From a virus: 64,000 bases of DNA. How positions within the stretch are numbered: position 1 is the first letter of the stretch; each line of letters opens with the position of its first letter. The notes beneath the pieces were generated by a model. The model saw only the letters and a program-made list of their open reading frames with translations. It was not told where the DNA came from and ran no database searches. The position numbers and the translations under genes are program-made. Below, one piece after another: positions 1-64,000 of this stretch. The DNA is taken from the IMG/VR virus record IMGVR_UViG_3300025598_000027, positions 1 through 64,000 of that record. One strand, given 5' to 3'.

Positions 1-47
1 GACTGGTCTGAATCACGGCTCAGTTCGCAGTATCCAGGTCATAAAAT

Positions 48-123
48 TGGCTCCGTGGGTAGGGATCGAACCTACGACATTCTGATTAACAGTCAGATGC
101 AACTACCGCTGTGCTACCACGGA
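48..123 (-). tRNA. tRNA-Asn (anticodon GTT)
   Basis: A complete cloverleaf on the minus strand. The 7-bp acceptor stem (TCCGTGG with CCACGGA) is perfect and is followed by discriminator G and an encoded CCA end. The anticodon stem TCTGA/TCAGA closes the loop CTGTTAA, giving anticodon GTT (Asn). The T arm is GTAGG-TTCGATC-CCTAC. It is the last recognisable element of an RNA cluster read leftward from the promoter at 482-510. The remaining 47 bases to the window edge hold no gene I can support. Confidence 0.97.
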
Positions 124-270
124 ATAATTGTTTCTTCAAGGATGCACCAGCTGTCTAACTTCTGTCACCACCGTCGATTACAGCTGATTATACGGACTGA
201 GAAGTCTACCTCTGCGTTAATTATTCTGCAGACGCTTCGGGCTCTGATGCACCCGTGAAGAAACAATTAT
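124..270 (-). ncRNA. Putative structured RNA 1, closed by a 15-bp perfect stem
   Basis: Bases 124-138 and 256-270 are perfect 15-bp inverted complements (ATAATTGTTTCTTCA and TGAAGAAACAATTAT). They close a 117-base interior that has further short helices, including a GTCTGC/GCAG..AGAC hairpin. The element abuts the tRNA-Asn directly and has no credible reading frame. T4 carries two stable non-tRNA RNAs of similar size (RNA C and RNA D) in its tRNA cluster, and this could be an analogue. No primary-sequence similarity was recognised. A long terminal hairpin serving tRNA processing is an alternative. Confidence 0.55.
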
Positions 271-278
271 CTCTATCA

Positions 279-413
279 AGATACACCGTGTAGGATTCTC
301 ACCTACGTAGCCTTTATACGGAGACCCTCCAGGTCCCCAAAAGGCATCTTAGTTTACTGCACGACGTGAAACAAAATCTCACGCATACCGTGTCCCAGAT
401 CAACGGTGTATCT
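279..413 (-). ncRNA. Putative structured RNA 2, closed by an 11-bp stem, with a T-arm-like hairpin
   Basis: Bases 279-289 and 403-413 form a perfect 11-bp terminal stem (AGATACACCGT/ACGGTGTATCT). On the minus strand the interior holds a CGTGAG/TTCACG hairpin and a GCCTTT/AAAGGC helix enclosing GGGGACC/GGTCTCC. Next to the terminal stem is a 5-bp GTAGG/CCTAC hairpin with a 7-base loop, which resembles a tRNA T arm. The T loop (TGAGAAT) does not match the usual TTC consensus, so it is not an ordinary tRNA. It lies between the promoter and RNA 1 and is presumably cotranscribed. Confidence 0.55.
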
Positions 414-481
414 ATAAAGAGATAACCAAAGTTATCTTCTTTTTTCTTACGATGTCAAAGAGCGAATTTCACATTATACAC

Positions 482-510
482 ATTATAACTTAGTAGCAGT
501 AAAAAGTCAA
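482..510 (-). promoter_or_regulatory. Sigma70-type promoter for the tRNA/RNA cluster
   Basis: On the minus strand TTGACT, a 17-base spacer, then TATAAT. It sits just past the terminator of the preceding gene and upstream of the two structured RNAs and the tRNA. A leader of about 60 bases with a small GATAAC/GTTATC hairpin (421-436) follows. Confidence 0.85.
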
Positions 511-514
511 GCAT

Positions 515-546
515 AAAAAAAAGCGGGGATTTTTCGGTCCCCGCTT
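515..546 (-). terminator. Intrinsic terminator after the HTH gene
   Basis: On the minus strand a 9-bp GC-rich stem (AAGCGGGGA/TCCCCGCTT, 521-529 with 538-546) is followed by a run of eight T. It separates the small HTH gene at 572-766 from the RNA cluster promoter. Confidence 0.9.
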
Positions 547-571
547 AAATCTCTAGGTTTTTTCCTATCGA

Positions 572-766
572 TTATGCGAGGCTATACTTATTTGTTACAC
601 GACCCTTGGTATCTACATGAGTATTAAGATTAATACTATACCCTTGCTCGCGGAGATAATGGACTACACGACCTGGATTGCCTACGTTATAACGTGCGGC
701 GATTTGCTTCGCGGTCATTTCTTTACCCGAGAGGAATGCATTCAATACTTTTGCAGTCTTTGTCAT
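572..766 (-). CDS. Small helix-turn-helix protein
   Basis: A 64-residue protein whose core (TAKQIAARYNVGNPGRVVHY) reads as a winged-helix/helix-turn-helix, with a recognition helix followed by a basic beta wing (VDTKGRVTNKY). Proteins of this type are common small genes in aquatic T4-like phages, and it is probably a DNA-binding regulator with unknown target. I chose the ATG at 766 rather than the upstream one at 781 because AAGG lies about 8 bases before it. A TATAAATA late-promoter box lies 24 bases upstream and a strong intrinsic terminator follows, so the gene can be an independent late unit. Confidence 0.75.
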   Translation of the reverse strand: MTKTAKVLNAFLSGKEMTAKQIAARYNVGNPGRVVHYLREQGYSINLNTHVDTKGRVTNKYSLA

Positions 767-789
767 ATAATAACCTTTCATGTTAAATC

Positions 790-797
790 TATTTATA
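790..797 (-). promoter_or_regulatory. T4-type late promoter box TATAAATA
   Basis: Exact TATAAATA on the minus strand, upstream of the HTH gene at 572-766. It matches the gp55-dependent late promoter consensus. It lies in the gap just before the stop codon of the neighbouring gene (802-978). Confidence 0.6.
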
Positions 798-801
798 TAA
801 G

Positions 802-978
802 TTAACCGAGAATATCAACGACACGGCCATCTTTATCTACAGCACGTACGCGAAAATCAGGATAACGATTCTTGATCTCTTGCATACGAACCAGAATCAA
901 CTGAGACTGGTTTTGAGTAGTCTGATAAGTTCTCCACATACCAGACTTATCTTGAGCTTGAATAAAAACTTCGTTCAT
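802..978 (-). CDS. Hypothetical small protein
   Basis: A 58-residue soluble protein starting MNEVFIQAQDKSG. It has alternating beta-prone segments (GMWRTYQTT; FRVRAVDKDGRVVDILG) around a short helix, the look of a small alpha/beta fold. No family is recognised. The start at 978 is set by AGGAG seven bases upstream; the longer frame to 993 has no ribosome site. It is the first gene after the promoter at 1009-1037, so it is probably expressed early together with the HTH gene that follows. Confidence 0.65.
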   Translation of the reverse strand: MNEVFIQAQDKSGMWRTYQTTQNQSQLILVRMQEIKNRYPDFRVRAVDKDGRVVDILG

Positions 979-1008
979 TTCTTTTCTCCTCAATCAACCT
1001 ATATTCAC

Positions 1009-1037
1009 ATTATAGGGTATTACGGAAAAAATAGCAA
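1009..1037 (-). promoter_or_regulatory. Sigma70-type promoter for small early genes
   Basis: On the minus strand TTGCTA, 17 bases, then TATAAT. It lies in the gap between the genes at 1044-1277 and 802-978 and points at the latter. Confidence 0.75.
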
Positions 1038-1043
1038 GCGAAA

Positions 1044-1277
1044 TTATACAATAATATCTACCTTATTTCTCAATAGGTTAGCGACCTCGATGCGAACTGC
1101 CTTCTTAAACGCATCATGTGCACGTTTCTTTGAGGCATCATACATCTCTTTGGTGCGATCTCTTGAGCTGAGTTTACCCTGTTGCTCAGCATGCCAGATA
1201 TCATCTTGATAATCAATCATGTTCTCGATCTCATCGAAAAGAATATCTAAGTATTTGTTGTCATGAATGTTTGTCAT
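1044..1277 (-). CDS. Hypothetical protein, helical
   Basis: A 77-residue, charged, mostly helical protein (MTNIHDNKYLDILFDEIENM). The central part is rich in Lys, Arg and Asp and no catalytic motif is visible. AAGGA lies 8 bases before the ATG. Its start overlaps the 3' end of the gene at 1261-1608 by 17 bases, so the two are translated from one message. Function unknown; it belongs to the string of small genes downstream of regA, where T4-like phages usually keep non-essential early genes. Confidence 0.65.
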   Translation of the reverse strand: MTNIHDNKYLDILFDEIENMIDYQDDIWHAEQQGKLSSRDRTKEMYDASKKRAHDAFKKAVRIEVANLLRNKVDIIV

Positions 1278-1608
1278 ACTCTATATCCTTCTCTTCTTGA
1301 AGATTATCAACAATCATATACTGAGCACCATCATGTAATTCTACATAAGCCTCAAGTATCTTTCTGACCTTATACAGTCTTTCAGTAACTTCTTTTATTG
1401 TTTCGCGAGTAACTTCATCATTAGCATCATGTTCTAAATCGGTAAGAGCTGCATCTAGATTATAGTCAGCGCCATACTCAATCTGAACCTTATACTCACC
1501 AACATCATCTAACTTGCTTGGCGGATATAGTATATCTTTTATCTGCTGTAATTTACGACCAGCCTCTGTGTCTGGTAGTTTTCTTACTATCTTGATGGGC
1601 CACTTCAT
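1261..1608 (-). CDS. Hypothetical protein
   Basis: A 115-residue soluble, acidic protein (MKWPIKIVRKLPDTEAGRKL). A long predicted helix in the middle (EVTRETIKEVTERLYKVRKI) suggests a helical bundle or coiled coil. No family recognised. It overlaps the membrane-protein gene at 1605-1889 by four bases (ATGA) and the next gene by 17 bases, so it lies in the middle of a three-gene coupled run. The pairing with a small membrane protein suggests, without proving, a shared role. Confidence 0.65.
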   Translation of the reverse strand: MKWPIKIVRKLPDTEAGRKLQQIKDILYPPSKLDDVGEYKVQIEYGADYNLDAALTDLEHDANDEVTRETIKEVTERLYKVRKILEAYVELHDGAQYMIVDNLQEEKDIEYDKHS

Positions 1609-1889
1609 TTCTTTACTAGCCCCAGGATAGTCTCTAATTCTGTTATGAGATTATCGTAGCTCGGATCGCCCATAGTCTGAGCTGACTTGAACGTATTGAG
1701 TTCTTTGTTGATGATATTGACGATTCTTTGATTCTCTAAGCTGACTGCTTTCTTGATGCTTTCGTCAAACTTATCGTCGCTCGTAAACTTTACGAGCTCT
1801 ACTAGCTTTTTACCATAGTAAAGAATGGTTCCCAGCAGGATACCATTCAATACCAAAAGCCACATATCCATCACTGTCACAAATTTCAT
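1605..1889 (-). CDS. Small membrane-anchored protein
   Basis: A 94-residue protein with one N-terminal hydrophobic segment at about residues 8-26 (MDMWLLVLNGILLGTILYYG) followed by a charged cytoplasmic-type helical tail (residues 30-94). It looks like a single-pass membrane protein with no cleavage site. GGAG lies ten bases before the ATG. It directly follows regA and is coupled by ATGA overlap to the next gene. Phage proteins of this shape include lysis or superinfection-exclusion factors, but nothing here decides which, so I assign no function. Confidence 0.65.
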   Translation of the reverse strand: MKFVTVMDMWLLVLNGILLGTILYYGKKLVELVKFTSDDKFDESIKKAVSLENQRIVNIINKELNTFKSAQTMGDPSYDNLITELETILGLVKK

Positions 1890-1904
1890 AATAAAACATC
1901 TCCA

Positions 1905-2300
1905 TTATTTCTTACGACCTATGTTATACTTAGTTACTAATTCCCACTCATGTTTTTCTTTGTGCGGTAATATCTTAATCTGATTCATAGGAGTCTTTGG
2001 TTCTTTGAACCTTTCTGGCTCAACGATCTTGATCAGACCCCATTGTTGTAATAATTCTGCTATTGTGTTACGACGACCCTTATCTTCATCTGAGAAATTT
2101 GATGGTTTGCCGTCGAGAGCAAATAGTTCTTTAAAGTGGACAATGAAGTATTTGCCCTGTTTATGAAGAATATGACAAGATTGATATAGTTTTTTGTCTT
2201 TGCGGGAAGCCACGCCGATGCGTGTAAGAGTTTCTTTAATCTTTAGAAAGTCTTCTTCTTCACCTATCTTCACCTCCAAGAGTGTTTCTAAAACTGACAT
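1905..2300 (-). CDS. regA: RegA translational repressor
   Basis: The 131 residues align along their length with T4 RegA. Shared features are EDFLKIKETLTRIG, LYQSCHILHKQGKYFIVHFKE, the RR..IA.LL..WGLI.IV block, and KHEWELV.KY.IG at the C terminus. RegA binds AU-rich initiation regions of early phage mRNAs and blocks their translation, damping clamp-loader and other early proteins. T4 has the order 45-44-62-regA. Here the order is the same except that an oxygenase/DUF6817 gene separates 62 and regA. A late-type box AATAAATA lies about 30 bases upstream of the start. Confidence 0.95.
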   Translation of the reverse strand: MSVLETLLEVKIGEEEDFLKIKETLTRIGVASRKDKKLYQSCHILHKQGKYFIVHFKELFALDGKPSNFSDEDKGRRNTIAELLQQWGLIKIVEPERFKEPKTPMNQIKILPHKEKHEWELVTKYNIGRKK

Positions 2301-2329
2301 GATTTACCCCATGATGATTATTGTTCATC

Positions 2330-3355
2330 TTATTTATTGTTTTCATCATTTTGATTCCAAAATGCTAATAATCCTTCATCTTTTAGAGAGTTTTGGTCTA
2401 AAAGATTTGCACATTCTATATATCTTAGTGCATCAAAGGTATCTCTGTCAACAAATAATGTTCTTCCGTCTCTCATCTTCAGGTAGACATTCTCTCCATC
2501 AAATGACTCTGGAGAAATAAGAGTCTTGGGTCTATCGATGATACTGAATAATGCAGCAAGATCAAATGCCTTCTGACCAAATTCAGCAACAACTTTTTCT
2601 TCATCGTTTAATGTTAGAATGTTATTTTTAAATGCTGTCGTACCAAATACTGAATGGAGGCCACCAGCAAAACAGATTGATTCATCAAGACCCTTATCTT
2701 CTAAGAGTTGATATACTCTTACGAGATGATCATGAAGAGTTCCTCTCTGGTGTCTGTGGTTTGTAGCACCATTATTAAAAGCAAAAGAACTGATCTTTTC
2801 AAAATTGTGTGATCTCTGAGCTCTCGTCTTAAACATAAATGTTTTTCTCAATTCATGACAATTACGAGAAACCCCTCTGGCGGCATGTAATATACTAGAA
2901 TCAAACATGGCTGCTCTATTTTTCTTAGGGATAGATGAATGTATGATATCACCGTCTCTAGCGAATACAGTCTCACCAGCCCAGTCTAGTTTCCATTCTT
3001 CTGTGAGATATAAAACTATTGTTATCTCATCTTTTCTGGTACTATCTCTATGGAAATAACCATCTACGCCATAAGTATGACCGTTGACATAACATCTAAG
3101 GATCTTATTATCTTTCAGCTCTTCGTATGTTGAAGATACATAATCCCATATCTCTTTAATCTGTTCATCTAATTTTGATGATATGTCTGCAAGATTATCA
3201 GCAGAAGTAGAAATACCTATCTGATGATTCCAGTGGCCATGAGGATCATTTTTATTGTGTGCTTTCCAACCATAATACATCATTGGCTGTTCAAATCTCT
3301 TAGCCAATTCAGCATACATATCTTCAGGTAAAAAATTGTCTATTGTTCTAATCAT
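2330..3355 (-). CDS. 2OG-Fe(II) oxygenase fused to a DUF6817 domain
   Basis: The N-terminal half (residues 1-175) is a 2-oxoglutarate/Fe(II) dioxygenase of the prolyl-4-hydroxylase type. It has the HxD iron motif at H102-R-D104 (GYFHRDST), the distal histidine at H157 (ILHAARG) and a 2OG-binding Arg near R170. The C-terminal half (about 190-341) matches DUF6817 by its GTLHDHLVRVYQLLEDKG and GGLHSVFGT motifs, a histidine-rich helical domain seen in aquatic phages and bacteria. The substrate is unknown. The gene is wedged between clamp-loader gene 62 (four-base ATGA overlap) and regA, where T4 has nothing, so it is made with the replisome. It could hydroxylate a protein or nucleotide; position favours a replication-linked or nucleic-acid role, but this is inference. 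Confidence 0.8.
   Translation of the reverse strand: MIRTIDNFLPEDMYAELAKRFEQPMMYYGWKAHNKNDPHGHWNHQIGISTSADNLADISSKLDEQIKEIWDYVSSTYEELKDNKILRCYVNGHTYGVDGYFHRDSTRKDEITIVLYLTEEWKLDWAGETVFARDGDIIHSSIPKKNRAAMFDSSILHAARGVSRNCHELRKTFMFKTRAQRSHNFEKISSFAFNNGATNHRHQRGTLHDHLVRVYQLLEDKGLDESICFAGGLHSVFGTTAFKNNILTLNDEEKVVAEFGQKAFDLAALFSIIDRPKTLISPESFDGENVYLKMRDGRTLFVDRDTFDALRYIECANLLDQNSLKDEGLLAFWNQNDENNK
2331..2338 (-). promoter_or_regulatory. Late-type promoter box AATAAATA before regA
   Basis: AATAAATA on the minus strand, about 30 bases before the regA start and overlapping the stop codon of the upstream gene. It is one base from the T4 late consensus. A late box in front of regA would be unexpected, so confidence is modest. 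Confidence 0.35.
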
Positions 3356-3801
3356 ACTGTACCCTTATATAATCTCTTCTTCATGATATCAATATGTTCA
3401 TCAGTCAACAAAGGTGCTGCAGCTTTTGCTTTCTCATGGCTATAACCATAATATTCCTGCAACAGTTCTATAGTAGTATCTTTCTTTTCTGACTTCTTAT
3501 CATGCTTAAAGAATCTTCTTTTCTTTGCGATTATGCTTTTAAGATAATCATAATGCATCTTATCAGTTATGCCATAATTTATATTCATTTCATTGGCATA
3601 CAAAACAGTATCAGCAAAGTTGGAGAAATAATTATTAGTTCGCCAAACACTGTATTTATGCTCGGCCATAGATCCTATCTCTTCATTAGTTTTAGTAAAG
3701 CTGATGCTGTTCTCATAACGCCAGTCGTATTTCGGTTTAGAATATACCTGTACTACTTCTTCCTTACGCTCTTCACCAGTAACATCTATAAATCCGCTCA
3801 T
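3352..3801 (-). CDS. 62: Clamp loader small subunit gp62
   Basis: A 149-residue protein matching the gp62 family of aquatic T4-like phages. The marks are a conserved NYFSNFADTVLYANEMN block, a DYL..II.KKRRF segment, and the EYYGYSHEKAKAAAPLLT helix near the C terminus. It is shorter than T4 gp62 (187 aa), as usual in this branch. One gp62 joins four gp44 subunits to open and load the gp45 ring. The order 45-44-62 and the four-base ATGA overlap with gene 44 are as in T4 and support translational coupling that sets subunit stoichiometry. Confidence 0.88.
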   Translation of the reverse strand: MSGFIDVTGEERKEEVVQVYSKPKYDWRYENSISFTKTNEEIGSMAEHKYSVWRTNNYFSNFADTVLYANEMNINYGITDKMHYDYLKSIIAKKRRFFKHDKKSEKKDTTIELLQEYYGYSHEKAKAAAPLLTDEHIDIMKKRLYKGTV

Positions 3802-4736
3802 GCAAACTCACATTCTATCAGTACTTCTGTAAGGAAAGCCATAATATTGATCTCAGGATTCGAAACGAATGCAGACTGATATTGATACTTAGCCAACAGC
3901 AAGACGAGCTGTGCTACGCTCTGAGTCGTCATCACATCTGCTGAGATCTCATAGAATTTAGAGAACAATGTATTCTGATCCATATCTAAATTGTTATGAA
4001 CCCATTTACGAAGATCTGTAAAATTCTTGCTCTTTAGAAGAGCAATGAGAGCATCAATCTGAACTTCCTTGACACTGTTTAAAATATTCTGATCAATAGC
4101 ACCAGTAGCTGAATAACGCTGAAGCTCATTAAGAACTCGGCGCCAATCTGGGAAATGGTTATTGATTACCTCAGCAACAACAGCTGGTTCGTGTTTGACA
4201 TTTTCAATTTCTAAAATGTTAATAACACGTTTAAAGAACTGCTTGGCTAACTTAGCCATATCAGCTTTGCCAATCTTAAACTCTATGACTGAGCAACGAG
4301 AGTGAAGAGGATCAATGATGCGGTTACGAAAGTTACAAGTAAGAATGAATCCACAGTTCTTGGAAAATTCTTCCATAAAGTTACGAAGAGCAGGCTGAGT
4401 GCTATTAGCATTAAGATAATCGGCTTCGTCAAGGATAACATATTTTCTTTTTCCCGTAAAAGATACAGAAGAAGCAAAGTTTTGTATTTGATTTCTCAAC
4501 GTATCAATGTTACCATTCATAGATCCGTTAACTACGATATAATCACACTCAAGCTGTTCAAGCATGGCTTTGGCTACTGTTGTCTTACCGACACCAGCAG
4601 AACCAGAAAGAATCAAATTAGGAATATTACCCTGTTCGACAAACTGCTGAAATGTATTCTTAAGATCAACAGGCAAGATACAATCAGCAATAGTTTTTGG
4701 TCGATACTTTTCTACCCAAAGAAAATCTTCACGCAT
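3798..4736 (-). CDS. 44: Clamp loader ATPase gp44
   Basis: An AAA+ clamp-loader ATPase of 312 residues. It opens with the family signature WVEKYRPKTI, then Walker A GSAGVGKTT (about residues 45-53), Walker B VILDEAD, and the SRC arginine-finger motif (LHSRC). The helical collar domain fills the C-terminal third. It loads the sliding clamp at primer-template junctions. Three in-frame ATGs are possible; the one at 4736 has GGAG six bases upstream, while the 4748 ATG overlaps that GGAG, so 4736 is chosen. It overlaps gene 62 by four bases. An intrinsic terminator lies between gene 45 and this gene, which would let clamp exceed loader. Confidence 0.95.
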   Translation of the reverse strand: MREDFLWVEKYRPKTIADCILPVDLKNTFQQFVEQGNIPNLILSGSAGVGKTTVAKAMLEQLECDYIVVNGSMNGNIDTLRNQIQNFASSVSFTGKRKYVILDEADYLNANSTQPALRNFMEEFSKNCGFILTCNFRNRIIDPLHSRCSVIEFKIGKADMAKLAKQFFKRVINILEIENVKHEPAVVAEVINNHFPDWRRVLNELQRYSATGAIDQNILNSVKEVQIDALIALLKSKNFTDLRKWVHNNLDMDQNTLFSKFYEISADVMTTQSVAQLVLLLAKYQYQSAFVSNPEINIMAFLTEVLIECEFA

Positions 4737-4751
4737 CATATTCTCCATATC

Positions 4752-4780
4752 AAAAAAATGGGAGGGTGGTTAGCCCTCCC
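4752..4780 (-). terminator. Intrinsic terminator between genes 45 and 44
   Basis: On the minus strand GGGAGGG-7 nt-CCCTCCC followed by A and seven T. It lies just after the gene 45 stop codon and just before the gene 44 ribosome site. Partial read-through would attenuate clamp-loader expression relative to the clamp. Confidence 0.85.
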
Positions 4781-4787
4781 TTCACTA

Positions 4788-5447
4788 TCAGAAGGAAGAA
4801 CCGCTTTCAACAGCGATCCAATAATCTACATTGTCGCCCTTAAAATGAGAGATCCCCTTAGAAGAGACAGATACTTCATACGTACCATCCATCAGCTTCA
4901 TATTCTCAGCCTTGAATACAGCACAGAAAACTTTATCTGTAGTGCCGATAGTACGACGAACAGAATCGCCATTTGGTTCTTTAGAGTTAATAGCCTGCAG
5001 GGTAATTTCTTTACCGTCACCAACTACTGTAATATCAGGCAGACCAAGAATACCAAGAACCTTTTCGATCTCAGCAAGATTCACAGTATTCAAAGTAAAA
5101 GTAACTTCTGTTGAAGGAAGTACGATTTCTTTTTCTGGTGGAGCCTTGATTGTTGACTCGTCAGCAAAGTTATAAGGTGCATTTTTCTGACCAGACTTAT
5201 CGCTGATGAGGAAACCATTATCATTAAATTTAATTTCTGGTTCTTCAAAAGTAGACAACAGGCTCAAGAAACGATTGACGTTATAGATAGATGCGCGAGA
5301 AGGAAAACTGTTAGGAACATTTGCCTTCGCCATAACAGTCTTTCCAGGCGAGATAGTCTTCAATACGTTACCTTCGTTGATAATCATTGAAGGATTGATT
5401 GAAGAAAAGTTTTTCATTACGTTAATAGTCTTAGGATCAAGTTTCAT
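4788..5447 (-). CDS. 45: Sliding clamp gp45
   Basis: A 219-residue sliding clamp. The N terminus MKLDPKTINVMKNFSSIN parallels T4 gp45 (MKL..T...LKNF..IN). The two-domain pattern and the C-terminal NVDYWIAVESGS..F match the family, and T4 gp45 is 228 aa. The trimeric ring tethers DNA polymerase and, in T4, also activates gp55-dependent late transcription, so it links replication to the late promoters seen here. GGAG six bases upstream selects the ATG at 5447. It heads the 45-44-62 run and is followed at once by a terminator. Confidence 0.95.
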   Translation of the reverse strand: MKLDPKTINVMKNFSSINPSMIINEGNVLKTISPGKTVMAKANVPNSFPSRASIYNVNRFLSLLSTFEEPEIKFNDNGFLISDKSGQKNAPYNFADESTIKAPPEKEIVLPSTEVTFTLNTVNLAEIEKVLGILGLPDITVVGDGKEITLQAINSKEPNGDSVRRTIGTTDKVFCAVFKAENMKLMDGTYEVSVSSKGISHFKGDNVDYWIAVESGSSF

Positions 5448-5471
5448 AATATACTCCATTCAAAATTAAAG

Positions 5472-6326
5472 TTATTTCTTTTTCTTACCACCAATAGCTC
5501 CTGGATCAGCCGTAGCAGCTGCGCCAATAGAAGCCAAGTCGGCAAGAGAACCACCAAAGATATATGAGCCAACGTGCTGCATAGACATCCATGGGCAGAA
5601 CCAAGTGCGAAGACCAATCTCCTGAACCTTCTGACAGAACCAGTAATCTTCAGAGAGATAACGCTTCGACTTAGGATCAATTTCAGCTTGGAAGTACTGA
5701 AGAATCTCACGGCTACCATCAAACGCTTCGGTACGAACATGGTCTGGGCGATAGCTGTATTGTGGATAAGCATCAGCAAACTTCTGAAGTGCGCTCTTAT
5801 GAATCATCATAAAGCCAGTGCCAATCTCAAGAACTTCAACTGGTTCGTTAATCGGAATCTGACCAGTGCCGTTCTTAGGATTAAAGACATAATCGCCAAC
5901 GAACTTTTCAAGAACATTAGGATCTTCGTCAGCAATACCCTTATCAACTGCGAGCTTAATCTTTTCCCAGCTGATGCACTTCTTAGGATATGGGCCACCG
6001 ATGATGTTATACTTTTCTGGCTCTTCAGCCTGCAAAGCCATCAGAGCAAGAACGTCCTGAGGATTAAATCCGATATCGGAGTCAATAAACATCAGATGCT
6101 GAGCTGGAGAACGCATGAACTCATCTACGCAATAGTTACGAGCGCGAGTAATCAATGACTCGTTAAACAGGTAATAAAACTGAAGAGGAATACCATACTG
6201 AGTGCAAAGAGCAGACAAGTCAGCTGAGGACTTAGCAAACATACCAGCACACTGGCCACCATACATAGGTGTTGCTACAAACAGTTTATTCTCACGTAGT
6301 TTCTCAATAGGAACATTAATTTCCAT
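5472..6326 (-). CDS. GT-A type glycosyltransferase
   Basis: A 284-residue GT-A-fold glycosyltransferase-like protein with a nucleotide-sugar-binding start (KLFVATPMYGGQCAGMFA). It has a metal-binding DSD motif near residues 82-84 (LMFIDSDIGF), an acceptor-side GGPYPKK loop and a conserved ED.WFC..... W segment (LSEDYWFCQKVQEIGLRTWF). A poly-Lys tail ends the protein. Proteins of this family occur in aquatic T4-like phages. Placed 3' of the TET dioxygenase and two other glycosyltransferases in one operon, it may act on the same modified DNA base or build a longer sugar chain; alternatively it modifies a surface structure. GGAG six bases before 6326 sets the start. It overlaps the DUF3310 gene by 11 bases. 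Confidence 0.82.
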   Translation of the reverse strand: MEINVPIEKLRENKLFVATPMYGGQCAGMFAKSSADLSALCTQYGIPLQFYYLFNESLITRARNYCVDEFMRSPAQHLMFIDSDIGFNPQDVLALMALQAEEPEKYNIIGGPYPKKCISWEKIKLAVDKGIADEDPNVLEKFVGDYVFNPKNGTGQIPINEPVEVLEIGTGFMMIHKSALQKFADAYPQYSYRPDHVRTEAFDGSREILQYFQAEIDPKSKRYLSEDYWFCQKVQEIGLRTWFCPWMSMQHVGSYIFGGSLADLASIGAAATADPGAIGGKKKK

Positions 6327-6612
6327 TCTTATCTCCATTTTCTAATTCATGAACGTGTAATTGCATAATCGCGTAGTGAATAACTTTTAGTAAGTCTTTG
6401 CGCCAGTCAGCAGGAGTACCCTTCTTACCATAACGCTGAGCATATTTCATAACATTACCCATACAAAAACCTGTACCAAGACCAGAGTCGATAATAAACT
6501 CAGTTGCTTGAAATTTGTTTTGGGAATAGTGCTGAGAGTATGTCTCATCTATATAGGCTGCAATCTCAGCCAAACTCTTATCTTCAGAATATTTGTAGCT
6601 AATATTATCCAT
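6316..6612 (-). CDS. DUF3310 family protein
   Basis: A 98-residue protein with the DUF3310 signature GFCMGNVMKYAQRYGKKG followed by DLLKVIHYAIMQL. The family is widespread in phages and has been linked to nucleotide metabolism; its activity is not established. The start at 6612 is chosen because AGG lies five bases upstream and the longer frame lacks a ribosome site. It sits inside the modification operon between two glycosyltransferase genes. Its ATG overlaps the -10 box (TATAAT) of an embedded promoter at 6611-6639, so transcripts from that promoter would begin inside this gene and skip it. Confidence 0.85.
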   Translation of the reverse strand: MDNISYKYSEDKSLAEIAAYIDETYSQHYSQNKFQATEFIIDSGLGTGFCMGNVMKYAQRYGKKGTPADWRKDLLKVIHYAIMQLHVHELENGDKNGN

Positions 6613-6639
6613 TATAACCTCAGTTGAAGAAATTGTCAA
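6611..6639 (-). promoter_or_regulatory. Embedded consensus sigma70 promoter (TTGACA-17-TATAAT)
   Basis: Both hexamers are perfect and the spacer is 17 bases. The -35 lies in the last codons of the glycosyltransferase gene 6620-7411 and the -10 overlaps the ATG of the DUF3310 gene. It would serve the glycosyltransferase at 5472-6326 and the clamp genes without DUF3310. Confidence 0.75.
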
Positions 6640-7411
6640 GCGTTGAACCTACTGGTCCAATCTTATCTTTAAGTTTTAATTCAGCATGCCCCGTAGTCTC
6701 GCGAATATACATGGTGCAATGATTAGGAAACATCTCTGTAATCTTCTTAATAGAATCATAAACATACTGTTTCGTACGGATAGTCTGAAGGCCACCGTCT
6801 TCTTTGTAATAATTTGATTTGACGGTGTAATTATCAAGACGAACTACACAACCGTTCTTAATATATTGACGAATAGAATATTCATAATCTTCGCCATGAT
6901 TGGTAACACGAGCAAGAAAATCATCATGCTCTACGATAACACCAAACATAGAAGCGATGATGTAACAGAGTTTAGTATAGATCCTGTCCTTCATAAAATA
7001 AGCATTTGATGCAGCATAGATACCGAATGTCTTAGCACCAGCTTTCTCGCATTCAGTAAAACCCTGTTGAATGATTTCTTTTTCAAGATCAACAACACGA
7101 CCAAGTTTCTGTTCGCTAATCTTAACCTGCACTTCTTCGATGTCATCATCAAACATCATCAGTCGTGTTCCCTCAAGGTAATACTTTTCGATAAAGTTAC
7201 GCTGAGCGCCAATGGTCGGAACACCGACAACCAGCTTTTGATATGGTGTGCCTAACAAAGATTTGGTGTACGATTCCAACTCTTCAGCATCAGCAACAAA
7301 AATGGTAACACGATTGGGGTCGATATTATAACTTTCAAGAACCTTTAGAGTCTTTTTCTTGATAGTCTCTGGTCGTTTGTAGGACGGGATAGCAATTTCA
7401 TAATCAATCAT
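6620..7411 (-). CDS. Probable TET-associated glycosyltransferase (TAGT family)
   Basis: A 263-residue GT-A enzyme. It starts with an AIPSYKRPETIKKKTLKVL motif and has a VG.PTIGAQRNFI block (residues 62-74), the DDD metal motif at D88-D90 (LMMFDDDIEEV), and later H/E residues (VEHDDF, NHGEDYEYS). This pattern fits the TAGT family, described computationally as partners of phage TET/JBP dioxygenases and predicted to glycosylate hydroxymethylated bases in DNA. Here it lies in the same operon as the TET-like gene, separated by one other glycosyltransferase. GAGGTG four bases before the ATG overlaps the stop of the upstream gene. The subfamily call is from memory of the motif pattern. Confidence 0.75.
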   Translation of the reverse strand: MIDYEIAIPSYKRPETIKKKTLKVLESYNIDPNRVTIFVADAEELESYTKSLLGTPYQKLVVGVPTIGAQRNFIEKYYLEGTRLMMFDDDIEEVQVKISEQKLGRVVDLEKEIIQQGFTECEKAGAKTFGIYAASNAYFMKDRIYTKLCYIIASMFGVIVEHDDFLARVTNHGEDYEYSIRQYIKNGCVVRLDNYTVKSNYYKEDGGLQTIRTKQYVYDSIKKITEMFPNHCTMYIRETTGHAELKLKDKIGPVGSTLDNFFN

Positions 7412-7419
7412 AAGTCACC

Positions 7420-8184
7420 TCAAAATAGAGTCGCGCCACCACGCTCTGTCAATTTTTGCCACATAACTCTCTTGGGTATATCAGCAGTCTTATTGTATTC
7501 GATCTTATTAGAGAAAGCTGTAGGATGCTTGTTTCTCATATAGTTATATGTTTTAAATTCAGTCTCTTTAGTCCTGAACCCTTTATAACCGCCAGAGTAT
7601 TTAGCATCATCATTTTCGTTTCTACCGAAGATGTGAAAATTGACAACGAACCTGTTAATCTTCAATATACCTTTATGTAGGTGATGCTGAATGATATATT
7701 CAAGATCTTCCATCTCATTCATTGCTTCATCAAACAAAATACCATTAGATTTGTGAAACAATATCTGGCCAGTAATCATACCGAAACTCTCACTCTCGGT
7801 AGTGCGCAGAAAGAAAGGATTAGAAGTTGTTGAGAATCCTGCCAACTCAGCATCGGACTTTTCAAATTCCTCTAGCGTCTGTTCAATTAAATCTTTAAGA
7901 GAACAACCCTTGGCCTTCTTATCAGGTGTTACAGATACACAGCTGACGAAATCGTCATCCATAGTAACAATAGTCTCGCCCTGAAAATCATTAAGAGCAG
8001 CATTAAGCTGTTTTGGTTTCATTGGCATAACACCTTCTACGCCAACGACATAATTTGCACCAGCAGAAATATAATCCTGGACCTGCCACATAGGAACATA
8101 AAAGATAGGATCAATCGGAGCAATCTTTTTCAAGAGAGCTCCGACTTTTTCAGATCTATTTGCAGACTGGACAGTTACAATCAT
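7420..8184 (-). CDS. Second DDD-motif glycosyltransferase of the modification operon
   Basis: A 254-residue protein with a GT-A-like layout: N-terminal beta strand MIVTVQSANRSEKVGALLKK, metal motif D76-D78 (ETIVTMDDDFV), an acceptor region, and a C-terminal HIFGRNENDDAKYSGGYKG segment. It is less conserved than its neighbour at 6620-7411 but shares the DDD-plus-hydrophobic arrangement. Its ATG overlaps the TET gene stop codon by four bases (ATGA), so the pair is translationally coupled. That coupling is the best evidence it acts on the TET product, adding a sugar to hydroxymethylcytosine or to the first sugar. Donor sugar unknown. Confidence 0.7.
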   Translation of the reverse strand: MIVTVQSANRSEKVGALLKKIAPIDPIFYVPMWQVQDYISAGANYVVGVEGVMPMKPKQLNAALNDFQGETIVTMDDDFVSCVSVTPDKKAKGCSLKDLIEQTLEEFEKSDAELAGFSTTSNPFFLRTTESESFGMITGQILFHKSNGILFDEAMNEMEDLEYIIQHHLHKGILKINRFVVNFHIFGRNENDDAKYSGGYKGFRTKETEFKTYNYMRNKHPTAFSNKIEYNKTADIPKRVMWQKLTERGGATLF

Positions 8185-9494
8185 CCGAAAAATGACTCCA
8201 GACTTGCAGCTGCTGATGACGCATATGGGTCGGGCATACTATGAGCCGCCATATAATCATACCATTCTTTATCTTCCCACATTCCTGGAGAAACGCCATT
8301 CCACAATGGGCGATGTAAAGGATGACTGTGATTCATGCGTCGCTCTTCAACATATTGTTTGCGGAGATGTTCATAATCCCAAGACTTCAGTTCAACCATT
8401 TTCTCACGGAAATAGGACACAAGAGTAAGACGGTCATTATCATCCCCGATAAGAGCATCATTACCGTGAATCCCGCCGTGATTGTTAACCAGCAACATAT
8501 CTCCAGGCTGAAGGTTAATAGCCACCCTAAACTCAGGTAGGATGAACTCAGCGCCTTTCCAACCTTTTCCTTCTGGGCCTGTGATACCACAAATGTTAGA
8601 GAATCCTTCATGCAAATCTCCCGCATCTCGGTGGCAAGCTGTACGCCAGTTATGATTGACTGTTAGAGTAGTAAATACTGTTCCTTCAACAAGGAATTTA
8701 GGATCAAGCTGATCGGCAGCTTTACGTTGGTTACCCCAGCGAACAGGAAGCAATTCTTTAAACTGAGCATTCAGTTTCTGAAGGTAGGGATAAGCCATCG
8801 CAAATTTCTCGCGATTCTTTTCAGTATAAGAAGTCTCGCGACCGTATGGGATACGAGGATAACGGTCAAAGTAACCAGCAATACCAGACATTACTGACTG
8901 AGCATAATTTGTTTCGGAGATCCAGTTATCGGCGATATTCTTAGCTTCAACAATCTGTTCTTCTCGAGATTTATTATGGATACCAGCAAGCCACTTATCA
9001 AACCAACCATGATATTCAGGATACAATTTAGTAACTTCGGAACGCAACCATACACGTCCGCGAGTCTCTTCTTTAGAACCTTTCTTATGGCTCTCTTTAA
9101 TTGATTCGATAGTAGTACCATCATCAATAGTATTTATTGGGCGAGCAATAAAAGAAAGGATTTCTTCCTGCTCTGGTGTTACCCAATCACGATTACCACG
9201 ACCTTCAGCTCCAAGCTGATCGCCACGAGGGCCAGCAGCCATACCACGGTTCTGCGATTCAACAGCAGCATCTCGCAATCCAGCATACGCCATATCGCAT
9301 TCTTCTTTAGTAAAGATATTTTTGCGGTATTTGAAGATAATGTTTTCTTCATCGGCTTTGGTGGGATCCAGAGGATCTAAAGCATACACGTCACAATCAT
9401 AATCAATCAAACGATCTGCGTAATCTTTGCATGTAATAAATGTGCCGAGAGTTTCTTCAGCATCATGTTTAGGCAATATAAGAACTTCTACCAT
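8181..9494 (-). CDS. TET/JBP-type 2OG-Fe(II) dioxygenase (DNA 5mC hydroxylase)
   Basis: A 437-residue protein. Residues about 265-365 carry the TET/JBP dioxygenase signature: TVFTTLTVNHNWRTACHRD leading to the iron ligands H288-x-D290, then GW.GAEF.LPEFRVAI.LQPGD, distal H343 in NNHGGIHGN, and 2OG-binding R355 in DRLTLVSYFRE. Homologues in phages hydroxylate 5-methylcytosine in DNA, after which glycosyltransferases decorate it. The two genes immediately downstream are candidate glycosyltransferases, completing an oxidation-glycosylation pathway. The N-terminal 200 residues are an additional region without clear motifs. No cytosine methyltransferase is in the window. GGAG precedes the ATG, and a perfect early promoter lies 44 bases upstream of it. 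Loss of a methyltransferase elsewhere would undermine the pathway. Confidence 0.88.
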   Translation of the reverse strand: MVEVLILPKHDAEETLGTFITCKDYADRLIDYDCDVYALDPLDPTKADEENIIFKYRKNIFTKEECDMAYAGLRDAAVESQNRGMAAGPRGDQLGAEGRGNRDWVTPEQEEILSFIARPINTIDDGTTIESIKESHKKGSKEETRGRVWLRSEVTKLYPEYHGWFDKWLAGIHNKSREEQIVEAKNIADNWISETNYAQSVMSGIAGYFDRYPRIPYGRETSYTEKNREKFAMAYPYLQKLNAQFKELLPVRWGNQRKAADQLDPKFLVEGTVFTTLTVNHNWRTACHRDAGDLHEGFSNICGITGPEGKGWKGAEFILPEFRVAINLQPGDMLLVNNHGGIHGNDALIGDDNDRLTLVSYFREKMVELKSWDYEHLRKQYVEERRMNHSHPLHRPLWNGVSPGMWEDKEWYDYMAAHSMPDPYASSAAASLESFFG

Positions 9495-9537
9495 ATGTGT
9501 CTCCTCAAAAAGTGCATTACCAAACTATATAGACAAA

Positions 9538-9566
9538 ATTATATACCATTTTATACAATTTGTCAA
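9538..9566 (-). promoter_or_regulatory. Consensus sigma70 promoter of the TET operon
   Basis: TTGACA, 17 bases, TATAAT on the minus strand, a perfect match to the bacterial consensus. The -35 overlaps the last codons of the MazG-like gene. This indicates strong, early, host-polymerase-driven expression of the DNA-modification genes. Confidence 0.9.
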
Positions 9567-9952
9567 GCGTTATAATCATGGCTGGGATACAAAATCGCCT
9601 TAACATCCGGAGCTTTCCAGCCTTCTGGTTTTTGTATCTTTCCATCTTCACGACGGAGAACCTTGCCATTTACAAGTTTTGCCATATTAGAACGGTGCAC
9701 TTCAGCAAACAATATATCTAGAGGAATCCCATAAGAAACTGCTGTTCCGCATGCGATATAGATAATATCAGCCAAAGCATCAGCAATCTCTACGATATCG
9801 TTCTCATTTTCTGCGACTGTGTATTCTCTATATTCTTCAGCCAATAGTTTGATACGTAAATTACGCTCATTCATATTTGGCAACTCTGGTCTAGTACCAA
9901 CACGCTGACCAAAAGCAATGTGAAAATCTTTTACGTCTGTATAAAAACTCAT
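9563..9952 (-). CDS. MazG-like nucleotide pyrophosphohydrolase
   Basis: A 129-residue all-alpha NTP-pyrophosphohydrolase of the MazG/phosphoribosyl-ATP-PPase superfamily. It has an EEYREY helix (E-E-x-x-E metal ligands) followed by EIADALADIIYIACG (E-x-x-D ligands), then SYGIPLDILFAEVHRSNMAK and a KPEGWKAPD tail typical of phage members. It hydrolyses nucleoside triphosphates to monophosphates. Phage versions are thought to adjust nucleotide or ppGpp pools during infection. The start at 9952 forms an ATGA overlap with the preceding gene; longer in-frame starts have no ribosome site. It lies directly upstream of the TET operon promoter. Confidence 0.85.
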   Translation of the reverse strand: MSFYTDVKDFHIAFGQRVGTRPELPNMNERNLRIKLLAEEYREYTVAENENDIVEIADALADIIYIACGTAVSYGIPLDILFAEVHRSNMAKLVNGKVLRREDGKIQKPEGWKAPDVKAILYPSHDYNA

Positions 9953-10485
9953 GCTGTAATCCATTCTGGTTGTTCGCGTTTCTTCCAAGAGTGCATAGTA
10001 GCTTTGCCGATCTTGTAGTAATTGCGGTAGTTAGTGATAGGGTCTTTACTGATAATATATTCTTCAGCCATACAAGAAGGCATCGGAGTCCAGTCCCAAT
10101 CTTTAAGTTTATGCGGAGGAGACTGTAGAGTATATGCGATCTCTGAACATTTATGGCGTTTCTCATAACGATACGTATACTCGTCTAAAAGAGCATATAG
10201 ATGTTCGGAAAGCCAAGTATAATTTTCTATAGATTTACGACACCAGACAGCTGAAGGGTGATTAATATGTGTAGCAGCATATACGATACTTTCGCGAGCA
10301 TCGGGTAATACCCACTCTTTTCGTTTTCGGCCATTAGGAGTTAGACCAATTCTTTCCATACCATCTAATACACGATGAGCAGTTGACAATAGTTGTGCTG
10401 ACTCTAGAATCATCTTAACAACATGTTTGTCAACCATCCAGCGAGCAGCCTGTATTGGATCGTGGTCTATGTAGAAAATATTCAT
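9949..10485 (-). CDS. Conserved phage protein of unknown function
   Basis: A 178-residue protein starting MNIFYIDHDPIQAARWMVDK, with a striking DKHVVKMILESAQLLSTAHR motif near its N terminus and Trp/His-rich segments later (HINHPSAVWCRKS; DWDWTPMPSCM). I recognise this as a conserved gene of aquatic T4-like phages but know no function; the invariant His and Lys suggest an enzyme. The start at 10485 forms an ATGA overlap with the upstream deformylase-like gene. It could be driven separately by the promoter embedded in that gene (10542-10570). The longer frame to 10500 is less likely. Confidence 0.7.
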   Translation of the reverse strand: MNIFYIDHDPIQAARWMVDKHVVKMILESAQLLSTAHRVLDGMERIGLTPNGRKRKEWVLPDARESIVYAATHINHPSAVWCRKSIENYTWLSEHLYALLDEYTYRYEKRHKCSEIAYTLQSPPHKLKDWDWTPMPSCMAEEYIISKDPITNYRNYYKIGKATMHSWKKREQPEWITA

Positions 10486-10964
10486 GCTGATTTTTTCCAT
10501 TTTTTAAATGCTTGGTCTTTATGATATTTGTTAGCTCTACTATAATACGGTATTCCGTCAATAAAGTCAAGCTGTTGTTGGAATATTCTTGCAGTCATAC
10601 CCGTAAAAGTCTCAGTCCTAGTATCACCATTCGGAGTCTGGAAACGAACACGAATATGTTGTGGTCGTTTTACCTTTACTATAAGACCTGGATGTGTAAC
10701 ACTAGTCTCTTCTAATGAGACAATCTGTTCTCCAGGCTGGACGATGCGAGGATTGAAACATACAAAGTTTTCTGGGTAACCACGCATAGCAAACACTCTA
10801 TAATTCAAACCAATCTGATTTGCTGAAAGGCCAAGAGCGTTGTTATCATACATAAATTTTACCATATTCTGGGCCAGCTCAACTGGATCTTCTGATGATT
10901 TAACAAAGTTGTATGGCTCACATTTCGTAGTAAGAATCGGATCTGTATGTTCAACTAAAATCAT
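10482..10964 (-). CDS. Peptide-deformylase homologue lacking catalytic residues
   Basis: A 160-residue protein with the peptide deformylase fold pattern. Motif 1 is present as GLSANQIG (residues 45-52). Motif 2, normally EGCLS, reads E-T-S-V-T (86-90), with the zinc-ligand Cys replaced by Ser88. Motif 3, normally HExDH, reads QQLDF (130-134), with both His ligands and the catalytic Glu lost. All three metal ligands are therefore absent, and the protein cannot be a normal iron/zinc deformylase. The reading frame is intact with no stops, so it is probably retained for another role or recently inactivated. It is coupled by ATGA overlaps to gene 46 upstream and the unknown gene downstream. Active deformylases occur in many cyanophages. 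Confidence 0.8.
   Translation of the reverse strand: MILVEHTDPILTTKCEPYNFVKSSEDPVELAQNMVKFMYDNNALGLSANQIGLNYRVFAMRGYPENFVCFNPRIVQPGEQIVSLEETSVTHPGLIVKVKRPQHIRVRFQTPNGDTRTETFTGMTARIFQQQLDFIDGIPYYSRANKYHKDQAFKKWKKSA
10542..10570 (-). promoter_or_regulatory. Sigma70-type promoter inside the deformylase-like gene
   Basis: TTGACT, 17 bases, TATTAT on the minus strand. It lies in the codons encoding the degenerate third deformylase motif and the residues after it. It would serve the unknown gene at 9949-10485 and the MazG-like gene. Confidence 0.6.
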
Positions 10965-12670
10965 GATGCTATCCTGCTAAAGTTTTTATGTTTTTCAAAT
11001 TTAATTACATTGTCAAATTTATCACTAATCTGATCAGTCTTATGACTAATGATAAACGTATTCGTATCAATCGTGATAGTATTTAAGATCTTCATAAATT
11101 CTTCGGTACCATTAGCGTCAAGAGAACTATCAAACACTTCATCCATGATCAGAATGTTAGTATTTATGGAGTTACGAAGTTTAGCCACTGCTCGCCAAGC
11201 AAACAGAATAGCCAGATTGATACGCATCTTTTCGCCTTCGCTGAAAGATGTATAGGAAAATTCATCACGGAACCTAGATTTAATCGTCTCATTAAATTCT
11301 TCATCGAGTTCAAACTGAACAAGAAACTCCATCGCTGATAGATATTTGTTGATCAGTTTATTGATGACTGGGACATACTGACGAATAATCTTAGACTTAA
11401 TACCGCCATCCTTCAACAGAGTAGATGCAGCCGCCAATATCATCTTATCATCATTAAGAGAATGTAATCTCTGGCTTATATGGGCCAGTTCAATCTCAAG
11501 ATCTGATAGTTTAGACTCGTCCTTATCTTCTTCAGTCTGACGGATAGAACTAATCTCATTTTCTATCTGGTTGATGTAGGTATTCAACGAACTTATCTTA
11601 GTTGATATGATATTCAATTCGATAGTCTTTTGACGGATATTATCGTTTATAGACAACATCTCTTTTATCTCAGTATCAGTCTTATCATATTCCTCGGATA
11701 GTTTAGTTAGGCCATCCTGAATCTCAGATATATTTGTCTTTCTAGACTCGATAGCATCGCACTTAAAATCTTTATCAATCTCTTGTTTGCATGTTGGGCA
11801 GCTATCATTATCATGAAAGAAACTGACTTCTCTGTTCAATACAGCAAGATTGGCCTCGATCTTATGGCGTAGACTTGATAGTTTATTCATCTTCTTTTCT
11901 AGAGATTCAAGACTACCAGTCTTTTTAGCCATATCTTGTACGATAGTTTTTATATCTTCAATCGTTCCGTTGTGATCTTCAATCTGTTTCTTAGATGCCT
12001 CTATGCGATCTTTCTTTTCAGCAATGATAACATCATTGTTATTTTGCATCTCTAACATATGTTCGCGGATAAGTTTAATCTTTTCCTGTACTGATTTCTG
12101 ATTATACTGTAGATCAGTTATATTATCTCTATTATCAGTAATCTTATCTTTCAATAGATTATTCATAGTCGTGAATATTTGAAGATCTAACAGGTCTTCA
12201 ATAATCTCTCGGCGAGAACCAGTAGATAACTGCATAAATGGCAGGAACGTAGCCGAACCCAACACGACTACCTGACAGAATGACTTATGATTGATCTTCA
12301 GGATATATTTTTCCAATACCTCCTGATAATCTTTCATCTCTGCGGATTGATTCAGAAGCTCATCATTCTGATATACTTCAAATACAGTCGGCCAGTTACC
12401 CCTACGAATCTTAAAGTTATTTGGACCAATAGAAAACTCAACTTCTACCATCAAGTTTTTCTTGGTTATAGAATTGATAATCTGCTGTTTCTTAATCTTA
12501 CGGAAAGGTTTACCAAACAGAGAATATGACAATGCGTCAAGAATGGTTGACTTTCCAGCACCATTCTCGCCGATAATAAGAGTCGTATTATGTTTGTTTA
12601 AATCTATTTCAGTAAATACATTACCAGTAGAAAGAAAATTCTTCCAGCGTAATTTTTTAAATACAATCAT
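10961..12670 (-). CDS. 46: Recombination endonuclease subunit gp46 (SbcC/Rad50-like)
   Basis: A 569-residue SMC/Rad50-type ATPase. It has Walker A GENGAGKST (34-42), a long bipartite coiled coil around a zinc hook CPTC (residues 291-294), the ABC signature SFSEGEKMRINLAI, and Walker B NILIMDEVFD. With gp47 it resects double-strand ends for recombination-dependent replication. Length and layout match T4 gp46 (560 aa). It overlaps gene 47 by four bases and the deformylase-like gene by four bases. Confidence 0.96.
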   Translation of the reverse strand: MIVFKKLRWKNFLSTGNVFTEIDLNKHNTTLIIGENGAGKSTILDALSYSLFGKPFRKIKKQQIINSITKKNLMVEVEFSIGPNNFKIRRGNWPTVFEVYQNDELLNQSAEMKDYQEVLEKYILKINHKSFCQVVVLGSATFLPFMQLSTGSRREIIEDLLDLQIFTTMNNLLKDKITDNRDNITDLQYNQKSVQEKIKLIREHMLEMQNNNDVIIAEKKDRIEASKKQIEDHNGTIEDIKTIVQDMAKKTGSLESLEKKMNKLSSLRHKIEANLAVLNREVSFFHDNDSCPTCKQEIDKDFKCDAIESRKTNISEIQDGLTKLSEEYDKTDTEIKEMLSINDNIRQKTIELNIISTKISSLNTYINQIENEISSIRQTEEDKDESKLSDLEIELAHISQRLHSLNDDKMILAAASTLLKDGGIKSKIIRQYVPVINKLINKYLSAMEFLVQFELDEEFNETIKSRFRDEFSYTSFSEGEKMRINLAILFAWRAVAKLRNSINTNILIMDEVFDSSLDANGTEEFMKILNTITIDTNTFIISHKTDQISDKFDNVIKFEKHKNFSRIAS

Positions 12671-13740
12671 TCTACGGTCAATGCCTCATTGTATAGATCT
12701 GTAATCGTAGTCTGCAGTTTTTTCTTATTGATAGTATTACCGTCATACTGATCAATATATTTGTTGAATATATCTAGGGTGCTTTCAGCTTCATTGATGA
12801 TATCATCATCACTCTCAAGATAAAGATTAAGATTATCTTCCACGATCTGCATCTCTAGAGTCCCAACCTTTTCTAATTTCTCAATAAACATATCAAACCA
12901 GTAAGGATTAGATTTATTTGTTACGATAACCTTTACGATCTGATTCTTATATTGATCAAAGTCATGATCTAACACGTCTGATATAGTCTTATCAGAATCA
13001 TTATACCAGACCTTATTAAACATTCTATATAAATTCTCTATAAAAGTCAACTCTTTTGTTTCGGTGTCGAGGATGTGGAACCCCCGAGGATCGTCATAGT
13101 CACTCCATGTAAACTGGCAATGAGAGCCAAGATAATGAATGTTACCAATAGTGGACTTATGATGATAATGACCAGAGCACACAAGATCAAAGCGGCCAAA
13201 GAGATCAGGACTATCTCCATGAGAGACAGCAGATCCTCTATACATTTGAAAACCCTCAAGCTCAAGGTGCCCCAAAACGATTTGTGATTTGGAATCTTGT
13301 ATTTCTTTGAGAGTGTCTGCTCGGTTTTGGTTGTTGATCCAAGGGACATATAGTATCGGTGTATCATCTTTCTGAGCGACAGTACTAGCCTCCGTAAAGA
13401 TGCGGACGTTTTTGTATTTCCCATTAATCAACTCCTCAAGCGCATTTACTTCATTTGTATTCTTATAATAAACATCATGGTTACCAGCAATGATGTCTAT
13501 AGAGATTCCCATAGTTTCAAGAGGATCAAGAAAATCATCACGAAGACGCTTCGCAGTAAGAAAATTGATATACTTACGGCGGTCAACAATATCACCAAGA
13601 TGGATGATATGATTAACACCCATAGAGCTAAGTCGTGGAAAAAAGACATCATCTAAAAACTTTTTGCTATTGTCCATAAATGCAGAATTATCATTACGAA
13701 TACCCCAATGCGTATCAGTTATTAACGCTATTTTCACTCT
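12667..13740 (-). CDS. 47: Recombination nuclease gp47 (SbcD/Mre11-like)
   Basis: A calcineurin-like phosphoesterase nuclease. The motifs in order are D-x-H (ALITDTHWGI), GD (IIHLGDIVDRR), GNHD (IIAGNHDVYYK), GHLE, and GHYHH (VCSGHYHH), which together bind two Mn ions. It forms the nuclease half of the gp46/47 complex. The start is uncertain: the GTG at 13740 has GGAG nine bases upstream and yields VKIALITDTHWG, matching where homologues begin. ATGs at 13746 and 13752 lack proper ribosome sites. The 5' end overlaps the 3' end of gene 55. Confidence 0.93.
   Translation of the reverse strand, partial: RVKIALITDTHWGIRNDNSAFMDNSKKFLDDVFFPRLSSMGVNHIIHLGDIVDRRKYINFLTAKRLRDDFLDPLETMGISIDIIAGNHDVYYKNTNEVNALEELINGKYKNVRIFTEASTVAQKDDTPILYVPWINNQNRADTLKEIQDSKSQIVLGHLELEGFQMYRGSAVSHGDSPDLFGRFDLVCSGHYHHKSTIGNIHYLGSHCQFTWSDYDDPRGFHILDTETKELTFIENLYRMFNKVWYNDSDKTISDVLDHDFDQYKNQIVKVIVTNKSNPYWFDMFIEKLEKVGTLEMQIVEDNLNLYLESDDDIINEAESTLDIFNKYIDQYDGNTINKKKLQTTITDLYNEALTVE
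13022..13050 (-). promoter_or_regulatory. Possible sigma70 promoter inside gene 47
   Basis: TTGACT, 17 bases, TAGAAT on the minus strand, internal to gene 47 and pointing at gene 46. One -10 mismatch and the coding context make it tentative. Confidence 0.4.
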
Positions 13741-14272
13741 TAACATCTCCATTTGCAAATAATTCAACACCAGATCTTTTGGTAGTAGCAGGTTTCTTTA
13801 CTACCATCTTATCTTCAAAAGATTTAATTAAGTCATCAGAATATTCATTTGTTGTAATAGATTCCATTTGTTGATCGCTCATCAGATAATTGTTCTGATA
13901 ATTCTTATGTTTAATATAAGACTGCTTCTTTTCTCTGTTAATCCTACGGATAAAAGCATTCCATGCGATCTGTGTAAAATAGGCGAAAGGATTATTATAT
14001 CTATCTGGATCAAAATTATCAACTGCCGCGATACAGTTTTCTATACCGTCAGCCACCATCTCGTCTCTATATGTATACCCAGAAAAATTAGGTTTGGTTG
14101 CTAATTTGGTGCAGATCATCAATAAACACTCTCCGATATATCTAGGAATCTTAGGAGGAGGTCTATCTTCAGATTCTGCTAATATCCTAGCAGCCTTATA
14201 CTCTTGCATCTTTTCAAAGAGTGTTCTGTTATTGACGTAGTGTTGTTTCTTTTTTCTGGGTGCTGTTGCCAT
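13715..14272 (-). CDS. 55: Late-transcription sigma factor gp55
   Basis: A 185-residue protein matching T4 gp55 family members. It has an N-terminal basic arm, the KPNFSGYTYRDEMVADGIENC segment (like sigma region 2), NFDPDRYNNPFAYFTQIAWNAF (region 2.3/2.4 equivalent) and RRINREKKQSYIK. This divergent sigma directs host RNA polymerase to TATAAATA late promoters with help from gp45 and a coactivator. Many such boxes precede structural genes in this window, which agrees with the assignment. Its ATG directly follows the uvsW stop codon. Confidence 0.94.
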   Translation of the reverse strand: MATAPRKKKQHYVNNRTLFEKMQEYKAARILAESEDRPPPKIPRYIGECLLMICTKLATKPNFSGYTYRDEMVADGIENCIAAVDNFDPDRYNNPFAYFTQIAWNAFIRRINREKKQSYIKHKNYQNNYLMSDQQMESITTNEYSDDLIKSFEDKMVVKKPATTKRSGVELFANGDVKSENSVNN

Positions 14273-15721
14273 TTATTCCACTTTCAAATTTACAGGATAT
14301 ATCTTATAGTCAAATTTTTCCTCATTGTATATCTTCATACGCTCAACAAAATGTAGTATAGTAAAATTCTTTTTAGTCTTCCAGCTTAAATCATCAGCAA
14401 TGTCATATAATGTTGCGCTAGTCTTGTTATCTGATTTACGTAAAACGCGACCAATTGATTGTAAATTTCTAATCTTGGATTTTGAAGGACTCCCAAATAT
14501 AATGTTAGACAGATTAGGAATGTTAACACCTGTGGAGAAAGTTCCCGAACTAGCAATAATAATAGCATTATTTTCTTTTGAAACGATCCTACGTATCTCT
14601 TCACGTTCATCTCCACTAACACCACCATGAACAAAAAACACTGGCTGGTTGGTTGCTTTTTGTATCATATCATATAATATTTTACCATGCTTATCAACAA
14701 ACTGAAACATCAACAGTGTATTGCCATGGAGGGATAAAGCTAGATTCTTGATAAAATTATTACGAGCAGCCAGAGTAACAAGCCAATCTATCTCTTTTTG
14801 ATAGTCATAAGAGGCTATGAGCTGACGCTCTTTGTCTGGATATTTAAGGACAATCGCCTTGATTAGAAAACTAGAAAGATGTTTATCCTCAATTAATTTA
14901 GCTGTTGTGGTTACACGTCTAACAGCACCAAAAAGACCCTCTAAAACAAGTTTATGTGTTTGTGTGTCATCCAGAGTCCCAGTAAAACCAAAGCGATAAC
15001 GACAATTTTGTAACTTAGACATAATACTAGAAAGAGATTTGGCTTTGAATAGATGAGCTTCATCACCGATAACTACCTCGAACTGATCGAACCAACCTTT
15101 CGGTTGTTTGTATATTGATTGCCATGTTGAGACTGTAATTTGCGTATTGACATTTTTGTCGACACCCGCTTGTATTTTGTGTATGGGGCTCGTATATCCA
15201 TATTCTGTAAAGTCAGTCGCCATCTGATGGACCAGAGAAGTCGTCGGAACAATAATGAGAGTCTTCGCATCATAATACCTCGCCAATAGATAGATAATAA
15301 AAGATTTACCAGAAGCTGTAGGAGAAAGCATCAATGCTCTACGATTACGGACTGCGTAGATAAATGCCTCAATCTGATAATCACGTTGATCAAATTTAGT
15401 CGGTATCTGTAGTTTGTTGATAAAATCCATTGCTTCTTTTAATGAAAATTCATCAGCAGCAAAATCACTCGCATATTCTATATCATAGTTGCGAGTCCTA
15501 GCAAACTCTTCTACATATTTATTCAGACCTGCATACAGATATCCAGTCATGGTGTTGTAGAGACGAATCTTACCGTCCCACATCTTATTCCTATAAGCTG
15601 GCATAAATTTGGCGCCTGGGACGTCAAATGTAAAGTATTCGTTGATCTCGTAGGCAACACCTGGATCAGCTGTAACTTTATTATAGACTTCGTCGACTTT
15701 CTCGATTCTAATAATATCCAT
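14273..15721 (-). CDS. uvsW: UvsW DNA helicase
   Basis: A 482-residue SF2 helicase. It has an N-terminal UvsW-specific domain (MWDGKIRLYN..TGYLYAGL), Q/Walker A segment LSPTASGKS (132-140), motif II GDEAH (D220-H223), motif III FTGTL, and motif VI SIGRVLRKSDNK. UvsW unwinds R-loops, branch-migrates recombination intermediates and helps shift T4 from origin-initiated to recombination-dependent replication. Start and uvsY stop overlap as TAATG. Confidence 0.96.
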   Translation of the reverse strand: MDIIRIEKVDEVYNKVTADPGVAYEINEYFTFDVPGAKFMPAYRNKMWDGKIRLYNTMTGYLYAGLNKYVEEFARTRNYDIEYASDFAADEFSLKEAMDFINKLQIPTKFDQRDYQIEAFIYAVRNRRALMLSPTASGKSFIIYLLARYYDAKTLIIVPTTSLVHQMATDFTEYGYTSPIHKIQAGVDKNVNTQITVSTWQSIYKQPKGWFDQFEVVIGDEAHLFKAKSLSSIMSKLQNCRYRFGFTGTLDDTQTHKLVLEGLFGAVRRVTTTAKLIEDKHLSSFLIKAIVLKYPDKERQLIASYDYQKEIDWLVTLAARNNFIKNLALSLHGNTLLMFQFVDKHGKILYDMIQKATNQPVFFVHGGVSGDEREEIRRIVSKENNAIIIASSGTFSTGVNIPNLSNIIFGSPSKSKIRNLQSIGRVLRKSDNKTSATLYDIADDLSWKTKKNFTILHFVERMKIYNEEKFDYKIYPVNLKVE

Positions 15722-16155
15722 TAATTGCCTTGTGTAAATTTAATCCAGTCAACAGCAGTCTTAATATTATAGCCTCTGTTCTGTAATGTTTTAAGTATAG
15801 ATTCTAACAGATCAATTTTTTCTAACTGGTAACCGATCTTAAGAGACAGTTCAATTATATCTTTATCCGCATCAATATACATAGGTAGATCGTTCTTAAG
15901 GATCATTCCTTTTGCTGGTAGCTGCCAACCTTTTTCCTGAGTCTCTTTAGTTGGTCCCTGAGTATAAAACTCATGCTTCTCTAGTTTAAGCTGTTTCATA
16001 TCTGCTTCGAGCTTACGACAAAGCAACCGTTCAGATACAAACTGACGGTAGTATTTATGGTGTAATTTTGGTATCTTTAGGGACTCTTCGTCTAGATCCG
16101 TCTTATCAATCTGCGAATCTTTTTCCCACTCTTCAAATATCGACTCGATCTTCAT
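15721..16155 (-). CDS. uvsY: UvsY recombination mediator
   Basis: A 144-residue helical protein fitting the UvsY family. T4 UvsY is 137 aa. The parallels are an N-terminal MKIESIFEEWEKDSQIDKTD, a central KLEADMKQLKLEKHEFYTQG stretch, an IDADKDIIELSLKIGYQLEKIDLLESIL block that aligns with T4 SADKDVLKV, and a final KSRGF/NRGYNIKTAVDWIKF motif. It loads UvsX recombinase onto gp32-covered ssDNA. It is coupled to uvsW by TAATG and driven by the promoter at 16185-16213. Confidence 0.9.
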   Translation of the reverse strand: MKIESIFEEWEKDSQIDKTDLDEESLKIPKLHHKYYRQFVSERLLCRKLEADMKQLKLEKHEFYTQGPTKETQEKGWQLPAKGMILKNDLPMYIDADKDIIELSLKIGYQLEKIDLLESILKTLQNRGYNIKTAVDWIKFTQGN

Positions 16156-16184
16156 ACCTACTCCACAATCTTAATTACAGTATA

Positions 16185-16213
16185 ATAATACTATAAAAGA
16201 CAATAAAAGTCAA
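16185..16213 (-). promoter_or_regulatory. Sigma70-type promoter for uvsY-uvsW-55-47-46
   Basis: TTGACT, 17 bases, TATTAT on the minus strand. It overlaps the stop codon of the structural gene at 16210-16734 and marks the border between late structural genes and the recombination operon. Confidence 0.8.
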
Positions 16214-16734
16214 GTAACTTCGTTAACGTCGTATAAGATAAATCTAAAGGAAGCTGTTGCAGTAATGTAATTTACAGATTCATCAGTAGTGCCGAATTGA
16301 AGAGCAGATAATGATGTAGGAAATGCTTCTCTAAATGTTATTTCCCATCTTGGTAGTTTAACAGCGTTCAATAAGATTAGAGATATATCTGATCTAATAC
16401 CCTTACCGCTTGTTGGTGTCTGTTTTTCAATCGTATTATATTCACCAAAGTTATCAGGAAAACCGAGTGATCTTAACCAGTTATGAATTTCAAACCAGTT
16501 CTGTAAATCTTCATCAACCTTAAACTCAACATCTAGTGTTCCATATGTTAGATGTTCGCCTGGAACCCAGATAGTCGTAAATGGTGTTGGCTGTTGTGGG
16601 TAATTGAGAGATAATGATGGAAGGTTGACTTTTTGAATAAAGAAGTTAAGATGAGGTGAACGCTTAATCTGGAATACGAAATTAAGCGGACTCAAGAAAT
16701 TCTTGTTTACTGGTGTATTGTCTATTGCTGTCAT
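16210..16734 (-). CDS. Virion structural protein, probably tail-tube-like fold
   Basis: A 174-residue protein conserved in aquatic T4-like phages, recognisable by NFVFQIKRSPHLNFFIQKVNLPSLSL, a proline-rich TPFTTIWVPGEHLTYGTLDVEFKVDE stretch (only partly quoted here by position 45-75) and WLRSLGFPDNFGEY. The pattern (long beta strands, FKVDE motif, loop, helix) resembles tail-tube proteins of the gp19/gp54 group, but I cannot assign a T4 number. It lies between gene 23 and uvsY and has its own late box (16760) and sigma70 promoter (16783-16811). GGAG six bases upstream sets the start at 16734. Likely a baseplate or tail-tube initiator or completion protein. Confidence 0.75.
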   Translation of the reverse strand: MTAIDNTPVNKNFLSPLNFVFQIKRSPHLNFFIQKVNLPSLSLNYPQQPTPFTTIWVPGEHLTYGTLDVEFKVDEDLQNWFEIHNWLRSLGFPDNFGEYNTIEKQTPTSGKGIRSDISLILLNAVKLPRWEITFREAFPTSLSALQFGTTDESVNYITATASFRFILYDVNEVT

Positions 16735-16759
16735 TATTATCTCCAATACCTATGCAGTA

Positions 16760-16767
16760 TATTTATC
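16760..16767 (-). promoter_or_regulatory. Late promoter box GATAAATA
   Basis: GATAAATA on the minus strand, 26 bases upstream of the start of the structural gene at 16210-16734; one base from the T4 late consensus. Confidence 0.55.
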
Positions 16768-16782
16768 ATCAGTGCATTAATG

Positions 16783-16811
16783 ATTATACTGTTAATCGTG
16801 ACATAAGTCAA
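16783..16811 (-). promoter_or_regulatory. Sigma70-type promoter downstream of gene 23
   Basis: TTGACT, 17 bases, TATAAT on the minus strand. Right after the gene 23 terminator. The following gene is thus preceded by both an early-type and a late-type promoter. Confidence 0.8.
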
Positions 16812-16813
16812 GC

Positions 16814-16840
16814 AAAAAAAGGGGAGCATTTCTGCTCCCC
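16814..16840 (-). terminator. Intrinsic terminator after gene 23
   Basis: On the minus strand GGGGAGCA-GAAA-TGCTCCCC followed by seven T: an 8-bp GC-rich stem with a GNRA-type tetraloop. It ends the highly expressed capsid transcript. Confidence 0.95.
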
Positions 16841-16871
16841 TAGTCTTTTGTCGGTTAACCCGATCTTTTGA

Positions 16872-18290
16872 TCACATAAGGTTGTTAACGATAACACGAC
16901 GATAGTAGCGGTTAGTCGAAAGAACGAGACGTCCTGAACCTTGGTTTGTAGCTTCTGCGAATGGGTTTGCAACCATGCCGTAACGAGTCTTGAAACCAAT
17001 CTTAGGTTGGAAAGACTGTTGGTCAACAGCGCGAACCATCTGTAGAGGAACGTATGGGCAATAGAATAGACCAGCGTCGAACGCTGACGAACCCTTATAG
17101 CCAACAGTAACGTAGTTACCACCGATCGCATATGGATCGATATAAACTTTGAAGCGACCGTTAAGAACACCAGCGAAAGTATTGCCAGTATCGTCAACTT
17201 GTAGGTTGTTGCTGTTAAGAGCAGGAGTGTAGTCGAGAACACCAGCCATCTGCAATGCTGACGCTACGTCAGAAGAACAGATAATGATGTTACCCTTGCC
17301 TCTACGAGTGTCTTTAGCAAGTTGGTTAGCTTCGCGTTCAAGCTGGAACATAAGACCCTTGAACTTTTCAACTGACCAACGACCGTTTGAGTCGGTGTCA
17401 AGATCGAAAACGCCAGCGGTAGTTACGTTAGTAGCAGCGCCTTGAACAGCAGTGATGTTGATAGTACGAACAACTTCACGGTTGATTTCAGCAAGAATTT
17501 CAGCCTGAAGGATATTCGCTAGTTCTGTTTCAGCGTCTAGACCATGGATTGCCTTCAAGTCTTGAGCAAGTTCCATAGTGTATTCTGCTTTTAGAGCACG
17601 TGATTGAGCAGTAACAGTTACTTTTTCAATCGAGAATGCCATCTGAGCAAAGTCGCCAGGACCAGCAGCGCCGTTAGCATAGTAAGAAGCGCCAAGTGCT
17701 TCAGCTGTAGCTGTTGGCATCGCAGTACCAGTGTTATAGGTAGTGTTCGCAGTCAATGGAGAAGTATTTGTTGCACCTGGGATAGTACCAACAAAGTTCT
17801 GACCGAAGCTGGAGTTACCAGAAACGATAGATGAGAATGAAGTATTAACTTCGTTATAGAATGTTTCGTTAGTGTTATTGCCACCGAACGAAGTGTTTGA
17901 AGTACCGTTACCTTGGTTGTTATACTTCGAACGCATAGCAAAGATCAAGCCAGTTGGGCCAGTCATTGGCTGAACGCCGCAGATGTCATAAGCGATAAGG
18001 TTAGGCATCGCACGACGAACAAGGCTGATCAATACAGGATCGAAAGTATCGATACCACCAGCGCCAGCAGTTGAGCTTGAAGTGCCCATAATGTTGCCGC
18101 CTTGTGGCTCAAGACCAGTTTCTGTAAGAGTTTGATATGAACCGTGAGCAGCTGATTCAGTAAGAGCACGTTGAGTGTTCTCAAGAATGATTGCTGTTAC
18201 TGAACGACGGTGCGCATCAGTGATTGGGTTAAGATCGGCATGCTCAAGAATTGGCTGCCACTTCTTTTGGATGTCCTCAGCTAGATACAT
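16872..18290 (-). CDS. 23: Major capsid protein gp23
   Basis: A 472-residue major capsid protein of the T4 gp23 (HK97-fold) family. Hallmarks are an N-terminal propeptide ending near residue 65, RRAMPNLIAYDICGVQPMTGPTGLIFAMRS, EYTMELAQDLKAIHGLDAE, EINREVVRTI, and the C-terminal KIGFKTRYGM.ANPF. In T4 the propeptide is removed by the gp21 protease during prohead maturation. AGGAGA precedes the ATG, an exact TATAAATA late box lies about 32 bases upstream, and a strong terminator follows, as expected for the most abundant virion protein. Confidence 0.98.
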   Translation of the reverse strand: MYLAEDIQKKWQPILEHADLNPITDAHRRSVTAIILENTQRALTESAAHGSYQTLTETGLEPQGGNIMGTSSSTAGAGGIDTFDPVLISLVRRAMPNLIAYDICGVQPMTGPTGLIFAMRSKYNNQGNGTSNTSFGGNNTNETFYNEVNTSFSSIVSGNSSFGQNFVGTIPGATNTSPLTANTTYNTGTAMPTATAEALGASYYANGAAGPGDFAQMAFSIEKVTVTAQSRALKAEYTMELAQDLKAIHGLDAETELANILQAEILAEINREVVRTINITAVQGAATNVTTAGVFDLDTDSNGRWSVEKFKGLMFQLEREANQLAKDTRRGKGNIIICSSDVASALQMAGVLDYTPALNSNNLQVDDTGNTFAGVLNGRFKVYIDPYAIGGNYVTVGYKGSSAFDAGLFYCPYVPLQMVRAVDQQSFQPKIGFKTRYGMVANPFAEATNQGSGRLVLSTNRYYRRVIVNNLM

Positions 18291-18321
18291 TTTTGTCTCC
18301 TTTTGTTTCTAGGATATTTTT

Positions 18322-18329
18322 TATTTATA
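18322..18329 (-). promoter_or_regulatory. Late promoter box TATAAATA of gene 23
   Basis: Exact consensus, 32 bases upstream of the gp23 start. Confidence 0.85.
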
Positions 18330-18335
18330 TAATTG

Positions 18336-19391
18336 TTATCTTTTAATCGACTTAGAGATCGCCTTAGCAATAGCTCCGATAGTTGGATCGCTTGCTACAA
18401 TTGTTTCAGAAACTTCACCTTCAAATGTTTCTTCTACGATATTAGTAGAAACTGGTGCTTTCTTTTCTGTTGTGAAATAGTTTTCTTTGATAATAGATAG
18501 TTTTCTTGCATATGTATCAAGATCGCCGTCGAAATCCACGCCTTCTGCTAGAGCAGCAAATTTTTCTTGCTGAGATAGAGCAAGATCATCTAAGAAAGAT
18601 TCGAATACATTTTCTTTTTCTACTTCAACAATAGCTTTCTTGTATTCTGAATTTTCTTCGATCAATTCGCCCATCTTTGCTTCAAGCATTTCAACTTTAT
18701 CAGCAAGAGATTCTACAACATCAACCTTGTTTTCTGGGAGATCGATATAGTGTTCAGCGAATAGATTCTTCATGCCTTCGATAAATTCACCAGTAAGTTC
18801 GTTACGTAGTGAAGATTCGATAGCAACTTCATTCTCTTGCATCCAGTTCTCGACTACGTAGTAAAGGTATGAATCAAGACGAGAAGATAATTCTTCGTTA
18901 ATTTCTGCTACAGCTTCTTCAAGCTGTGTTTCAAATTCTTCTTCAAGGCGAGCAACTTCAACCATCGCGCGAGCTGTCACAGCTGCTTCGAATAGAGTTG
19001 ATGCCTTTTCTTTAAATTCTTCTGAAAGGTCAGAGCCAGCAAACATTTCTTCAACGTCTTCTTTTACAGAAAGTTTTGGCATTGGCATACGAGTCTTTGG
19101 GCCTTTTGTTGAAGATGCATAAGATGGCTTCATGTCAATTGATGACTGGTTTCCGCCTTCTGTAGCGCCGCCTGGAAGGTGAGAAGCTTCCTTGCCGATA
19201 AGAGCCATCGCGCTATCAAACCACTTTGTAAGGTCGTCCTTACGCATCGCATGCATAGCACCGATAGTGTGAGTGATGTAATCAATTTTTGATTTTGGAT
19301 CTGAACCAGCCGAACGAGCTGCAGGCTTCAATGAATCCATTGCAGTTGTAGCTTCGTCAAGGTTATCAATCATTTCGTTTTCTTCTGACAT
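18336..19391 (-). CDS. 22: Prohead core scaffolding protein gp22
   Basis: A 351-residue acidic, strongly helical scaffold. The middle (about residues 135-260) is heptad-rich coiled coil (EEFETQLEEAVAEINEELS; VESLADKVEMLEAKMGELI). The order 21-22-23 and the small basic C terminus match gp22. It forms the inner core around which gp23 assembles and is then degraded by gp21. It is longer than T4 gp22 (269 aa), as in many aquatic relatives. An exact TATAAATA lies about 30 bases upstream. Confidence 0.9.
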   Translation of the reverse strand: MSEENEMIDNLDEATTAMDSLKPAARSAGSDPKSKIDYITHTIGAMHAMRKDDLTKWFDSAMALIGKEASHLPGGATEGGNQSSIDMKPSYASSTKGPKTRMPMPKLSVKEDVEEMFAGSDLSEEFKEKASTLFEAAVTARAMVEVARLEEEFETQLEEAVAEINEELSSRLDSYLYYVVENWMQENEVAIESSLRNELTGEFIEGMKNLFAEHYIDLPENKVDVVESLADKVEMLEAKMGELIEENSEYKKAIVEVEKENVFESFLDDLALSQQEKFAALAEGVDFDGDLDTYARKLSIIKENYFTTEKKAPVSTNIVEETFEGEVSETIVASDPTIGAIAKAISKSIKR

Positions 19392-19420
19392 CTGAGAGTC
19401 TCCTTAGTGGAATTTAGATT

Positions 19421-19428
19421 TATTTATA
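19421..19428 (-). promoter_or_regulatory. Late promoter box TATAAATA of gene 22
   Basis: Exact consensus, 30 bases upstream of the gp22 start. Confidence 0.85.
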
Positions 19429-19432
19429 ATTG

Positions 19433-20098
19433 TTACTGTTTAAAGGTGAGAGATGTTAAATAGTTCTCAAAAATGGCGATGCGCTGTTCTTCAAGCTGAT
19501 TTTTTGACATAGCATGAATTTTCTTTTTCATGTTATCCAATTTTTCTTCATGCCATGTATCTTTAACAGGATCATAAAGCCATTCTACGTTTTCCATAAC
19601 ACCCTGAACGAAAGCATCTGGGGCTGAAGGATCAGCTACGATATCAGCTGCAGTTGCTAAACGAAAATCAGGTTGAACCATCATTGCTCCATCTTTAGGA
19701 ACAAGAGAACCAAGTCCACGAGAAGAGACACCAAGCTGAGCACCAGACTTTAAAAGTCCTCTAGCAATATTACCCATTGGAGTATCTGTTAGTTTTGCTT
19801 TACCGATAAAATTATCACCATCACGTTTCAATTCAGTAATAATATGAGAGACGCGATCAAGATTAATTGCTGGTCCTTGTGGGTGGCCGAGCTCGCCATA
19901 AGCACGCTTATTCGCTACGACTTCTTTCATATAACGGTTTACTTCAGGCTCCATAACCTTCATCTCATAGATGCGACCGTTACGGTTCTTACGGTTTGCC
20001 TGTAAGAAGATACCGTGAATATAATGTTCCTTTTCGCCATTCTCTCTGGCTTCGGAAATATATTCTACTTCTTCGACGAGCTCTGTAATAAGTTTCAT
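19433..20098 (-). CDS. 21: Prohead core protease gp21
   Basis: A 221-residue serine protease of the T4 gp21 type. The region NRNGRIYEMKVMEPEVNRY leads to the catalytic His72 in YGELGHPQGP, and the nucleophile Ser lies in GAQLGVSSRGLG (S125/S126). The length equals T4 gp21 (212 aa). It cleaves gp22, gp23 and other head proteins during capsid maturation and then itself. It lies between gene 22 and a small head protein in the canonical order. Confidence 0.95.
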   Translation of the reverse strand: MKLITELVEEVEYISEARENGEKEHYIHGIFLQANRKNRNGRIYEMKVMEPEVNRYMKEVVANKRAYGELGHPQGPAINLDRVSHIITELKRDGDNFIGKAKLTDTPMGNIARGLLKSGAQLGVSSRGLGSLVPKDGAMMVQPDFRLATAADIVADPSAPDAFVQGVMENVEWLYDPVKDTWHEEKLDNMKKKIHAMSKNQLEEQRIAIFENYLTSLTFKQ

Positions 20099-20102
20099 CT
20101 GA

Positions 20103-20369
20103 TCAACCCTTCATAGCTACAGGCACCGCAGCGATATAATTTGATGCTGTATTCGCTGCTAGAGTTTCTGTAAAATATTTTTCAGCAACAACTGTTTGGC
20201 CATTCAACAAAGTGAAAGTACCGATAGTAGTACCATTTGCGTATGCGCGAGTAATCAACCAAGGAGCTGTATTGATATTTGTCAATCTAACAAAACGATT
20301 ACCACCAAATGTGTTGGCAGTTGTGTTACAATATGTTTCTGTTGCAATTGTTTTTACAAAATCGGTCAT
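20103..20369 (-). CDS. Small head-region protein, unknown
   Basis: An 88-residue beta-rich protein (MTDFVKTIATETYCNTTANT) with Thr/Asn-rich strands and no charged clusters, typical of small virion surface proteins. It has no T4 counterpart that I recognise. It sits between the protease gene 21 and the large prohead-core-like gene and overlaps the latter by four bases (ATGA). A decoration or head-completion role is possible. Confidence 0.65.
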   Translation of the reverse strand: MTDFVKTIATETYCNTTANTFGGNRFVRLTNINTAPWLITRAYANGTTIGTFTLLNGQTVVAEKYFTETLAANTASNYIAAVPVAMKG

Positions 20370-21412
20370 ACGTTTATTCCTGCTGCATTATCCGAAGCCA
20401 TGTTCGGAAACATTGTTGGAGTTGACATTGGTGTATCATTCTGTTCATCTTCTTCTGGCTTATTGTGATCGCCATAGATGCAATAGTCATGAACTGAACC
20501 GATCATCTCTTTTGCTTGAGCGATCTTAGCCTGAACCCATGGCTCAATATGAACGTCTTTTGGCATAGAAGCTAACATATGCATTGCTTTATTAGCAATC
20601 GCTTTTAGCTCTGTACGAACCATATCAATCTCTTCGCCTGTATCATTTGTCTTATGTTTTGCTATATCACCACCAAGCAATGGCTGGACTGCATATGCTT
20701 CTTCGACTTCTTCATTACGCTGTTTTGCATAATAAGCAGCGAGAGCCATCTCTTTACGCTTTTCCTTTGATTTACCAGCAAACTTAGGATTTTTTGAGTG
20801 GACAAAATCGTGGATAGTCTCACCAGCAGTTGTTGATTTAGTTAGCACTTCATCAATCTGATCTTCTTCTTTGATACCCTTGGCCTTTCCAGCAGTAAGT
20901 TTTTTTACAGAAATTCCTTTTGAAAGATTCTCTATTTCTTTACGAGAATCTGCTTTAGAAGTTTCCCATGGTTTACGGTATGCTTTTGGGGAATTCGTAG
21001 CATAAGATTTTGGGTTATCTTTATATTTTGTAGCAGCGCGACTTAATGGGCGAATACCCATCTCATCAAGCTCTTCTTCTTTAATTGGTTTTACAGACAT
21101 ACACTCTGCCATGCCATGAACTGGGCAGGATTTACCTTTTGGTGTATTGTTGCATTGAGCATCTTCTGCTTCTTTTGCCTCATACACACCTTCTTTTTGT
21201 TTATTATAAGGAGCTTCTTTAGTACCACCCTTGTAAACATGTTCGCCGTTACCTACGCGATCATCATGCTTTTCTACTGAATGTTTCTTTACGAATTTTT
21301 GCTCATCGCCTGGTTTTGGCTCGTAGTCAACGCCTGGATCTTTGCCAAGTTTACCAGCATCAGTCTTAGATGACTTTACGCCCTTGACGATATCTTTTAA
21401 CGATTTAGCCAT
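20366..21412 (-). CDS. Putative prohead core/head protein (gp68 position)
   Basis: A 348-residue, very hydrophilic Lys/Glu-rich protein, largely disordered by composition. It includes a Cys/His cluster (CNNTPKGKSCPVHGMAEC) and the motif FVHSKNPKFAGKSKEKRKEMALAAYYAKQ, which recurs in head proteins of aquatic phages. It occupies the place between gp67 and gp21 where T4 has gp68 (141 aa), so an internal core role is likely, but no direct similarity to gp68 is visible. The start at 21412 overlaps the gp67 stop by eight bases; the longer frame to 21457 would begin inside gp67. Confidence 0.65.
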   Translation of the reverse strand: MAKSLKDIVKGVKSSKTDAGKLGKDPGVDYEPKPGDEQKFVKKHSVEKHDDRVGNGEHVYKGGTKEAPYNKQKEGVYEAKEAEDAQCNNTPKGKSCPVHGMAECMSVKPIKEEELDEMGIRPLSRAATKYKDNPKSYATNSPKAYRKPWETSKADSRKEIENLSKGISVKKLTAGKAKGIKEEDQIDEVLTKSTTAGETIHDFVHSKNPKFAGKSKEKRKEMALAAYYAKQRNEEVEEAYAVQPLLGGDIAKHKTNDTGEEIDMVRTELKAIANKAMHMLASMPKDVHIEPWVQAKIAQAKEMIGSVHDYCIYGDHNKPEEDEQNDTPMSTPTMFPNMASDNAAGINV

Positions 21413-21662
21413 CGTAATCTTCCTCTTCTTCGTATTCTCTATCATCAACGTCATCATATGGCTCGTCTATTGTATCAGAGTTTTCATCTTCTGGTTCATA
21501 ACCATTAGTAAACATAGAACCAGCTAGTTCTCTTTTTTTATCATCTATAGCCGCTGCGATCTTATCGGAGACTAAACTATTAAACACATTTTCAAAATCA
21601 ATAGGTTGTTGATTGTAAGAGTACTTAATTAAATCTTGTACTGAATATTTATCATTATCCAT
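21405..21662 (-). CDS. 67: Prohead core protein gp67
   Basis: An 85-residue protein with a helical N-terminal part (FNSLVSDKIAAAIDDKKREL) and a very acidic C-terminal tail (DDVDDREYEEEEDYDG), the hallmark of gp67/PIP, and T4 gp67 is 80 aa. It is an internal core protein of the prohead that is processed by gp21. It lies next to the portal gene 20 as in T4. GGAGG precedes the ATG and a late-type AATAAATA box is about 15 bases upstream. Confidence 0.82.
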   Translation of the reverse strand: MDNDKYSVQDLIKYSYNQQPIDFENVFNSLVSDKIAAAIDDKKRELAGSMFTNGYEPEDENSDTIDEPYDDVDDREYEEEEDYDG

Positions 21663-21675
21663 AAGTTACCTCCAA

Positions 21676-23382
21676 TTATTTATTTTTAGCTAATATCTGT
21701 AGAGCTGATTTGTATTTTGACTCATCTTGCATAGAACGATTACCTTTTTTCTCTTTCATCATTCTAACAGTCATCTCAGCCTGTCTAATCTTTTCTCTAT
21801 CATCAGATGTTTGTGGAGTCTCTGCTGCACCATCATCATCTGTGTAAGGTTGAACATTTTGTTGTTGCGCATTCGGGTCATTCGGATCCATTGGTGGTTG
21901 CCATCTAGGATCGTTCATCTCTTCATCAATCTCAGCATCCATCTCTTCAATCTCATCGTCAGTCTGTTGAAGGACGTTCTTACGCATCCACTCATGAGAG
22001 TAATATTGACCAACGAGCGGCAATATTGACTGAGCAAGATTGATACGATTCTCAAGCACTTCTGCTTCTTTCAACTCAGTGAAGTAGTTGTCCTTAGCAA
22101 AGTCATAACGGATATCTTGTTGAATATTCTGGAAATCTTCAATAGACATAACCTGTTTAAGGACGAGCTGTTTCTCTAGCATACGAGTAAACATAACAGC
22201 AAACTTATTACGTAAACGAGCAATGAAACGAGCAAACTTCAATTCGTCACGGCTGACTTCAGTAGCACGACCTAATGAGAATAAAGCGTCTGAGTTGAGA
22301 CGGTTAACAGGAACACTAAGAGTCTGTAAGAATTTCTTTTGGAAATATAGAACGTCATCCATCTGACCGAGAGTCTGGCCACCTGGAAGCGTAGTAACTT
22401 CAGTACCACGTCCACCCTCGCGGCGAGGCAACCAGTAATCTTCCAACATAGTCATAAACTTACGGTCGTCACGAACTTCACCTGATGAAGCGTCATAGAT
22501 AAGACGATTCTTGTGTTTCACCATAATGTCGCGTAGATATTGTTCTGCCTTCATTTTAGGAAGGTTACCGACGTCAATATACCATACGCGACGCTCGGGA
22601 GCTCTAGCCAAGCGGTAGATTACCAAAGCGTCCTCGAGCGTGCGTAGTTGGTTCAATGCTTTAATTGCTTTGTGTAGATAAGAAAGGACCATGGTGCCGT
22701 TCGTATCGGTCAGTCCTGATGTAATATGAATGATAGCGTCTTTGGCGATCTTAAGACCAGTGGTCGATGGGCCGACAGTCTTGTTACCGTAGTTGAACCC
22801 CTTATCATTAAACATGAAGTATTCATTCTGAACCTTCTGAATGACTGCTTCAGTCTCGCCACCGCCACGAACTTTACGCTTGGCAACTTCTCTTACCTTA
22901 CGGATCTTGCGTGGGTCAATATAACGAATCTCTTTGATGCCAGCTTTTGGATCTTTATCGTCAATGATAACATGATAATAGAGACGACCGTCAATATACC
23001 AACGACGGAAGATCTCATAAGCATGTTTCTGGAAATCTAGGATATTCAAGCAATTCTCAAACTCTTCACGAATTGCTTTCTTTAATGTCTCTGTAATCTT
23101 AAGATTGTCTAGATTGATGGATACGATTTCTTTTTCATCAATCGACATCGTCTCGTTGATAATTTCATCAACAGCAGCATCACATTCTGGTTGTAATGCC
23201 ATCTCGCGGTATTTGGTAACTAGCTCTGCTTCGGTTCTTACAGTGCCGTCTAAGTCAACATAAGTCCCATACGAACCACCCGCTGCAACAACTACTGCAC
23301 CATCATCTTGTTCTTGAGGTACAAAAGATGGTTGGGTGTCTTGGACTACCTTACGTTTAAACTCGAAACCGAATAATTCCAT
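21676..23382 (-). CDS. 20: Portal protein gp20
   Basis: A 568-residue portal vertex protein. The conserved gp20 blocks are readable: ECDAAVDEIINETMSIDEKE, WYIDGRLYYHVIIDDKDPK, YIDPRKIRKVRE, LAPERRVWYIDVGNLPK-like (RAPERRVWYIDVGNLPK), YWLPRREGGRGTEVTTLPGGQ and FLQTLSVPVNRL. The dodecamer nucleates prohead assembly and is the DNA-packaging channel. The start at 23382 has AAGGA seven bases upstream; a TTG at 23397 is the only alternative. A terminator lies between gene 19 and this gene and no clear late box precedes it. Confidence 0.97.
   Translation of the reverse strand: MELFGFEFKRKVVQDTQPSFVPQEQDDGAVVVAAGGSYGTYVDLDGTVRTEAELVTKYREMALQPECDAAVDEIINETMSIDEKEIVSINLDNLKITETLKKAIREEFENCLNILDFQKHAYEIFRRWYIDGRLYYHVIIDDKDPKAGIKEIRYIDPRKIRKVREVAKRKVRGGGETEAVIQKVQNEYFMFNDKGFNYGNKTVGPSTTGLKIAKDAIIHITSGLTDTNGTMVLSYLHKAIKALNQLRTLEDALVIYRLARAPERRVWYIDVGNLPKMKAEQYLRDIMVKHKNRLIYDASSGEVRDDRKFMTMLEDYWLPRREGGRGTEVTTLPGGQTLGQMDDVLYFQKKFLQTLSVPVNRLNSDALFSLGRATEVSRDELKFARFIARLRNKFAVMFTRMLEKQLVLKQVMSIEDFQNIQQDIRYDFAKDNYFTELKEAEVLENRINLAQSILPLVGQYYSHEWMRKNVLQQTDDEIEEMDAEIDEEMNDPRWQPPMDPNDPNAQQQNVQPYTDDDGAAETPQTSDDREKIRQAEMTVRMMKEKKGNRSMQDESKYKSALQILAKNK
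21677..21684 (-). promoter_or_regulatory. Late-type promoter box AATAAATA before gene 67
   Basis: AATAAATA on the minus strand over the gene 20 stop codon, 15 bases upstream of the gp67 start; closer than other boxes, so tentative. Confidence 0.4.
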
Positions 23383-23395
23383 TTTTCTTTCCTTC

Positions 23396-23432
23396 AAAAA
23401 AAGAAGAGGCCAAGTATACTTAGCCCCTTCTT
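23396..23432 (-). terminator. Intrinsic terminator between genes 19 and 20
   Basis: On the minus strand a near-palindromic stem (GAAGGGGCTAAGT/ACTTGGCCTCTTC) followed by T7. It ends the gene 19 message. Confidence 0.8.
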
Positions 23433-23474
23433 AAAATAATCTAAATTGTTTCAAGAGGCTGTCATAATAAAGTA

Positions 23475-24071
23475 TTAGGTGGAAATTGGACTAGTAGCCT
23501 GTGGTAGATACTGGTTAGCAGTTTCAAGAGTTGGTAGCCAGTAGTCGTAAGCGAATGTTACTTGGAATGTTTCGATCTGGTTTGTTGTATCCCAATTTAG
23601 AGTGATAGCATCAACTGAAGTTGGGAAAGCGCCAAGAATGGTATATTGACGGATAGGAGTACCATCTTTACCATATTGGATTACATCCATATCAGCCTTG
23701 TAATCATTTTCGTTAGTTGAATAAGCAACGTCACGAACGTTTGATTCTAAGCTGTTTAGCGAGTTTGACCACTTTTCGAACATAGAACGAACGAGGAAAT
23801 CTTCATCGTTCATTACTGTTACTGTCCAGTCTGCGAAAGTACGATCGCCCTGAACTTTAATCTTACGACCGAAGTAACCCACGTCGATCGCTGATATTGT
23901 AGCTGCTGGTAGCTGAGCTGCGCTGCAAGTAAAACGGAACTTGTCAGCGGAAGGAGCATCAGCTGCAACACCATCCGGAATACCTAGGTAAACTTCGAAT
24001 AGCGTAGGGCGAGCGCCTCCAAACTGGAGGCCTCTTGTCTTGAAAGTACTGATATTAAATCCTGAAGGCAT
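23475..24071 (-). CDS. 19: Tail tube protein gp19
   Basis: A 198-residue tail tube protein. Shared with gp19 homologues are PTLFEVYLGIP, FRFTCSAAQLPAATISAIDVGYFGRKIKVQGDRTF (described by position 45-80), DWTVTVMNDEDFLVRSMFEKW and the C-terminal FQVTFAYDYW. Hexamers of it stack to form the tube inside the sheath. The gene follows sheath gene 18 as in T4. An AATAAATA late box overlaps the gene 18 stop and a terminator follows. Confidence 0.95.
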   Translation of the reverse strand: MPSGFNISTFKTRGLQFGGARPTLFEVYLGIPDGVAADAPSADKFRFTCSAAQLPAATISAIDVGYFGRKIKVQGDRTFADWTVTVMNDEDFLVRSMFEKWSNSLNSLESNVRDVAYSTNENDYKADMDVIQYGKDGTPIRQYTILGAFPTSVDAITLNWDTTNQIETFQVTFAYDYWLPTLETANQYLPQATSPIST

Positions 24072-24098
24072 AGTTTATCTCCTTATTGACCTTTAGTC

Positions 24099-24106
24099 TA
24101 TTTATT
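24099..24106 (-). promoter_or_regulatory. Late promoter box AATAAATA of gene 19
   Basis: AATAAATA on the minus strand, 28 bases upstream of the gp19 start. Confidence 0.65.
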
Positions 24107-26213
24107 AAAATTTACCGACAATTTCAGAGAACTGTACGCCAGATCTTACAGCCACGAAGTTAAGCTGAATAAAGTTGATTGAGCGAGCAGGTTTAATATA
24201 GATATCACCCCAGAATTCGTTACGGTCAACTCTTTCAGGAGTATTGTTTGTAGCGTCACAAACTACTAGGAAGTCTGTAATACCACGGCGACCTTGAACG
24301 TCACGGAGATATGGAGTCACGAGATTCTTAAACTGAGCGCGAGTAAATTCATCGTTGAACTCGAACAGGAAGAACTTAGAAGCAGTAGAAATTGCTTTTT
24401 CAAGTACGATGAATAGACGACGAACGTTGATATGATCAAACGCCGATGGCTTAGTCTGAACAGTCTTGTCGCCGAATAAAACAGTACCCTGACCTGGGAA
24501 TGTTACAACTGGGTTAACACCGTTCTTGAAAAGAATATCTCTATCAGCCTTAGTTGGGTTCCAACGAAGTCTTAGAAGATTCTTAATCTGACCACGATTG
24601 AAGCCAGCTGGTGACCACCAAGGATCGCGAGTATTATCAGTACGAGCACATAGACCAGCAATATCACCGTTCATTGGAACGTAGCGATATACGTCATTGT
24701 AGCGATCATACATATACTTGTAACCAGTATCCATTACCGCATAAGAAGAGTCATGGATAGCGCCACGCCAGTTAACAATCGACTGAGCTTGGTTGCCTGG
24801 ATTTGACTGAACAAGAGTATCATCTGGGGAAACAAACAATACACAGTCTTTGCGAATTTCAGCGATATTGTCAATGATATAGTTTGCTAGCTGAGTGTTA
24901 TTGATTGTCTGGCCATTTACTGAAGTAGTACCGCCGATTGGCTTACCCTGCATGATCAATGAGATATCAACGTTTTCAGCTGAGTTGAAGTAGTCATATC
25001 CTGCAGCGATTGTTCCAAGAGGAGCAGTCGATTCTGTATAACCATCAGTACCGCTATTGAACGATAGAGTAAATGGAGTCTGGTTTGTTGAAGAAGTAAT
25101 ATTCAAAGCTGTATTTGATGTGGTTCCTGCACGATCTTGTGTCCAGTGAACATACAACGAATTATTTTCTAGAACAGTCTTGTAGTAGTTTGTAGCGCCA
25201 TTATCAGTCTTAGAATCAGTAGCGAACGATAGATCAGCATATGATTCTAGGATTGTTCCAGGAACACCAGTAAATGCACCATTTTCATCAGATACTACGA
25301 TATGTAGCTGGTCGTTTGCTGAAGTATTACCAAAATTAGACTGATAGTTTGACTGGCCTGGAGCAGAACTGATTACGTTGAAGTATTCCCAGTTACGCTT
25401 TAGAGTGCTGTTAACAGTACCGTTTGAAGTAAAGTTATAAGCTAATCTGTATGGCTCTTCTAGGTTAATAGCGAAGTAAGAACCAGTCGAGTTAGAAGTG
25501 ATGGAGCTGATTCCAGAGATCTGAACATATTGTGTTCCAAGAGCGCTGTTACCAACAGTCAGATAGTCGCCGATAGTCAGGTTAGCGACAAGAGCATGAG
25601 TATATGTGTTAGCATCGCCAGCAGAACCAGTACCGCCTGGGATAGCGTTAACAGTCGCTACGTTCGAACCAAGAACAAAGGTTGTAGTAGCTACAACGTC
25701 AAGGTTTGATGAACTTACTTTTGCGTTAGCATAAAGGTTTGAAGTATAAGCTGCAGCGCTATCGCAAACTGAAATCTTTAGAGAGTTACCGATTGCGCCT
25801 GGATATCTTGCTACGTAGTAAACGTCAGCATCAAAAGTGCCATCTAATTGTGGATAGAATGTATCATTCTTAACTGTCTGGGCTACTACGTTAGTTACTG
25901 ATCCTACGTTAGCAACAGCGGAAAGTGCGCCAGCTAGAGCGTTTGAAGAAGTAGTGTTAGCAGCACGAACCACCCAAAGGCGATTTGTGTAAGAAAGGAA
26001 GTTTGCTGCGGTAAACCATGTTTCAGCATTATTTGCATTTGGCTTACCGAAAACAGCAACAAGGTTTGCTTCTGAACTGATTAAACGTCTTGCACCAACT
26101 GGACCCCACTGGAAAATACCAGCAATAGCACCGTCAGAGGTAGCAACTGCAGGCACAATACCTGTTAGATCGATTTCGGTAACATTAACGCCTGGACTTA
26201 ATTGAAATGGCAT
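24105..26213 (-). CDS. 18: Tail sheath protein gp18
   Basis: A 702-residue contractile tail sheath protein; T4 gp18 is 659 aa. Conserved parts include the N-terminal SPGVNVTEIDLTGIVPAVATS, GAIAGIFQWGPVG, AETWFTAANFLSYTNRLWVVRA, and the C-terminal TFPGQGTVLFGDKTV, NVRRLFIVLEKAI and DIYIKPARSINFIQLNF. The variable middle (about 140-430) is Thr/Ser/Asn-rich. GGAGGAG precedes the ATG and an exact TATAAATA lies about 44 bases upstream. Confidence 0.97.
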   Translation of the reverse strand: MPFQLSPGVNVTEIDLTGIVPAVATSDGAIAGIFQWGPVGARRLISSEANLVAVFGKPNANNAETWFTAANFLSYTNRLWVVRAANTTSSNALAGALSAVANVGSVTNVVAQTVKNDTFYPQLDGTFDADVYYVARYPGAIGNSLKISVCDSAAAYTSNLYANAKVSSSNLDVVATTTFVLGSNVATVNAIPGGTGSAGDANTYTHALVANLTIGDYLTVGNSALGTQYVQISGISSITSNSTGSYFAINLEEPYRLAYNFTSNGTVNSTLKRNWEYFNVISSAPGQSNYQSNFGNTSANDQLHIVVSDENGAFTGVPGTILESYADLSFATDSKTDNGATNYYKTVLENNSLYVHWTQDRAGTTSNTALNITSSTNQTPFTLSFNSGTDGYTESTAPLGTIAAGYDYFNSAENVDISLIMQGKPIGGTTSVNGQTINNTQLANYIIDNIAEIRKDCVLFVSPDDTLVQSNPGNQAQSIVNWRGAIHDSSYAVMDTGYKYMYDRYNDVYRYVPMNGDIAGLCARTDNTRDPWWSPAGFNRGQIKNLLRLRWNPTKADRDILFKNGVNPVVTFPGQGTVLFGDKTVQTKPSAFDHINVRRLFIVLEKAISTASKFFLFEFNDEFTRAQFKNLVTPYLRDVQGRRGITDFLVVCDATNNTPERVDRNEFWGDIYIKPARSINFIQLNFVAVRSGVQFSEIVGKF

Positions 26214-26256
26214 TTTATTTCTCCTCCAATGGAAAGGCTCTTATTCATTCTGTTTT

Positions 26257-26264
26257 TATTTATA
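26257..26264 (-). promoter_or_regulatory. Late promoter box TATAAATA of gene 18
   Basis: Exact consensus, upstream of the sheath gene and overlapping the 3' end of gene 17. Confidence 0.8.
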
Positions 26265-27909
26265 TATCTTTGAATTCCTCAGAATCATCACGATATAGCC
26301 AATTCCCACGGAAAGGTGTGGGGTCCAACACAATATCCAGGTCTTCACCAAAATCTACAAATCCAAAAGGTACAAGATCGTTTTCGATCTCTTCGTCGGT
26401 CTTATCTCTCAATTTCATTAGAGTATTTATATTCGTATACTCTTTGAAATATTGTTGGTCTGTCAGCCAGCCAAACAACACCAGACACATCACCAAATCG
26501 TCATGGTGCCCAGGTTCAGCCTCATAACTGTTGTTTTTCTTAGAGAATGTGCCGAGCTCGGCAATGGTATAAAAGTCATTAATTACTAATTGATTCTGTT
26601 CGACAAGTAACTTCAACATAGAACAGCCGATAGCTTTTACGACTTTTGTGGTGCGGATACCCTTATCAATCGATGAACCACCAAACCCAGTCGTAATACG
26701 TTTACCGCTTCTCCCAGCATTTTCAGTGAACAATACGTTCTCATATTCTAAATCGTTGTGTAGAGTTACCGATACACTCTCACCAATATCATTTATTTCT
26801 ACAAGAACTGCAGCCTTGTTATATATTCTACCTATCTGATTTATTGTCGTAGCAAAATCATAGGGTGTTATATTATTATTTCTATAGATAGCAGCCTGTT
26901 GATATGGCATGGTAGTCACATCAATCAACTGGAATGCAGAATAATCCAGTCCTTTACCTCTAGATACGTCAGCTACGAGAACATAAGAATGCCCAGCTTC
27001 TGGCTGTTTATAGACATACAATCCTTCGTTCTGATGTAATGTATTTAAATGGACGAGCTCTTTTAGTTTCCAGCCTGAGATAAGAGTCCCAGAACTACCC
27101 ATAAATTCTACACAATATTCTTGTTCAAATTTCTGAGTATCAAAATTCATACCAGATAAAGTCTCAACACGCCATTTCTCATCACGTCCTGGAACGTCAT
27201 GCCACATGACTTTCAATGCTTCATATTGATTACGTTTCTCGGAAGCATTTACCCATATAGAATAGAAATGGTTCAGGCCATTCGGCGTTGATACGAGAAC
27301 AATCTTTGAATCTTTACCAGACGAGATAGTAGGATAAACTGAGGTGAAGAAAGAGTCCCAATTTTCAATGAACGCTGCTTCGTCGATGAACAGAAGGTTG
27401 ATAGAATAACCACGAATGTTGTCGGAGCTTGTTGAAGAAGCGATAACACGGCTGTTATTTTCAAGCTCGAACGAACCTTTGTTCCATTCCTTTACGCCCT
27501 GTTGTAACCACTTTGGAAGATGTTGGAACGCTAGCTGGATACGTCCCATAATTTCACGGGCGGTTTCCCCCTTGTTGGCCAATAGAGCGACTGTCTTTTC
27601 GCCGTGAAACAATACATACCAGAGAATGAAAGCACAGGTCGTAGTCGATTTACCAGCCTGACGTGCAGTAGCAATAATCGTATAACGATTATCTTTCATA
27701 GAGCGGAGCATCTCTTTCTGATAATCATACAATTTAAAACTGATTAGACCCTTATCAATACTGATAATTTTCATGTAAGTTTCAGTAAAATAAACTGGGT
27801 CTTGAGAACACTTGAGCCATTCCTGAATCATATCAGGAGTGAATTGAATCTTTTGCTGTGCTCTCTTTAGATTAGGGTTGCCGTTATACGACTTGATCGT
27901 TGGATCCAT
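26260..27909 (-). CDS. 17: Terminase large subunit gp17
   Basis: A 549-residue packaging motor. The ATPase half has Walker A ARQAGKST (82-89), Walker B LLFIDEAAF (D176, E177) and the coupling motif STPNG. The RNase H-like nuclease half has acidic residues in VADVSRGKGLDYSAF, VEINDIGES and HHDDLVM. It docks on the portal, cuts concatemers and pumps DNA. It overlaps gene 16 by 26 bases. Confidence 0.97.
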   Translation of the reverse strand: MDPTIKSYNGNPNLKRAQQKIQFTPDMIQEWLKCSQDPVYFTETYMKIISIDKGLISFKLYDYQKEMLRSMKDNRYTIIATARQAGKSTTTCAFILWYVLFHGEKTVALLANKGETAREIMGRIQLAFQHLPKWLQQGVKEWNKGSFELENNSRVIASSTSSDNIRGYSINLLFIDEAAFIENWDSFFTSVYPTISSGKDSKIVLVSTPNGLNHFYSIWVNASEKRNQYEALKVMWHDVPGRDEKWRVETLSGMNFDTQKFEQEYCVEFMGSSGTLISGWKLKELVHLNTLHQNEGLYVYKQPEAGHSYVLVADVSRGKGLDYSAFQLIDVTTMPYQQAAIYRNNNITPYDFATTINQIGRIYNKAAVLVEINDIGESVSVTLHNDLEYENVLFTENAGRSGKRITTGFGGSSIDKGIRTTKVVKAIGCSMLKLLVEQNQLVINDFYTIAELGTFSKKNNSYEAEPGHHDDLVMCLVLFGWLTDQQYFKEYTNINTLMKLRDKTDEEIENDLVPFGFVDFGEDLDIVLDPTPFRGNWLYRDDSEEFKDI

Positions 27910-28315
27910 TTTTCATATTCTCTATCATTTTCTGAAGCTCTGATGTAGAACCAACAAACAGATTATTCGTTACCTGTTTTGCATCTTGGTTGTGTGGCTC
28001 ATCAGCAGCTTGTATGTCACGGATTTTCTTTTGTAATTCCATTAGATCTTTGTTAGCATCTAGCTGCACTTTTAACAATGTGGCTAGAACTTCAAACGCT
28101 CTTGGGTGTTGAGATGCATCCGCGATCTGGGATAATTTATCTATAGCATGAGAACCGTTTTGAATTACCTCATGTATATTTGAACGAGCTAGATTGAAGT
28201 CGGTCATAGCACTATCGTCTTTAGCCGAAGCAACAATAGTAGCAACAACGCTCTCAGTTTTGGCTGGGGGAGTTACTCCTAGAGCATTCCAGACAGGATC
28301 ATTATTAGCAGTCAT
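27884..28315 (-). CDS. 16: Terminase small subunit gp16
   Basis: A 143-residue protein aligning with T4 gp16 (164 aa) in the central helical part (ARSNIHEVIQNGSHAIDKL; HPRAFEVLATLLKVQLDANK) and in NNLFVGSTSELQKMI, equivalent to T4 VFMGSPTELMDEI. It regulates gp17 and recognises DNA for packaging. The ATG at 28315 overlaps the gene 15 stop as TGATG; a TTG codon just before it is not needed. Confidence 0.9.
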   Translation of the reverse strand: MTANNDPVWNALGVTPPAKTESVVATIVASAKDDSAMTDFNLARSNIHEVIQNGSHAIDKLSQIADASQHPRAFEVLATLLKVQLDANKDLMELQKKIRDIQAADEPHNQDAKQVTNNLFVGSTSELQKMIENMKNGSNDQVV

Positions 28316-29151
28316 CAAACACCTGTATTTGTATTCGTTTGAACATAACCAAAATCAGAAGTTGCAGTAATTAGATTCGGGTCGATAGAAGCAGAACTAT
28401 TTGCTGTTGGTTGGCCGTTAGATGTCAATCCAGGCTGAGTCTGTAAGAAAGCAGCAGGATTAGTATTACCAACAACTGTTGATATCGCACCATCAGCAAC
28501 TGTTGGAGTATAGAATACAGTATTAGCAAATTTAATGATAGCACCAGTCTTAACTGGGCCATAGATAAAACCTTTGAGTGTAAAATCTAAAGTCCATGTT
28601 AAAGATCTACGTTCTGTAAATTGACCCTCATAAACATCTTCTTGGGCGACTGTATCTAATATGATTGGTATCTCTTGGGTAATTTCCATCTCAGGAATGA
28701 GCTGTACTGTAGTAGTCCAGTCAGGAGTAAAATATGGTAGGATCTGCTCAATAATCTTAGTGCCGTCCTCAGCATTCTTAACCATGATATGCAATTTAAA
28801 CCCAATATTATATGGTACTGGGTTATACTGATATTTCATAATATTAGCATTATTCGCCTGACTTACTACGACCTTATTTACAGTATTCAATTTTCTGTTA
28901 CCATCGTATGATATATTGGTCATCTCAAATGCCATCAATGGTAGCGTAGGAGTTGCTGTCTGACGATCAATATTAGGATCAGAATTCAGACGAGCTAGCA
29001 TCTTTTCTTTTGGTGAATATGTAATCGGAACTTTAATCAGTTCTGTCATCGCACCATTGTGTGTGCGAGTAATACTGATAGAATCGAACAAAGTCCCAAA
29101 CAGAGTAACATATTTGCGTATAATAGAATGATAATAAGTTTGATAAAACAT
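28315..29151 (-). CDS. 15: Tail completion/sheath terminator gp15
   Basis: A 278-residue protein matching T4 gp15 (272 aa). Shared are the N-terminal YYHSIIRKYVTLFGTLFDSI, IKVPITYSPKEKMLARLN, the YNPVPYNIGFKLHIMVKN block, EQILPYFTPDWTTTVQ, and RRSLTWTLDFTLKGFIYGPV. It caps the tail and joins it to the neck. It overlaps gene 14 as TAATG. Confidence 0.94.
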   Translation of the reverse strand: MFYQTYYHSIIRKYVTLFGTLFDSISITRTHNGAMTELIKVPITYSPKEKMLARLNSDPNIDRQTATPTLPLMAFEMTNISYDGNRKLNTVNKVVVSQANNANIMKYQYNPVPYNIGFKLHIMVKNAEDGTKIIEQILPYFTPDWTTTVQLIPEMEITQEIPIILDTVAQEDVYEGQFTERRSLTWTLDFTLKGFIYGPVKTGAIIKFANTVFYTPTVADGAISTVVGNTNPAAFLQTQPGLTSNGQPTANSSASIDPNLITATSDFGYVQTNTNTGV

Positions 29152-29894
29152 TATACAACACCTTCGCTGAATGGATCTCTGACGCTGAAGTCAATAAACG
29201 AAGAAGAACCTAATGAGAAATTATTAGAACCATTATCTAATGTTTCATTCTCAGCGCCTGGAACAATAGTCTCTAGATTACATGCTTCAACAACAATGTA
29301 ATTATCATCTTCATCGGTTAACCAATTGTCATCTTCATCTCTGATAGAATAATCAAGGATGTTGGTTGAGAATTTAGTCTGAATGATATCAATCTCAGGA
29401 ATGCCAGTATTAAACACTTCATCGCTGTATTCAAACAATTCACATGTCATTTCCCAGGTCTGTAATGCTCCGAGCTGGTAGAACATCTCAAACTTGTTAA
29501 CGAATTTAATCTGGAAACATTTTTTATTCAGTGGGAAATAGATTAGATCGCCTTCTCGTGGTCTTACGAATGAAGTATACGCACCGATCTCGTCATTGAA
29601 TACTCTCTGAGCAATAGAGAATGTAACTTGGTCTCTGATCTCAAGACCAAACTTAGACATAAAATTACCATCGCCCGTAAAGCCATCAACAGACTTAATA
29701 TAAAATTCAACAAGAAACGCTGAGTTATAAACCGACTGATCATCAGCCGTCAACAACTGATCATAATTACCAAGATTACGAGGAACATAATACATGTCCT
29801 CGCCATATATGCGAATAGCCTCGATGATAAGATTCTCGAGAAGCTGTTGCTCTTGGCTTGATTGAAAGTTGTTGAAATAAAAATTAGTGCTAAT
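29151..29894 (-). CDS. 14: Neck protein gp14 with apparent ATT start
   Basis: A 247-residue neck protein. The core MYYVPRNLGNYDQLLTADDQ, FVRPREGDLIYFPLNKKCFQI and FEMFYQLGALQTWEMT match gp14. The first ATG (29795) lies 33 codons inside the family domain. In-frame residues before it (STNFYFNNFQSSQEQQLLE) belong to the conserved gp14 N terminus. No ATG, GTG or TTG exists upstream before a stop. An ATT at 29892-29894 lies five bases after a perfect AGGAGG, so translation probably begins there. The homing endonuclease gene ends 20 bases upstream, so the start may have changed during that insertion, or a base was misread. Gp14 forms the head-tail collar with gp13 and gp15. Confidence 0.8.
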   Translation of the reverse strand: MSTNFYFNNFQSSQEQQLLENLIIEAIRIYGEDMYYVPRNLGNYDQLLTADDQSVYNSAFLVEFYIKSVDGFTGDGNFMSKFGLEIRDQVTFSIAQRVFNDEIGAYTSFVRPREGDLIYFPLNKKCFQIKFVNKFEMFYQLGALQTWEMTCELFEYSDEVFNTGIPEIDIIQTKFSTNILDYSIRDEDDNWLTDEDDNYIVVEACNLETIVPGAENETLDNGSNNFSLGSSSFIDFSVRDPFSEGVV

Positions 29895-29914
29895 CTTAAC
29901 CTCCTGTTAAAAGG

Positions 29915-30595
29915 TTAATTGCAAACGAATTTTTGTTTACATTTTTCATTGTGATATCGACCTATGTTTCCAGCATTACCCTCAAAATCACAATGAGAAC
30001 ATTTGATTTTTTTATTATTTAGTTCTTTGAAGATAGTTGTTTCTTTTATTCTATTTTTATGAGATTCTGATAATTTTCTACCACGATTAGCAGCTGCAGC
30101 CATAGCTATTGCTTTTGAATTATCTTTCCCAGTATTTTTACCTTTATTAGAAACACTCATTTTAGCTCTAACTTCTGGTTCAGAAGCTCTATTGTTTCTT
30201 TTTGCCAATCCAGCAAGATATTTTTCACGAACTTCTGGACGATTCATAGCCTCTTTTGTTTTTTCGGAAATGCGTTGTTTTATCGATAAAGAAGAATTAA
30301 CATCGGTAGCCCAGTGACCCCATTTATGTTTACGTAAATTATAATATTTTTTACCAAGCTCTTCCTCTTTTATAAAAGAAAGCCACTTATATTCTTCTTC
30401 AAACATTTTTTCTCTACTAGAAATTTTATCAATTATTATTTTTCTAACAAAATCATTATTTCTTCTATTATACGCCTTTCTCATTCTATCTGATGAACAA
30501 ATATATCCATCATTAACTGTTCCCCAATGACATCCTACATAATACATTTTACGTTTTTTATCAAACCAGATATAAACAAATCCGTATTTTTCCAT
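29915..30595 (-). CDS. GIY-YIG homing endonuclease with NUMOD3 motifs and zinc finger
   Basis: A 226-residue free-standing homing endonuclease. The GIY-YIG core is FVYIW (6-10) and YYVGCHWG (18-25), followed by the DGYICSSDRMRKAYNRR segment with the catalytic Arg and a Glu in the EKMFEEEYKW helix. The middle carries two NUMOD3-type DNA-binding motifs (SEPEVRAKMSVSNKGK; GRKLSESHKNRIKE). The C terminus is a CxxC..H..C zinc finger (CSHCDFEGNAGNIGRYHNEKC, positions 200-220). It separates neck genes 13 and 14, normally adjacent, and has its own exact late box. Base composition is visibly more A+T-rich than its neighbours, consistent with recent invasion. Confidence 0.9.
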   Translation of the reverse strand: MEKYGFVYIWFDKKRKMYYVGCHWGTVNDGYICSSDRMRKAYNRRNNDFVRKIIIDKISSREKMFEEEYKWLSFIKEEELGKKYYNLRKHKWGHWATDVNSSLSIKQRISEKTKEAMNRPEVREKYLAGLAKRNNRASEPEVRAKMSVSNKGKNTGKDNSKAIAMAAAANRGRKLSESHKNRIKETTIFKELNNKKIKCSHCDFEGNAGNIGRYHNEKCKQKFVCN

Positions 30596-30628
30596 ATTAT
30601 ACTCCTATAAAAAATATTTTTACAAAAG

Positions 30629-30636
30629 TATTTATA
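30629..30636 (-). promoter_or_regulatory. Late promoter box TATAAATA of the homing endonuclease gene
   Basis: Exact consensus in the 54-base gap after gene 13, 34 bases upstream of the endonuclease start. Confidence 0.75.
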
Positions 30637-30649
30637 TAAAACGGTCGCG

Positions 30650-31390
30650 CTATCCGATCATATCTGCAACAGGCAAGCTGTAAGTATTGATCATCTCTGT
30701 CTCTAGATTCTTACGCTCTTCTACTGCTTCATCATAGATCTTCTGACCATTAAAAGTAAGACCACCTGGAAGTTGCATACCGTTGAACTTTTTAAGATTC
30801 TGACCCCACTGTTCTTTGATCAGACATTCAGCATAACGAGCCAACCAACGGTCGCCCCATGCGCGAGTGTATTCGTCAGGATTGACGATCTGATATGCCT
30901 CAACGATAATATAATCGCCTACGTTGATGATAGACCAATCCATATCGATATAGAATCTATTCATATGGCGATTATAACGGAATGGCTGTTGGCCGACTAG
31001 CATCTGCTCTAGGAACTGAACGTGTTGTAGAGCCATGTAATAAGGAACCATCGAGACCGATGTAAGGGTGTATAGATCGTTCAATGCGATCTGGTAACGG
31101 ATGTTAAACAGATTGTTGGTGTTGAGAGCCTGACCGATTGGGAATAGATTTACAGCTCCAATGATATTATCTGGCATCGTAATGTAACGATTGACAATAT
31201 CAGTCTGAGTAACCTGATATTTGTAATACATCTTATCAGAACCATCAAAGTGATAGTCCCAGAAATAGCGAAGAGCCTCGTCTACACGATCGTCTACCTG
31301 ATCATCATCTACGTTAATCTCAATAACAGGCTTACCTAACTTGCGGAGGCAATATTCTTTAAATTGGTCTCTGGTTGTTGGAACTGCCAT
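30650..31390 (-). CDS. 13: Neck protein gp13
   Basis: A 246-residue neck protein matching gp13. It has TTRDQFKEYCLRKLGKPVIE, DDRVDEALRYFWDYHFDGSD, the NRHMNRFYIDMDWSIINVGDY block, AWGDRWLARYAECLIKEQWG and NLKKFNGMQLPGGLTFNGQ. With gp14 it forms the ring that seals the packaged head and accepts the tail. A late box AATAAATA lies 29 bases upstream. Confidence 0.96.
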   Translation of the reverse strand: MAVPTTRDQFKEYCLRKLGKPVIEINVDDDQVDDRVDEALRYFWDYHFDGSDKMYYKYQVTQTDIVNRYITMPDNIIGAVNLFPIGQALNTNNLFNIRYQIALNDLYTLTSVSMVPYYMALQHVQFLEQMLVGQQPFRYNRHMNRFYIDMDWSIINVGDYIIVEAYQIVNPDEYTRAWGDRWLARYAECLIKEQWGQNLKKFNGMQLPGGLTFNGQKIYDEAVEERKNLETEMINTYSLPVADMIG

Positions 31391-31418
31391 TTTTTACTTC
31401 CGTGGTTGATGTTTATTG

Positions 31419-31426
31419 TATTTATT
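31419..31426 (-). promoter_or_regulatory. Late promoter box AATAAATA of gene 13
   Basis: AATAAATA on the minus strand, 29 bases upstream of the gp13 start and overlapping the stop of the oxygenase gene. Confidence 0.65.
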
Positions 31427-32087
31427 ATAAATCATCCCCGAACATTTCACGATCCCTGAAATCCTGATAATCATATCTATCATATGGATCAATAAGAGTC
31501 TTACCTATTGGCATAACATTAAAGCCGATAATCTTTCTAGTCTCGCCTTTGTTTGTCTTAGTAGTATGCCTTAGCCAACCTGGGAATATTACGAGTTTAC
31601 CCTCTTCCCATGGCACATGATGTTCGCTATTAAAAGTAGTAGTAAAATTTGTTTTTCTGGAATTTTGCCCCATACGGATACTCATAAAATCACCAAGAAT
31701 ATTTTGGAATATCGTACCAGATGGGTTTTGTGCGTCAGAATCTAGATAATAGACAGCTCCAAAAAGAGAGTTACCATGCGTATGCACATGATGATATCCA
31801 TTATGACCCTGTTTCACGCCCCAGCAACTCGTGATACCTACATCATGATTTAGAGTAATATCACTCATCATCTCATAAATAGACTGTAAAAAGAAAACTC
31901 TAATCGGATTAAACAATTGTTGTTTATGTAAATTGGGTCCGGTTATATCAAAATGATTCTTTTTTAGTTTTTTATTTTTTGAGTAATCATATTCATCTAG
32001 ATATTGACTCCAGCTCTGTTTAAATTTTTCATGCTCTTCAAATTTAAAAGAATAGACTGGAATTCTAAAGATATCCAACATTTCCAT
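31425..32087 (-). CDS. Putative 2OG-Fe(II) oxygenase (TIGR02466-like)
   Basis: A 220-residue double-stranded beta-helix oxygenase. Metal ligands are likely in GYHHVHTHGNSLFGAVYYL (H100-x-H102/H104), with distal H174 in LVIFPGWLRHTTKTN and 2OG-binding R184 in GETRKIIGFNVMP. This layout fits the TIGR02466 family common in cyanophages, whose substrates are unknown. It lies at the 3' end of the collagen operon, 11 bases after the stand-alone Hint gene, so a role in modifying fibre proteins is plausible. AAGGA lies eight bases before the ATG. Confidence 0.75.
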   Translation of the reverse strand: MEMLDIFRIPVYSFKFEEHEKFKQSWSQYLDEYDYSKNKKLKKNHFDITGPNLHKQQLFNPIRVFFLQSIYEMMSDITLNHDVGITSCWGVKQGHNGYHHVHTHGNSLFGAVYYLDSDAQNPSGTIFQNILGDFMSIRMGQNSRKTNFTTTFNSEHHVPWEEGKLVIFPGWLRHTTKTNKGETRKIIGFNVMPIGKTLIDPYDRYDYQDFRDREMFGDDL

Positions 32088-32098
32088 AATTTAATTCC

Positions 32099-32806
32099 TT
32101 ATTTAAATCTCCAATGGTTTTTCCAGTGTTGATCTTCTGGACACCATACTGAATTTTCATTGGTAGAATGATCAATATTTATTACTCTTTGGTGTGGTTT
32201 GCCGTTTCCAGCAGAAATTATCGTAACAGTTCCATCAATCGGTCTCATATTTTCATAATCCCAATTCTCATTTAATCTTGCTGTCGCACAAAGACCACCA
32301 ACAAAATAACTCCCAGAACCAGTTACAGAATGTGCATAGATAGTATCTTCGGATGTCATATCTATCTGTTCTATTATTTCAACTTTTTCTGGGCCATTCA
32401 TTGTCTTAAGATAAACATCTTGCCATCTAGGATCTTCTTGATAGAATCTTTTAATTATTCCTGTTTCTTCGGAAGGCACGCAAGACCACAACTGTTTTAT
32501 TTTATTATCTTTTGTTATATATGGATAAACAGCAACAATCTCATGGCCTGGATGTTCAGCGTAATTATGACTCCAGATACAATATATTTTATTGTCTTCT
32601 GAGAAAAAATAATGCTGAGAAGTTATAAGATATTTACCATTAATTAAATAAGAAACACCAACTTTACTATATTGTAAATTTCTAATCCCATTTACAGTTT
32701 GTGTTTGGCCAAAAATATCTTTAACTTCGTCGCCAATTTCTAATTTTTCTATTGGTTTCTGGCTACCGTTTGCCATCAAAACCGTACTACCAGCAAAAAA
32801 CCCCAT
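32099..32806 (-). CDS. Stand-alone Hint-domain protein, splice residues lost
   Basis: A 235-residue protein that begins almost directly with a Hint block A (FFAGSTVLMANGSQKPIEKL followed by EIGDEV). The first residue of a Hint domain should be Cys or Ser; here that position is Gly2 after the initiator Met. A block-B-like GKYLITSQHYFF is present, and the end of the Hint region (YAHSVTGSGSYFVGGLCATA) has no His-Asn. It therefore should not splice or cleave in the usual way. A further 60 residues (WDYENMRPIDG onward) include WCPEDQHWKNHW. It lies 20 bases downstream of the intein-bearing collagen gene. It may be a dismantled partner or a domain that acts in trans. Confidence 0.7.
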   Translation of the reverse strand: MGFFAGSTVLMANGSQKPIEKLEIGDEVKDIFGQTQTVNGIRNLQYSKVGVSYLINGKYLITSQHYFFSEDNKIYCIWSHNYAEHPGHEIVAVYPYITKDNKIKQLWSCVPSEETGIIKRFYQEDPRWQDVYLKTMNGPEKVEIIEQIDMTSEDTIYAHSVTGSGSYFVGGLCATARLNENWDYENMRPIDGTVTIISAGNGKPHQRVINIDHSTNENSVWCPEDQHWKNHWRFK

Positions 32807-32826
32807 TTTAGTAACCTTCCTTTGTA

Positions 32827-33873
32827 TTAACCGCCGCCGCCATCACCGCCACCGCCGCCGCCGTCACCACCGCCGCCGTCACCACCAGTACCTCCAACGT
32901 CTCCGCCACAGTTATGGACTACAAACCCTTCAACGATATATGTATTATCTCCATCAAGAACAAGATCATAAATGACTGTTTCTGGATCAAAATCTACCAT
33001 CTTAGCATTTAATTCATCGCTATCAATAGATAACACCTTACCGTTTTCTGTATCAATAAATGTAAATTTATCATCAGAATCTATTGGTTGATCGCTCTCA
33101 AGAAATACAGCGTTTGGTCTGTTATTGTCTATAATTCTATCAGGTCTCCAAGTTTTCCAACCGTTGTTGGTTAAGAACAGATGGTCGTCAGTAGCATAAA
33201 AATCATGGTTATCAAATTTAACCATTTTTCTATCACCGACAGTTGTTGTCTTAATAGCGTTGACTGTGTTAATTTCTCCGTTAACGCTCATTACTCTTTC
33301 AAATAATTTTATATCTTTAATCTTTTTCCATGACATATTTGCCATAAGAACATATGCTTCGCTATTAAAACAGCAACCTGTTCCAGTACCGCCATCACCA
33401 GTACCAGTTGGTGGGTAAACATCAGGACCAGCTGGGCCAGTTGCTCCTGTTGGGCCAGTTGCTCCTGGGGAACCAGTTGGGCCTGTTGGCCCTGTCGGAC
33501 CAGTTGGACCTGTTGGACCAGTTGGACCACGTGGGCCTGTTGGACCAGTAAATCCTGTTGGGCCTGGAGAACCTGTTGGTCCTGGAGAACCAGTAGGTCC
33601 AGTTGCACCAGCTGGGCCAGTCGCACCTGTTGGACCAGGAACAGTACTCGCCGGACCAGTCGCGCCTGTTGGGCCTCTTGGACCAGTAAGACCTGTTGGT
33701 CCAGTTGCTCCTGTTGGGCCAGTAGTATTTAAAGCAACAACAGAACCTGCCGCATTCTTAGCATACAAAATAGCATCAGCTGTGTTGACTGCTATCTCAC
33801 CTATAGTCATATTAGTAGCAGTAGGTGTTACTGATGATGTGGTATTATATGGTATTCTTATCTTAATTGCCAT
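32827..33873 (-). CDS. Collagen-like fibre with intein-like Hint domain and Gly-rich tail
   Basis: A 348-residue protein. It starts with the same attachment module as the next two genes ([20 protein letters not shown]), followed by about 30 Gly-X-Y repeats, mostly GPT/GAT/GSP (residues 52-150). Next come a linker ending GTGTG-C and a Hint domain of 154 residues from C168 to N321. Block B is ATDDHLF and the C-terminal block is VVHN followed by C322. The last 27 residues are almost only Gly and Asp. All residues needed for protein splicing are present: Cys1, block-B Thr/His, His-Asn, Cys+1. It lacks the S74 domain of its two paralogues. The start at 33873 overlaps the previous gene by 11 bases; AGGA-like GGAAGA precedes it. 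Confidence 0.85.
32911..33372 (-). other. Mini-intein / bacterial-intein-like (BIL) coding segment
   Basis: The codons from TGT (Cys, 33370-33372) to AAC (Asn, 32911-32913) encode 154 residues with canonical Hint blocks: [51 protein letters not shown] and FVVHN, then Cys. There is no homing endonuclease domain. Size fits a minimal splicing or BIL domain. Flanks are a collagen-like shaft and a Gly/Asp tail. Confidence 0.8.
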
Positions 33874-34594
33874 TTTTAATTCTTCCCACAATATTATATA
33901 ATTCTTGTATTGCATTTACCATTGATGGGATCATTCTAGTCTGATCAAGAGTCTGTATTTCAAACCCATCTTTAACACCAGTAACAGCCTCAGGAATTAT
34001 GTCTTGTACTTCATGAGCAATAAATCCATCAACAATGTGATTAGGATTATCTTTGTATGAAAACTTAACAGGATTTAATCTTATAATTTTTTCTAGACCA
34101 TCATCCATATTAGTATGAATAATTTTCATTCTATAGTCAGATATGTAAGTTCCTGGAGGACCAGCTGGACCGCTTGGGCCTGGAGAACCAGTGGGTCCAG
34201 TTGGGCCTGTTGCTCCTGGAGCACCAGTTGGACCTGTTGGGCCTGTAAATCCTGTTGGACCAGTCGGACCTGGAGAACCAGTGGGTCCAGTTGGACCAGT
34301 AAATCCTGTTGGTCCTGTCGGTCCAGCTGGTCCTGGGCTTCCTGTTGGACCAGTTGGTCCAGTTGGGCCTGCAGCTCCTGGAGGACCAGTCAAACCAGTT
34401 GCTCCTGTTGGGCCAGTTGGGCCTGTAGAACCAGTCGGTCCAGTCTTAGTAATAAGAGGCATAGTCCCATCGCTATGTTTGACCCAAGCATAACCATCAG
34501 CTGTGTTAATAGCGATCTCGCCTGTGATAAAATTAGTAGCAGTTGGAACTTTACCTGTTAATGTGTTGTAAGGTAATCTAATCTTAATTGCCAT
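33863..34594 (-). CDS. Collagen-like tail fibre with S74 chaperone domain
   Basis: A 243-residue protein in three parts: attachment module [29 protein letters not shown] (1-50), about 33 Gly-X-Y triplets dominated by GPT (51-150), and a C-terminal S74 intramolecular chaperone domain. The S74 domain starts at SDYRMK and includes [31 protein letters not shown] and [14 protein letters not shown]74 domains trimerise fibres and usually cut themselves off at the Ser. GGAG lies seven bases upstream; the gene overlaps its upstream and downstream neighbours by 11 bases each, so the set is translated together. Confidence 0.9.
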
Positions 34595-35315
34595 GCTTCA
34601 TCTCCTTGACGATCGCATACAATTCTTTGACAGCGCCAACAAGAACAGGAACAATTCTAGAATGATCTAACGTCTGAATATCTGTTCCATCTTTTACGCC
34701 AGTAACAGCCTCAGGAACTACTTCTTGAACTTCATGAGCAATAAATCCATCAATAATTTTGGCTTCTGGATCGCTCTTATATGAGAACTTAATTGGTTTT
34801 AAACTATCAAGTCTCATAAGAGCATATGATAGATCCATTGGTATAATATTATCTTTTATTCTATAATCAGAACCAGATGGCCCAGGAGGTCCAGCTGGAC
34901 CAGTTGCTCCTGGAGCACCTGTTGGTCCAGTTCCTCCTGGAGCGCCAGTAGGACCAGTCGGACCTGGAGAACCAGTTGGACCAGTCGGACCTGGAGGACC
35001 AACAGCGCCTTGTGCACCCTGCGCACCAGTCGGGCCAGATGGGCCTGGACTACCAGTCGGACCTGGAGAACCTGTTGGTCCGGTCGCACCAGCTGGGCCT
35101 GTCGGACCTGGAGAACCAGTTGGACCAGTTGGGCCAGTTGGACCTTGTGGTCCAGTAGGCCCAGTAGCGCCAATCAGTTGACGCATTAGAGTCGTATCTC
35201 TGACGTATGCCTTTTGATCTGCCGTATTGATAGCTATCTCCCCAACCACAAAATTTGCAGCTGTTGGCGTAACGCCTGAAGTAGTATTATACGGAAATCT
35301 AATTCTTATCGCCAT
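34584..35315 (-). CDS. Collagen-like tail fibre with S74 chaperone domain (paralogue)
   Basis: A 243-residue paralogue of the next gene. It has the attachment module [19 protein letters not shown], about 32 Gly-X-Y triplets (more GSPGPT, with [12 protein letters not shown] breaks), then an S74 domain from SDYRIKDNI through [31 protein letters not shown] and [15 protein letters not shown]. The start at 35315 (AAGGA five bases upstream) overlaps the hydroxylase gene's last codons by ten bases. The first 30 residues are alike in all three collagen proteins, which implies a common docking site on the virion. Confidence 0.9.
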
Positions 35316-35875
35316 CTTGGTCCTTCCATCCAAGCAACCAAGGAATGCCTAATACCCTGAGTCACTGGTGTTACTCTATGTTTTAAGAAAGCTGGGAATA
35401 CGATAATACTGCCCTTCTTTCTAAGATCTTGTTCAACAGGTTTGCTGTGCCATTGAATTTCTAAATTACCACCCTCATATTCGCTAGGATCAGAAAGCTG
35501 AATTACCATTGATAATTTTCTATCAAGAACACTTTCTGATTCCCAGAATACATCTTCATGCCAATCATAATGACCAACGTTGTTAGCATTGTATGTCGTA
35601 AACTGCATATTTCTCAAGTATGTAATATCAGCACCGAAAGCATTCGCATTCGCCTCATGGAATCTTCTCTCTACGAATTTCCAGATATCAACAAAATCTT
35701 CATTGTAATCATCAATCCAGCGGATCTCAGAACGGCGAATCTTTCTATCAACGCCTATTCCCTCTTTGGTACCAATCTTGCCCTGCTGTTCGGGAAGCAG
35801 GGAAGCTGTAGCCACAATCTCATCACAAGTCTCAGCTGGTATCAATCCAGACCACATTTGCCACATAGCTTTCAT
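35306..35875 (-). CDS. Prolyl-4-hydroxylase-like 2OG-Fe(II) oxygenase
   Basis: A 189-residue enzyme of the P4H/PKHD class. It has HxD at H106-E-D108 ([11 protein letters not shown]), the core strand [23 protein letters not shown], distal H166 in [12 protein letters not shown] and R176 in GIRHSLVAW. All three iron ligands and the 2OG-binding Arg are present, so it should be active. Its stop codon overlaps the start of the first of three collagen-like genes, whose repeats are rich in Gly-Pro-Thr, an obvious potential substrate. Similar single oxygenases occur elsewhere in aquatic T4-like phages, so the collagen link is inferred from gene order. Confidence 0.85.
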
Positions 35876-35911
35876 TTCAATCTCCTCAATGATCTAAGTT
35901 ATAATTTAGTA

Positions 35912-36520
35912 TTATGAATAAACACCACAATCAAGGAAGAATCCATCAAGAGTTCCCACAGAACCAGTACCTGCTGTGATAGAAGTACCGTTTGCAAAAG
36001 TGCTTGGTCCAGTAATCGTATTACTGAAAGCAGCAGCTCCTACATGTGATGTATTAGCTGAGAACGTTACGTTAGCAGCATGAGTAGTATTTCCGTTAAA
36101 AGTAGATAGGCCAGCCACAGTAAAGACATTACTAAAAGTAACGTTGCCAGTAACTGCTAATGTATTTGAAAATACAGCGTTACCAGTAACTGCGATTGTA
36201 TTCGAGAATACAGCATTGCCAGTATGTATTGATGAGTTGCTAAAGGTAACATTGCCAGCTACCGTTAACGTATTTGAGAAACTAGCATTGCCGACATGAA
36301 TTGATGAGTTACTGAATGTTACGTTACCAGTTACTGAAAGCGTATTAGCAATTCCCAATGTGCCTGTGATGGCAACGTTGCCCTGAACATTGGCGGTACC
36401 AGTAATTGTTACGTTTGCGTCAGGAGAGGAATTGTTAATACCAACTTGGCCGCTCAATGCGTAAATTAAATTGGTATTGACTACAAGGCCATTCTTGGCC
36501 ACGAAAACTTTATCTGCCAC
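35912..36520 (-). CDS. Repeat fibre protein (NVTFSN type), GTG start
   Basis: A 202-residue protein starting MADKVFVAKNGLVVNTNLI with GTG, followed by about nine imperfect 12-16-residue repeats built on GNVTFSN / GNAVFSNT / LAVTG. These are typical of beta-helical fibre shafts in aquatic T4-like phages. The C terminus (SVGTLDGFFLDCGVYS) is distinct and probably the tip. It is 39 bases downstream of three glycine-rich tip genes. An ACTAAATA box lies 32 bases upstream. Confidence 0.78.
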   Translation of the reverse strand: MADKVFVAKNGLVVNTNLIYALSGQVGINNSSPDANVTITGTANVQGNVAITGTLGIANTLSVTGNVTFSNSSIHVGNASFSNTLTVAGNVTFSNSSIHTGNAVFSNTIAVTGNAVFSNTLAVTGNVTFSNVFTVAGLSTFNGNTTHAANVTFSANTSHVGAAAFSNTITGPSTFANGTSITAGTGSVGTLDGFFLDCGVYS

Positions 36521-36551
36521 GGTTCCCTCTCCCTCGTGTTTATATGTATTT

Positions 36552-36559
36552 TATTTAGT
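36552..36559 (-). promoter_or_regulatory. Variant late promoter box ACTAAATA
   Basis: ACTAAATA on the minus strand 32 bases before the GTG start at 36520, the same spacing as the true late boxes. Two other fibre genes have the same variant. Confidence 0.4.
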
Positions 36560-37537
36560 TTACCAGCAAGTTATAATTACCAGACCATCACCACCTCGGC
36601 CACCAGCACCTACAGTAGTACCGCCGCCAGTATTATATATGCCGCCAGAACCACCACCACCGCAACCATAGGCACCAGCTCCTCCGCTGCCACTGTTACC
36701 ATAAGGGCCAGTACCAGTAATCCAGCCTCCGCCACCTCCGCCAGTACCGCCATAAAAATATCTTAAATTTGGTAAAGCAATTCCATTACTTCCGTTGCCG
36801 CCATTTAGTGGGCCAGTAGTATTTACACCATTAGCGCCTCCAGGCAATGTTGGAAAATTGCTAATATTTGTTGATGGTATTGAGGAAGCACCATAAGAAT
36901 TAGCAGTACTCGTAGAACCTATTCCGCCACCAGTCCCACCAGTAACACACAAACCTGTTGTTGGTAATGAAAAAGTAGGGGTCGTTGTATTTCCTGCGCC
37001 ACCAGCTTGGCCAGTTATAGAAATATTCCCAGCAGTGACTGCGCACAAACTTACTCCTAAACCAGCCAAAGCCGCTGCGCCTATAGTATCAGCTGCAGCT
37101 GGACTTCCGCCCGTCCCACCAGAAGTATTAGTAACACCCGAAACACCAGCACCACCGCCAGAAGCAATACCGACCATAAAATTTGGTGTAGGAGCTGGCC
37201 ATATCGATACGTAACTAGCCGTCCCAGCAGTAGCAGCTACTAATGGCGAAAAAGTTGCTCCGCTGCCTCCTAAACCAACATAGACATATAATTGATCTGG
37301 TAGACAATATGCTGGGAACAAAAAGTGATATTGGTTACCAGAGGCTCCACCACCGCCACCATATGCGCCACCAGCACTACCAGAACCTGCTCCGCCACCA
37401 CCACCAGCGCCGAGGATGAATATATCAATCATATTTATACCACGTGGTTTCTGCCAAGTCTCAAAACCACCAGAAGAAGTAGTGTATATCTTTTGATCTG
37501 TTTTTTGATTAGTTGGTAGATGAAAAAAATCTAACAT
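36560..37537 (-). CDS. Glycine-rich adhesin 1
   Basis: A 325-residue protein starting MLDFFHLPTNQKTDQ. It has a [18 protein letters not shown] strand, then alternating strands and poly-Gly blocks (AGGGGGAG; GTGGGGGGW; GCGGGGSGG) ending GRGGDGLVIITCW. The Gly runs are of the type that form polyglycine-II helix bundles in T4-like tip adhesins such as gp38 of phage S16. It is first in transcription order of neither gene block but third of three tandem paralogues (39648 to 36560). Likely a receptor-binding tip. Confidence 0.78.
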   Translation of the reverse strand: MLDFFHLPTNQKTDQKIYTTSSGGFETWQKPRGINMIDIFILGAGGGGGAGSGSAGGAYGGGGGASGNQYHFLFPAYCLPDQLYVYVGLGGSGATFSPLVAATAGTASYVSIWPAPTPNFMVGIASGGGAGVSGVTNTSGGTGGSPAAADTIGAAALAGLGVSLCAVTAGNISITGQAGGAGNTTTPTFSLPTTGLCVTGGTGGGIGSTSTANSYGASSIPSTNISNFPTLPGGANGVNTTGPLNGGNGSNGIALPNLRYFYGGTGGGGGGWITGTGPYGNSGSGGAGAYGCGGGGSGGIYNTGGGTTVGAGGRGGDGLVIITCW

Positions 37538-37545
37538 CTTATTCC

Positions 37546-38709
37546 TTAAAAGCTAGTTACAATTATGAGACCATTGCCGCCTTTGCCGCCAACGCCTTGC
37601 GTCCCACCATAATTACTACCGCCTCCACCACCTCCGCAGCCATAAGAACCAGTACCACCAACTCCAGCATTTGCAGCTGAAGTACCACCAGAAGTACCAT
37701 TACCACCTCCACCACAGCCACCATAAAAATAATTAAATTTTGGTATAGGTTGACATCCATCTCCACCATAACCAGCGTCGCCTGTGGTGCCACCACCTAC
37801 CCCACCTCCCGAAATAGAAGGGAAAAATGGACTAATCCCAGTTATACCATAACCAGCTGATTTACCACCACCTCCTGCACCACCAGCTGCTCCACCTGTA
37901 ACAACTAATCCTGTTGATGGTAACGTGACAGGGCCAGCGGAAATTGAACCACCGCCACCAGCTTGCCCAAATAAAGTAATGTTACCAGCTGCAGAAGTGC
38001 ATAAATTCATTCCTAAACCAGCAAGAGGAGCAGCAGATATACTGTGGGATGAACCCCCAAGACCACCAGCTGCAGGAACTCCACTAGCTGCCCCAAGTGT
38101 TAAAGTAATATTACCACCAGAAACAATTCCTAATAGATGATTAGGAATAGCAGAAGGATATATTGATGCAAGACTAGGCGCACCAGCAGTAGGAGATATA
38201 CTGCTACCAGAATCCCCACCACTTCCACCAAACCCAACATAAAAATAAAGTTCGTCTGGCAAACAATATGCTGGAAATAGAAAATTGTATTGAGCACTAG
38301 ACCCACCTCCGCCTCCACCTCCTGGGGATGATGAAGATAAGTATTGACCAGAGCCGCCACCACCTCCACCAGCAAGCATGAATATATTAACCATGTTGAT
38401 GCCACGTGGTTTTTGCCATGTCTGCCAGTATAGTGTTGGAGCAGTAATTGTGGTGGCTGTTGATACTGTTTGGCTTACAGATATAGTATAAGACCCAGTC
38501 CCACCCGAACCATTAGTAATTGTAGCAGGAATTATACCATTACCATATATTACTGACCCAACCTGCAAAGAACCAGATTGCACTGAACTGATAGTTAAAG
38601 TAGTGCCAGATATAGTTCCTTGGCCACTGAAAGAAGTTGAGCTGGTACCACAATAAAATCTTTGTTGATTAGTTTTTTGGTTTGTCGGTAAATCAAAAAA
38701 ATCTAGCAT
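37546..38709 (-). CDS. Glycine-rich adhesin 2 with inserted ISGTTLT-type domain
   Basis: A 387-residue paralogue starting [16 protein letters not shown]. Between the N-terminal module and [20 protein letters not shown] lies an extra segment at about residues 20-90 ([20 protein letters not shown] and [12 protein letters not shown]), a small beta domain that also appears inside the adhesin at 43703-44878. The rest is the same strand/poly-Gly alternation, ending [19 protein letters not shown] precedes the ATG. Likely a receptor-binding tip with an added domain. Confidence 0.78.
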
Positions 38710-38718
38710 TGTTATCTC

Positions 38719-39648
38719 TTAAAAACATGTTACTATTACTAAACCAGAACCACCATTGCCCCCAGAGCCAATGCTGCTATTGTAACAACCACCACCTCCG
38801 CCACCGCCGCAACCATAAGCTCCATCACCACCTCTTCCGCCAGCTCCGCCCAGACCACTGACTGGCGCTCCACCACCACCGCCACCTGCTCCACCTGTGA
38901 AGTATAATAATTTCGAAAAGTACTGGAATCCATTACCACCCTGTCCGCCTGGATTACTACCAACGCCACCGAAAGCACCTCCAGGTATTAGAGAAAAAAT
39001 TGGCGAGGTGCCACCTATGCTAGAACCGATCGTACCACTACTATTAACAGCAGGCGCACCAGCACCTCCACCAGCACCGCCTGTGACAACTAATCCAGTA
39101 AGAGGTACAGTAAGACCACCTGCTGCTCCAGCCTGACCAGCTATAGAAATATTTCCTGCGGCAGATGTGGTCAAACACATCCCCAACCCAGCTAGAGGAG
39201 CTGCAGCTATAGTGCTTGCGCCTCCTGTAGTACCACCCGCACCAGTAGTACCACCACTAGTTCCCTGAGAACCAGCATTACCACCATTGGCGATACCTAA
39301 AAGAAATTGTGTGGTAGTAGCAGGAAATACTGATGCATAACTGGCAATTCCAGGGTTAGAACCAACGCCACCAACACCAACCGAAAAAAACAATTCATCT
39401 GGTAAATGTGTAGCGGGAAACAAGAAACTATATTGGCTACCAGAAGCTCCACCGCCGCCACCACCATAACCACTTGTCTGACCTGCTCCGCCACCACCAC
39501 CTCCACCTAACATAAAGATGTGTATGTAATTGACGTTTAGTGGTTTTTGCCAAGCATACCAACTGCCACCAGCAGTGGTTGAGTTGCCATAAAATATCTG
39601 CTGATTAGAACCTTTTTGTCCTATAGGCAGATCATTCATCTCAAGCAT
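38719..39648 (-). CDS. Glycine-rich adhesin 3
   Basis: A 309-residue paralogue starting MLEMNDLPIGQKGSNQQ, with AWQKPLNVNYIHIFMLGGGG, LFPATHLPDELFFSVGVGG, AGLGMCLTTSAAGNISIAGQ and ending NGGSGLVIVTCF. The start at 39648 forms a TAATG overlap with the upstream 140-residue gene, the same junction type seen before the LamG and other glycine-rich tips. The 11 extra codons of the longer frame lie inside that gene. Confidence 0.78.
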   Translation of the reverse strand: MLEMNDLPIGQKGSNQQIFYGNSTTAGGSWYAWQKPLNVNYIHIFMLGGGGGGGAGQTSGYGGGGGGASGSQYSFLFPATHLPDELFFSVGVGGVGSNPGIASYASVFPATTTQFLLGIANGGNAGSQGTSGGTTGAGGTTGGASTIAAAPLAGLGMCLTTSAAGNISIAGQAGAAGGLTVPLTGLVVTGGAGGGAGAPAVNSSGTIGSSIGGTSPIFSLIPGGAFGGVGSNPGGQGGNGFQYFSKLLYFTGGAGGGGGGAPVSGLGGAGGRGGDGAYGCGGGGGGGCYNSSIGSGGNGGSGLVIVTCF

Positions 39649-40070
39649 TAATATGCTCCAGCAATAGCACTCACAACCCAACCAGCAGCAACAGTAGTAC
39701 CAAGCCCAACGTAAATCTTATATCCAGGAGGTAGTGCGAAATTCATAAGATAATCAAGATCAACAGTTGCTGAAGCAGTAGCCGCAGTCGTAGCTGGTAG
39801 CGATAATTCACCGAATAACACATTGTTAGTGGCTGAAGTATTAACGCTACCATTGTTGATGTATATACGAGCTACTGATGCGACGTTAGTGCCGATTGCT
39901 TTAAATCTAAGACGCTGGACAAAACTACCATTGGTAGAATCTGCAGTAAGAATTAAAATATTGTTAGTGCTTACGCCAGTATAATCAGCTGCAGCTGTAG
40001 TAAGCGTAGTGGATCCGATACCACCTATGAGACCTACTCTTGAAAAGATAGGTGCCTGATTTCCTGCCAT
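39648..40070 (-). CDS. Virion structural protein coupled to adhesin 3
   Basis: A 140-residue, Thr/Ala/Val-rich, beta-type protein (MAGNQAPIFSRVGLIGGIGS) with strands QRLRFKAIGTNVASVARIYI and FALPPGYKIYVGLGTTVAAG. It resembles small jelly-roll structural proteins of aquatic T4-like phages. Its stop overlaps the ATG of glycine-rich adhesin 3 (TAATG). The position matches that of the 118-residue connector proteins downstream, though the sequences differ, so it may be an analogous connector. Confidence 0.7.
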   Translation of the reverse strand: MAGNQAPIFSRVGLIGGIGSTTLTTAAADYTGVSTNNILILTADSTNGSFVQRLRFKAIGTNVASVARIYINNGSVNTSATNNVLFGELSLPATTAATASATVDLDYLMNFALPPGYKIYVGLGTTVAAGWVVSAIAGAY

Positions 40071-40080
40071 TGTTAAACTC

Positions 40081-43000
40081 CTATATTAAATTGAATCCTG
40101 CAGCAGCAGCATATAATTGACCTTGAGTCAGAGGCAGCGAACCCCAATATGCGTTAGCGCCAGTACCAGATGTATATAATAATTGACCCGCTGTTCCAGC
40201 ACTACCGTTGGCAAAAATTACACCATTTACTGATAGGTTTGCTGTTACTGTTAACTGAGTAGAGTTAGCGGTAATGTTCGTACCAACATTCGCTGAAGTC
40301 GTAACATACAACGTAGCAGTGTTAGTTTGGTTAACGATATTTATTGCTGCCGCATTAACAAGCGTTGAGTTTGCAGTAAATGCAGTACCAACATTATGAG
40401 CAGAAGCATTCACAACGCCAGTCGTATTAGCAACAAATAAACCTGCCGAGTTGGCGATAATATTTGAAGAAGCAATATAAAGAACAGTTCCGAAATAATT
40501 ATTGGTGCCAGTAAAATAAAGATTACCTGCTACTGTATAGTTTTGTGAAGTTACAAAGCTGGTAGCATTTGAATATGCAGTAGCAGCATTTGATGTTATT
40601 GCTGTATTAACGACACCAATTCTTGTATCCGTATATGTTGTTGCATTACTGTATGCAGTAGCAGCATTTGATGTGATTGCTGTATTGACAACCCCAATAC
40701 GAGTATCAGTATAAGTCGTTGCGTTGCTGTAAGCTGTTGCTGCATTAGAAGTTATTGCTGTATTTACGACACCAATTCTGGTATCAGTGTAGGTCGTCGC
40801 ATTAGAATAAGCAGTAGCAGAAGAAGTATCAGCATATGATGTTGCATTGCTATAAGCGGTAGCAGCATTTGATGTGATTGCTGTATTGACAACGCCAATA
40901 CGAGTATCAATATACGTTACAGAATTTGAGTATGCAGTTGCAGCATTAGCAACCATTGCTGAGTTGGCTGTAGAAATCTTACCATCGGTATAGCTAGTAG
41001 CATTCGAGTAGGCAGTGGCAGCATTAGCAACCATTGCTGAGTTAGCTGTCGACAATCTGGTATTTGTATATGAGACAGAGTTGCTATATGCAGTGGCAGC
41101 ATTAGCGACGATAGAAGAGTTAGTTGTTGCAAATCTATTGTCTGCATAATATACAGCGTTCCCATAAGCACTATTAGCAACTGTGTTAGCAAATATTACA
41201 GCATTTGAATAAGCAGTAGCAGAAGAAGCATCTGTATATGCAGTAGCATTTGCGTAGGCATTATTAGCAACTGTATTAGCGAATGTAACAGCATTTGCAT
41301 ACGCAGCTGCAGCATTGGCAACCATTGCTGTATTCGCTGTTCCTATCTTGGTATCCGTATAGCCAGTAGCGTTTGAATATGCCGTAGCAGCATTAGCAGC
41401 CATTGCTGTATTAGCAGTAGCAATTTTACCATCGGTATATGACACAGCATTTGAGTAGGCAGTAGCAGCGTTAGCAGCCATTGCTGTATTTGCTGTTCCG
41501 ATCTTAGTATCAGTGTAACTGACAGCATTGGCATATGCTGCGTTAGCAACTGTATTCGCGAATATAACAGCGTTAGAATAAGCAGTAGCAGCGTTACTTG
41601 TAATTGCTGTATTGACTACACCAATTCTAGTATCAGTGTAACTGGTAGCGTTAGAATATGCTGTTGCTGCATTGCTGGTGATAGCTGTATTGACTGTGCC
41701 GATTCTTGTATCAGTATATGTTGTTGCGTTAGAATAGGCTGTTGCTGCATTAGCAACCATTGCTGTATTCGCTGTTCCTATAGAAGTATCAGTGTAACTG
41801 GTAGCGTTAGAATAGGCAGTCGCCGCAGTAGTATCCGAATAATTTCTCAATGTTGATGCTGTATTTCCGCCGACCCTTGCTGCATTTACGCTTGTAATGT
41901 TAATACCATTCGCAGTAATTACGTTGGCGGACAGATTCGCGCTTATGATTAAATCGCCAGTAAGCGTACCACCTGTAAGCGGAAGATAATTATTATCAAC
42001 ATATGATCTAGAGTTCGCGACAGCGTTCGCATACGCGAGAGCAGCATTACCAGAATAGGCAATAGCATTAGAATAAGCAGTAGCTGCTTTGGTCGTAGCA
42101 TCAGAGGCGGCAACAGATACAGCGTTAGAATAGGCAGTTGCTGCTATAGAATTCGCATATACTACAGCATTGCTATATGCCTGGACAGCATTACCAGAAT
42201 AAGCGATGGCATTAGAATAGGCAGTTCCTGCTATCGTGGCTGCATAAGAAACAGCATTAGAATAGGCAGTAGCAGCATTACTCGTAATAGCTGTATTAAC
42301 ATTACTCACGACCGAATCGGTGTAATTCTTAGAATTGGCAACAGCATTAGCAAAAGCAGTATTGGCAATATTATTTGCGAATATTACAGCATTAGAATAA
42401 GCATTAGAAGCTGCAGCGTTTGCATAAGATATAGCATTGGCATAGGCATTACTTGCTAAATTGTTAGCTGTTATCTGAGCTGTACCGATAGCATTAGTAT
42501 ACGCCTGACCTGCTTTAGTATCGGTATATGACACAGCATTCGAGTAGGCAGTCGCAGCTTTCGTTGACGCATCGGAAGAGGCAGTCGATACAGCATTAGC
42601 ATATGCTGCGTTTGCGACTGTGTTAGCAAATATTACAGCATTCGCATAGGCAGTATTAGCAATCGTGTTAGCAAATACGATGGCGTTGGAATAGGCAGTG
42701 TTCGCTATCGTATTTGCAAAAGAGATAGCATTAGAATAAGCAGTCGCAGCTTTTGTTGTTGCATCTGAAGAGGCTGCAGAAACAGCATTAGAAAAAGCAA
42801 CACCAGATTTAGAATCGGTATAGGAAGCTGCGTTACTATACGCTGTAGCTGCTATAGTTGCTGCATATGATGTTGCGTTGTTATACGCATTGTTTGCGTA
42901 TATATTAGCTTGAGCTATAGCATTCGCGTATGCGGTCGCGGGACCAGAATTACCACCGACATAATTGATAGCATTAGTAAAAGCTGTTTGGGCTGCAGTA

Positions 43001-43671
43001 TCAACGTAAGTCTTAAGAGCATAAGAAGAAGCAGCGTTACCGCCAAGATATAAAGAATTGTTTGACGTCAATAGAGCTACGTTAGCAGACAAACCTGCTA
43101 ATGTCTGATAGTTTCCCAGATTGCTTGTTAGATTGGTAGTCGTTACATAATTTGCCAGATTAGAAGATAGCTGTGCATTAGATACGACATTCGCTGCTGA
43201 CAGCGTCCCAATGTAGAGAGCATTATTTGCAGTACCAGTAAATACGGTAGAATTTATAGAAGCGTTTACAGCAGAATTGCCAATCTTGATTATTGATGAA
43301 TTGACTACTGTATTGACAGTTGAATTACCAAATGTTATGGTATTACTGAATGTATATTTTAGAGATGGGTCAAAATTACTATTACCGCCTCCGGATACTG
43401 TTCCCCATAATATACTTGTTCCGTCCGTCTTTAAGACCTGACCAGCAAGACCAGCAGAACCGCTCGCAATAATCATCGTAGAGTTTGATAGTTCTACGTT
43501 CTGACTGAACAGAGCATATGAATTTACTGTAAGATTTGATGAATTGGCAGTTATATTATTACCAACATAGAGTTGGTTTAGAATTGCGGCGTTAGAATAT
43601 ACGTTCGCCCACTCAGCAGTATTACTTCCTAAGTCATATAGATCTGGAACATTAGGAGAAAATCCTGTCAT
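40081..43671 (-). CDS. Giant repeat tail fibre (1196 aa)
   Basis: A 1196-residue fibre. The N-terminal 170 residues (GFSPNVPDLYDLGSNTAEWA onward) are the beta-repeat type. Residues about 200-1040 are dozens of Ala/Asn/Tyr repeats built on ATAYSNA, with a regular 26-residue unit (YTDTRIGVVNTAITSNAATA plus YSNATT) in the distal half. The repeats have a-d hydrophobic periodicity, suggesting a long trimeric coiled coil. The C-terminal 150 residues return to GLFVANTTG-type repeats. The ribosome site is weak (AGGA 13 bases upstream). Confidence 0.85.
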   Translation of the reverse strand: MTGFSPNVPDLYDLGSNTAEWANVYSNAAILNQLYVGNNITANSSNLTVNSYALFSQNVELSNSTMIIASGSAGLAGQVLKTDGTSILWGTVSGGGNSNFDPSLKYTFSNTITFGNSTVNTVVNSSIIKIGNSAVNASINSTVFTGTANNALYIGTLSAANVVSNAQLSSNLANYVTTTNLTSNLGNYQTLAGLSANVALLTSNNSLYLGGNAASSYALKTYVDTAAQTAFTNAINYVGGNSGPATAYANAIAQANIYANNAYNNATSYAATIAATAYSNAASYTDSKSGVAFSNAVSAASSDATTKAATAYSNAISFANTIANTAYSNAIVFANTIANTAYANAVIFANTVANAAYANAVSTASSDASTKAATAYSNAVSYTDTKAGQAYTNAIGTAQITANNLASNAYANAISYANAAASNAYSNAVIFANNIANTAFANAVANSKNYTDSVVSNVNTAITSNAATAYSNAVSYAATIAGTAYSNAIAYSGNAVQAYSNAVVYANSIAATAYSNAVSVAASDATTKAATAYSNAIAYSGNAALAYANAVANSRSYVDNNYLPLTGGTLTGDLIISANLSANVITANGINITSVNAARVGGNTASTLRNYSDTTAATAYSNATSYTDTSIGTANTAMVANAATAYSNATTYTDTRIGTVNTAITSNAATAYSNATSYTDTRIGVVNTAITSNAATAYSNAVIFANTVANAAYANAVSYTDTKIGTANTAMAANAATAYSNAVSYTDGKIATANTAMAANAATAYSNATGYTDTKIGTANTAMVANAAAAYANAVTFANTVANNAYANATAYTDASSATAYSNAVIFANTVANSAYGNAVYYADNRFATTNSSIVANAATAYSNSVSYTNTRLSTANSAMVANAATAYSNATSYTDGKISTANSAMVANAATAYSNSVTYIDTRIGVVNTAITSNAATAYSNATSYADTSSATAYSNATTYTDTRIGVVNTAITSNAATAYSNATTYTDTRIGVVNTAITSNAATAYSNATTYTDTRIGVVNTAITSNAATAYSNATSFVTSQNYTVAGNLYFTGTNNYFGTVLYIASSNIIANSAGLFVANTTGVVNASAHNVGTAFTANSTLVNAAAINIVNQTNTATLYVTTSANVGTNITANSTQLTVTANLSVNGVIFANGSAGTAGQLLYTSGTGANAYWGSLPLTQGQLYAAAAGFNLI
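40556..41830 (-). repeat. Tandem about 78-bp repeats in the giant fibre gene
   Basis: Degenerate 78-bp units encode a 26-residue motif containing YTDTRIG..NTAI.SNAATAYSNA. The units at about 40560-40870 are nearly identical in protein yet differ at third codon positions. Boundaries are approximate. Confidence 0.75.
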
Positions 43672-43699
43672 TGGTAACTACTATCCTGTTTGTTTTAAC

Positions 43700-43707
43700 T
43701 ATTTAGT
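43700..43707 (-). promoter_or_regulatory. Variant late promoter box ACTAAATA
   Basis: ACTAAATA on the minus strand, 29 bases before the giant fibre gene start. Confidence 0.4.
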
Positions 43708-44878
43708 AGGTTAGTGTGTATGCAACTTGAGTATTGGCTGCTGAATGGGTGCATTCATACAAAGCATTAGCAGTTGATCCGCCAGTATAAGAAAATGTGT
43801 TAGCATTATGATTGAAAAGACTTAATGTGCCACCAAAATTATAACTGTTTGAATACGATAATATGAAGACACCAGTTCCTCCATTAGCTGCTGTTGCTGT
43901 CGCGCTACCACCAGATCCTCCTCCCGTACCATCTATACCTGGAGCGCCGCTTGTGCCAGATGTTCCAGTTCTTCCACCACCACCAATACCAGCATAACCA
44001 CCAGCATAACCAAAATACGGAGTACCACCACCGCCACCAGCAAAATAACGATAGCCTGATATCGTCAAAGGCCCAACTGTTTGTGTTACTGTCGCTGTAT
44101 TAGTTGTAACTGTATAAGTTCCTCTCAAACCCAAAGCGCTATTTGCTTCTGTTGAAGAATTTTGAGCTGTGACGTATGTAATGTTTGTTATACCTGTGCC
44201 TACTAGAACTTGGCCAAGAGTTATATTTCCATTTAATATAGCTGTTACGGTTAAAGTTGTTCCAGAAATACTGCCAGTATATCTACTGATTCCGCATATT
44301 GGAGGCGAATCTCCCGGACCTCCATTACCAGCATATGTAGCGTTAGCAGAACCACCCGATCCAAGATATCCACCACCACCACCACCATATTCTCTTGGAC
44401 CGGAAGGAAAACCACCACTACTTCCTCCACTAGAACCCTGACCGGATACTGCAGTACCACCCGAAAATGATGATTGACCGTTTGATGAACCGCCACCACC
44501 AGAGCCACCATTACCGCCATTGCCGCCACCACTAGAACCAACAACCGATGCGCCTGCGCCGCCGCCAACTGCTGTATTAGTACCATAAACTGTAGCACCA
44601 GTTGCTGTAAAATATGAATTTATACCATTTCTTGTTGTTAATGTTGCTGCAGTACCACCACCGCCACCAACATTAACTGACAATGTTGTTCCAGGTCGTA
44701 TAGTTACGCCTGTATTGTATATGTAACCACCTGCTCCACCACCACCGCTTCCGTAGTTAAAATAGTTAGAAACACCACCCATTCCACCACCTGCAACAAG
44801 CAGATAATCAAATGTTAGTGTTGGTTTCGATGGTACGACTGTTTTAGATGATGCTGAAACGGAAGCTAGTATTGGCAT
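43703..44878 (-). CDS. Glycine-rich adhesin 4 with ISGTTLT-type domain
   Basis: A 391-residue protein starting MPILASVSASSKTVVPSKPT, then the strand FDYLLVAGGGMGG typical of the glycine-rich domain family, Gly blocks (GGGGAGGYIYNTG; GGNGGNGGSGGGG; YGGGGGGYLGSGG). An inserted beta domain follows (GSISGTTLTVTAILNGNITL to TVTTNTATVTQTV) at about residues 205-270, and the protein ends with FGGTLSLFNHNANTF and CTHSAANTQVAYTLTY. The start overlaps the stop of the upstream fibre gene as TAATG. Probable receptor-binding tip. Confidence 0.78.
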   Translation of the reverse strand: MPILASVSASSKTVVPSKPTLTFDYLLVAGGGMGGVSNYFNYGSGGGGAGGYIYNTGVTIRPGTTLSVNVGGGGGTAATLTTRNGINSYFTATGATVYGTNTAVGGGAGASVVGSSGGGNGGNGGSGGGGSSNGQSSFSGGTAVSGQGSSGGSSGGFPSGPREYGGGGGGYLGSGGSANATYAGNGGPGDSPPICGISRYTGSISGTTLTVTAILNGNITLGQVLVGTGITNITYVTAQNSSTEANSALGLRGTYTVTTNTATVTQTVGPLTISGYRYFAGGGGGTPYFGYAGGYAGIGGGGRTGTSGTSGAPGIDGTGGGSGGSATATAANGGTGVFILSYSNSYNFGGTLSLFNHNANTFSYTGGSTANALYECTHSAANTQVAYTLTY

Positions 44879-45588
44879 TATGCATACCTAGTTTGAGAAG
44901 CCAAAATAGTGTATGTTGGAGTTGCGGCTGTTTTTATAACGATAAAATTGTAAAGATGCGTAGCATTACTGTCAGCTACGAAAGAACCGCCATAAAGATA
45001 CTTGACGGTAACACCAGTTGCAGTTCCGTCGACCTGTATTGATGTAGGAGTGTATCCTGTTGCTCCTGTACTTGTTATTATAGAAAATGACATGCTCTGC
45101 GCATTCGCCAACAAAGAATTAAAAGTAACAGAGCTATTACCGATAAAATTGAGAGTCAGACTTCCTGTTAAATTTGAGGTTAGATATAAGATACCACCAT
45201 TTGATGCGTTCACCGAAACAGTACCTGTTGTAGCAGATCCGTTTGCGTTTACTGGCTCCAATATGGGCGCACCACTGGCCAAAAATGAAGTCGAAGGTAC
45301 AGCGCCGAAATACACAGAAGAGTTGAAAGTTATTGTGTTGGTAAAAGTATACTGAGATGCAGTATTAACCCCAGCAACACCCCAATAAGCATTCGATGTC
45401 GATCCACCACTTAATAATGCTTGCCCTGCAGATCCTATTGATCCATTAACTGATATATTTGGAACAATTACTGTATTACCAATAGCTAAAGTATTTCCAA
45501 CCAATACGTTTCCTCCAGAAACTACAAGCTGGTTATTGCCAACTTGTAGTCCATCGTTCTGGAGAAAAACTTTATTGAGTACAGCCAT
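44878..45588 (-). CDS. Short fibre shaft coupled to adhesin 4
   Basis: A 236-residue fibre protein starting MAVLNKVFLQNDGLQVGNNQ, with VGNTLAIGNTVIVPNISVNG and GSAGQALLSGGSTSNAYWG, the last a motif shared with most shafts in this region. The C-terminal half (LTLNFIGNSSVTFNSLLANA, HLYNFIVIKTAATPTYTIL) is a beta domain found at the end of phage fibres. It is coupled by TAATG to glycine-rich adhesin 4, so the pair may form one fibre. Confidence 0.78.
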   Translation of the reverse strand: MAVLNKVFLQNDGLQVGNNQLVVSGGNVLVGNTLAIGNTVIVPNISVNGSIGSAGQALLSGGSTSNAYWGVAGVNTASQYTFTNTITFNSSVYFGAVPSTSFLASGAPILEPVNANGSATTGTVSVNASNGGILYLTSNLTGSLTLNFIGNSSVTFNSLLANAQSMSFSIITSTGATGYTPTSIQVDGTATGVTVKYLYGGSFVADSNATHLYNFIVIKTAATPTYTILASQTRYA

Positions 45589-45591
45589 TTC

Positions 45592-48500
45592 TTAAGCCTG
45601 AGCTTCTGTCCATGAGAAACGACCAGAAACGGTATTAGCACCAGCTGTTAGGTTGGTAACAGCAATAGTCAATACATCAGGTCCGTCTGGGTAGATACCG
45701 TAACCAGCAGTTGCTGTTCCACCACTTAAGATAGAAGTACCAAGATCGCGGATGAAGGTCATATCTTGCTGAGTCACTGTTACGTTGTTACCACCTGATG
45801 AGTTTAGATAGAAACCAAAGATGGCTTCACCACCAGTTACGATAGTGTTAGCATTATGGAAAACATACTGTGATAGACTCGAACCACCTACGTTTGTCCA
45901 TGTCTGGTTAAGCAAGTTTATCGGAGTGTTCAAGTAAACGCTAACAAGCATCGAAGCAGGTGTAACCATATCAAGTTCGTATGGAATCAACTGCATGCGG
46001 TTAACAATTTCACGAACACCGAGAGCGTTTCCTGGCTGGCTTTGTGATGCAGAAGGAGAAATACGGAAGCTCATAATAGCATATGTGTTACCAGTAGGAA
46101 CAGTGGTTGAAGTTGTCATACCCTTCGTAAAGACGTATGCTTTATCGACCGTAAACTGACCGTCCATAATAGCAGAAGTACCCCAGTGGTTAATTTCTGA
46201 TGCATAAGATGGAGCATGGAGTTCTACGTTGACAGGAGCTGTTGCAGAATATGAGAACGTCTGGGCGGCAGTAGCTCCCATAGGTGCAAAAGTTAGCGCT
46301 GCAGAAGCGTTAGTATTCGTTGTAGCGACACTCAGTGTTACGTTAGTTCCCACTACGTTTGTAACGAATGCAGCTGGAGGAACACCAGTACCAATAACAT
46401 ATTGACCTACTTGAATGTTGCTGTTAGAAGAAACTACAACAACAGGACTGTTATTTGTAGTGCTTGTAGTAACAGCACTCGCGCCAGCGAGAGTTCTTGC
46501 TACTGTCAAGCTGGTATTTGTTTTTGCTGTATAGTTGACGAACTCACTTGTTGTTGGGGTGCGAATCCATGCAATACCAGTATTTGGCCAGCCAACAGTA
46601 TTAGCGACGTTAATTGTTGTATCACCAGTCGCGACACTGGATGTAATGTTAGTAATCTTACTAAACGTATTGGTCTCATAACGTCCAGGCAAGTTACCCG
46701 AGCGCATGTAAGCCTGATAGTTTACGTTGTTGTTGATTACTTTATGGCAGTAGATTACGTTACCGTCTGGGCCACGAACGCCAAAGCGAATGAAACCAGC
46801 ACCATACCATGAGTAGTCAATATAGAACATCTGGTTCTTAGTCAAGTCAATGTTGTAACCAGAAGGACCAGTACCATCTAGACGATCGATATTGAAAGCG
46901 CTCTGAGGTGTTCTGTTATCAACTGTTCTCGTGATAATTGCGTTTGGCGAAGAAGCTGTCCCACGATAAGCAGGGCTAATTGTCATTGTAGTATCGGATA
47001 GAATATTTGTAACACGATACGACATACCTTTGATAACGATGAAATCGTTAACAGCTAGCTGTTTAGAAAACGCTGTAGATACGCCAGTTGATAGAGAAGT
47101 ATTCGCAGTAACAGTCGCACTTCCTGGAGTTACAGATACATAGCCAGCTAGTTGATAAACTGAGTTACGGCGAACAGCATACAGAGTCTGGCCATCAAAC
47201 TCCCAGAACATACCGTTCATGTTATCAAAAATACCGATACGAGTCGAACCACCGTACCAACCAGCAACAGATGCGTTATAGTTACCAGAAGCAGTAGTTA
47301 CTGTAGGAGCTGAGTTTGAGACATATGTAAACGCATATGGGTTGATTACGTTTGCAACGGTCCAAGTACCACTATAACCTGTTTCGTTTGTGTTAGCGAT
47401 GTTAACTGTAGCACCATTGGTAATATTATGTGGGTCTTTTGTATAGACTGTTACTGTGTTACCAGAAGATGTCAGCTGATCAATAAACATATTCGGCTTC
47501 AGAGTCGTACCTGTTGACATCTGAATGCCTTTACCAGACTGGTAGCGGAAATAACGACGAGTCTGGCGGATATACTGTTGATTATGACTTGGCGAATTAG
47601 TACTAAAACGAATACCACCAGAGAATGGGCGATGGAGTGTAGAACCCATTGGACGTGGGTAAACTACTGCGCCAAAGTTAATAGTAGCGTTAGTTGCTGA
47701 AGCTAATGGTGGTTGCGATACTGATACAGCAGTACTATTGATAACTGCAGTAACAATTGTTGGCGGAGCAGCTGTAAAATATGTAGCATTCGCTGCAATC
47801 ATACCAGCAGCAATGTTAGCAGTACTTGTAATAGTATTGATGATTACGTTACCTGTACTTACGTTACCAGCAAGAGCCGTAGTCGTTGTTACAGCGCCAC
47901 CTGGAGTAGCATTAGTATAAACAATAAAGTTTGTGCTGTTTGCAATGGTGCTAACAACCCAAGAACCGTTTGGAGCACCAGATGTTGCTGTGGTACCAAC
48001 CAATGCAATCTCATTACCAAGAGCCAAGTTGTGAGGCTGAGTAGTAGTGATAGAAATTGCGTTTGAAGTATTCGATACAGCAGAAAGAGATATTGGAGCG
48101 AATGAATATTGGTAGCCCTGATAGATTGCTGTTACGTTATTGCTGTATACGGTGCCAGATGTACCTGGATAATAGAATTTTCCAGTATAAGTAAAATTGG
48201 TTCCGTTAGATGAGTCAATAATGTATGTACCATCAGCACCACCATAAAGCGTATCTAATACTGAGATAGGAGTACCAACAGCAAGGTTAGCATTCGTATT
48301 AGCAACATATGATCTAGAACCTTGTGTTGCTTGAATATCAGTAATCGTTAATGGTGTTGTCTGATAATAGTAAGCAAATGGCTGATTGTTTAGGAGAGCA
48401 AGTGGCTCCCACTTTGTAGCCTGTGTTGAGTATTCAAAATCGGTATCGATCAATGACTGTGGCTGAGATACACGCAGCTTGTTAACAGGATCAAGATATG

Positions 48501-48801
48501 TCTCAGATGGGCTGAACTTTTCGTCATATTCATCGATGATAATCTGTAAGCTATCGGTAGATGATAGAGCAGCAGTATTGTAGTTTAATACGATTGTTGT
48601 CGTAGTGTTACCGCTCGAATCGGTCGCAATAGTATACGAGGTCGAGAGCAGGTTTGGATCAGAAAAGTTATAGATTACGACGTTTGTTGTTACGTCAGTA
48701 ATTAAGATAAGACGCTCTTTCGGAACAGCACGTGGGATTACGATTGTTCTTGTTGAAGGTGTAAAGGTATAATACCTATCGAGAATTACTTTTCTTGCCA
48801 T
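45592..48801 (-). CDS. Large conserved virion structural protein (1069 aa)
   Basis: A 1069-residue protein that starts MARKVILDRYYTFTPSTRTI. The core (residues about 390-740) has the signature IRQTRRYFRYQSGKGIQMST and MFWEFDGQTLYAVRRNSVYQ, with YSWYGAGFIRFGVRGPDGN and PYELDMVTPASMLV later. I recognise this as a large structural protein conserved in aquatic T4-like myoviruses, associated with the fibre/baseplate region. Inserted Thr/Asn-rich repeats (TTQPHNLALGNEIALVG; KDPHNITNGATVNIANTNE) are Ig-like or ubiquitin-binding-like modules of the NPHN type. Exact T4 equivalence is uncertain; a baseplate-attached fibre network protein is the best guess. Confidence 0.75.
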   Translation of the reverse strand: MARKVILDRYYTFTPSTRTIVIPRAVPKERLILITDVTTNVVIYNFSDPNLLSTSYTIATDSSGNTTTTIVLNYNTAALSSTDSLQIIIDEYDEKFSPSETYLDPVNKLRVSQPQSLIDTDFEYSTQATKWEPLALLNNQPFAYYYQTTPLTITDIQATQGSRSYVANTNANLAVGTPISVLDTLYGGADGTYIIDSSNGTNFTYTGKFYYPGTSGTVYSNNVTAIYQGYQYSFAPISLSAVSNTSNAISITTTQPHNLALGNEIALVGTTATSGAPNGSWVVSTIANSTNFIVYTNATPGGAVTTTTALAGNVSTGNVIINTITSTANIAAGMIAANATYFTAAPPTIVTAVINSTAVSVSQPPLASATNATINFGAVVYPRPMGSTLHRPFSGGIRFSTNSPSHNQQYIRQTRRYFRYQSGKGIQMSTGTTLKPNMFIDQLTSSGNTVTVYTKDPHNITNGATVNIANTNETGYSGTWTVANVINPYAFTYVSNSAPTVTTASGNYNASVAGWYGGSTRIGIFDNMNGMFWEFDGQTLYAVRRNSVYQLAGYVSVTPGSATVTANTSLSTGVSTAFSKQLAVNDFIVIKGMSYRVTNILSDTTMTISPAYRGTASSPNAIITRTVDNRTPQSAFNIDRLDGTGPSGYNIDLTKNQMFYIDYSWYGAGFIRFGVRGPDGNVIYCHKVINNNVNYQAYMRSGNLPGRYETNTFSKITNITSSVATGDTTINVANTVGWPNTGIAWIRTPTTSEFVNYTAKTNTSLTVARTLAGASAVTTSTTNNSPVVVVSSNSNIQVGQYVIGTGVPPAAFVTNVVGTNVTLSVATTNTNASAALTFAPMGATAAQTFSYSATAPVNVELHAPSYASEINHWGTSAIMDGQFTVDKAYVFTKGMTTSTTVPTGNTYAIMSFRISPSASQSQPGNALGVREIVNRMQLIPYELDMVTPASMLVSVYLNTPINLLNQTWTNVGGSSLSQYVFHNANTIVTGGEAIFGFYLNSSGGNNVTVTQQDMTFIRDLGTSILSGGTATAGYGIYPDGPDVLTIAVTNLTAGANTVSGRFSWTEAQA

Positions 48802-48813
48802 TTATTTGATCCT

Positions 48814-49278
48814 TTAGTATCCAAGCATTATATTTAGTGGTTGGAAAGGTACTTGTGAATAATTAAAAGTTGGAGCGGAATCTTGGTTTGTTCTATAAGT
48901 TCCGTAAAAATTCATTCCAGTCATTGGTGGAGTAGTAAAGGTAATATTAGAACCGAATATCTTAAAACCCGATGAATAGAATGATATTTCTGGTTGATTG
49001 ACATAATCATATTTTGCTGGTGTAACAGGAACACCACCTATAAACACTGTAACCATACTTGGGTTAGATGGTGTAACAGGCGTATTGTTGACAGACATTT
49101 TGAATGTATTGGTTATTGCACCATCAAACAGAGATGAGAAGTCATCAAGTATATAGGTAGTGCCAACACCCTCACCGTTAGGATATGCAAATGTGTTTGC
49201 TCCAACACTGATACTATTTGCAGTAGCATTGATAGTAAGGTTTTGAGCAAAGAATCCTAAGTTAAAGTTTTGTGTCAT
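48814..49278 (-). CDS. Small fibre-region structural protein
   Basis: A 154-residue beta-type protein (MTQNFNLGFFAQNLTINATA) with a repeated strand pattern and FKMSVNNTPVTPSNPSMVTV, TPAKYDYVNQPEISFYSSGF and the tail FQPLNIMLGY. The segment VNNTPVTP..VFIGGVPVTPAKYDY resembles the short module in the shaft at 53288-54121. No function known. A late box AATAAATA lies 19 bases upstream. Confidence 0.65.
   Translation of the reverse strand: MTQNFNLGFFAQNLTINATANSISVGANTFAYPNGEGVGTTYILDDFSSLFDGAITNTFKMSVNNTPVTPSNPSMVTVFIGGVPVTPAKYDYVNQPEISFYSSGFKIFGSNITFTTPPMTGMNFYGTYRTNQDSAPTFNYSQVPFQPLNIMLGY
48831..48838 (-). promoter_or_regulatory. Variant late promoter box ACTAAATA
   Basis: ACTAAATA on the minus strand, 30 bases before the 1069-residue structural gene. 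Confidence 0.4.
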
Positions 49279-49296
49279 TCGTTACCTTTTTAACTG

Positions 49297-49304
49297 TATT
49301 TATT
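49297..49304 (-). promoter_or_regulatory. Late promoter box AATAAATA
   Basis: AATAAATA on the minus strand, 19 bases before the gene at 48814-49278. Confidence 0.55.
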
Positions 49305-51402
49305 GGTTATTAAACGCTGCTGTTGGAGGCGTAAATGATGCACTATATCTATTATAACCTTTTGTAAATCGTATTTCATCCATATAACCTTGTAGGTAAT
49401 ACTCAACAGGTGAACCTTCTGCACCCAAATACATGGTAAAATTTCCAGAATTATTAAAAGCTGTATATGCAGAACCAGTAGTTTGTGTGCCGTTCACGTA
49501 GATTGCACCACCACTACCATTTCTTGTTACTGCAATGTGATACCATTGACCTGTGCTTAAAGCTCCTGTAGAACTTGCAATACTAACATAACTAGAACCA
49601 CTGAAAGTTTCAAAATTGGGCACCATTGAACGAAGTATTATTCTCCACGTATATTGACTGTTACTTGTTGTACCAACACCCTGATATACTAAAACTTGAT
49701 ACGTATTAGTACCAGTCACATACACCCAACACTCAAATGTAAATGGAGCATTTGTAACATCTATATTATAGTTCCATGGGATTGTTAAATAATCTGATGA
49801 GCCATTGAACGCAATACTACTACCACCAAATTTTGATTGTGTTGTACTAATTTGAGCAGCCCCATAAGTTAAAAGATCACATTTAGTAGATTGATCGTAA
49901 ATTCCAGCATTAGTTCCGTTTACTAATAATTGAGTGTTTGTAATTGCTGTAACTGGTGCTGTTGGTGGTGTGAAGTTAGTTGTATAAACGGCAGTTCCGT
50001 TTACAATTCTAGCATTAGTGATATAACCATTGAAATAAGTAGGATCCCCTGTTGCTCCAATTCTAAGAATATTAGATGATGTAGCATCCAAAGTGGCACT
50101 GCTCGTAGCACCAGCACCAACAACTGCACCATTTAAGTATGATTTTATAGCACTACCAGATCTTACAAGGGCATAATGATACCACTGTCCAGCAACAACT
50201 GTGCCCAAACTCTGAGCATTGATAACATCCCAGCTGAAATTATTCGAAGACATATAAAGTGTAAGTGTTCCGGATGATACCCATAATAGATAAGGACAAT
50301 AAGTGCTGTTGGTTGTTCGCTGGCTTATTATAGGCTGAGTGCCAGAAGTGTTAGTCATATAAAACCAACATTCTACAGTAAAATCTCCCGTATACTTTTC
50401 TAAAGACGCTGAATACGGAACCGTAAGATAATCCGTACTACCATTAAAATACATGCTACCACCAACGCTGCTAACACCATACGGTCCACTAGGAGCAAAT
50501 GGTGATGTAGCTAGAACAGTTGGCGCTCCTGCTGCTGTTACAGTATAAGCATTAGTACTATTGTCTAAATGCCTATTAGATTGACATGTAAGTAAACTTG
50601 TACCTGATATAGCAGTTAGTGGTGTTGTTGAAGGGGTAAAAGAATTAGTAACACCATAGAGTGATGTACCTTTAACTATTCTTATATTACTCATTGTACC
50701 AGAAAAATAACCATAGCCACTAACATTTGCTATGTTAATTGTATTAGTAGCTGTGTAATTGATTGTGTCCGCTGTCGCTGTACCAATTGGTGTGCCATCA
50801 ATAAAAAATCTTGATTGGCCACTTGCTCTAGACAGTGCAACATGATGCCAGTTTCCATCAAAAAGATTACCATAAGCAACACCACCAATCACGTTTGTTG
50901 ATGCTACAACATTTTGATAATAAATTTGACTGTTACTGTAAACTATGATACCCCAGCTACTTGTCATCCAGATCAAGTTCATTGACGTACCACTACTAAT
51001 AGATCTTACCCAAAACTCAATGGTAAAATCACCTGTACCAAATGCAAAAGCGCTACTTCCAGGCACAGTAAGATAGTCAGATGTACCATTGAATACAGTA
51101 CTCCAACCTGTTGGACTAAACGGACTTATTGTTCCTTGTGTTGCAGTACCATTTCTCGTTATAGTATATGCATTAGTGCTGCTGTCTTGAAACACACTGT
51201 TGTTTGCTCCATTACCACCATCAGCGTGTAATAACATAGAATTAAGATTAAATTGTGGATCAACAGGAAAAACATATTGTGGAAAACTATTATTGCCTTT
51301 ATATTGCTGCGCTTCTACAATTGTGTAGATACCAGTTGCATTGCTGCTACTGGTTGCATCATAAGGACCAATTATCCCACCATTGTTTCTTATTCTAACC
51401 AT
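49300..51402 (-). CDS. LamG-domain tip adhesin, cassette copy C
   Basis: A 700-residue protein. The N-terminal module is MVRIRNNGGIIGPYDATSSS (1-50). Three LamG/concanavalin-A-like domains follow, at about 95-270, 305-480 and 520-695. Each contains a YFNG/FNGSSDYLTVP strand, a GDFTIE.WV strand, W(H/Y)H(V/Y)ALVR and NIRIVKG or EIRFTKGYNRY. LamG domains bind glycans, so this is a likely receptor-binding tip. The start overlaps the connector stop codon as TAATG. Paralogue of 54144-56225. Confidence 0.88.
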   Translation of the reverse strand: MVRIRNNGGIIGPYDATSSSNATGIYTIVEAQQYKGNNSFPQYVFPVDPQFNLNSMLLHADGGNGANNSVFQDSSTNAYTITRNGTATQGTISPFSPTGWSTVFNGTSDYLTVPGSSAFAFGTGDFTIEFWVRSISSGTSMNLIWMTSSWGIIVYSNSQIYYQNVVASTNVIGGVAYGNLFDGNWHHVALSRASGQSRFFIDGTPIGTATADTINYTATNTINIANVSGYGYFSGTMSNIRIVKGTSLYGVTNSFTPSTTPLTAISGTSLLTCQSNRHLDNSTNAYTVTAAGAPTVLATSPFAPSGPYGVSSVGGSMYFNGSTDYLTVPYSASLEKYTGDFTVECWFYMTNTSGTQPIISQRTTNSTYCPYLLWVSSGTLTLYMSSNNFSWDVINAQSLGTVVAGQWYHYALVRSGSAIKSYLNGAVVGAGATSSATLDATSSNILRIGATGDPTYFNGYITNARIVNGTAVYTTNFTPPTAPVTAITNTQLLVNGTNAGIYDQSTKCDLLTYGAAQISTTQSKFGGSSIAFNGSSDYLTIPWNYNIDVTNAPFTFECWVYVTGTNTYQVLVYQGVGTTSNSQYTWRIILRSMVPNFETFSGSSYVSIASSTGALSTGQWYHIAVTRNGSGGAIYVNGTQTTGSAYTAFNNSGNFTMYLGAEGSPVEYYLQGYMDEIRFTKGYNRYSASFTPPTAAFNNQ

Positions 51403-51758
51403 TAACTGATCTGCTCCCAGCTACACACAGCTGTAATATAACCGTTTGCTACTGCGTTTATTTGTAATGAGTTATTTTCTAACAAATAGATAGCTGTATC
51501 TTTACCTAAGATAACAAGGCTGACAGCTGCTGGAACTGATACGTTTGCAGCAATCGTAGTGTTTGTCCCAGCCTGATTTATTTGTAATGTAACAGATTGA
51601 GCAACTGTGCAAGCATTTGTAACAATAAGGTTAGTTACTTTATAAAGATTACTTGATGAAGCAGGATTTTGAACGATGTTAGCGTAAGATGTAGTAACTG
51701 CAAGAGTACCAGTGTTACCATACATATTTACTATGTTAACTATATTTGGATTGGCCAT
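51402..51758 (-). CDS. 118-residue connector protein, cassette copy C
   Basis: A 118-residue beta protein (MANPNIVNIVNMYGNTGTLA) ending ITAVCSWEQIS. It is clearly homologous, with identical length, to the proteins at 52929-53285 and 56225-56581. Shared positions include NP.SSS.YK...L.V.N, QINQAGTNT.IAANV, GKD..IYLLEN..LQI and SWEQIS. It always sits between a shaft gene and a tip gene. Its ribosome site is the GGGGGA that encodes the last Gly-Gly of the shaft. A shaft-to-tip adaptor is the natural guess. Confidence 0.8.
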   Translation of the reverse strand: MANPNIVNIVNMYGNTGTLAVTTSYANIVQNPASSSNLYKVTNLIVTNACTVAQSVTLQINQAGTNTTIAANVSVPAAVSLVILGKDTAIYLLENNSLQINAVANGYITAVCSWEQIS

Positions 51759-51759
51759 A

Positions 51760-52017
51760 TCATCCCCCGATAAGCATTGAAAGAGCTATACTTTTACCAG
51801 AAGTAGCTGAGTTAGCCCAGTATACGTTTGATGCAGAACCGCCTGATGTTAACACCTGCCCTGCTGAACCTGTGTTGCTTGTACCGTTTGCAGATATAAA
51901 ACTTGTCGTAACCAAGTTTGAAGTTACCGCAGTAACAGCAGTAGCGTTAACTGAGATAGAGCTAACTATCGCATTTGCATTATTGGCTAAACCTGCAAGG
52001 CTATTAGTAAAAGTCAT
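51760..52017 (-). CDS. Short shaft protein, cassette copy C
   Basis: An 85-residue protein (MTFTNSLAGLANNANAIVSS) with the shaft motif SANGTSNTGSAGQVLTSGGS and the conserved end GKSIALSMLIGG. It is the shortest of the three cassette shafts (compare 277 and 240 residues), with most of the shaft repeats missing. It has its own late box 19 bases upstream. Confidence 0.75.
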   Translation of the reverse strand: MTFTNSLAGLANNANAIVSSISVNATAVTAVTSNLVTTSFISANGTSNTGSAGQVLTSGGSASNVYWANSATSGKSIALSMLIGG

Positions 52018-52035
52018 TGTCTACCTTTTTAATTG

Positions 52036-52043
52036 TATTTATT
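52036..52043 (-). promoter_or_regulatory. Late promoter box AATAAATA of cassette C
   Basis: AATAAATA on the minus strand, 19 bases before the shaft start at 52017. Confidence 0.55.
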
Positions 52044-52929
52044 AGTATGGATAAAATATGATTGCGACACCTGTACCACCAGCAGCGCCAGCAGCACCAA
52101 TTGTTCCGCCACCACCGCCACCACCGCCAGTATAGTTTGTACCAGCTGTAGTGTGATTAGAATTACCAATACCACCGCCACCTGGGGTGTAAGTAGTTGA
52201 ATAATAGTTACCACCGCCACCACCATAATAATATGTTCCTGAAACTAAATGTCCATAAACGGTACCACCAGCTGCAGCAATTTGTGTTGTTAGTGTATTC
52301 CCTAATGTCGAGCCGTACCCACCATCATTACCACCAGAACTAGCAGCCCCCGATCCGGCACCACCGCCTCCGTTTGTACCTGTATATGATCCGGTCGAAC
52401 CATTGTTGTTATAACCCGATTGAGTTTGATACACACCGAACCATGTCCCACCATTAGCTTGTGCAGATATAGCGCCACCACCTATAGTGGTAGTACCACC
52501 GTTGCCACCAGCAGAATAACCACCACCACCAGCACCAGAGCCGCCTGCTCCAACGTATATTGTATATGTTGTTGATGCTGTAAAACTTTGGTTAGTTAGT
52601 AATGTTACATAGCCACCTGGACCACCAGATCCTGGGAAGTTATTAACACCACCGCCTCCACCGCCACCAACAAGAAAAATGGTGCAATTAGACATATTAA
52701 TTGATGGAACAAACGAATTAGATGCTGACGTAAACGTATGGAATACACCAAGACCTGGATATAAAGTTATAGTTCCACCTGTTGCTTTTGCTACAGCTCC
52801 AACGGGCTTTGGCCATGTACCAGCATTTAAATACAACGCTGTTTCGGGATTAGACCAGACACCTGGTGCAATTTGACCCGATACAGTTACAGCTGGCCCT
52901 ATTATACCACCGTTGTTTCTAATTCTCAT
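52042..52929 (-). CDS. Glycine-rich tip adhesin 5, cassette copy B
   Basis: A 295-residue protein. The N-terminal MRIRNNGGIIGPAVTVSGQI is the same module as in the LamG tips, followed by GVFHTFTSASNSF..NCTIFLVGGGGGGG and strand/poly-Gly alternation to the end (GGGGGGGGTIGAAGAAGGTG then VAIIFYPY). It replaces the LamG tip of the other two cassette copies, showing that tips can be exchanged behind a shared docking module. The start overlaps the connector stop as TAATG. Confidence 0.82.
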   Translation of the reverse strand: MRIRNNGGIIGPAVTVSGQIAPGVWSNPETALYLNAGTWPKPVGAVAKATGGTITLYPGLGVFHTFTSASNSFVPSINMSNCTIFLVGGGGGGGVNNFPGSGGPGGYVTLLTNQSFTASTTYTIYVGAGGSGAGGGGYSAGGNGGTTTIGGGAISAQANGGTWFGVYQTQSGYNNNGSTGSYTGTNGGGGAGSGAASSGGNDGGYGSTLGNTLTTQIAAAGGTVYGHLVSGTYYYGGGGGNYYSTTYTPGGGGIGNSNHTTAGTNYTGGGGGGGGTIGAAGAAGGTGVAIIFYPY

Positions 52930-53285
52930 TAGCTTATTTGATCCCAACTTGCTATTGCTGTGATATATCCAGCAGAACCAGCATTGATTTGTAATGAGTT
53001 ATTTTCTAACAAATATATTTCAGAATCTTTTGCAATAAAAACCATTGTTGCTTGAGATGGCACGCCAACGTTAGCTGCAATTGATGTGTTTGTTCCTGCT
53101 TGATTTAATTGGAGTGTTATGTTAATTAGAGCCGTGCATGCGTTTGTAACAGTTAATGATTTTACTTTATACAAGCTACTTGATGATGCTGGATTTTGCA
53201 CTACGTTGGCGTATGAGGTGCCAACTGCCAATCCAGCAACGTTACCGTATAGTGTCGAACCATTGAATACATTTGGATTAGCCAT
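52929..53285 (-). CDS. 118-residue connector protein, cassette copy B
   Basis: A 118-residue paralogue (MANPNVFNGSTLYGNVAGLA) ending ITAIASWDQIS. Conserved core as in copies A and C (QLNQAGTNTSIAANV; IYLLENNSLQI). The start lies two bases after the shaft stop codon, with GGGGGA of the shaft's last codons as its ribosome site. The stop overlaps the glycine-rich tip start. Confidence 0.8.
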   Translation of the reverse strand: MANPNVFNGSTLYGNVAGLAVGTSYANVVQNPASSSSLYKVKSLTVTNACTALINITLQLNQAGTNTSIAANVGVPSQATMVFIAKDSEIYLLENNSLQINAGSAGYITAIASWDQIS

Positions 53286-53287
53286 TG

Positions 53288-54121
53288 TTATCCCCCAATA
53301 AACATTGAAATTCCGTAGATCTTAGCATTGCTAGATCCACCTGATCCCCAGTAAGCATTACCACTAGGACCACCAGATACTAGTGCTTGTCCTGCCGTTC
53401 CTGTTGATCCATTTGCGTTATAGTAATTAAATACAGCTGTATTACTTGTAACAGTATTAGTTGTAATTGTAGTATTAACAGATGTATTACCAACAGTAAT
53501 TGCTGTTCCTAAGACTGTAGTATTACCAACAACAAGCGAGTTTGAAGATAGAGTAATCGCTGATTGATAACCAAATACATCAACAATATAATTATTTGGT
53601 GGTGTAACAACAAACCCAACATTTGAACCAGAAGTCGTATTAACATCAATTACAGGTATTTGTTTTACACCGTTAAGATAGACAGAAAGCATTCCTGGCA
53701 GGTAACCACCAGTAATAGCGAAGCTGTTAGCAGTTCCGTTTGCTGTAAACTGCTGATTGACCAGAACTGATGCACCATTGAATGAGAATGTTCCTGTGCC
53801 AACAGCATCAACCAATGAACCGTTCGGTGGTGGTGTCGTAAACACGATGTTAACACCACTACCAATATTAACGTCAACTCCAGGTCTCTGGTAAGAACCG
53901 TTAAGATATACGCTTATCTGGTTCGCGACATAACCACCTGGAATACCAAATGATGTTGTTGTACCATCCCCTGTTAGCGATGCTTTAGCTAACGTTGGTG
54001 TTGTAGAATAAGCAATGTATTTCCAAACACCAGGTGTGCTATAGTACTGGAAACGACTGCCTGAAGTCGAGTCAGTAAAAATATATCCGTTAGCTACACC
54101 TGTTGGAAAATTAATTGCCAT
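53288..54121 (-). CDS. Fibre shaft, cassette copy B
   Basis: A 277-residue shaft. It starts MAINFPTGVANGYIFTDSTS, then GSRFQYYSTPGVWKYIAYS, a common tail-fibre head module. Two repeats follow with the pattern TSFGIPGGYVANQISVYLNG and NSFAITGGYLPGMLSVYLNG. The NTT/TVGNTSVNT repeats come next, then GSTGTAGQALVSGGPSGNAY and the conserved end GISMFIGG. A GATAAATA late box precedes it by 20 bases. Confidence 0.8.
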   Translation of the reverse strand: MAINFPTGVANGYIFTDSTSGSRFQYYSTPGVWKYIAYSTTPTLAKASLTGDGTTTSFGIPGGYVANQISVYLNGSYQRPGVDVNIGSGVNIVFTTPPPNGSLVDAVGTGTFSFNGASVLVNQQFTANGTANSFAITGGYLPGMLSVYLNGVKQIPVIDVNTTSGSNVGFVVTPPNNYIVDVFGYQSAITLSSNSLVVGNTTVLGTAITVGNTSVNTTITTNTVTSNTAVFNYYNANGSTGTAGQALVSGGPSGNAYWGSGGSSNAKIYGISMFIGG

Positions 54122-54140
54122 TGTTTACTCTTTTTTCATG

Positions 54141-54148
54141 TATTTATC
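54141..54148 (-). promoter_or_regulatory. Late promoter box GATAAATA of cassette B
   Basis: GATAAATA on the minus strand, 20 bases before the shaft start at 54121 and just over the LamG gene's stop. Confidence 0.55.
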
Positions 54149-56225
54149 GGTTAGGGAATGCTGATAATAATGGTGTAAAGGCTGAGGTATATCTGGCATA
54201 ACCTTTGGTGATACGTAGATCGTCAATATAACCGTTATAATAGTAGTAAGTAGTGCCGTTATATGTAGATCCTATTCTTCCTACTGTACCGGTCGTAGGA
54301 ACAGATCCTGCTAAACTACCGCTTGCTACACTTGTTCCATCTTTGTATATAGTAACTATTCCACTGCTTCTTACTACTGCTACATGATGCCATGTGCTGT
54401 CATTTGTCCATGTACCATAAGTTACTGTAGAACCGTTGATAGTAAAATATAATCCTCGAGAAGAACTTATCTCAAAATACCAGCCATCGCTAGCATTGGT
54501 AGCGCTTCCATATTGTGCTACACCATCATATCCATTAGTACCGTTGGCTGATTTCCATACCCATGCTTCTATAGTGAAATCACCGGTGCCGAATTGCCAA
54601 TTCAGATAGCTGGGAGTAGTGATATAATCTGTACTGCCATTGAATAATATGCTGCTGCCACCAAATTTAGATTGTGTAGTACTAATCTGTGCAGAACCAA
54701 CCGTAATAAGATCGTTCTTAGCAGTCTGATCGTAGATACCAGCGTTAGTGCCGTTTATTAGCAGCTGGGTAGCGGCAATAGCAGTAACTGGTGCGGTTGG
54801 TGGTGTGAAGGCAGATGTATATACTGCTGTACCATTTACAACACGTAGATTGCTGATATATCCAGACCATTGATAGCCAGTATTATCGTTGTATGTCCTG
54901 CCTATTCCAAATGCAGTCGCCCCTGGCCAAGTCGGTGTTGCGGTATTAGTAGCTACACTTACACCGTTGAGGTACAGAGTATTAGTAGAACCGAGACGGA
55001 CTAAAGCTACATGGTACCATTGATTATAACTAACAGTATTATTGGCAGAATATGCGATAGTCCCGTTTCCGTTGACAAAAAAAGCGATTCGACCACTGGT
55101 ATCAAAAAATATAGATACACCGCTACCGCCACTGGTAGTAAAACCCTGATTTGCCAAAATGCCGAATCCAGGAGTTCCTACACCTAAACAATATACCCAG
55201 GCTTCTATAGTAAAATTACCAGTAAAATTATTACCAGTGCTATAAGAAGTCATAAGATAATCGGGATTAGCCTGATTGAAATATGCGCTACCACCAACAC
55301 TACTGACACCATAAGCAGCAGCGGGAGGTAATGGTGAGAATGGTTGGACGCTGGGAGTGCCTGATGGTGTTATAGTATATGCGTTAGTGCTGTTATCTAA
55401 GAAACGATTAGATTGACAAGTGAGTAATACAGTGTTTGTGATTGCGGTTAGTGGTGTTGTACTTGGTGTAAAGTTACTGTTGTATATCGCGGTGCCGTTT
55501 ACATATCTTACATTAGATATATATCCTGCAAAATAACTTCCGATCGAAGTATAACCAACATTAAACTGTGTATCACTGAATGTATACGCTGATGATGTAC
55601 TGGCTGCAAGTACTCCGTTGACATACAACGATATGGTACCAGTTTTTCTTACCATTGCCAAATGATACCATGTGTTGGCTAATGGTGTAATACTGCCAGC
55701 ATTTATTAAAATATTGGAAGTATTACTTCTTATACCAAATCCCTGAGATGAACTCATATAGACTTGGAATCCCGTACTGCTGCCGCTGGCCACAATACTG
55801 AATATATTTGGAGCTCCTGAAGCTAATGTAGTTGCGTATGCCCACCCTTCGATCGTAAAATCGCCTGTGCCAGATCCTGTAACAGTTGCCTGTAGATAAT
55901 CTGTGCTTCCATTGAAATAATTACTCCAACCAGTCTGGCTGAATGGTGAGAACGTTCCCTGTGTCGGTGTGCCATTGCGTGTGATGGTAGCTGCAGTAGC
56001 GCTAGAATCTTGAAACACACTGTTGTTTGCGCCATTACTACCATCACCATGAAGTAATAATGACGTTAAGTTAAATTGTGGATCGCCACCAGTTGAATCC
56101 AAAGGAAATAAATTATTTCCTCTATACAAGTTTTCTTCAGTAGCTGACCAGATACCACCTGCTGATGATCCAGTAGGTAAGTTGAAATACCCAGTAACGC
56201 CACCATTCATTCTAGCTCTTGGCAT
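54144..56225 (-). CDS. LamG-domain tip adhesin, cassette copy A
   Basis: A 693-residue paralogue of 49300-51402. N-terminal module MPRARMNGGVTGYFNLPTGS, then LLLHGDGSNGANNSVFQDSS and three LamG domains (about 90-260, 300-480, 515-690). Their marks are YFNGSTDYLQ, GDFTIEGW, WYHLAMVR, FTGNFTIEAWVY and WHHVAVVR. The third domain ends with ITKGYARYTSAFTP. The start overlaps the connector stop as TAATG. Glycan-binding receptor tip by family. Confidence 0.88.
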   Translation of the reverse strand: MPRARMNGGVTGYFNLPTGSSAGGIWSATEENLYRGNNLFPLDSTGGDPQFNLTSLLLHGDGSNGANNSVFQDSSATAATITRNGTPTQGTFSPFSQTGWSNYFNGSTDYLQATVTGSGTGDFTIEGWAYATTLASGAPNIFSIVASGSSTGFQVYMSSSQGFGIRSNTSNILINAGSITPLANTWYHLAMVRKTGTISLYVNGVLAASTSSAYTFSDTQFNVGYTSIGSYFAGYISNVRYVNGTAIYNSNFTPSTTPLTAITNTVLLTCQSNRFLDNSTNAYTITPSGTPSVQPFSPLPPAAAYGVSSVGGSAYFNQANPDYLMTSYSTGNNFTGNFTIEAWVYCLGVGTPGFGILANQGFTTSGGSGVSIFFDTSGRIAFFVNGNGTIAYSANNTVSYNQWYHVALVRLGSTNTLYLNGVSVATNTATPTWPGATAFGIGRTYNDNTGYQWSGYISNLRVVNGTAVYTSAFTPPTAPVTAIAATQLLINGTNAGIYDQTAKNDLITVGSAQISTTQSKFGGSSILFNGSTDYITTPSYLNWQFGTGDFTIEAWVWKSANGTNGYDGVAQYGSATNASDGWYFEISSSRGLYFTINGSTVTYGTWTNDSTWHHVAVVRSSGIVTIYKDGTSVASGSLAGSVPTTGTVGRIGSTYNGTTYYYYNGYIDDLRITKGYARYTSAFTPLLSAFPNR

Positions 56226-56581
56226 TAGCTTATTTGCTCCCAGCTGGCAATTGCTTGAATATATGCATTCGCCGATGCGACTATCTGGACTGCATCATTT
56301 TCAAGCAAGTATAGCATCGTGTCTTTACCAATTATATCCAATTTAGAGTTAGCAGCAACAGGTACGTTTTGCACAAGAAAAGTATTGGCACCACCTCTAT
56401 TAAACATTACTGAAACAGAAGCAGCAGCAGTATTAATATTTGATACAGAAAGAGTATTCAATTTATAAACAGAAGCGCTACTTGATGGGTTAGAAACAAT
56501 AGCGGTGTTAACTGTTGTTACCGCTAGTAAGTTAGTATTACCATAAATTGTTGATACACCAACTATATTTGGATTAGCCAT
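56225..56581 (-). CDS. 118-residue connector protein, cassette copy A
   Basis: A 118-residue paralogue (MANPNIVGVSTIYGNTNLLA) ending IQAIASWEQIS, the most divergent of the three in the centre (MFNRGGANTFLVQNVPVAAN). Same junctions: a GGGGGA ribosome site within the shaft's end and a TAATG overlap with the tip. Confidence 0.8.
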   Translation of the reverse strand: MANPNIVGVSTIYGNTNLLAVTTVNTAIVSNPSSSASVYKLNTLSVSNINTAAASVSVMFNRGGANTFLVQNVPVAANSKLDIIGKDTMLYLLENDAVQIVASANAYIQAIASWEQIS

Positions 56582-56582
56582 A

Positions 56583-57305
56583 TTATCCCCCGAATACTAT
56601 TGCCATTGCAATGGCTTTACCTGTTGTAGCAAATGATGTATTTGGTGTTGACCAATATACGTTACCACTACTACCACCAGATGTTAAAACTTGACCAGTT
56701 GTTCCATTTGAACTGTTTGCTGTTATAGAACCACTGAATATTGTATTGCCAAAATTGGTATTGCTAAAAGTTGTGTTTGTAAAAGTAGCATTACCAACAA
56801 CATTGATACCGTTACTAAATGTAGCAAGACCAGTAAACAATGGTGTATTAACAGGAGCGCCAAGATATGTCTCGTTAACACTAACCCACTGGCTACTATC
56901 GCCATCATTGTAATATATATACAAATCACCTGTAGCACTGCTATACCAAAGATTACCAGCCGAAGGCGAAGATGGTGCTGTATCTGATATTGTTACTGAT
57001 GCGCCACCACCTGTTGGTGTTGACCAATAAACAGATGAACCATTTGAAGTCAGTACTTGGTTTGCCGATCCTAAAGAACCGTTCGCGGAAATAGCATTAA
57101 CAGTTAGAGTATTACTAACTCTATGATTTACTGTATTCGAACCAATGATGATAAGATTCGTACCGTCAGAAGTATAAAGAACCTGATCGGTCATATTCAG
57201 AGCCAGTTCGCCCGCATTTATGTATTGAGAATTGGCAGAGTTTGTCGTATTTGGCGTGCGGCCAGTCGTGGACGTTCTCTTTACCTGAAAGGTATTATTG
57301 GCCAA
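56583..57305 (-). CDS. Fibre shaft, cassette copy A
   Basis: A 240-residue shaft starting MANNTFQVKRTSTTGRTPNT, a head module also seen at 57603-59501 (NNLIQIKRSAST). It continues with YINAGELALNMTDQVLYTSD, two AGQ/NQVLTSNGSSVYW-type motifs, AGNLWYSSATGDLYIYYNDG, FSN repeats and the conserved end GKAIAMAIVFGG. GGAGAG precedes the ATG. No clear late box is seen upstream. Confidence 0.8.
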   Translation of the reverse strand: MANNTFQVKRTSTTGRTPNTTNSANSQYINAGELALNMTDQVLYTSDGTNLIIIGSNTVNHRVSNTLTVNAISANGSLGSANQVLTSNGSSVYWSTPTGGGASVTISDTAPSSPSAGNLWYSSATGDLYIYYNDGDSSQWVSVNETYLGAPVNTPLFTGLATFSNGINVVGNATFTNTTFSNTNFGNTIFSGSITANSSNGTTGQVLTSGGSSGNVYWSTPNTSFATTGKAIAMAIVFGG

Positions 57306-57341
57306 TTTTGGCTCTCCTCATCAATCGGTATATACCGAGGA

Positions 57342-57542
57342 TTAAAACGAATTATCTTCTTTAGTAGTCTTAGAGGCTTTCTTATTTAAGCTCGCCTCTA
57401 ATTTTGTTTTATCTTCTAAGAGAGTGGCGACTAATTTTTCAGCAATCGCCAATCTCGTCTGTAACATAATTTCTGATTTGGTTAGATCAGACACTTTATT
57501 GTTCATCATCTCAATGTAGGTATTAATAAATTCTTCATTCAT
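57342..57542 (-). CDS. Small coiled-coil protein
   Basis: A 66-residue helical protein (MNEEFINTYIEMMNNKVSDL) with heptads through EKLVATLLEDKTKLEASLNK and a Lys/Ser-rich tail. AAGGA precedes the ATG by eight bases. Similar short coiled-coil proteins accompany fibre genes in aquatic T4-like phages and may be fibre assembly factors, but no function is established. Confidence 0.65.
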   Translation of the reverse strand: MNEEFINTYIEMMNNKVSDLTKSEIMLQTRLAIAEKLVATLLEDKTKLEASLNKKASKTTKEDNSF

Positions 57543-57602
57543 AATAAAATCCTTGACTAATGTTTCAATCTATAATATAATCAGTAATGTGATGATGATA
57601 AC

Positions 57603-59501
57603 TTAGAATGTACCGCCATCTAGAGTGCCATAAGCTGGTAGGTTGTTGGTAATCTGTAGAACCTGGCCGTTAGCAGCAGAACCTGGGACCGATAACTTAC
57701 TTAGCGCCGAAGAAGATGATGCATATAGCAAGTCACCAGTGCTATATGAAGTCTGGCCAGTACCACCGTATGAAGCAGCAAGAGCGCTCGAAAGAGTCAA
57801 GGTGTTGGCAACAAGAGCAGAAGATACTGTGCTATTCGCAGTAATATTGACTACAGTTGAGTTAGCGACAAAAGCGCCAGTAGTCAACCAAGCATTAACA
57901 GTACCAAGGTTATATCCTGGAGCACTATTATCTACGACACCTGAAGGTTCAGTATTAGATGCGAAGATTTTAAATACTGGGTTTGTTCCAGTGCTCGCAG
58001 CGTGGTCGCGATAGAAACCAGCATACCAAGTATTCGCAGTGTTACCATATGTACCATAAACTACGAAGTCTTGTTGGTCAACATAAGTTGTTGAACTTGC
58101 CTGGCCATCAGCAATCTTAATCGAGTTATCTTTAACCTGTAGGTTATTGGTATCGATAGTAGTAAGAGTGCCCTGAACAGTAAGGTTACCACTAGCAATA
58201 ATGTCTTTAACATTCAGTACTGCTGAAGTAGCATATACGTTAGTACCACCAATAACAACGTTCGCGCCAAGATTGGTAGTGCCATTAACCGACAACTTAT
58301 CAGTTGGTGCGCTGTTACCGATACCTAAGTTACCGTTAGCAACATGATATGCTGCAGTACCGATTGTTAATGTATTGGTAGAAAGAGTAAGGTTAGCAAC
58401 AGCAAGACCAGAAGCAGCGCCACCAGAAGCAGCATTAACTTGTAGAGTTCCGCTGCTGTCTTTTAGGGTCACAGAACCTAGATAGACAGTAGTACCACCA
58501 ACATACAAACTTCTGAAAGCGTTGGTAGAATTACCAAGGTCATATGATACGTTAGAAGTTGGGATAATCGAGCCGCCAAGAGAGATCGCTGGAGCAGCAA
58601 GAGATGAGCCAGTAATAAAGACGTTCGATGAGATTACGGTATTGGTACCAGCAATCGTAGTGTTAGATGAGATGTATGTATTGGTGCCAGTAATCGAATG
58701 ATTGGCCGAGCTAAACGTAGTGTTTCCAGTATACGTAGCATTACGAGTTAGAGTATCCGCCATAGCATTGGAATATGCAGTGCTGGCGTACGAGCTAGCA
58801 GAACTATCAGCATAAGACTGAGTAGCATATCCAGAAAGAGCAGAAGATGTTATATAGCCTTGGCTAGTTACATAAGACTGAGTAGCATAGGAAGAAGCGA
58901 TTGTTCCACCAAGATACAATGCATTATTTGCAGTTCCGCTAAATGCAGTGCTATTGATGCTTACGTTAACAGAGTTATTACCAACACCAATAAATGTAGA
59001 GTTAGCAAGGAAACCACTAGTAGCACCACCATAAGTAGCAGCGGTATATGATGTAGCATTAATAGTGTTAGCTAGGATAGAAGTACTGAATGTTACAGTA
59101 TTTGAGAAAGAAATTGTATTGGTAAAGCTGTATTGAGCAGCAGTGTTAACACCAAGACCACCAGCACCAGCCCAGTATGCATTCGAGCCAGAACCACCAG
59201 AGAACAGAACATAACCAGAAGTTCCAGGGCTACCGTTAGCATTAAGGATATTAAGATCAACGTTAGCAGCTAAAATTCTGTTAATACCAGAAGTAGAGTT
59301 GGCTACGAGAGCTTGGTTGGCAGTAAGAGTACCTGGAGTTCTAGCACCACCAATTGGAACAACAGTACCGCCATCAGTAGAACCGATGAATAGTATACCA
59401 GAACCACCAACTACGTTGGAAAAGGCTAATTCGCCTGGATTCAACGACGATGGAGTAGCTGTAGAAGCACTTCTTTTAATTTGAATTAGGTTATTAGCCA
59501 T
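57603..59501 (-). CDS. Tail fibre protein (632 aa)
   Basis: A 632-residue fibre. Head module MANNLIQIKRSASTATPSSL / NPGELAFSNVVGGSGILFIG (1-50), YVLFSGGSGSNAYWAGAGG, FSNT repeats, an ATQSYVTSQGYITSS stretch, then a second half with NLTLSTNTLTIG, NGNLGIGNSAPTDKLSVNG, the conserved VQGTLTTIDTNNLQVKDNSI block and a GGTGQTSYSTGDLLYASSSS motif. It ends YGTLDGGTF. The NNLQVKDN block is common in phage fibres of aquatic viruses. A late box AATAAATA lies 29 bases upstream. Confidence 0.85.
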   Translation of the reverse strand: MANNLIQIKRSASTATPSSLNPGELAFSNVVGGSGILFIGSTDGGTVVPIGGARTPGTLTANQALVANSTSGINRILAANVDLNILNANGSPGTSGYVLFSGGSGSNAYWAGAGGLGVNTAAQYSFTNTISFSNTVTFSTSILANTINATSYTAATYGGATSGFLANSTFIGVGNNSVNVSINSTAFSGTANNALYLGGTIASSYATQSYVTSQGYITSSALSGYATQSYADSSASSYASTAYSNAMADTLTRNATYTGNTTFSSANHSITGTNTYISSNTTIAGTNTVISSNVFITGSSLAAPAISLGGSIIPTSNVSYDLGNSTNAFRSLYVGGTTVYLGSVTLKDSSGTLQVNAASGGAASGLAVANLTLSTNTLTIGTAAYHVANGNLGIGNSAPTDKLSVNGTTNLGANVVIGGTNVYATSAVLNVKDIIASGNLTVQGTLTTIDTNNLQVKDNSIKIADGQASSTTYVDQQDFVVYGTYGNTANTWYAGFYRDHAASTGTNPVFKIFASNTEPSGVVDNSAPGYNLGTVNAWLTTGAFVANSTVVNITANSTVSSALVANTLTLSSALAASYGGTGQTSYSTGDLLYASSSSALSKLSVPGSAANGQVLQITNNLPAYGTLDGGTF

Positions 59502-59529
59502 GGTTGTTCCTTTGTGTTATTGTTTTTTA

Positions 59530-59537
59530 TATTTATT
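59530..59537 (-). promoter_or_regulatory. Late promoter box AATAAATA of the 632-residue fibre gene
   Basis: AATAAATA on the minus strand, 29 bases before the start at 59501. Confidence 0.6.
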
Positions 59538-59548
59538 ATAAAATCATC

Positions 59549-59812
59549 TTAAAAAGAACCGCCATCAAGGCTCGTCACGCTAATTGTTATGTTTTTTACT
59601 TCGTATTTATGCGTATTCGCATTGTATACTAGAGTAGCTCCATCAGATGGATGATCTTCGACTACATCTAGTAGATTATGTATATAATTTTGATTCAAAG
59701 ATGCACCATTATTTTTTAGCGATAATGGTGGGTTAGATTGAGTCGTAGTAAGAGGGACCGTATTTGCTACGATTAGGTTTGGTCTTCTTATTGTAGCATT
59801 AATGTTGGCCAT
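59549..59812 (-). CDS. Small structural protein, LDGGSF end
   Basis: An 87-residue protein (MANINATIRRPNLIVANTVP) with DGATLVYNANTHKYEVKNIT and the end SLDGGSF, which matches the LDGGTF end of the next fibre (57603-59501). The LVYN...KYEV module is frequent in phage fibre heads. Its start touches the stop of the gene at 59812-60135. Probably a fibre-associated virion component. Confidence 0.7.
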   Translation of the reverse strand: MANINATIRRPNLIVANTVPLTTTQSNPPLSLKNNGASLNQNYIHNLLDVVEDHPSDGATLVYNANTHKYEVKNITISVTSLDGGSF

Positions 59813-60135
59813 TATTGTGATACTCTTGGCGTTACAGTAACGATCCCCTCTACGACTCTAGTAACGACGCCAGTGCCGTCTGTCATGACAACATCATACA
59901 CATATCTACCAGCTGCAAGAGAGCTGGTGGTATTTGCGTCTAATGAAAGATTTACGACTCCTGTGCTAAGGGAGACGCTAAAAGAAGTAGAATTGCTTGA
60001 TGTATACCATTTACGAATCTGCGATTCGCCAGTATAGCCAGTAAGATCTAGAGGATTACCAGCATCATCAGTAAGAGATATTTGTGTATTAAAAGTAGTA
60101 CCCTGATCAACAACTATGTTAGCCTTTGTTGCCAT
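59812..60135 (-). CDS. BppU-N-like baseplate/fibre protein
   Basis: A 107-residue beta protein (MATKANIVVDQGTTFNTQIS) with LTDDAGNPLDLTGYTGESQIR, SFSVSLSTGVVNLSLDANTT and the YVYDVVMTDGTGVVTRVVEG end. This is the pattern of the BppU N-terminal/Ig-like domain used in baseplate and fibre attachment. The ATG at 60135 immediately follows the upstream stop; the longer frame to 60171 lies inside the upstream gene. Confidence 0.75.
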   Translation of the reverse strand: MATKANIVVDQGTTFNTQISLTDDAGNPLDLTGYTGESQIRKWYTSSNSTSFSVSLSTGVVNLSLDANTTSSLAAGRYVYDVVMTDGTGVVTRVVEGIVTVTPRVSQ

Positions 60136-60136
60136 C

Positions 60137-61828
60137 TTACACCACCATAGTATTTCTTGTAAATTTGGCAACTACTGTTGAAGTTGCTGGTGTTCCTCTC
60201 AATCTCACAGAGCCAGAGTTAATGTCGGCCACAAACGAACACAGAGAACTATTGTTAACAATAGTGCCAAATTCAGTAGCATAAGCAGAAGTTCCGTCCT
60301 GGATCAATAATATCTTAGTTAGCTGGTAGCTACTTGTGCCGGAATCAGTCAATTCAATGAGATATTCTGCTGATCTAAATGTAGAAGCTGAGAAACTGTC
60401 GACAGTTATCTGAGCAGTGCTGCTAAAATTAAACGTATTACTATACATCGTATTGATACCAGCAATAGAAACCACGCCACCGATTGCAACGTTACCAGCT
60501 ATGTTTGCTGCGCCACCAATCGTAGTATTTGCTGAGATATTAGCAAACCCTGTAATCGTGGTATTACCAGCTATGTTAGCAACACCACTGATATTTGTAT
60601 TTGATGTAATGGTCAACAGGCTTGAGAATGGTGATAGGCTATTAGTATACATCGCATATATGTAAGAGTTCGAATAATATAAAGAACTATTTGATATGCT
60701 GTATGTGTTACTAAAACCGACTGGTGGGAAAATACTACCGAGAGCTGAGTTAGAAGCAATAAACAGGCCAGTAACATTCAAGACATATGTATTAACAGTG
60801 TTTGTTGTAACACCATTTGCAGTTATGTAAGTATTCACTGAGCTGTTGCCGAGAGTAACATACGAAGAGTTTGCAAAGAAACCGTTTGATGAAGTAATAG
60901 TTCCTACTGCAAAAGAAGCTGCGTTAACAACAGTAGAGTTAGCTTGAACAACTCCAGCTACTGTAAAGTTATTTGATGCATTTATATTTGTTGAGTTAGC
61001 GACAGTAGCATTGAAAGTATTAACAGTAACAAGACCAGTCGCATTTACTGTATTCGAGAACGTAGCATTACCAGTTACAGTTAATGTATTTGCGACTTGA
61101 AGAACTCCACCGAATGCAACGTTACCGCTGATGTTAGCAGTTCCTGTTACCTGTAATCTAGCATTTGGATTTGTATTACCGATACCTACGTTCGCGCCTG
61201 ATGTAAGGCGCATGACTTCGTTGTTAGCTAATGTTCCATTAGCGAAAAAGTTGATATATGCCTGACCCTGTGTACCGATTGATAGATTGGTATTACCTGA
61301 ATAGAGATAAACATCTGAAGGTCCATTGATAGTCCAAGAAGAACCAGACCAGTTGCTACCATTGATACCCAAGTCAATGAATACGTTAGATGTCGTACCT
61401 ACACTATTGTAGAGAGCAAGATCGGTAGAAGAATTAATACCAGTGTTAGTATTTTGTAATACAAACTGTACGTAATTATTCTGGTTACCAAAACCTTCCA
61501 TAATAGAACTTGGAGCAGAAAGATAACCAAGAACTACGTTAGCAGTAGCATTTCCGAAGAATGCTGTAGCATTTACTACGTTAAGGTTTGAAGTAACGTA
61601 AAGAGTATTAGGAGCGCCCATGACGCCACCAGAAATATAATTATTTACGAAAAGATTGTTAGCGCCAAAGAAACCATTCACATATGCGTTACCAGTAGTA
61701 ACAGAACCAGAAGAAGTAGAATCTGCTGTTACTGCATTGGCTCCGATAATGTATACGATGTCGTTAGTTCTCTGGAGCCAAGTCCCAAAGCTCTGAGTAT
61801 TAGTAACTTGTGAGATGGTTATAGTCAT
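60137..61828 (-). CDS. Tail fibre protein (563 aa)
   Basis: A 563-residue fibre starting MTITISQVTNTQSFGTWLQR, TNDIVYIIGANAVTADSTSS, a head module conserved in long fibres of aquatic T4-like phages. It is followed by GNQNNYVQFVLQNTNTGINS, SGANVGIGNTNPNARLQVTG and many TVTGNATFSN repeats, then a C-terminal beta domain (INSGSVRLRGTPATSTVVAK). Four-base ATGA overlap with the small coiled-coil gene at 61825-62040. Possibly the proximal long-tail-fibre subunit. Confidence 0.82.
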   Translation of the reverse strand: MTITISQVTNTQSFGTWLQRTNDIVYIIGANAVTADSTSSGSVTTGNAYVNGFFGANNLFVNNYISGGVMGAPNTLYVTSNLNVVNATAFFGNATANVVLGYLSAPSSIMEGFGNQNNYVQFVLQNTNTGINSSTDLALYNSVGTTSNVFIDLGINGSNWSGSSWTINGPSDVYLYSGNTNLSIGTQGQAYINFFANGTLANNEVMRLTSGANVGIGNTNPNARLQVTGTANISGNVAFGGVLQVANTLTVTGNATFSNTVNATGLVTVNTFNATVANSTNINASNNFTVAGVVQANSTVVNAASFAVGTITSSNGFFANSSYVTLGNSSVNTYITANGVTTNTVNTYVLNVTGLFIASNSALGSIFPPVGFSNTYSISNSSLYYSNSYIYAMYTNSLSPFSSLLTITSNTNISGVANIAGNTTITGFANISANTTIGGAANIAGNVAIGGVVSIAGINTMYSNTFNFSSTAQITVDSFSASTFRSAEYLIELTDSGTSSYQLTKILLIQDGTSAYATEFGTIVNNSSLCSFVADINSGSVRLRGTPATSTVVAKFTRNTMVV

Positions 61829-62040
61829 TTACTGGCTTTTCCTAAAATTTCTCTTAACATCTGTTTAATCTCAGAAACATCTTCTTTTAGCTGTTGATGT
61901 TCATTAACGACGTTTGCAAGTTTCTGTTTATATTCTCTCTCTTCTTTATATTTATTAAGCGAAGAAGAGTCCTGATTCAGTATGGCTTTACTATTACTAT
62001 CTCTCAAAAGATCTTTATGATCGATTACTTTTTGATACAT
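61825..62040 (-). CDS. Conserved small coiled-coil protein
   Basis: A 71-residue protein (MYQKVIDHKDLLRDSNSKAI) with LNQDSSSLNKYKEEREYKQK and a C-terminal heptad helix (EDVSEIKQMLREILGKA). It is recognisable as a conserved small protein in aquatic T4-like phages, always between large structural genes. The N-terminal V.DH..L.RD..S.AI.N pattern is the family mark. It overlaps the next fibre gene by ATGA. Function unknown. Confidence 0.75.
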   Translation of the reverse strand: MYQKVIDHKDLLRDSNSKAILNQDSSSLNKYKEEREYKQKLANVVNEHQQLKEDVSEIKQMLREILGKASK

Positions 62041-62041
62041 C

Positions 62042-64000
62042 TTACACCTGCAACGCTAAACATCTCATATCTGCGGCTCTTGGAATAATATAAGATGTCT
62101 CTGAGACAGGAATAATCTTAATAGCAAAAGTCTTAAAGCTATCATAAACGACATCAGTATTAGATACGTATCTTACTATGTTGTTATTATTTGCGAACAA
62201 GAAAGCTCCAGTCTGGTCTTCAATTCCAGGAATAATACCAATATCAGCATAAGCACTAACAGTAGTTGAGATTGATGGGTTGGAAGTTAGGACTAGAGTA
62301 GTATTATTCGCAACATAATTTACCATACGAACAATAAAAGTATTAGCAGCAGTATTATACAGATAGATATAATTACCGTTTGCGATACCTGCTGTCGTAG
62401 AAACTGTTACGTTAGCTGAAGAAGTATTGCATTGTGCATTATTTGAAGCCAAGAAAACACTAGTCGGAAAATCATATTCAAGTTCAACAAAATCATCTAG
62501 ATTTGTCCCAGAACTTAATAAAGCAGGCGAAGATATTTCTACCATTCTAGACCAGTATATATTATTAAAAGCTGAAGAATCTTGGTTGTGTTGAATTTTA
62601 GCATAAACTTTAAAATCAGTTGTTGCTGGACGATATGCTGCTATGAAACATTTAAGGTCTTCGGCGTCTTGTTTATCAGCAAGAACTACGTTTTTAGAAA
62701 TATATCTTGATCTTGGATAAATTAGATTAGTATTATATATTTCTCCGTATTTTTGTGAAGAATTAACATAAGCATTAATAGTTGAATTTCCTGTAACATA
62801 GATACTATAACCAGCCTGAAATGGACCAGAAGTATTTGAAATATACATAACACTACTGTTTCCATAATGGAAATTACCTGTTACTGTAACTGAACCATTA
62901 GATTGAGAAACAGGTTGTCCTGAATTGTTTCTAGAAACATAAAAACTATTAGTGGCATTTGAAATAGAAAGAACATATCCGTAAGTTTGCCATTTTTGGA
63001 AAGTATAATTTCTAGTAAAAGTAGAGTAATTAGAAATACTATCAATATATGGAGAAAATTTATTGTTTGCGGTAGTAAATTCTGCAGAAATTAAAGTTGT
63101 GTAAGAGCCACCATTATTGATAAGTTCGTCTGATCTAGCTTTTACAGCTCTTTCAACATCGTAAAATTCTTTTTCTGAATTATTAACCACAGGAATAGGA
63201 GATGAATCTGAAGTATTATTTTTTTGAATACCTGTTAGATAATAATTGATATTTGTGGAAAAAGAAGTCATATCAGCAAATTGTGGAATAATAGCATTAT
63301 AAGATCTATTATAATTAGAATTTATGATTGCTGAAGATTGAGAAGATTTTCCTATTAGGTATTTTCCATAAGAGTTGGAGAAATTAGAAGAAGCGTTTGC
63401 CGTAGATCCCCAAATATAAAAATTTGTTGACATATACTTATTTGATATGTTTTGAGCAACAGAACCACTAAATCTACCATTAAGAGCTAAACCATCACCT
63501 CTTACTTGCCCTAAAAGTGAATTGGTATCGCTGAATGATATATTTCCTGCAAGAGAAAAAGCTGTAGAATTAATAACAGTATTAACAATACCAACCTGCA
63601 TTGATGAACGATTGTTCGTACCGATATATATTGATTGGTTTGCATAAAAAATATTTGCAGTTCCGTTCCCAGTAAACGGAACTATGATAGTAGAATTTGA
63701 TTGAGCTATAACATTTTGACTATAAGATGTCACATTAACAGTAGCTCCTGAGGCTCCGCCCTGAACATATAGAGTCGTGTTTCCAGAAGAAGCAACAAAA
63801 GCTCCAACAGTATTTGTTACAAGCAAAGAAGAACCGTTTGCATAATACAAGACACCTGTTGCTAAATTGGCGCTTCCATTACTCTGGTAAACAGTTTCAC
63901 CAACTGAGAAAGGAATAGTATTTGTAGAATCGATTCTCAATTTAGCCAAATTGTAATTTGTATCAGATATAAAAAGCAATTCATTTGGAGTAAAAGAACC
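62042..64000 (-). CDS. Large baseplate/fibre structural protein, 5' truncated by the window edge
   Basis: The frame is open through the window end (653 codons visible), so the start lies beyond 64000. The C-terminal part carries SKNVVLADKQDAEDLKCFIA, AYRPATTDFKVYAKIQHNQD, WSRMVEISSPA and a final IIPVSETSYIIPRAADMRCL, a block well conserved in a structural protein of aquatic T4-like myoviruses near baseplate genes. The middle has FS/NST repeats. A TTG at 63979 is not a credible start because codons TPNE precede it in frame. Likely a baseplate wedge-associated or fibre-attachment protein. Confidence 0.78.
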   Translation of the reverse strand, partial: GSFTPNELLFISDTNYNLAKLRIDSTNTIPFSVGETVYQSNGSANLATGVLYYANGSSLLVTNTVGAFVASSGNTTLYVQGGASGATVNVTSYSQNVIAQSNSTIIVPFTGNGTANIFYANQSIYIGTNNRSSMQVGIVNTVINSTAFSLAGNISFSDTNSLLGQVRGDGLALNGRFSGSVAQNISNKYMSTNFYIWGSTANASSNFSNSYGKYLIGKSSQSSAIINSNYNRSYNAIIPQFADMTSFSTNINYYLTGIQKNNTSDSSPIPVVNNSEKEFYDVERAVKARSDELINNGGSYTTLISAEFTTANNKFSPYIDSISNYSTFTRNYTFQKWQTYGYVLSISNATNSFYVSRNNSGQPVSQSNGSVTVTGNFHYGNSSVMYISNTSGPFQAGYSIYVTGNSTINAYVNSSQKYGEIYNTNLIYPRSRYISKNVVLADKQDAEDLKCFIAAYRPATTDFKVYAKIQHNQDSSAFNNIYWSRMVEISSPALLSSGTNLDDFVELEYDFPTSVFLASNNAQCNTSSANVTVSTTAGIANGNYIYLYNTAANTFIVRMVNYVANNTTLVLTSNPSISTTVSAYADIGIIPGIEDQTGAFLFANNNNIVRYVSNTDVVYDSFKTFAIKIIPVSETSYIIPRAADMRCLALQV

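Follow-up and report, generated by a model that had tools for sequence, protein, structure and literature searches.

The window, a 64,000-nucleotide stretch of a 98.8-kb record classed as a virus, carries within its positions 1 to 600 the leader of a tRNA operon transcribed from the minus strand. In the direction of transcription, a terminator and a promoter come after the end of a winged-helix gene, and then two structured elements (element 2, then element 1) and a tRNA-Asn gene:

572-781, minus strand: winged-helix gene (HTH_39; PF14090, E = 3.4e-6, above the family cut-off; alignment A1)
521-546, minus strand: intrinsic terminator of the upstream unit, a 9-pair stem with six G-C pairs, then a T run
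482-510, minus strand: sigma-70-type promoter of the tRNA operon, TTGACT-17-TATAAT, agreeing with 11 of 12 consensus positions
453-464, minus strand: boxA-like motif CGCTCTTTGACA, kept in relatives, with a matching motif 5' of 16S rRNA genes
421-436, minus strand: small hairpin GAUAAC-UUUG-GUUAUC (strands a and b)
265-427, minus strand: element 2, a type II cassette, its stalk formed by 403-427 with 265-289
306-290, minus strand: GUAGG-UGAGAAU-CCUAC, a T-arm-like hairpin that stacks on the stalk of element 2
124-270, minus strand: element 1, a type I cassette (24-sequence alignment A8; 141 bits with covariance model R1)
226-231, minus strand: palindromic loop P2, CUGCAG (GUGCAC or GCGCGC in relatives)
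181-186, minus strand: palindromic loop P4, CAGCUG (UGGCCA, UCGCGA, UCGCGCGA or CAGCGCUG in relatives)
48-123, minus strand: tRNA-Asn(GTT), the operon's first tRNA (ARAGORN; Rfam RF00005, 61.9 bits)

A first-pass annotation had described two structured RNAs here, lacking reading frames and lying between a strong promoter and a tRNA, and this description held. Both elements are more stable than any of 200 dinucleotide shuffles, with folds of -58.2 kcal/mol (z -5.89) for element 1 and -64.8 kcal/mol (z -7.32) for element 2, and the transcribed strand contains no open reading frame of at least 40 amino acids across them. The perfect 15-bp terminal stem claimed for element 1 was confirmed at 124-270, where a handle pairs 256-270 with 124-138 and encloses an inner stem of 244-254 with 140-150; the tRNA-Asn begins immediately 3' of this handle. 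For element 2, which had been placed at 279-413, the perfect stem of 10-11 bp stood but the ends did not, as the pairing extends outward into the longer stalk. The T-arm-like hairpin reported beside the terminal stem of element 2 is also present. That first description did not include the boxA-like motif, the hairpin upstream of the elements, the palindromic loops, or the fact that relatives exchange bodies and that unrelated bodies share closing handles.

Each element is single-copy in the record. The neighbouring genes are T4-like as judged by sequence similarity, with a sliding clamp near the locus that is 40-43% identical to the clamps of Synechococcus and Pelagibacter myoviruses. A near-identical contig, L007, continues beyond the edge of the window and contains 24 tRNA genes, and therefore the cluster comprises at least 24. 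The winged-helix gene lies upstream of the operon promoter both here and in the relatives that were used, and is a conceivable regulator of the tRNA operon.

Related contigs, which come from freshwater sites, were retrieved from IMG/VR using the sliding clamp, one neighbouring gene and the HTH protein as queries, and scanning with just the handle pair provided further relatives. The same leader recurs in approximately 40 related viral contigs. In those that are syntenic, a promoter follows the HTH gene, and CGCTSTTTGACATYGTTGGAA, a hairpin and the stem-closed elements (one or two per leader) lead on to the first tRNA, which may be that for Asn, Lys, Pro, Tyr, Ile or Gln; most relatives have a similar promoter in the same leader position. 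The elements are cassettes that share a closing stem, GUUGUUUCUUC...GAAGAAACAAC, each unit running from a 5' handle, GUUGUUUCUUCAYG, to a 3' handle, YUUGAAGAAACAA, with an inner stem of about nine pairs that is specific to the body it encloses. The resulting stalk, approximately 22-26 bp in length and interrupted by a single Y-U mismatch, is a long and near-perfect double-stranded helix around an RNA, as expected of RNase III-type processing sites. The first-pass annotation had made its proposal depend on conservation of the stems in relatives, and they are conserved, with handle variants changing on both sides (GUUAUCUC with GAGAUAAU, versus GUUGUUUC with GAAACAAC). The spacing is similarly regular: the start of boxA is mostly 34-42 nt from the first 5' handle, and the last 3' handle is 2-4 nt from the first tRNA in many leaders, although not universally, as several have another structured RNA in between.

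Within this constant frame, the bodies fall into approximately 10 unrelated types, grouped by eye and conserved within each type. Comparison of leaders indicates that bodies have been exchanged between otherwise near-identical backgrounds: where two leaders share at least 80% identity across the promoter and boxA, their bodies are in most cases unrelated, and L111/L080, L121/L063 and L050/L049 are 99% identical upstream, compared with 43-52% in the body, which is the background level. Type I is found with several different partner cassettes, in first or second position, and the same body recurs before different tRNAs. Type III (L072, L051, L024, L099 and others) contains a tRNA-like domain that has only a stub for an anticodon arm and that scores 25 bits on the tRNA model in L072 (3588-3655), below the 29-bit cut-off; its invariant CGCGA loop is complementary to an invariant UCGCG at the stub, in the anticodon position. 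T-arm-like hairpins are also found in the bodies of L009/L013, L071/L073, L078, L119, L120/L121 and L122. In L078, L120, L121 and L122, such a hairpin stands beside one with a CUGAUCA loop (palindrome UGAUCA) in cassettes that are otherwise different.

That unrelated bodies share inverted ends and are exchanged between genomes would be expected of mobile DNA, namely short terminal-inverted-repeat elements (MITE- or attC-like) landing in the tRNA leader, with the fold as a by-product. We consider this very improbable. Such elements would not account for the near-fixed place and spacing relative to boxA, nor for the single copy in this genome; moreover, the bodies covary as RNA, and the handles change on both sides, which is explained by pairing but not by a protein-bound DNA end. 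Integron gene cassettes similarly have inverted ends in common and are exchanged as units at a single site, but no recombinase or attC features are known here, and the units are RNA families rather than genes. A second alternative is a purely cis-acting leader, in which stalks and bodies only insulate the first tRNA or aid its processing and the sequence of the body is irrelevant. The last handle is often just 2-4 nt from that tRNA and the same place is filled by unrelated bodies, as this would predict, but within a type the helices of the body show covariation and loop motifs are conserved, type I retains palindromes in two loops, and the same body occurs with different partners before different tRNAs. 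This conservation within types argues that the bodies are not mere filler, making the cis-acting explanation unlikely.

For element 1, a first alignment of 11 type I sequences contained 34 pairs with 98.4% standard pairing, and 11 pairs had changed on both sides, a number reached by none of 500 shuffles, with one to three such pairs found when the structure was slid along the alignment. The final alignment of 24 distinct sequences (A8) raised this to 13 pairs (0 of 500 shuffles), although the type I sequences are related, such that the shuffle counts overstate their independence. The slid and shuffled controls retain this relatedness, and hence more weight is put on the sequences fetched later and on the palindromes. 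The covariance model R1 scored 15 type I matches at 131-151 bits, whereas matches to the handles alone reached at most 53 bits in 777 kb. Because 13 pairs change on both sides, element 1 is, on this comparative evidence, a true RNA family; as it has no match in Rfam, this bears out the earlier suggestion of a new class of phage RNA.

The loops of element 1 vary in a different manner. The P4 loop is palindromic in all 24 sequences, comprising 11 distinct loops, even as its sequence changes, compared with a chance level of approximately 21-30% when each loop is shuffled; the P2 loop is palindromic in all 14 long-form sequences, as one of the three hexamers listed above. The later type I members were fetched through the conserved 3' strand, after the palindrome idea had been formed, and those with a recognised 5' motif all keep the palindrome, including AGCGCU inside CAGCGCUG. 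In UCGCGCGA, two central bases have been added with the symmetry preserved. L149 is divergent, with a different P4 arm, and its UUCGAA palindrome is weak evidence. For the CAGCUG group, an alternative partner of the loop could be AGCUG in the 3' strand of P1, with which the other palindromes could not pair. As adjacent bases within one loop cannot pair within the same chain, their covariation points to contact between two molecules. Self-complementarity that persists while the sequence changes is the mark of a kissing loop, and the same argument has been applied to the homodimers of OLE and GOLLD (PMC12286853); hence two copies of element 1 most likely join through their palindromic loops and act as a homodimer. 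Palindromic loops also occur in L104, L120, L121, L122 and L078; some, but not all, of the approximately 10 body types have them.

Element 2 is rarer, with type II relatives only in L052 and L089 among the related contigs. The covariance model R2 separates these (170-256 bits) from the next best match (52 bits). Three pairs have changed on both sides, a count that 41 of 500 shuffles also reach, in an alignment of three sequences of which two are nearly identical. The T-arm-like hairpin is invariant across the three, and accordingly has no covariation signal.

The 5' end of the transcript has a counterpart in cellular genomes. The motif GCTSTTTGACATYGTTRGAA has 10 exact matches in 84,980 genomes: two are 235 and 252 nt 5' of a 16S rRNA gene in Robiginitomaculum (Rfam-confirmed), three are on contigs from alphaproteobacteria, which end 90-140 nt past the motif and read like rRNA leaders, and the remainder in cellular genomes are apparently incidental. 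When 10 16S loci of the same class were sampled, four had GCTCTTTGACAT or GCTGTTTGACAT 180-371 nt upstream, although these represent three genomes, one being the match already known and two being copies within one genome; both the CTC and CTG forms of boxA occur upstream of the sampled genes. The exact 20-nt leader motif is rare, occurring in two of 190 alphaproteobacterial genomes with one mismatch allowed, but it is too specific to gauge how frequent such leaders are. The phage leader therefore opens with an alphaproteobacterial rRNA-type boxA, its sequence being that found in the rRNA leaders of a host group, and with the beginning of an rRNA-leader-type sequence that matches some, not all, alphaproteobacterial rRNA leaders. 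We also infer that the host is an alphaproteobacterium. There are strong grounds, by analogy with work in E. coli (PMC10250234), for expecting this boxA to load NusB-S10.

Three strands are involved in closing the first cassette. In 28 of 28 first-cassette leaders, strand b supplies both the 5' handle and the 3' side of the small a:b hairpin, which has a GNRA-type, UUCG or UUUG loop; in the window, the stalk of element 2 has b as its 5' strand. Across the handle variants GUUAUC, GUUGUUUC and GUUGUCUC, strands a and c both change to match, and the a:b hairpin and the full b:c handle are mutually exclusive. When the whole leader of the window is folded, a:b is retained, with the inner stalk of element 2 formed alongside it; as the two can coexist at equilibrium in this model, strand exchange may be only partial. 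These mutually exclusive helices could suggest a sensor or attenuator, in which the operon is controlled by a switch between a:b and b:c that responds to a ligand or to uncharged tRNA. This is improbable, since the transcribed strand has no terminator-like site between the cassettes and the tRNA, boxA favours read-through, tandem cassettes of different types would require several sensors in series, and the palindromic loops would be left unexplained. The likeness to an rRNA leader, in which a strand after boxA awaits its trailer, points instead to the mechanism that we infer from the analogy.

Neither element matched a known RNA family. Rfam searches at gathering scores returned only tRNA, and at E-values up to 5 only tRNA and chance-level matches; neither element was called as tRNA or tmRNA by ARAGORN or Rfam, and the Rfam models of GOLLD and ROOL did not match. 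Searches of isolate phages with the two elements and three leaders, including that of the window, using blastn gave tRNA-Asn matches or none, one such match being the T-arm stretch of element 2 (E = 4), and tblastn with the HTH gene found no match in the same phages. A large survey of candidate structured viral RNAs, by Fremin and Bhatt, may contain some of these RNAs as unnamed alignments.

The stable RNAs C and D of phage T4, of which the first-pass annotation had proposed the elements to be counterparts, are the closest comparison. They too belong to a tRNA operon, are of similar size at approximately 120-140 nt and are expressed, with functions unknown (PMC9697503, PMC3014915); a T-arm-like hairpin, CCGGG-UUCGAAU-CCCGG, lies close to the 3' end of rnaC (L134, 1405-1551), as one also does in element 2. 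However, searching the T4 locus (L134) with R1 and R2 found nothing, and the candidate homology was rejected. The T4 RNAs lie at the distal end of their cluster, after tRNA-Arg, whereas the elements here precede the first tRNA; both lack the long closing stalk, no boxA was seen and there is no similarity of sequence or model; and rnaD (z -0.94) is no more stable than its shuffles. Homology is thus very doubtful, and RNAs C and D are analogues at most.

The best overall explanation, to which we assign a probability of roughly 0.6, is that a phage tRNA operon has a modular leader in which boxA precedes a payload of RNA cassettes that are processed into stable RNAs. The boxA would load the host NusB-S10 antitermination complex, enabling the long untranslated operon to be read through. 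Strand b would pair with a first, and then with c once this has been transcribed, closing the stalk around the cassette in a manner resembling the leader-trailer helix around 16S rRNA, for which the E. coli rRNA operon is the precedent (PMC10250234). RNase III would then cut the stalk and RNase P the 5' end of the tRNA, freeing stable RNAs of approximately 100-150 nt; by their structure, the stalks are probably the RNase III sites at which this release occurs, and a joint role for the two enzymes is a reasonable deduction. The released RNAs might act in trans against a host target or a tRNA-linked defence, a tentative suggestion prompted by the tRNA-like character of several bodies and the swapping of whole bodies. 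It is similarly speculative that the cassettes are decoys for tRNA-directed host factors, under shifting selection. A fuller and equally tentative proposal is that this is a locus for exchangeable RNA payloads, several of them tRNA mimics or self-dimerising molecules, that are released by RNase III, are driven by a borrowed antitermination leader of the rRNA type and have diversified through the exchange of cassettes. Were it correct, an arms race, against a host function or a defence targeting tRNA or translation, would be expected to produce such exchange of whole cassettes.

Each single ingredient of this system has precedent, yet the RNAs and the cassette arrangement match no family tested or found. 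The E. coli rrn operon is also untranslated and includes tRNAs, and its leader has boxA near the transcript start, an early strand that pairs with a later one and a stalk around a structured RNA (PMC10250234); the phage leader differs in being phage-encoded, with small exchangeable cassettes rather than rRNA inside, and in a local hairpin that uses the handle strand first. The lambda nut site also has boxA followed by a hairpin, and many of the phage leaders share its GNRA-type loop, but others have UUCG or UUUG, the stem sequence is tied to strand c and no N-like protein was identified. GOLLD and ROOL are likewise phage RNAs near tRNA islands that form homo-oligomers through kissing loops, here only predicted, with palindromes that switch sequence (PMC12286853); they are several times larger, and the cassettes differ in having no Rfam match, a common closing handle and exchange as units. 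The leader would be an rRNA-type antitermination signal ahead of a phage tRNA operon, and a limited literature search found neither boxA in such operons nor cassettes of this type described. The question of what non-coding RNAs do in phage tRNA clusters dates back to T4 RNAs C and D, and for GOLLD and ROOL structures are available but functions are not. In this compact modular system there are base-level predictions for the excised unit, for the handle shared by the cassettes and for the dimer contact, which opens expression, processing, dimerisation and function to separate tests.

Further structured RNAs occur in these clusters. A second conserved RNA of approximately 190 nt, with ends resembling CUUAUUAGG/CCUAAUAAG, is found between the cassette and tRNA-Lys (L024 from 5489, L051 from 5526 and L080 from 5518; also L032, L041, L072, L077 and L090), although in L072 it precedes tRNA-Ile instead. 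Another conserved structured spacer (GTGCACCGCAAGACACAA...) lies between tRNA genes in L009 (16231-16392), L011 (approximately 8730-8890) and L013 (14264-14425). In L007, approximately 560 nt without annotated genes (10980-11540) separate tRNA-Asn from tRNA-Tyr and contain several hairpins, with a tRNA-like stretch near 11323-11400 that is not called by ARAGORN.
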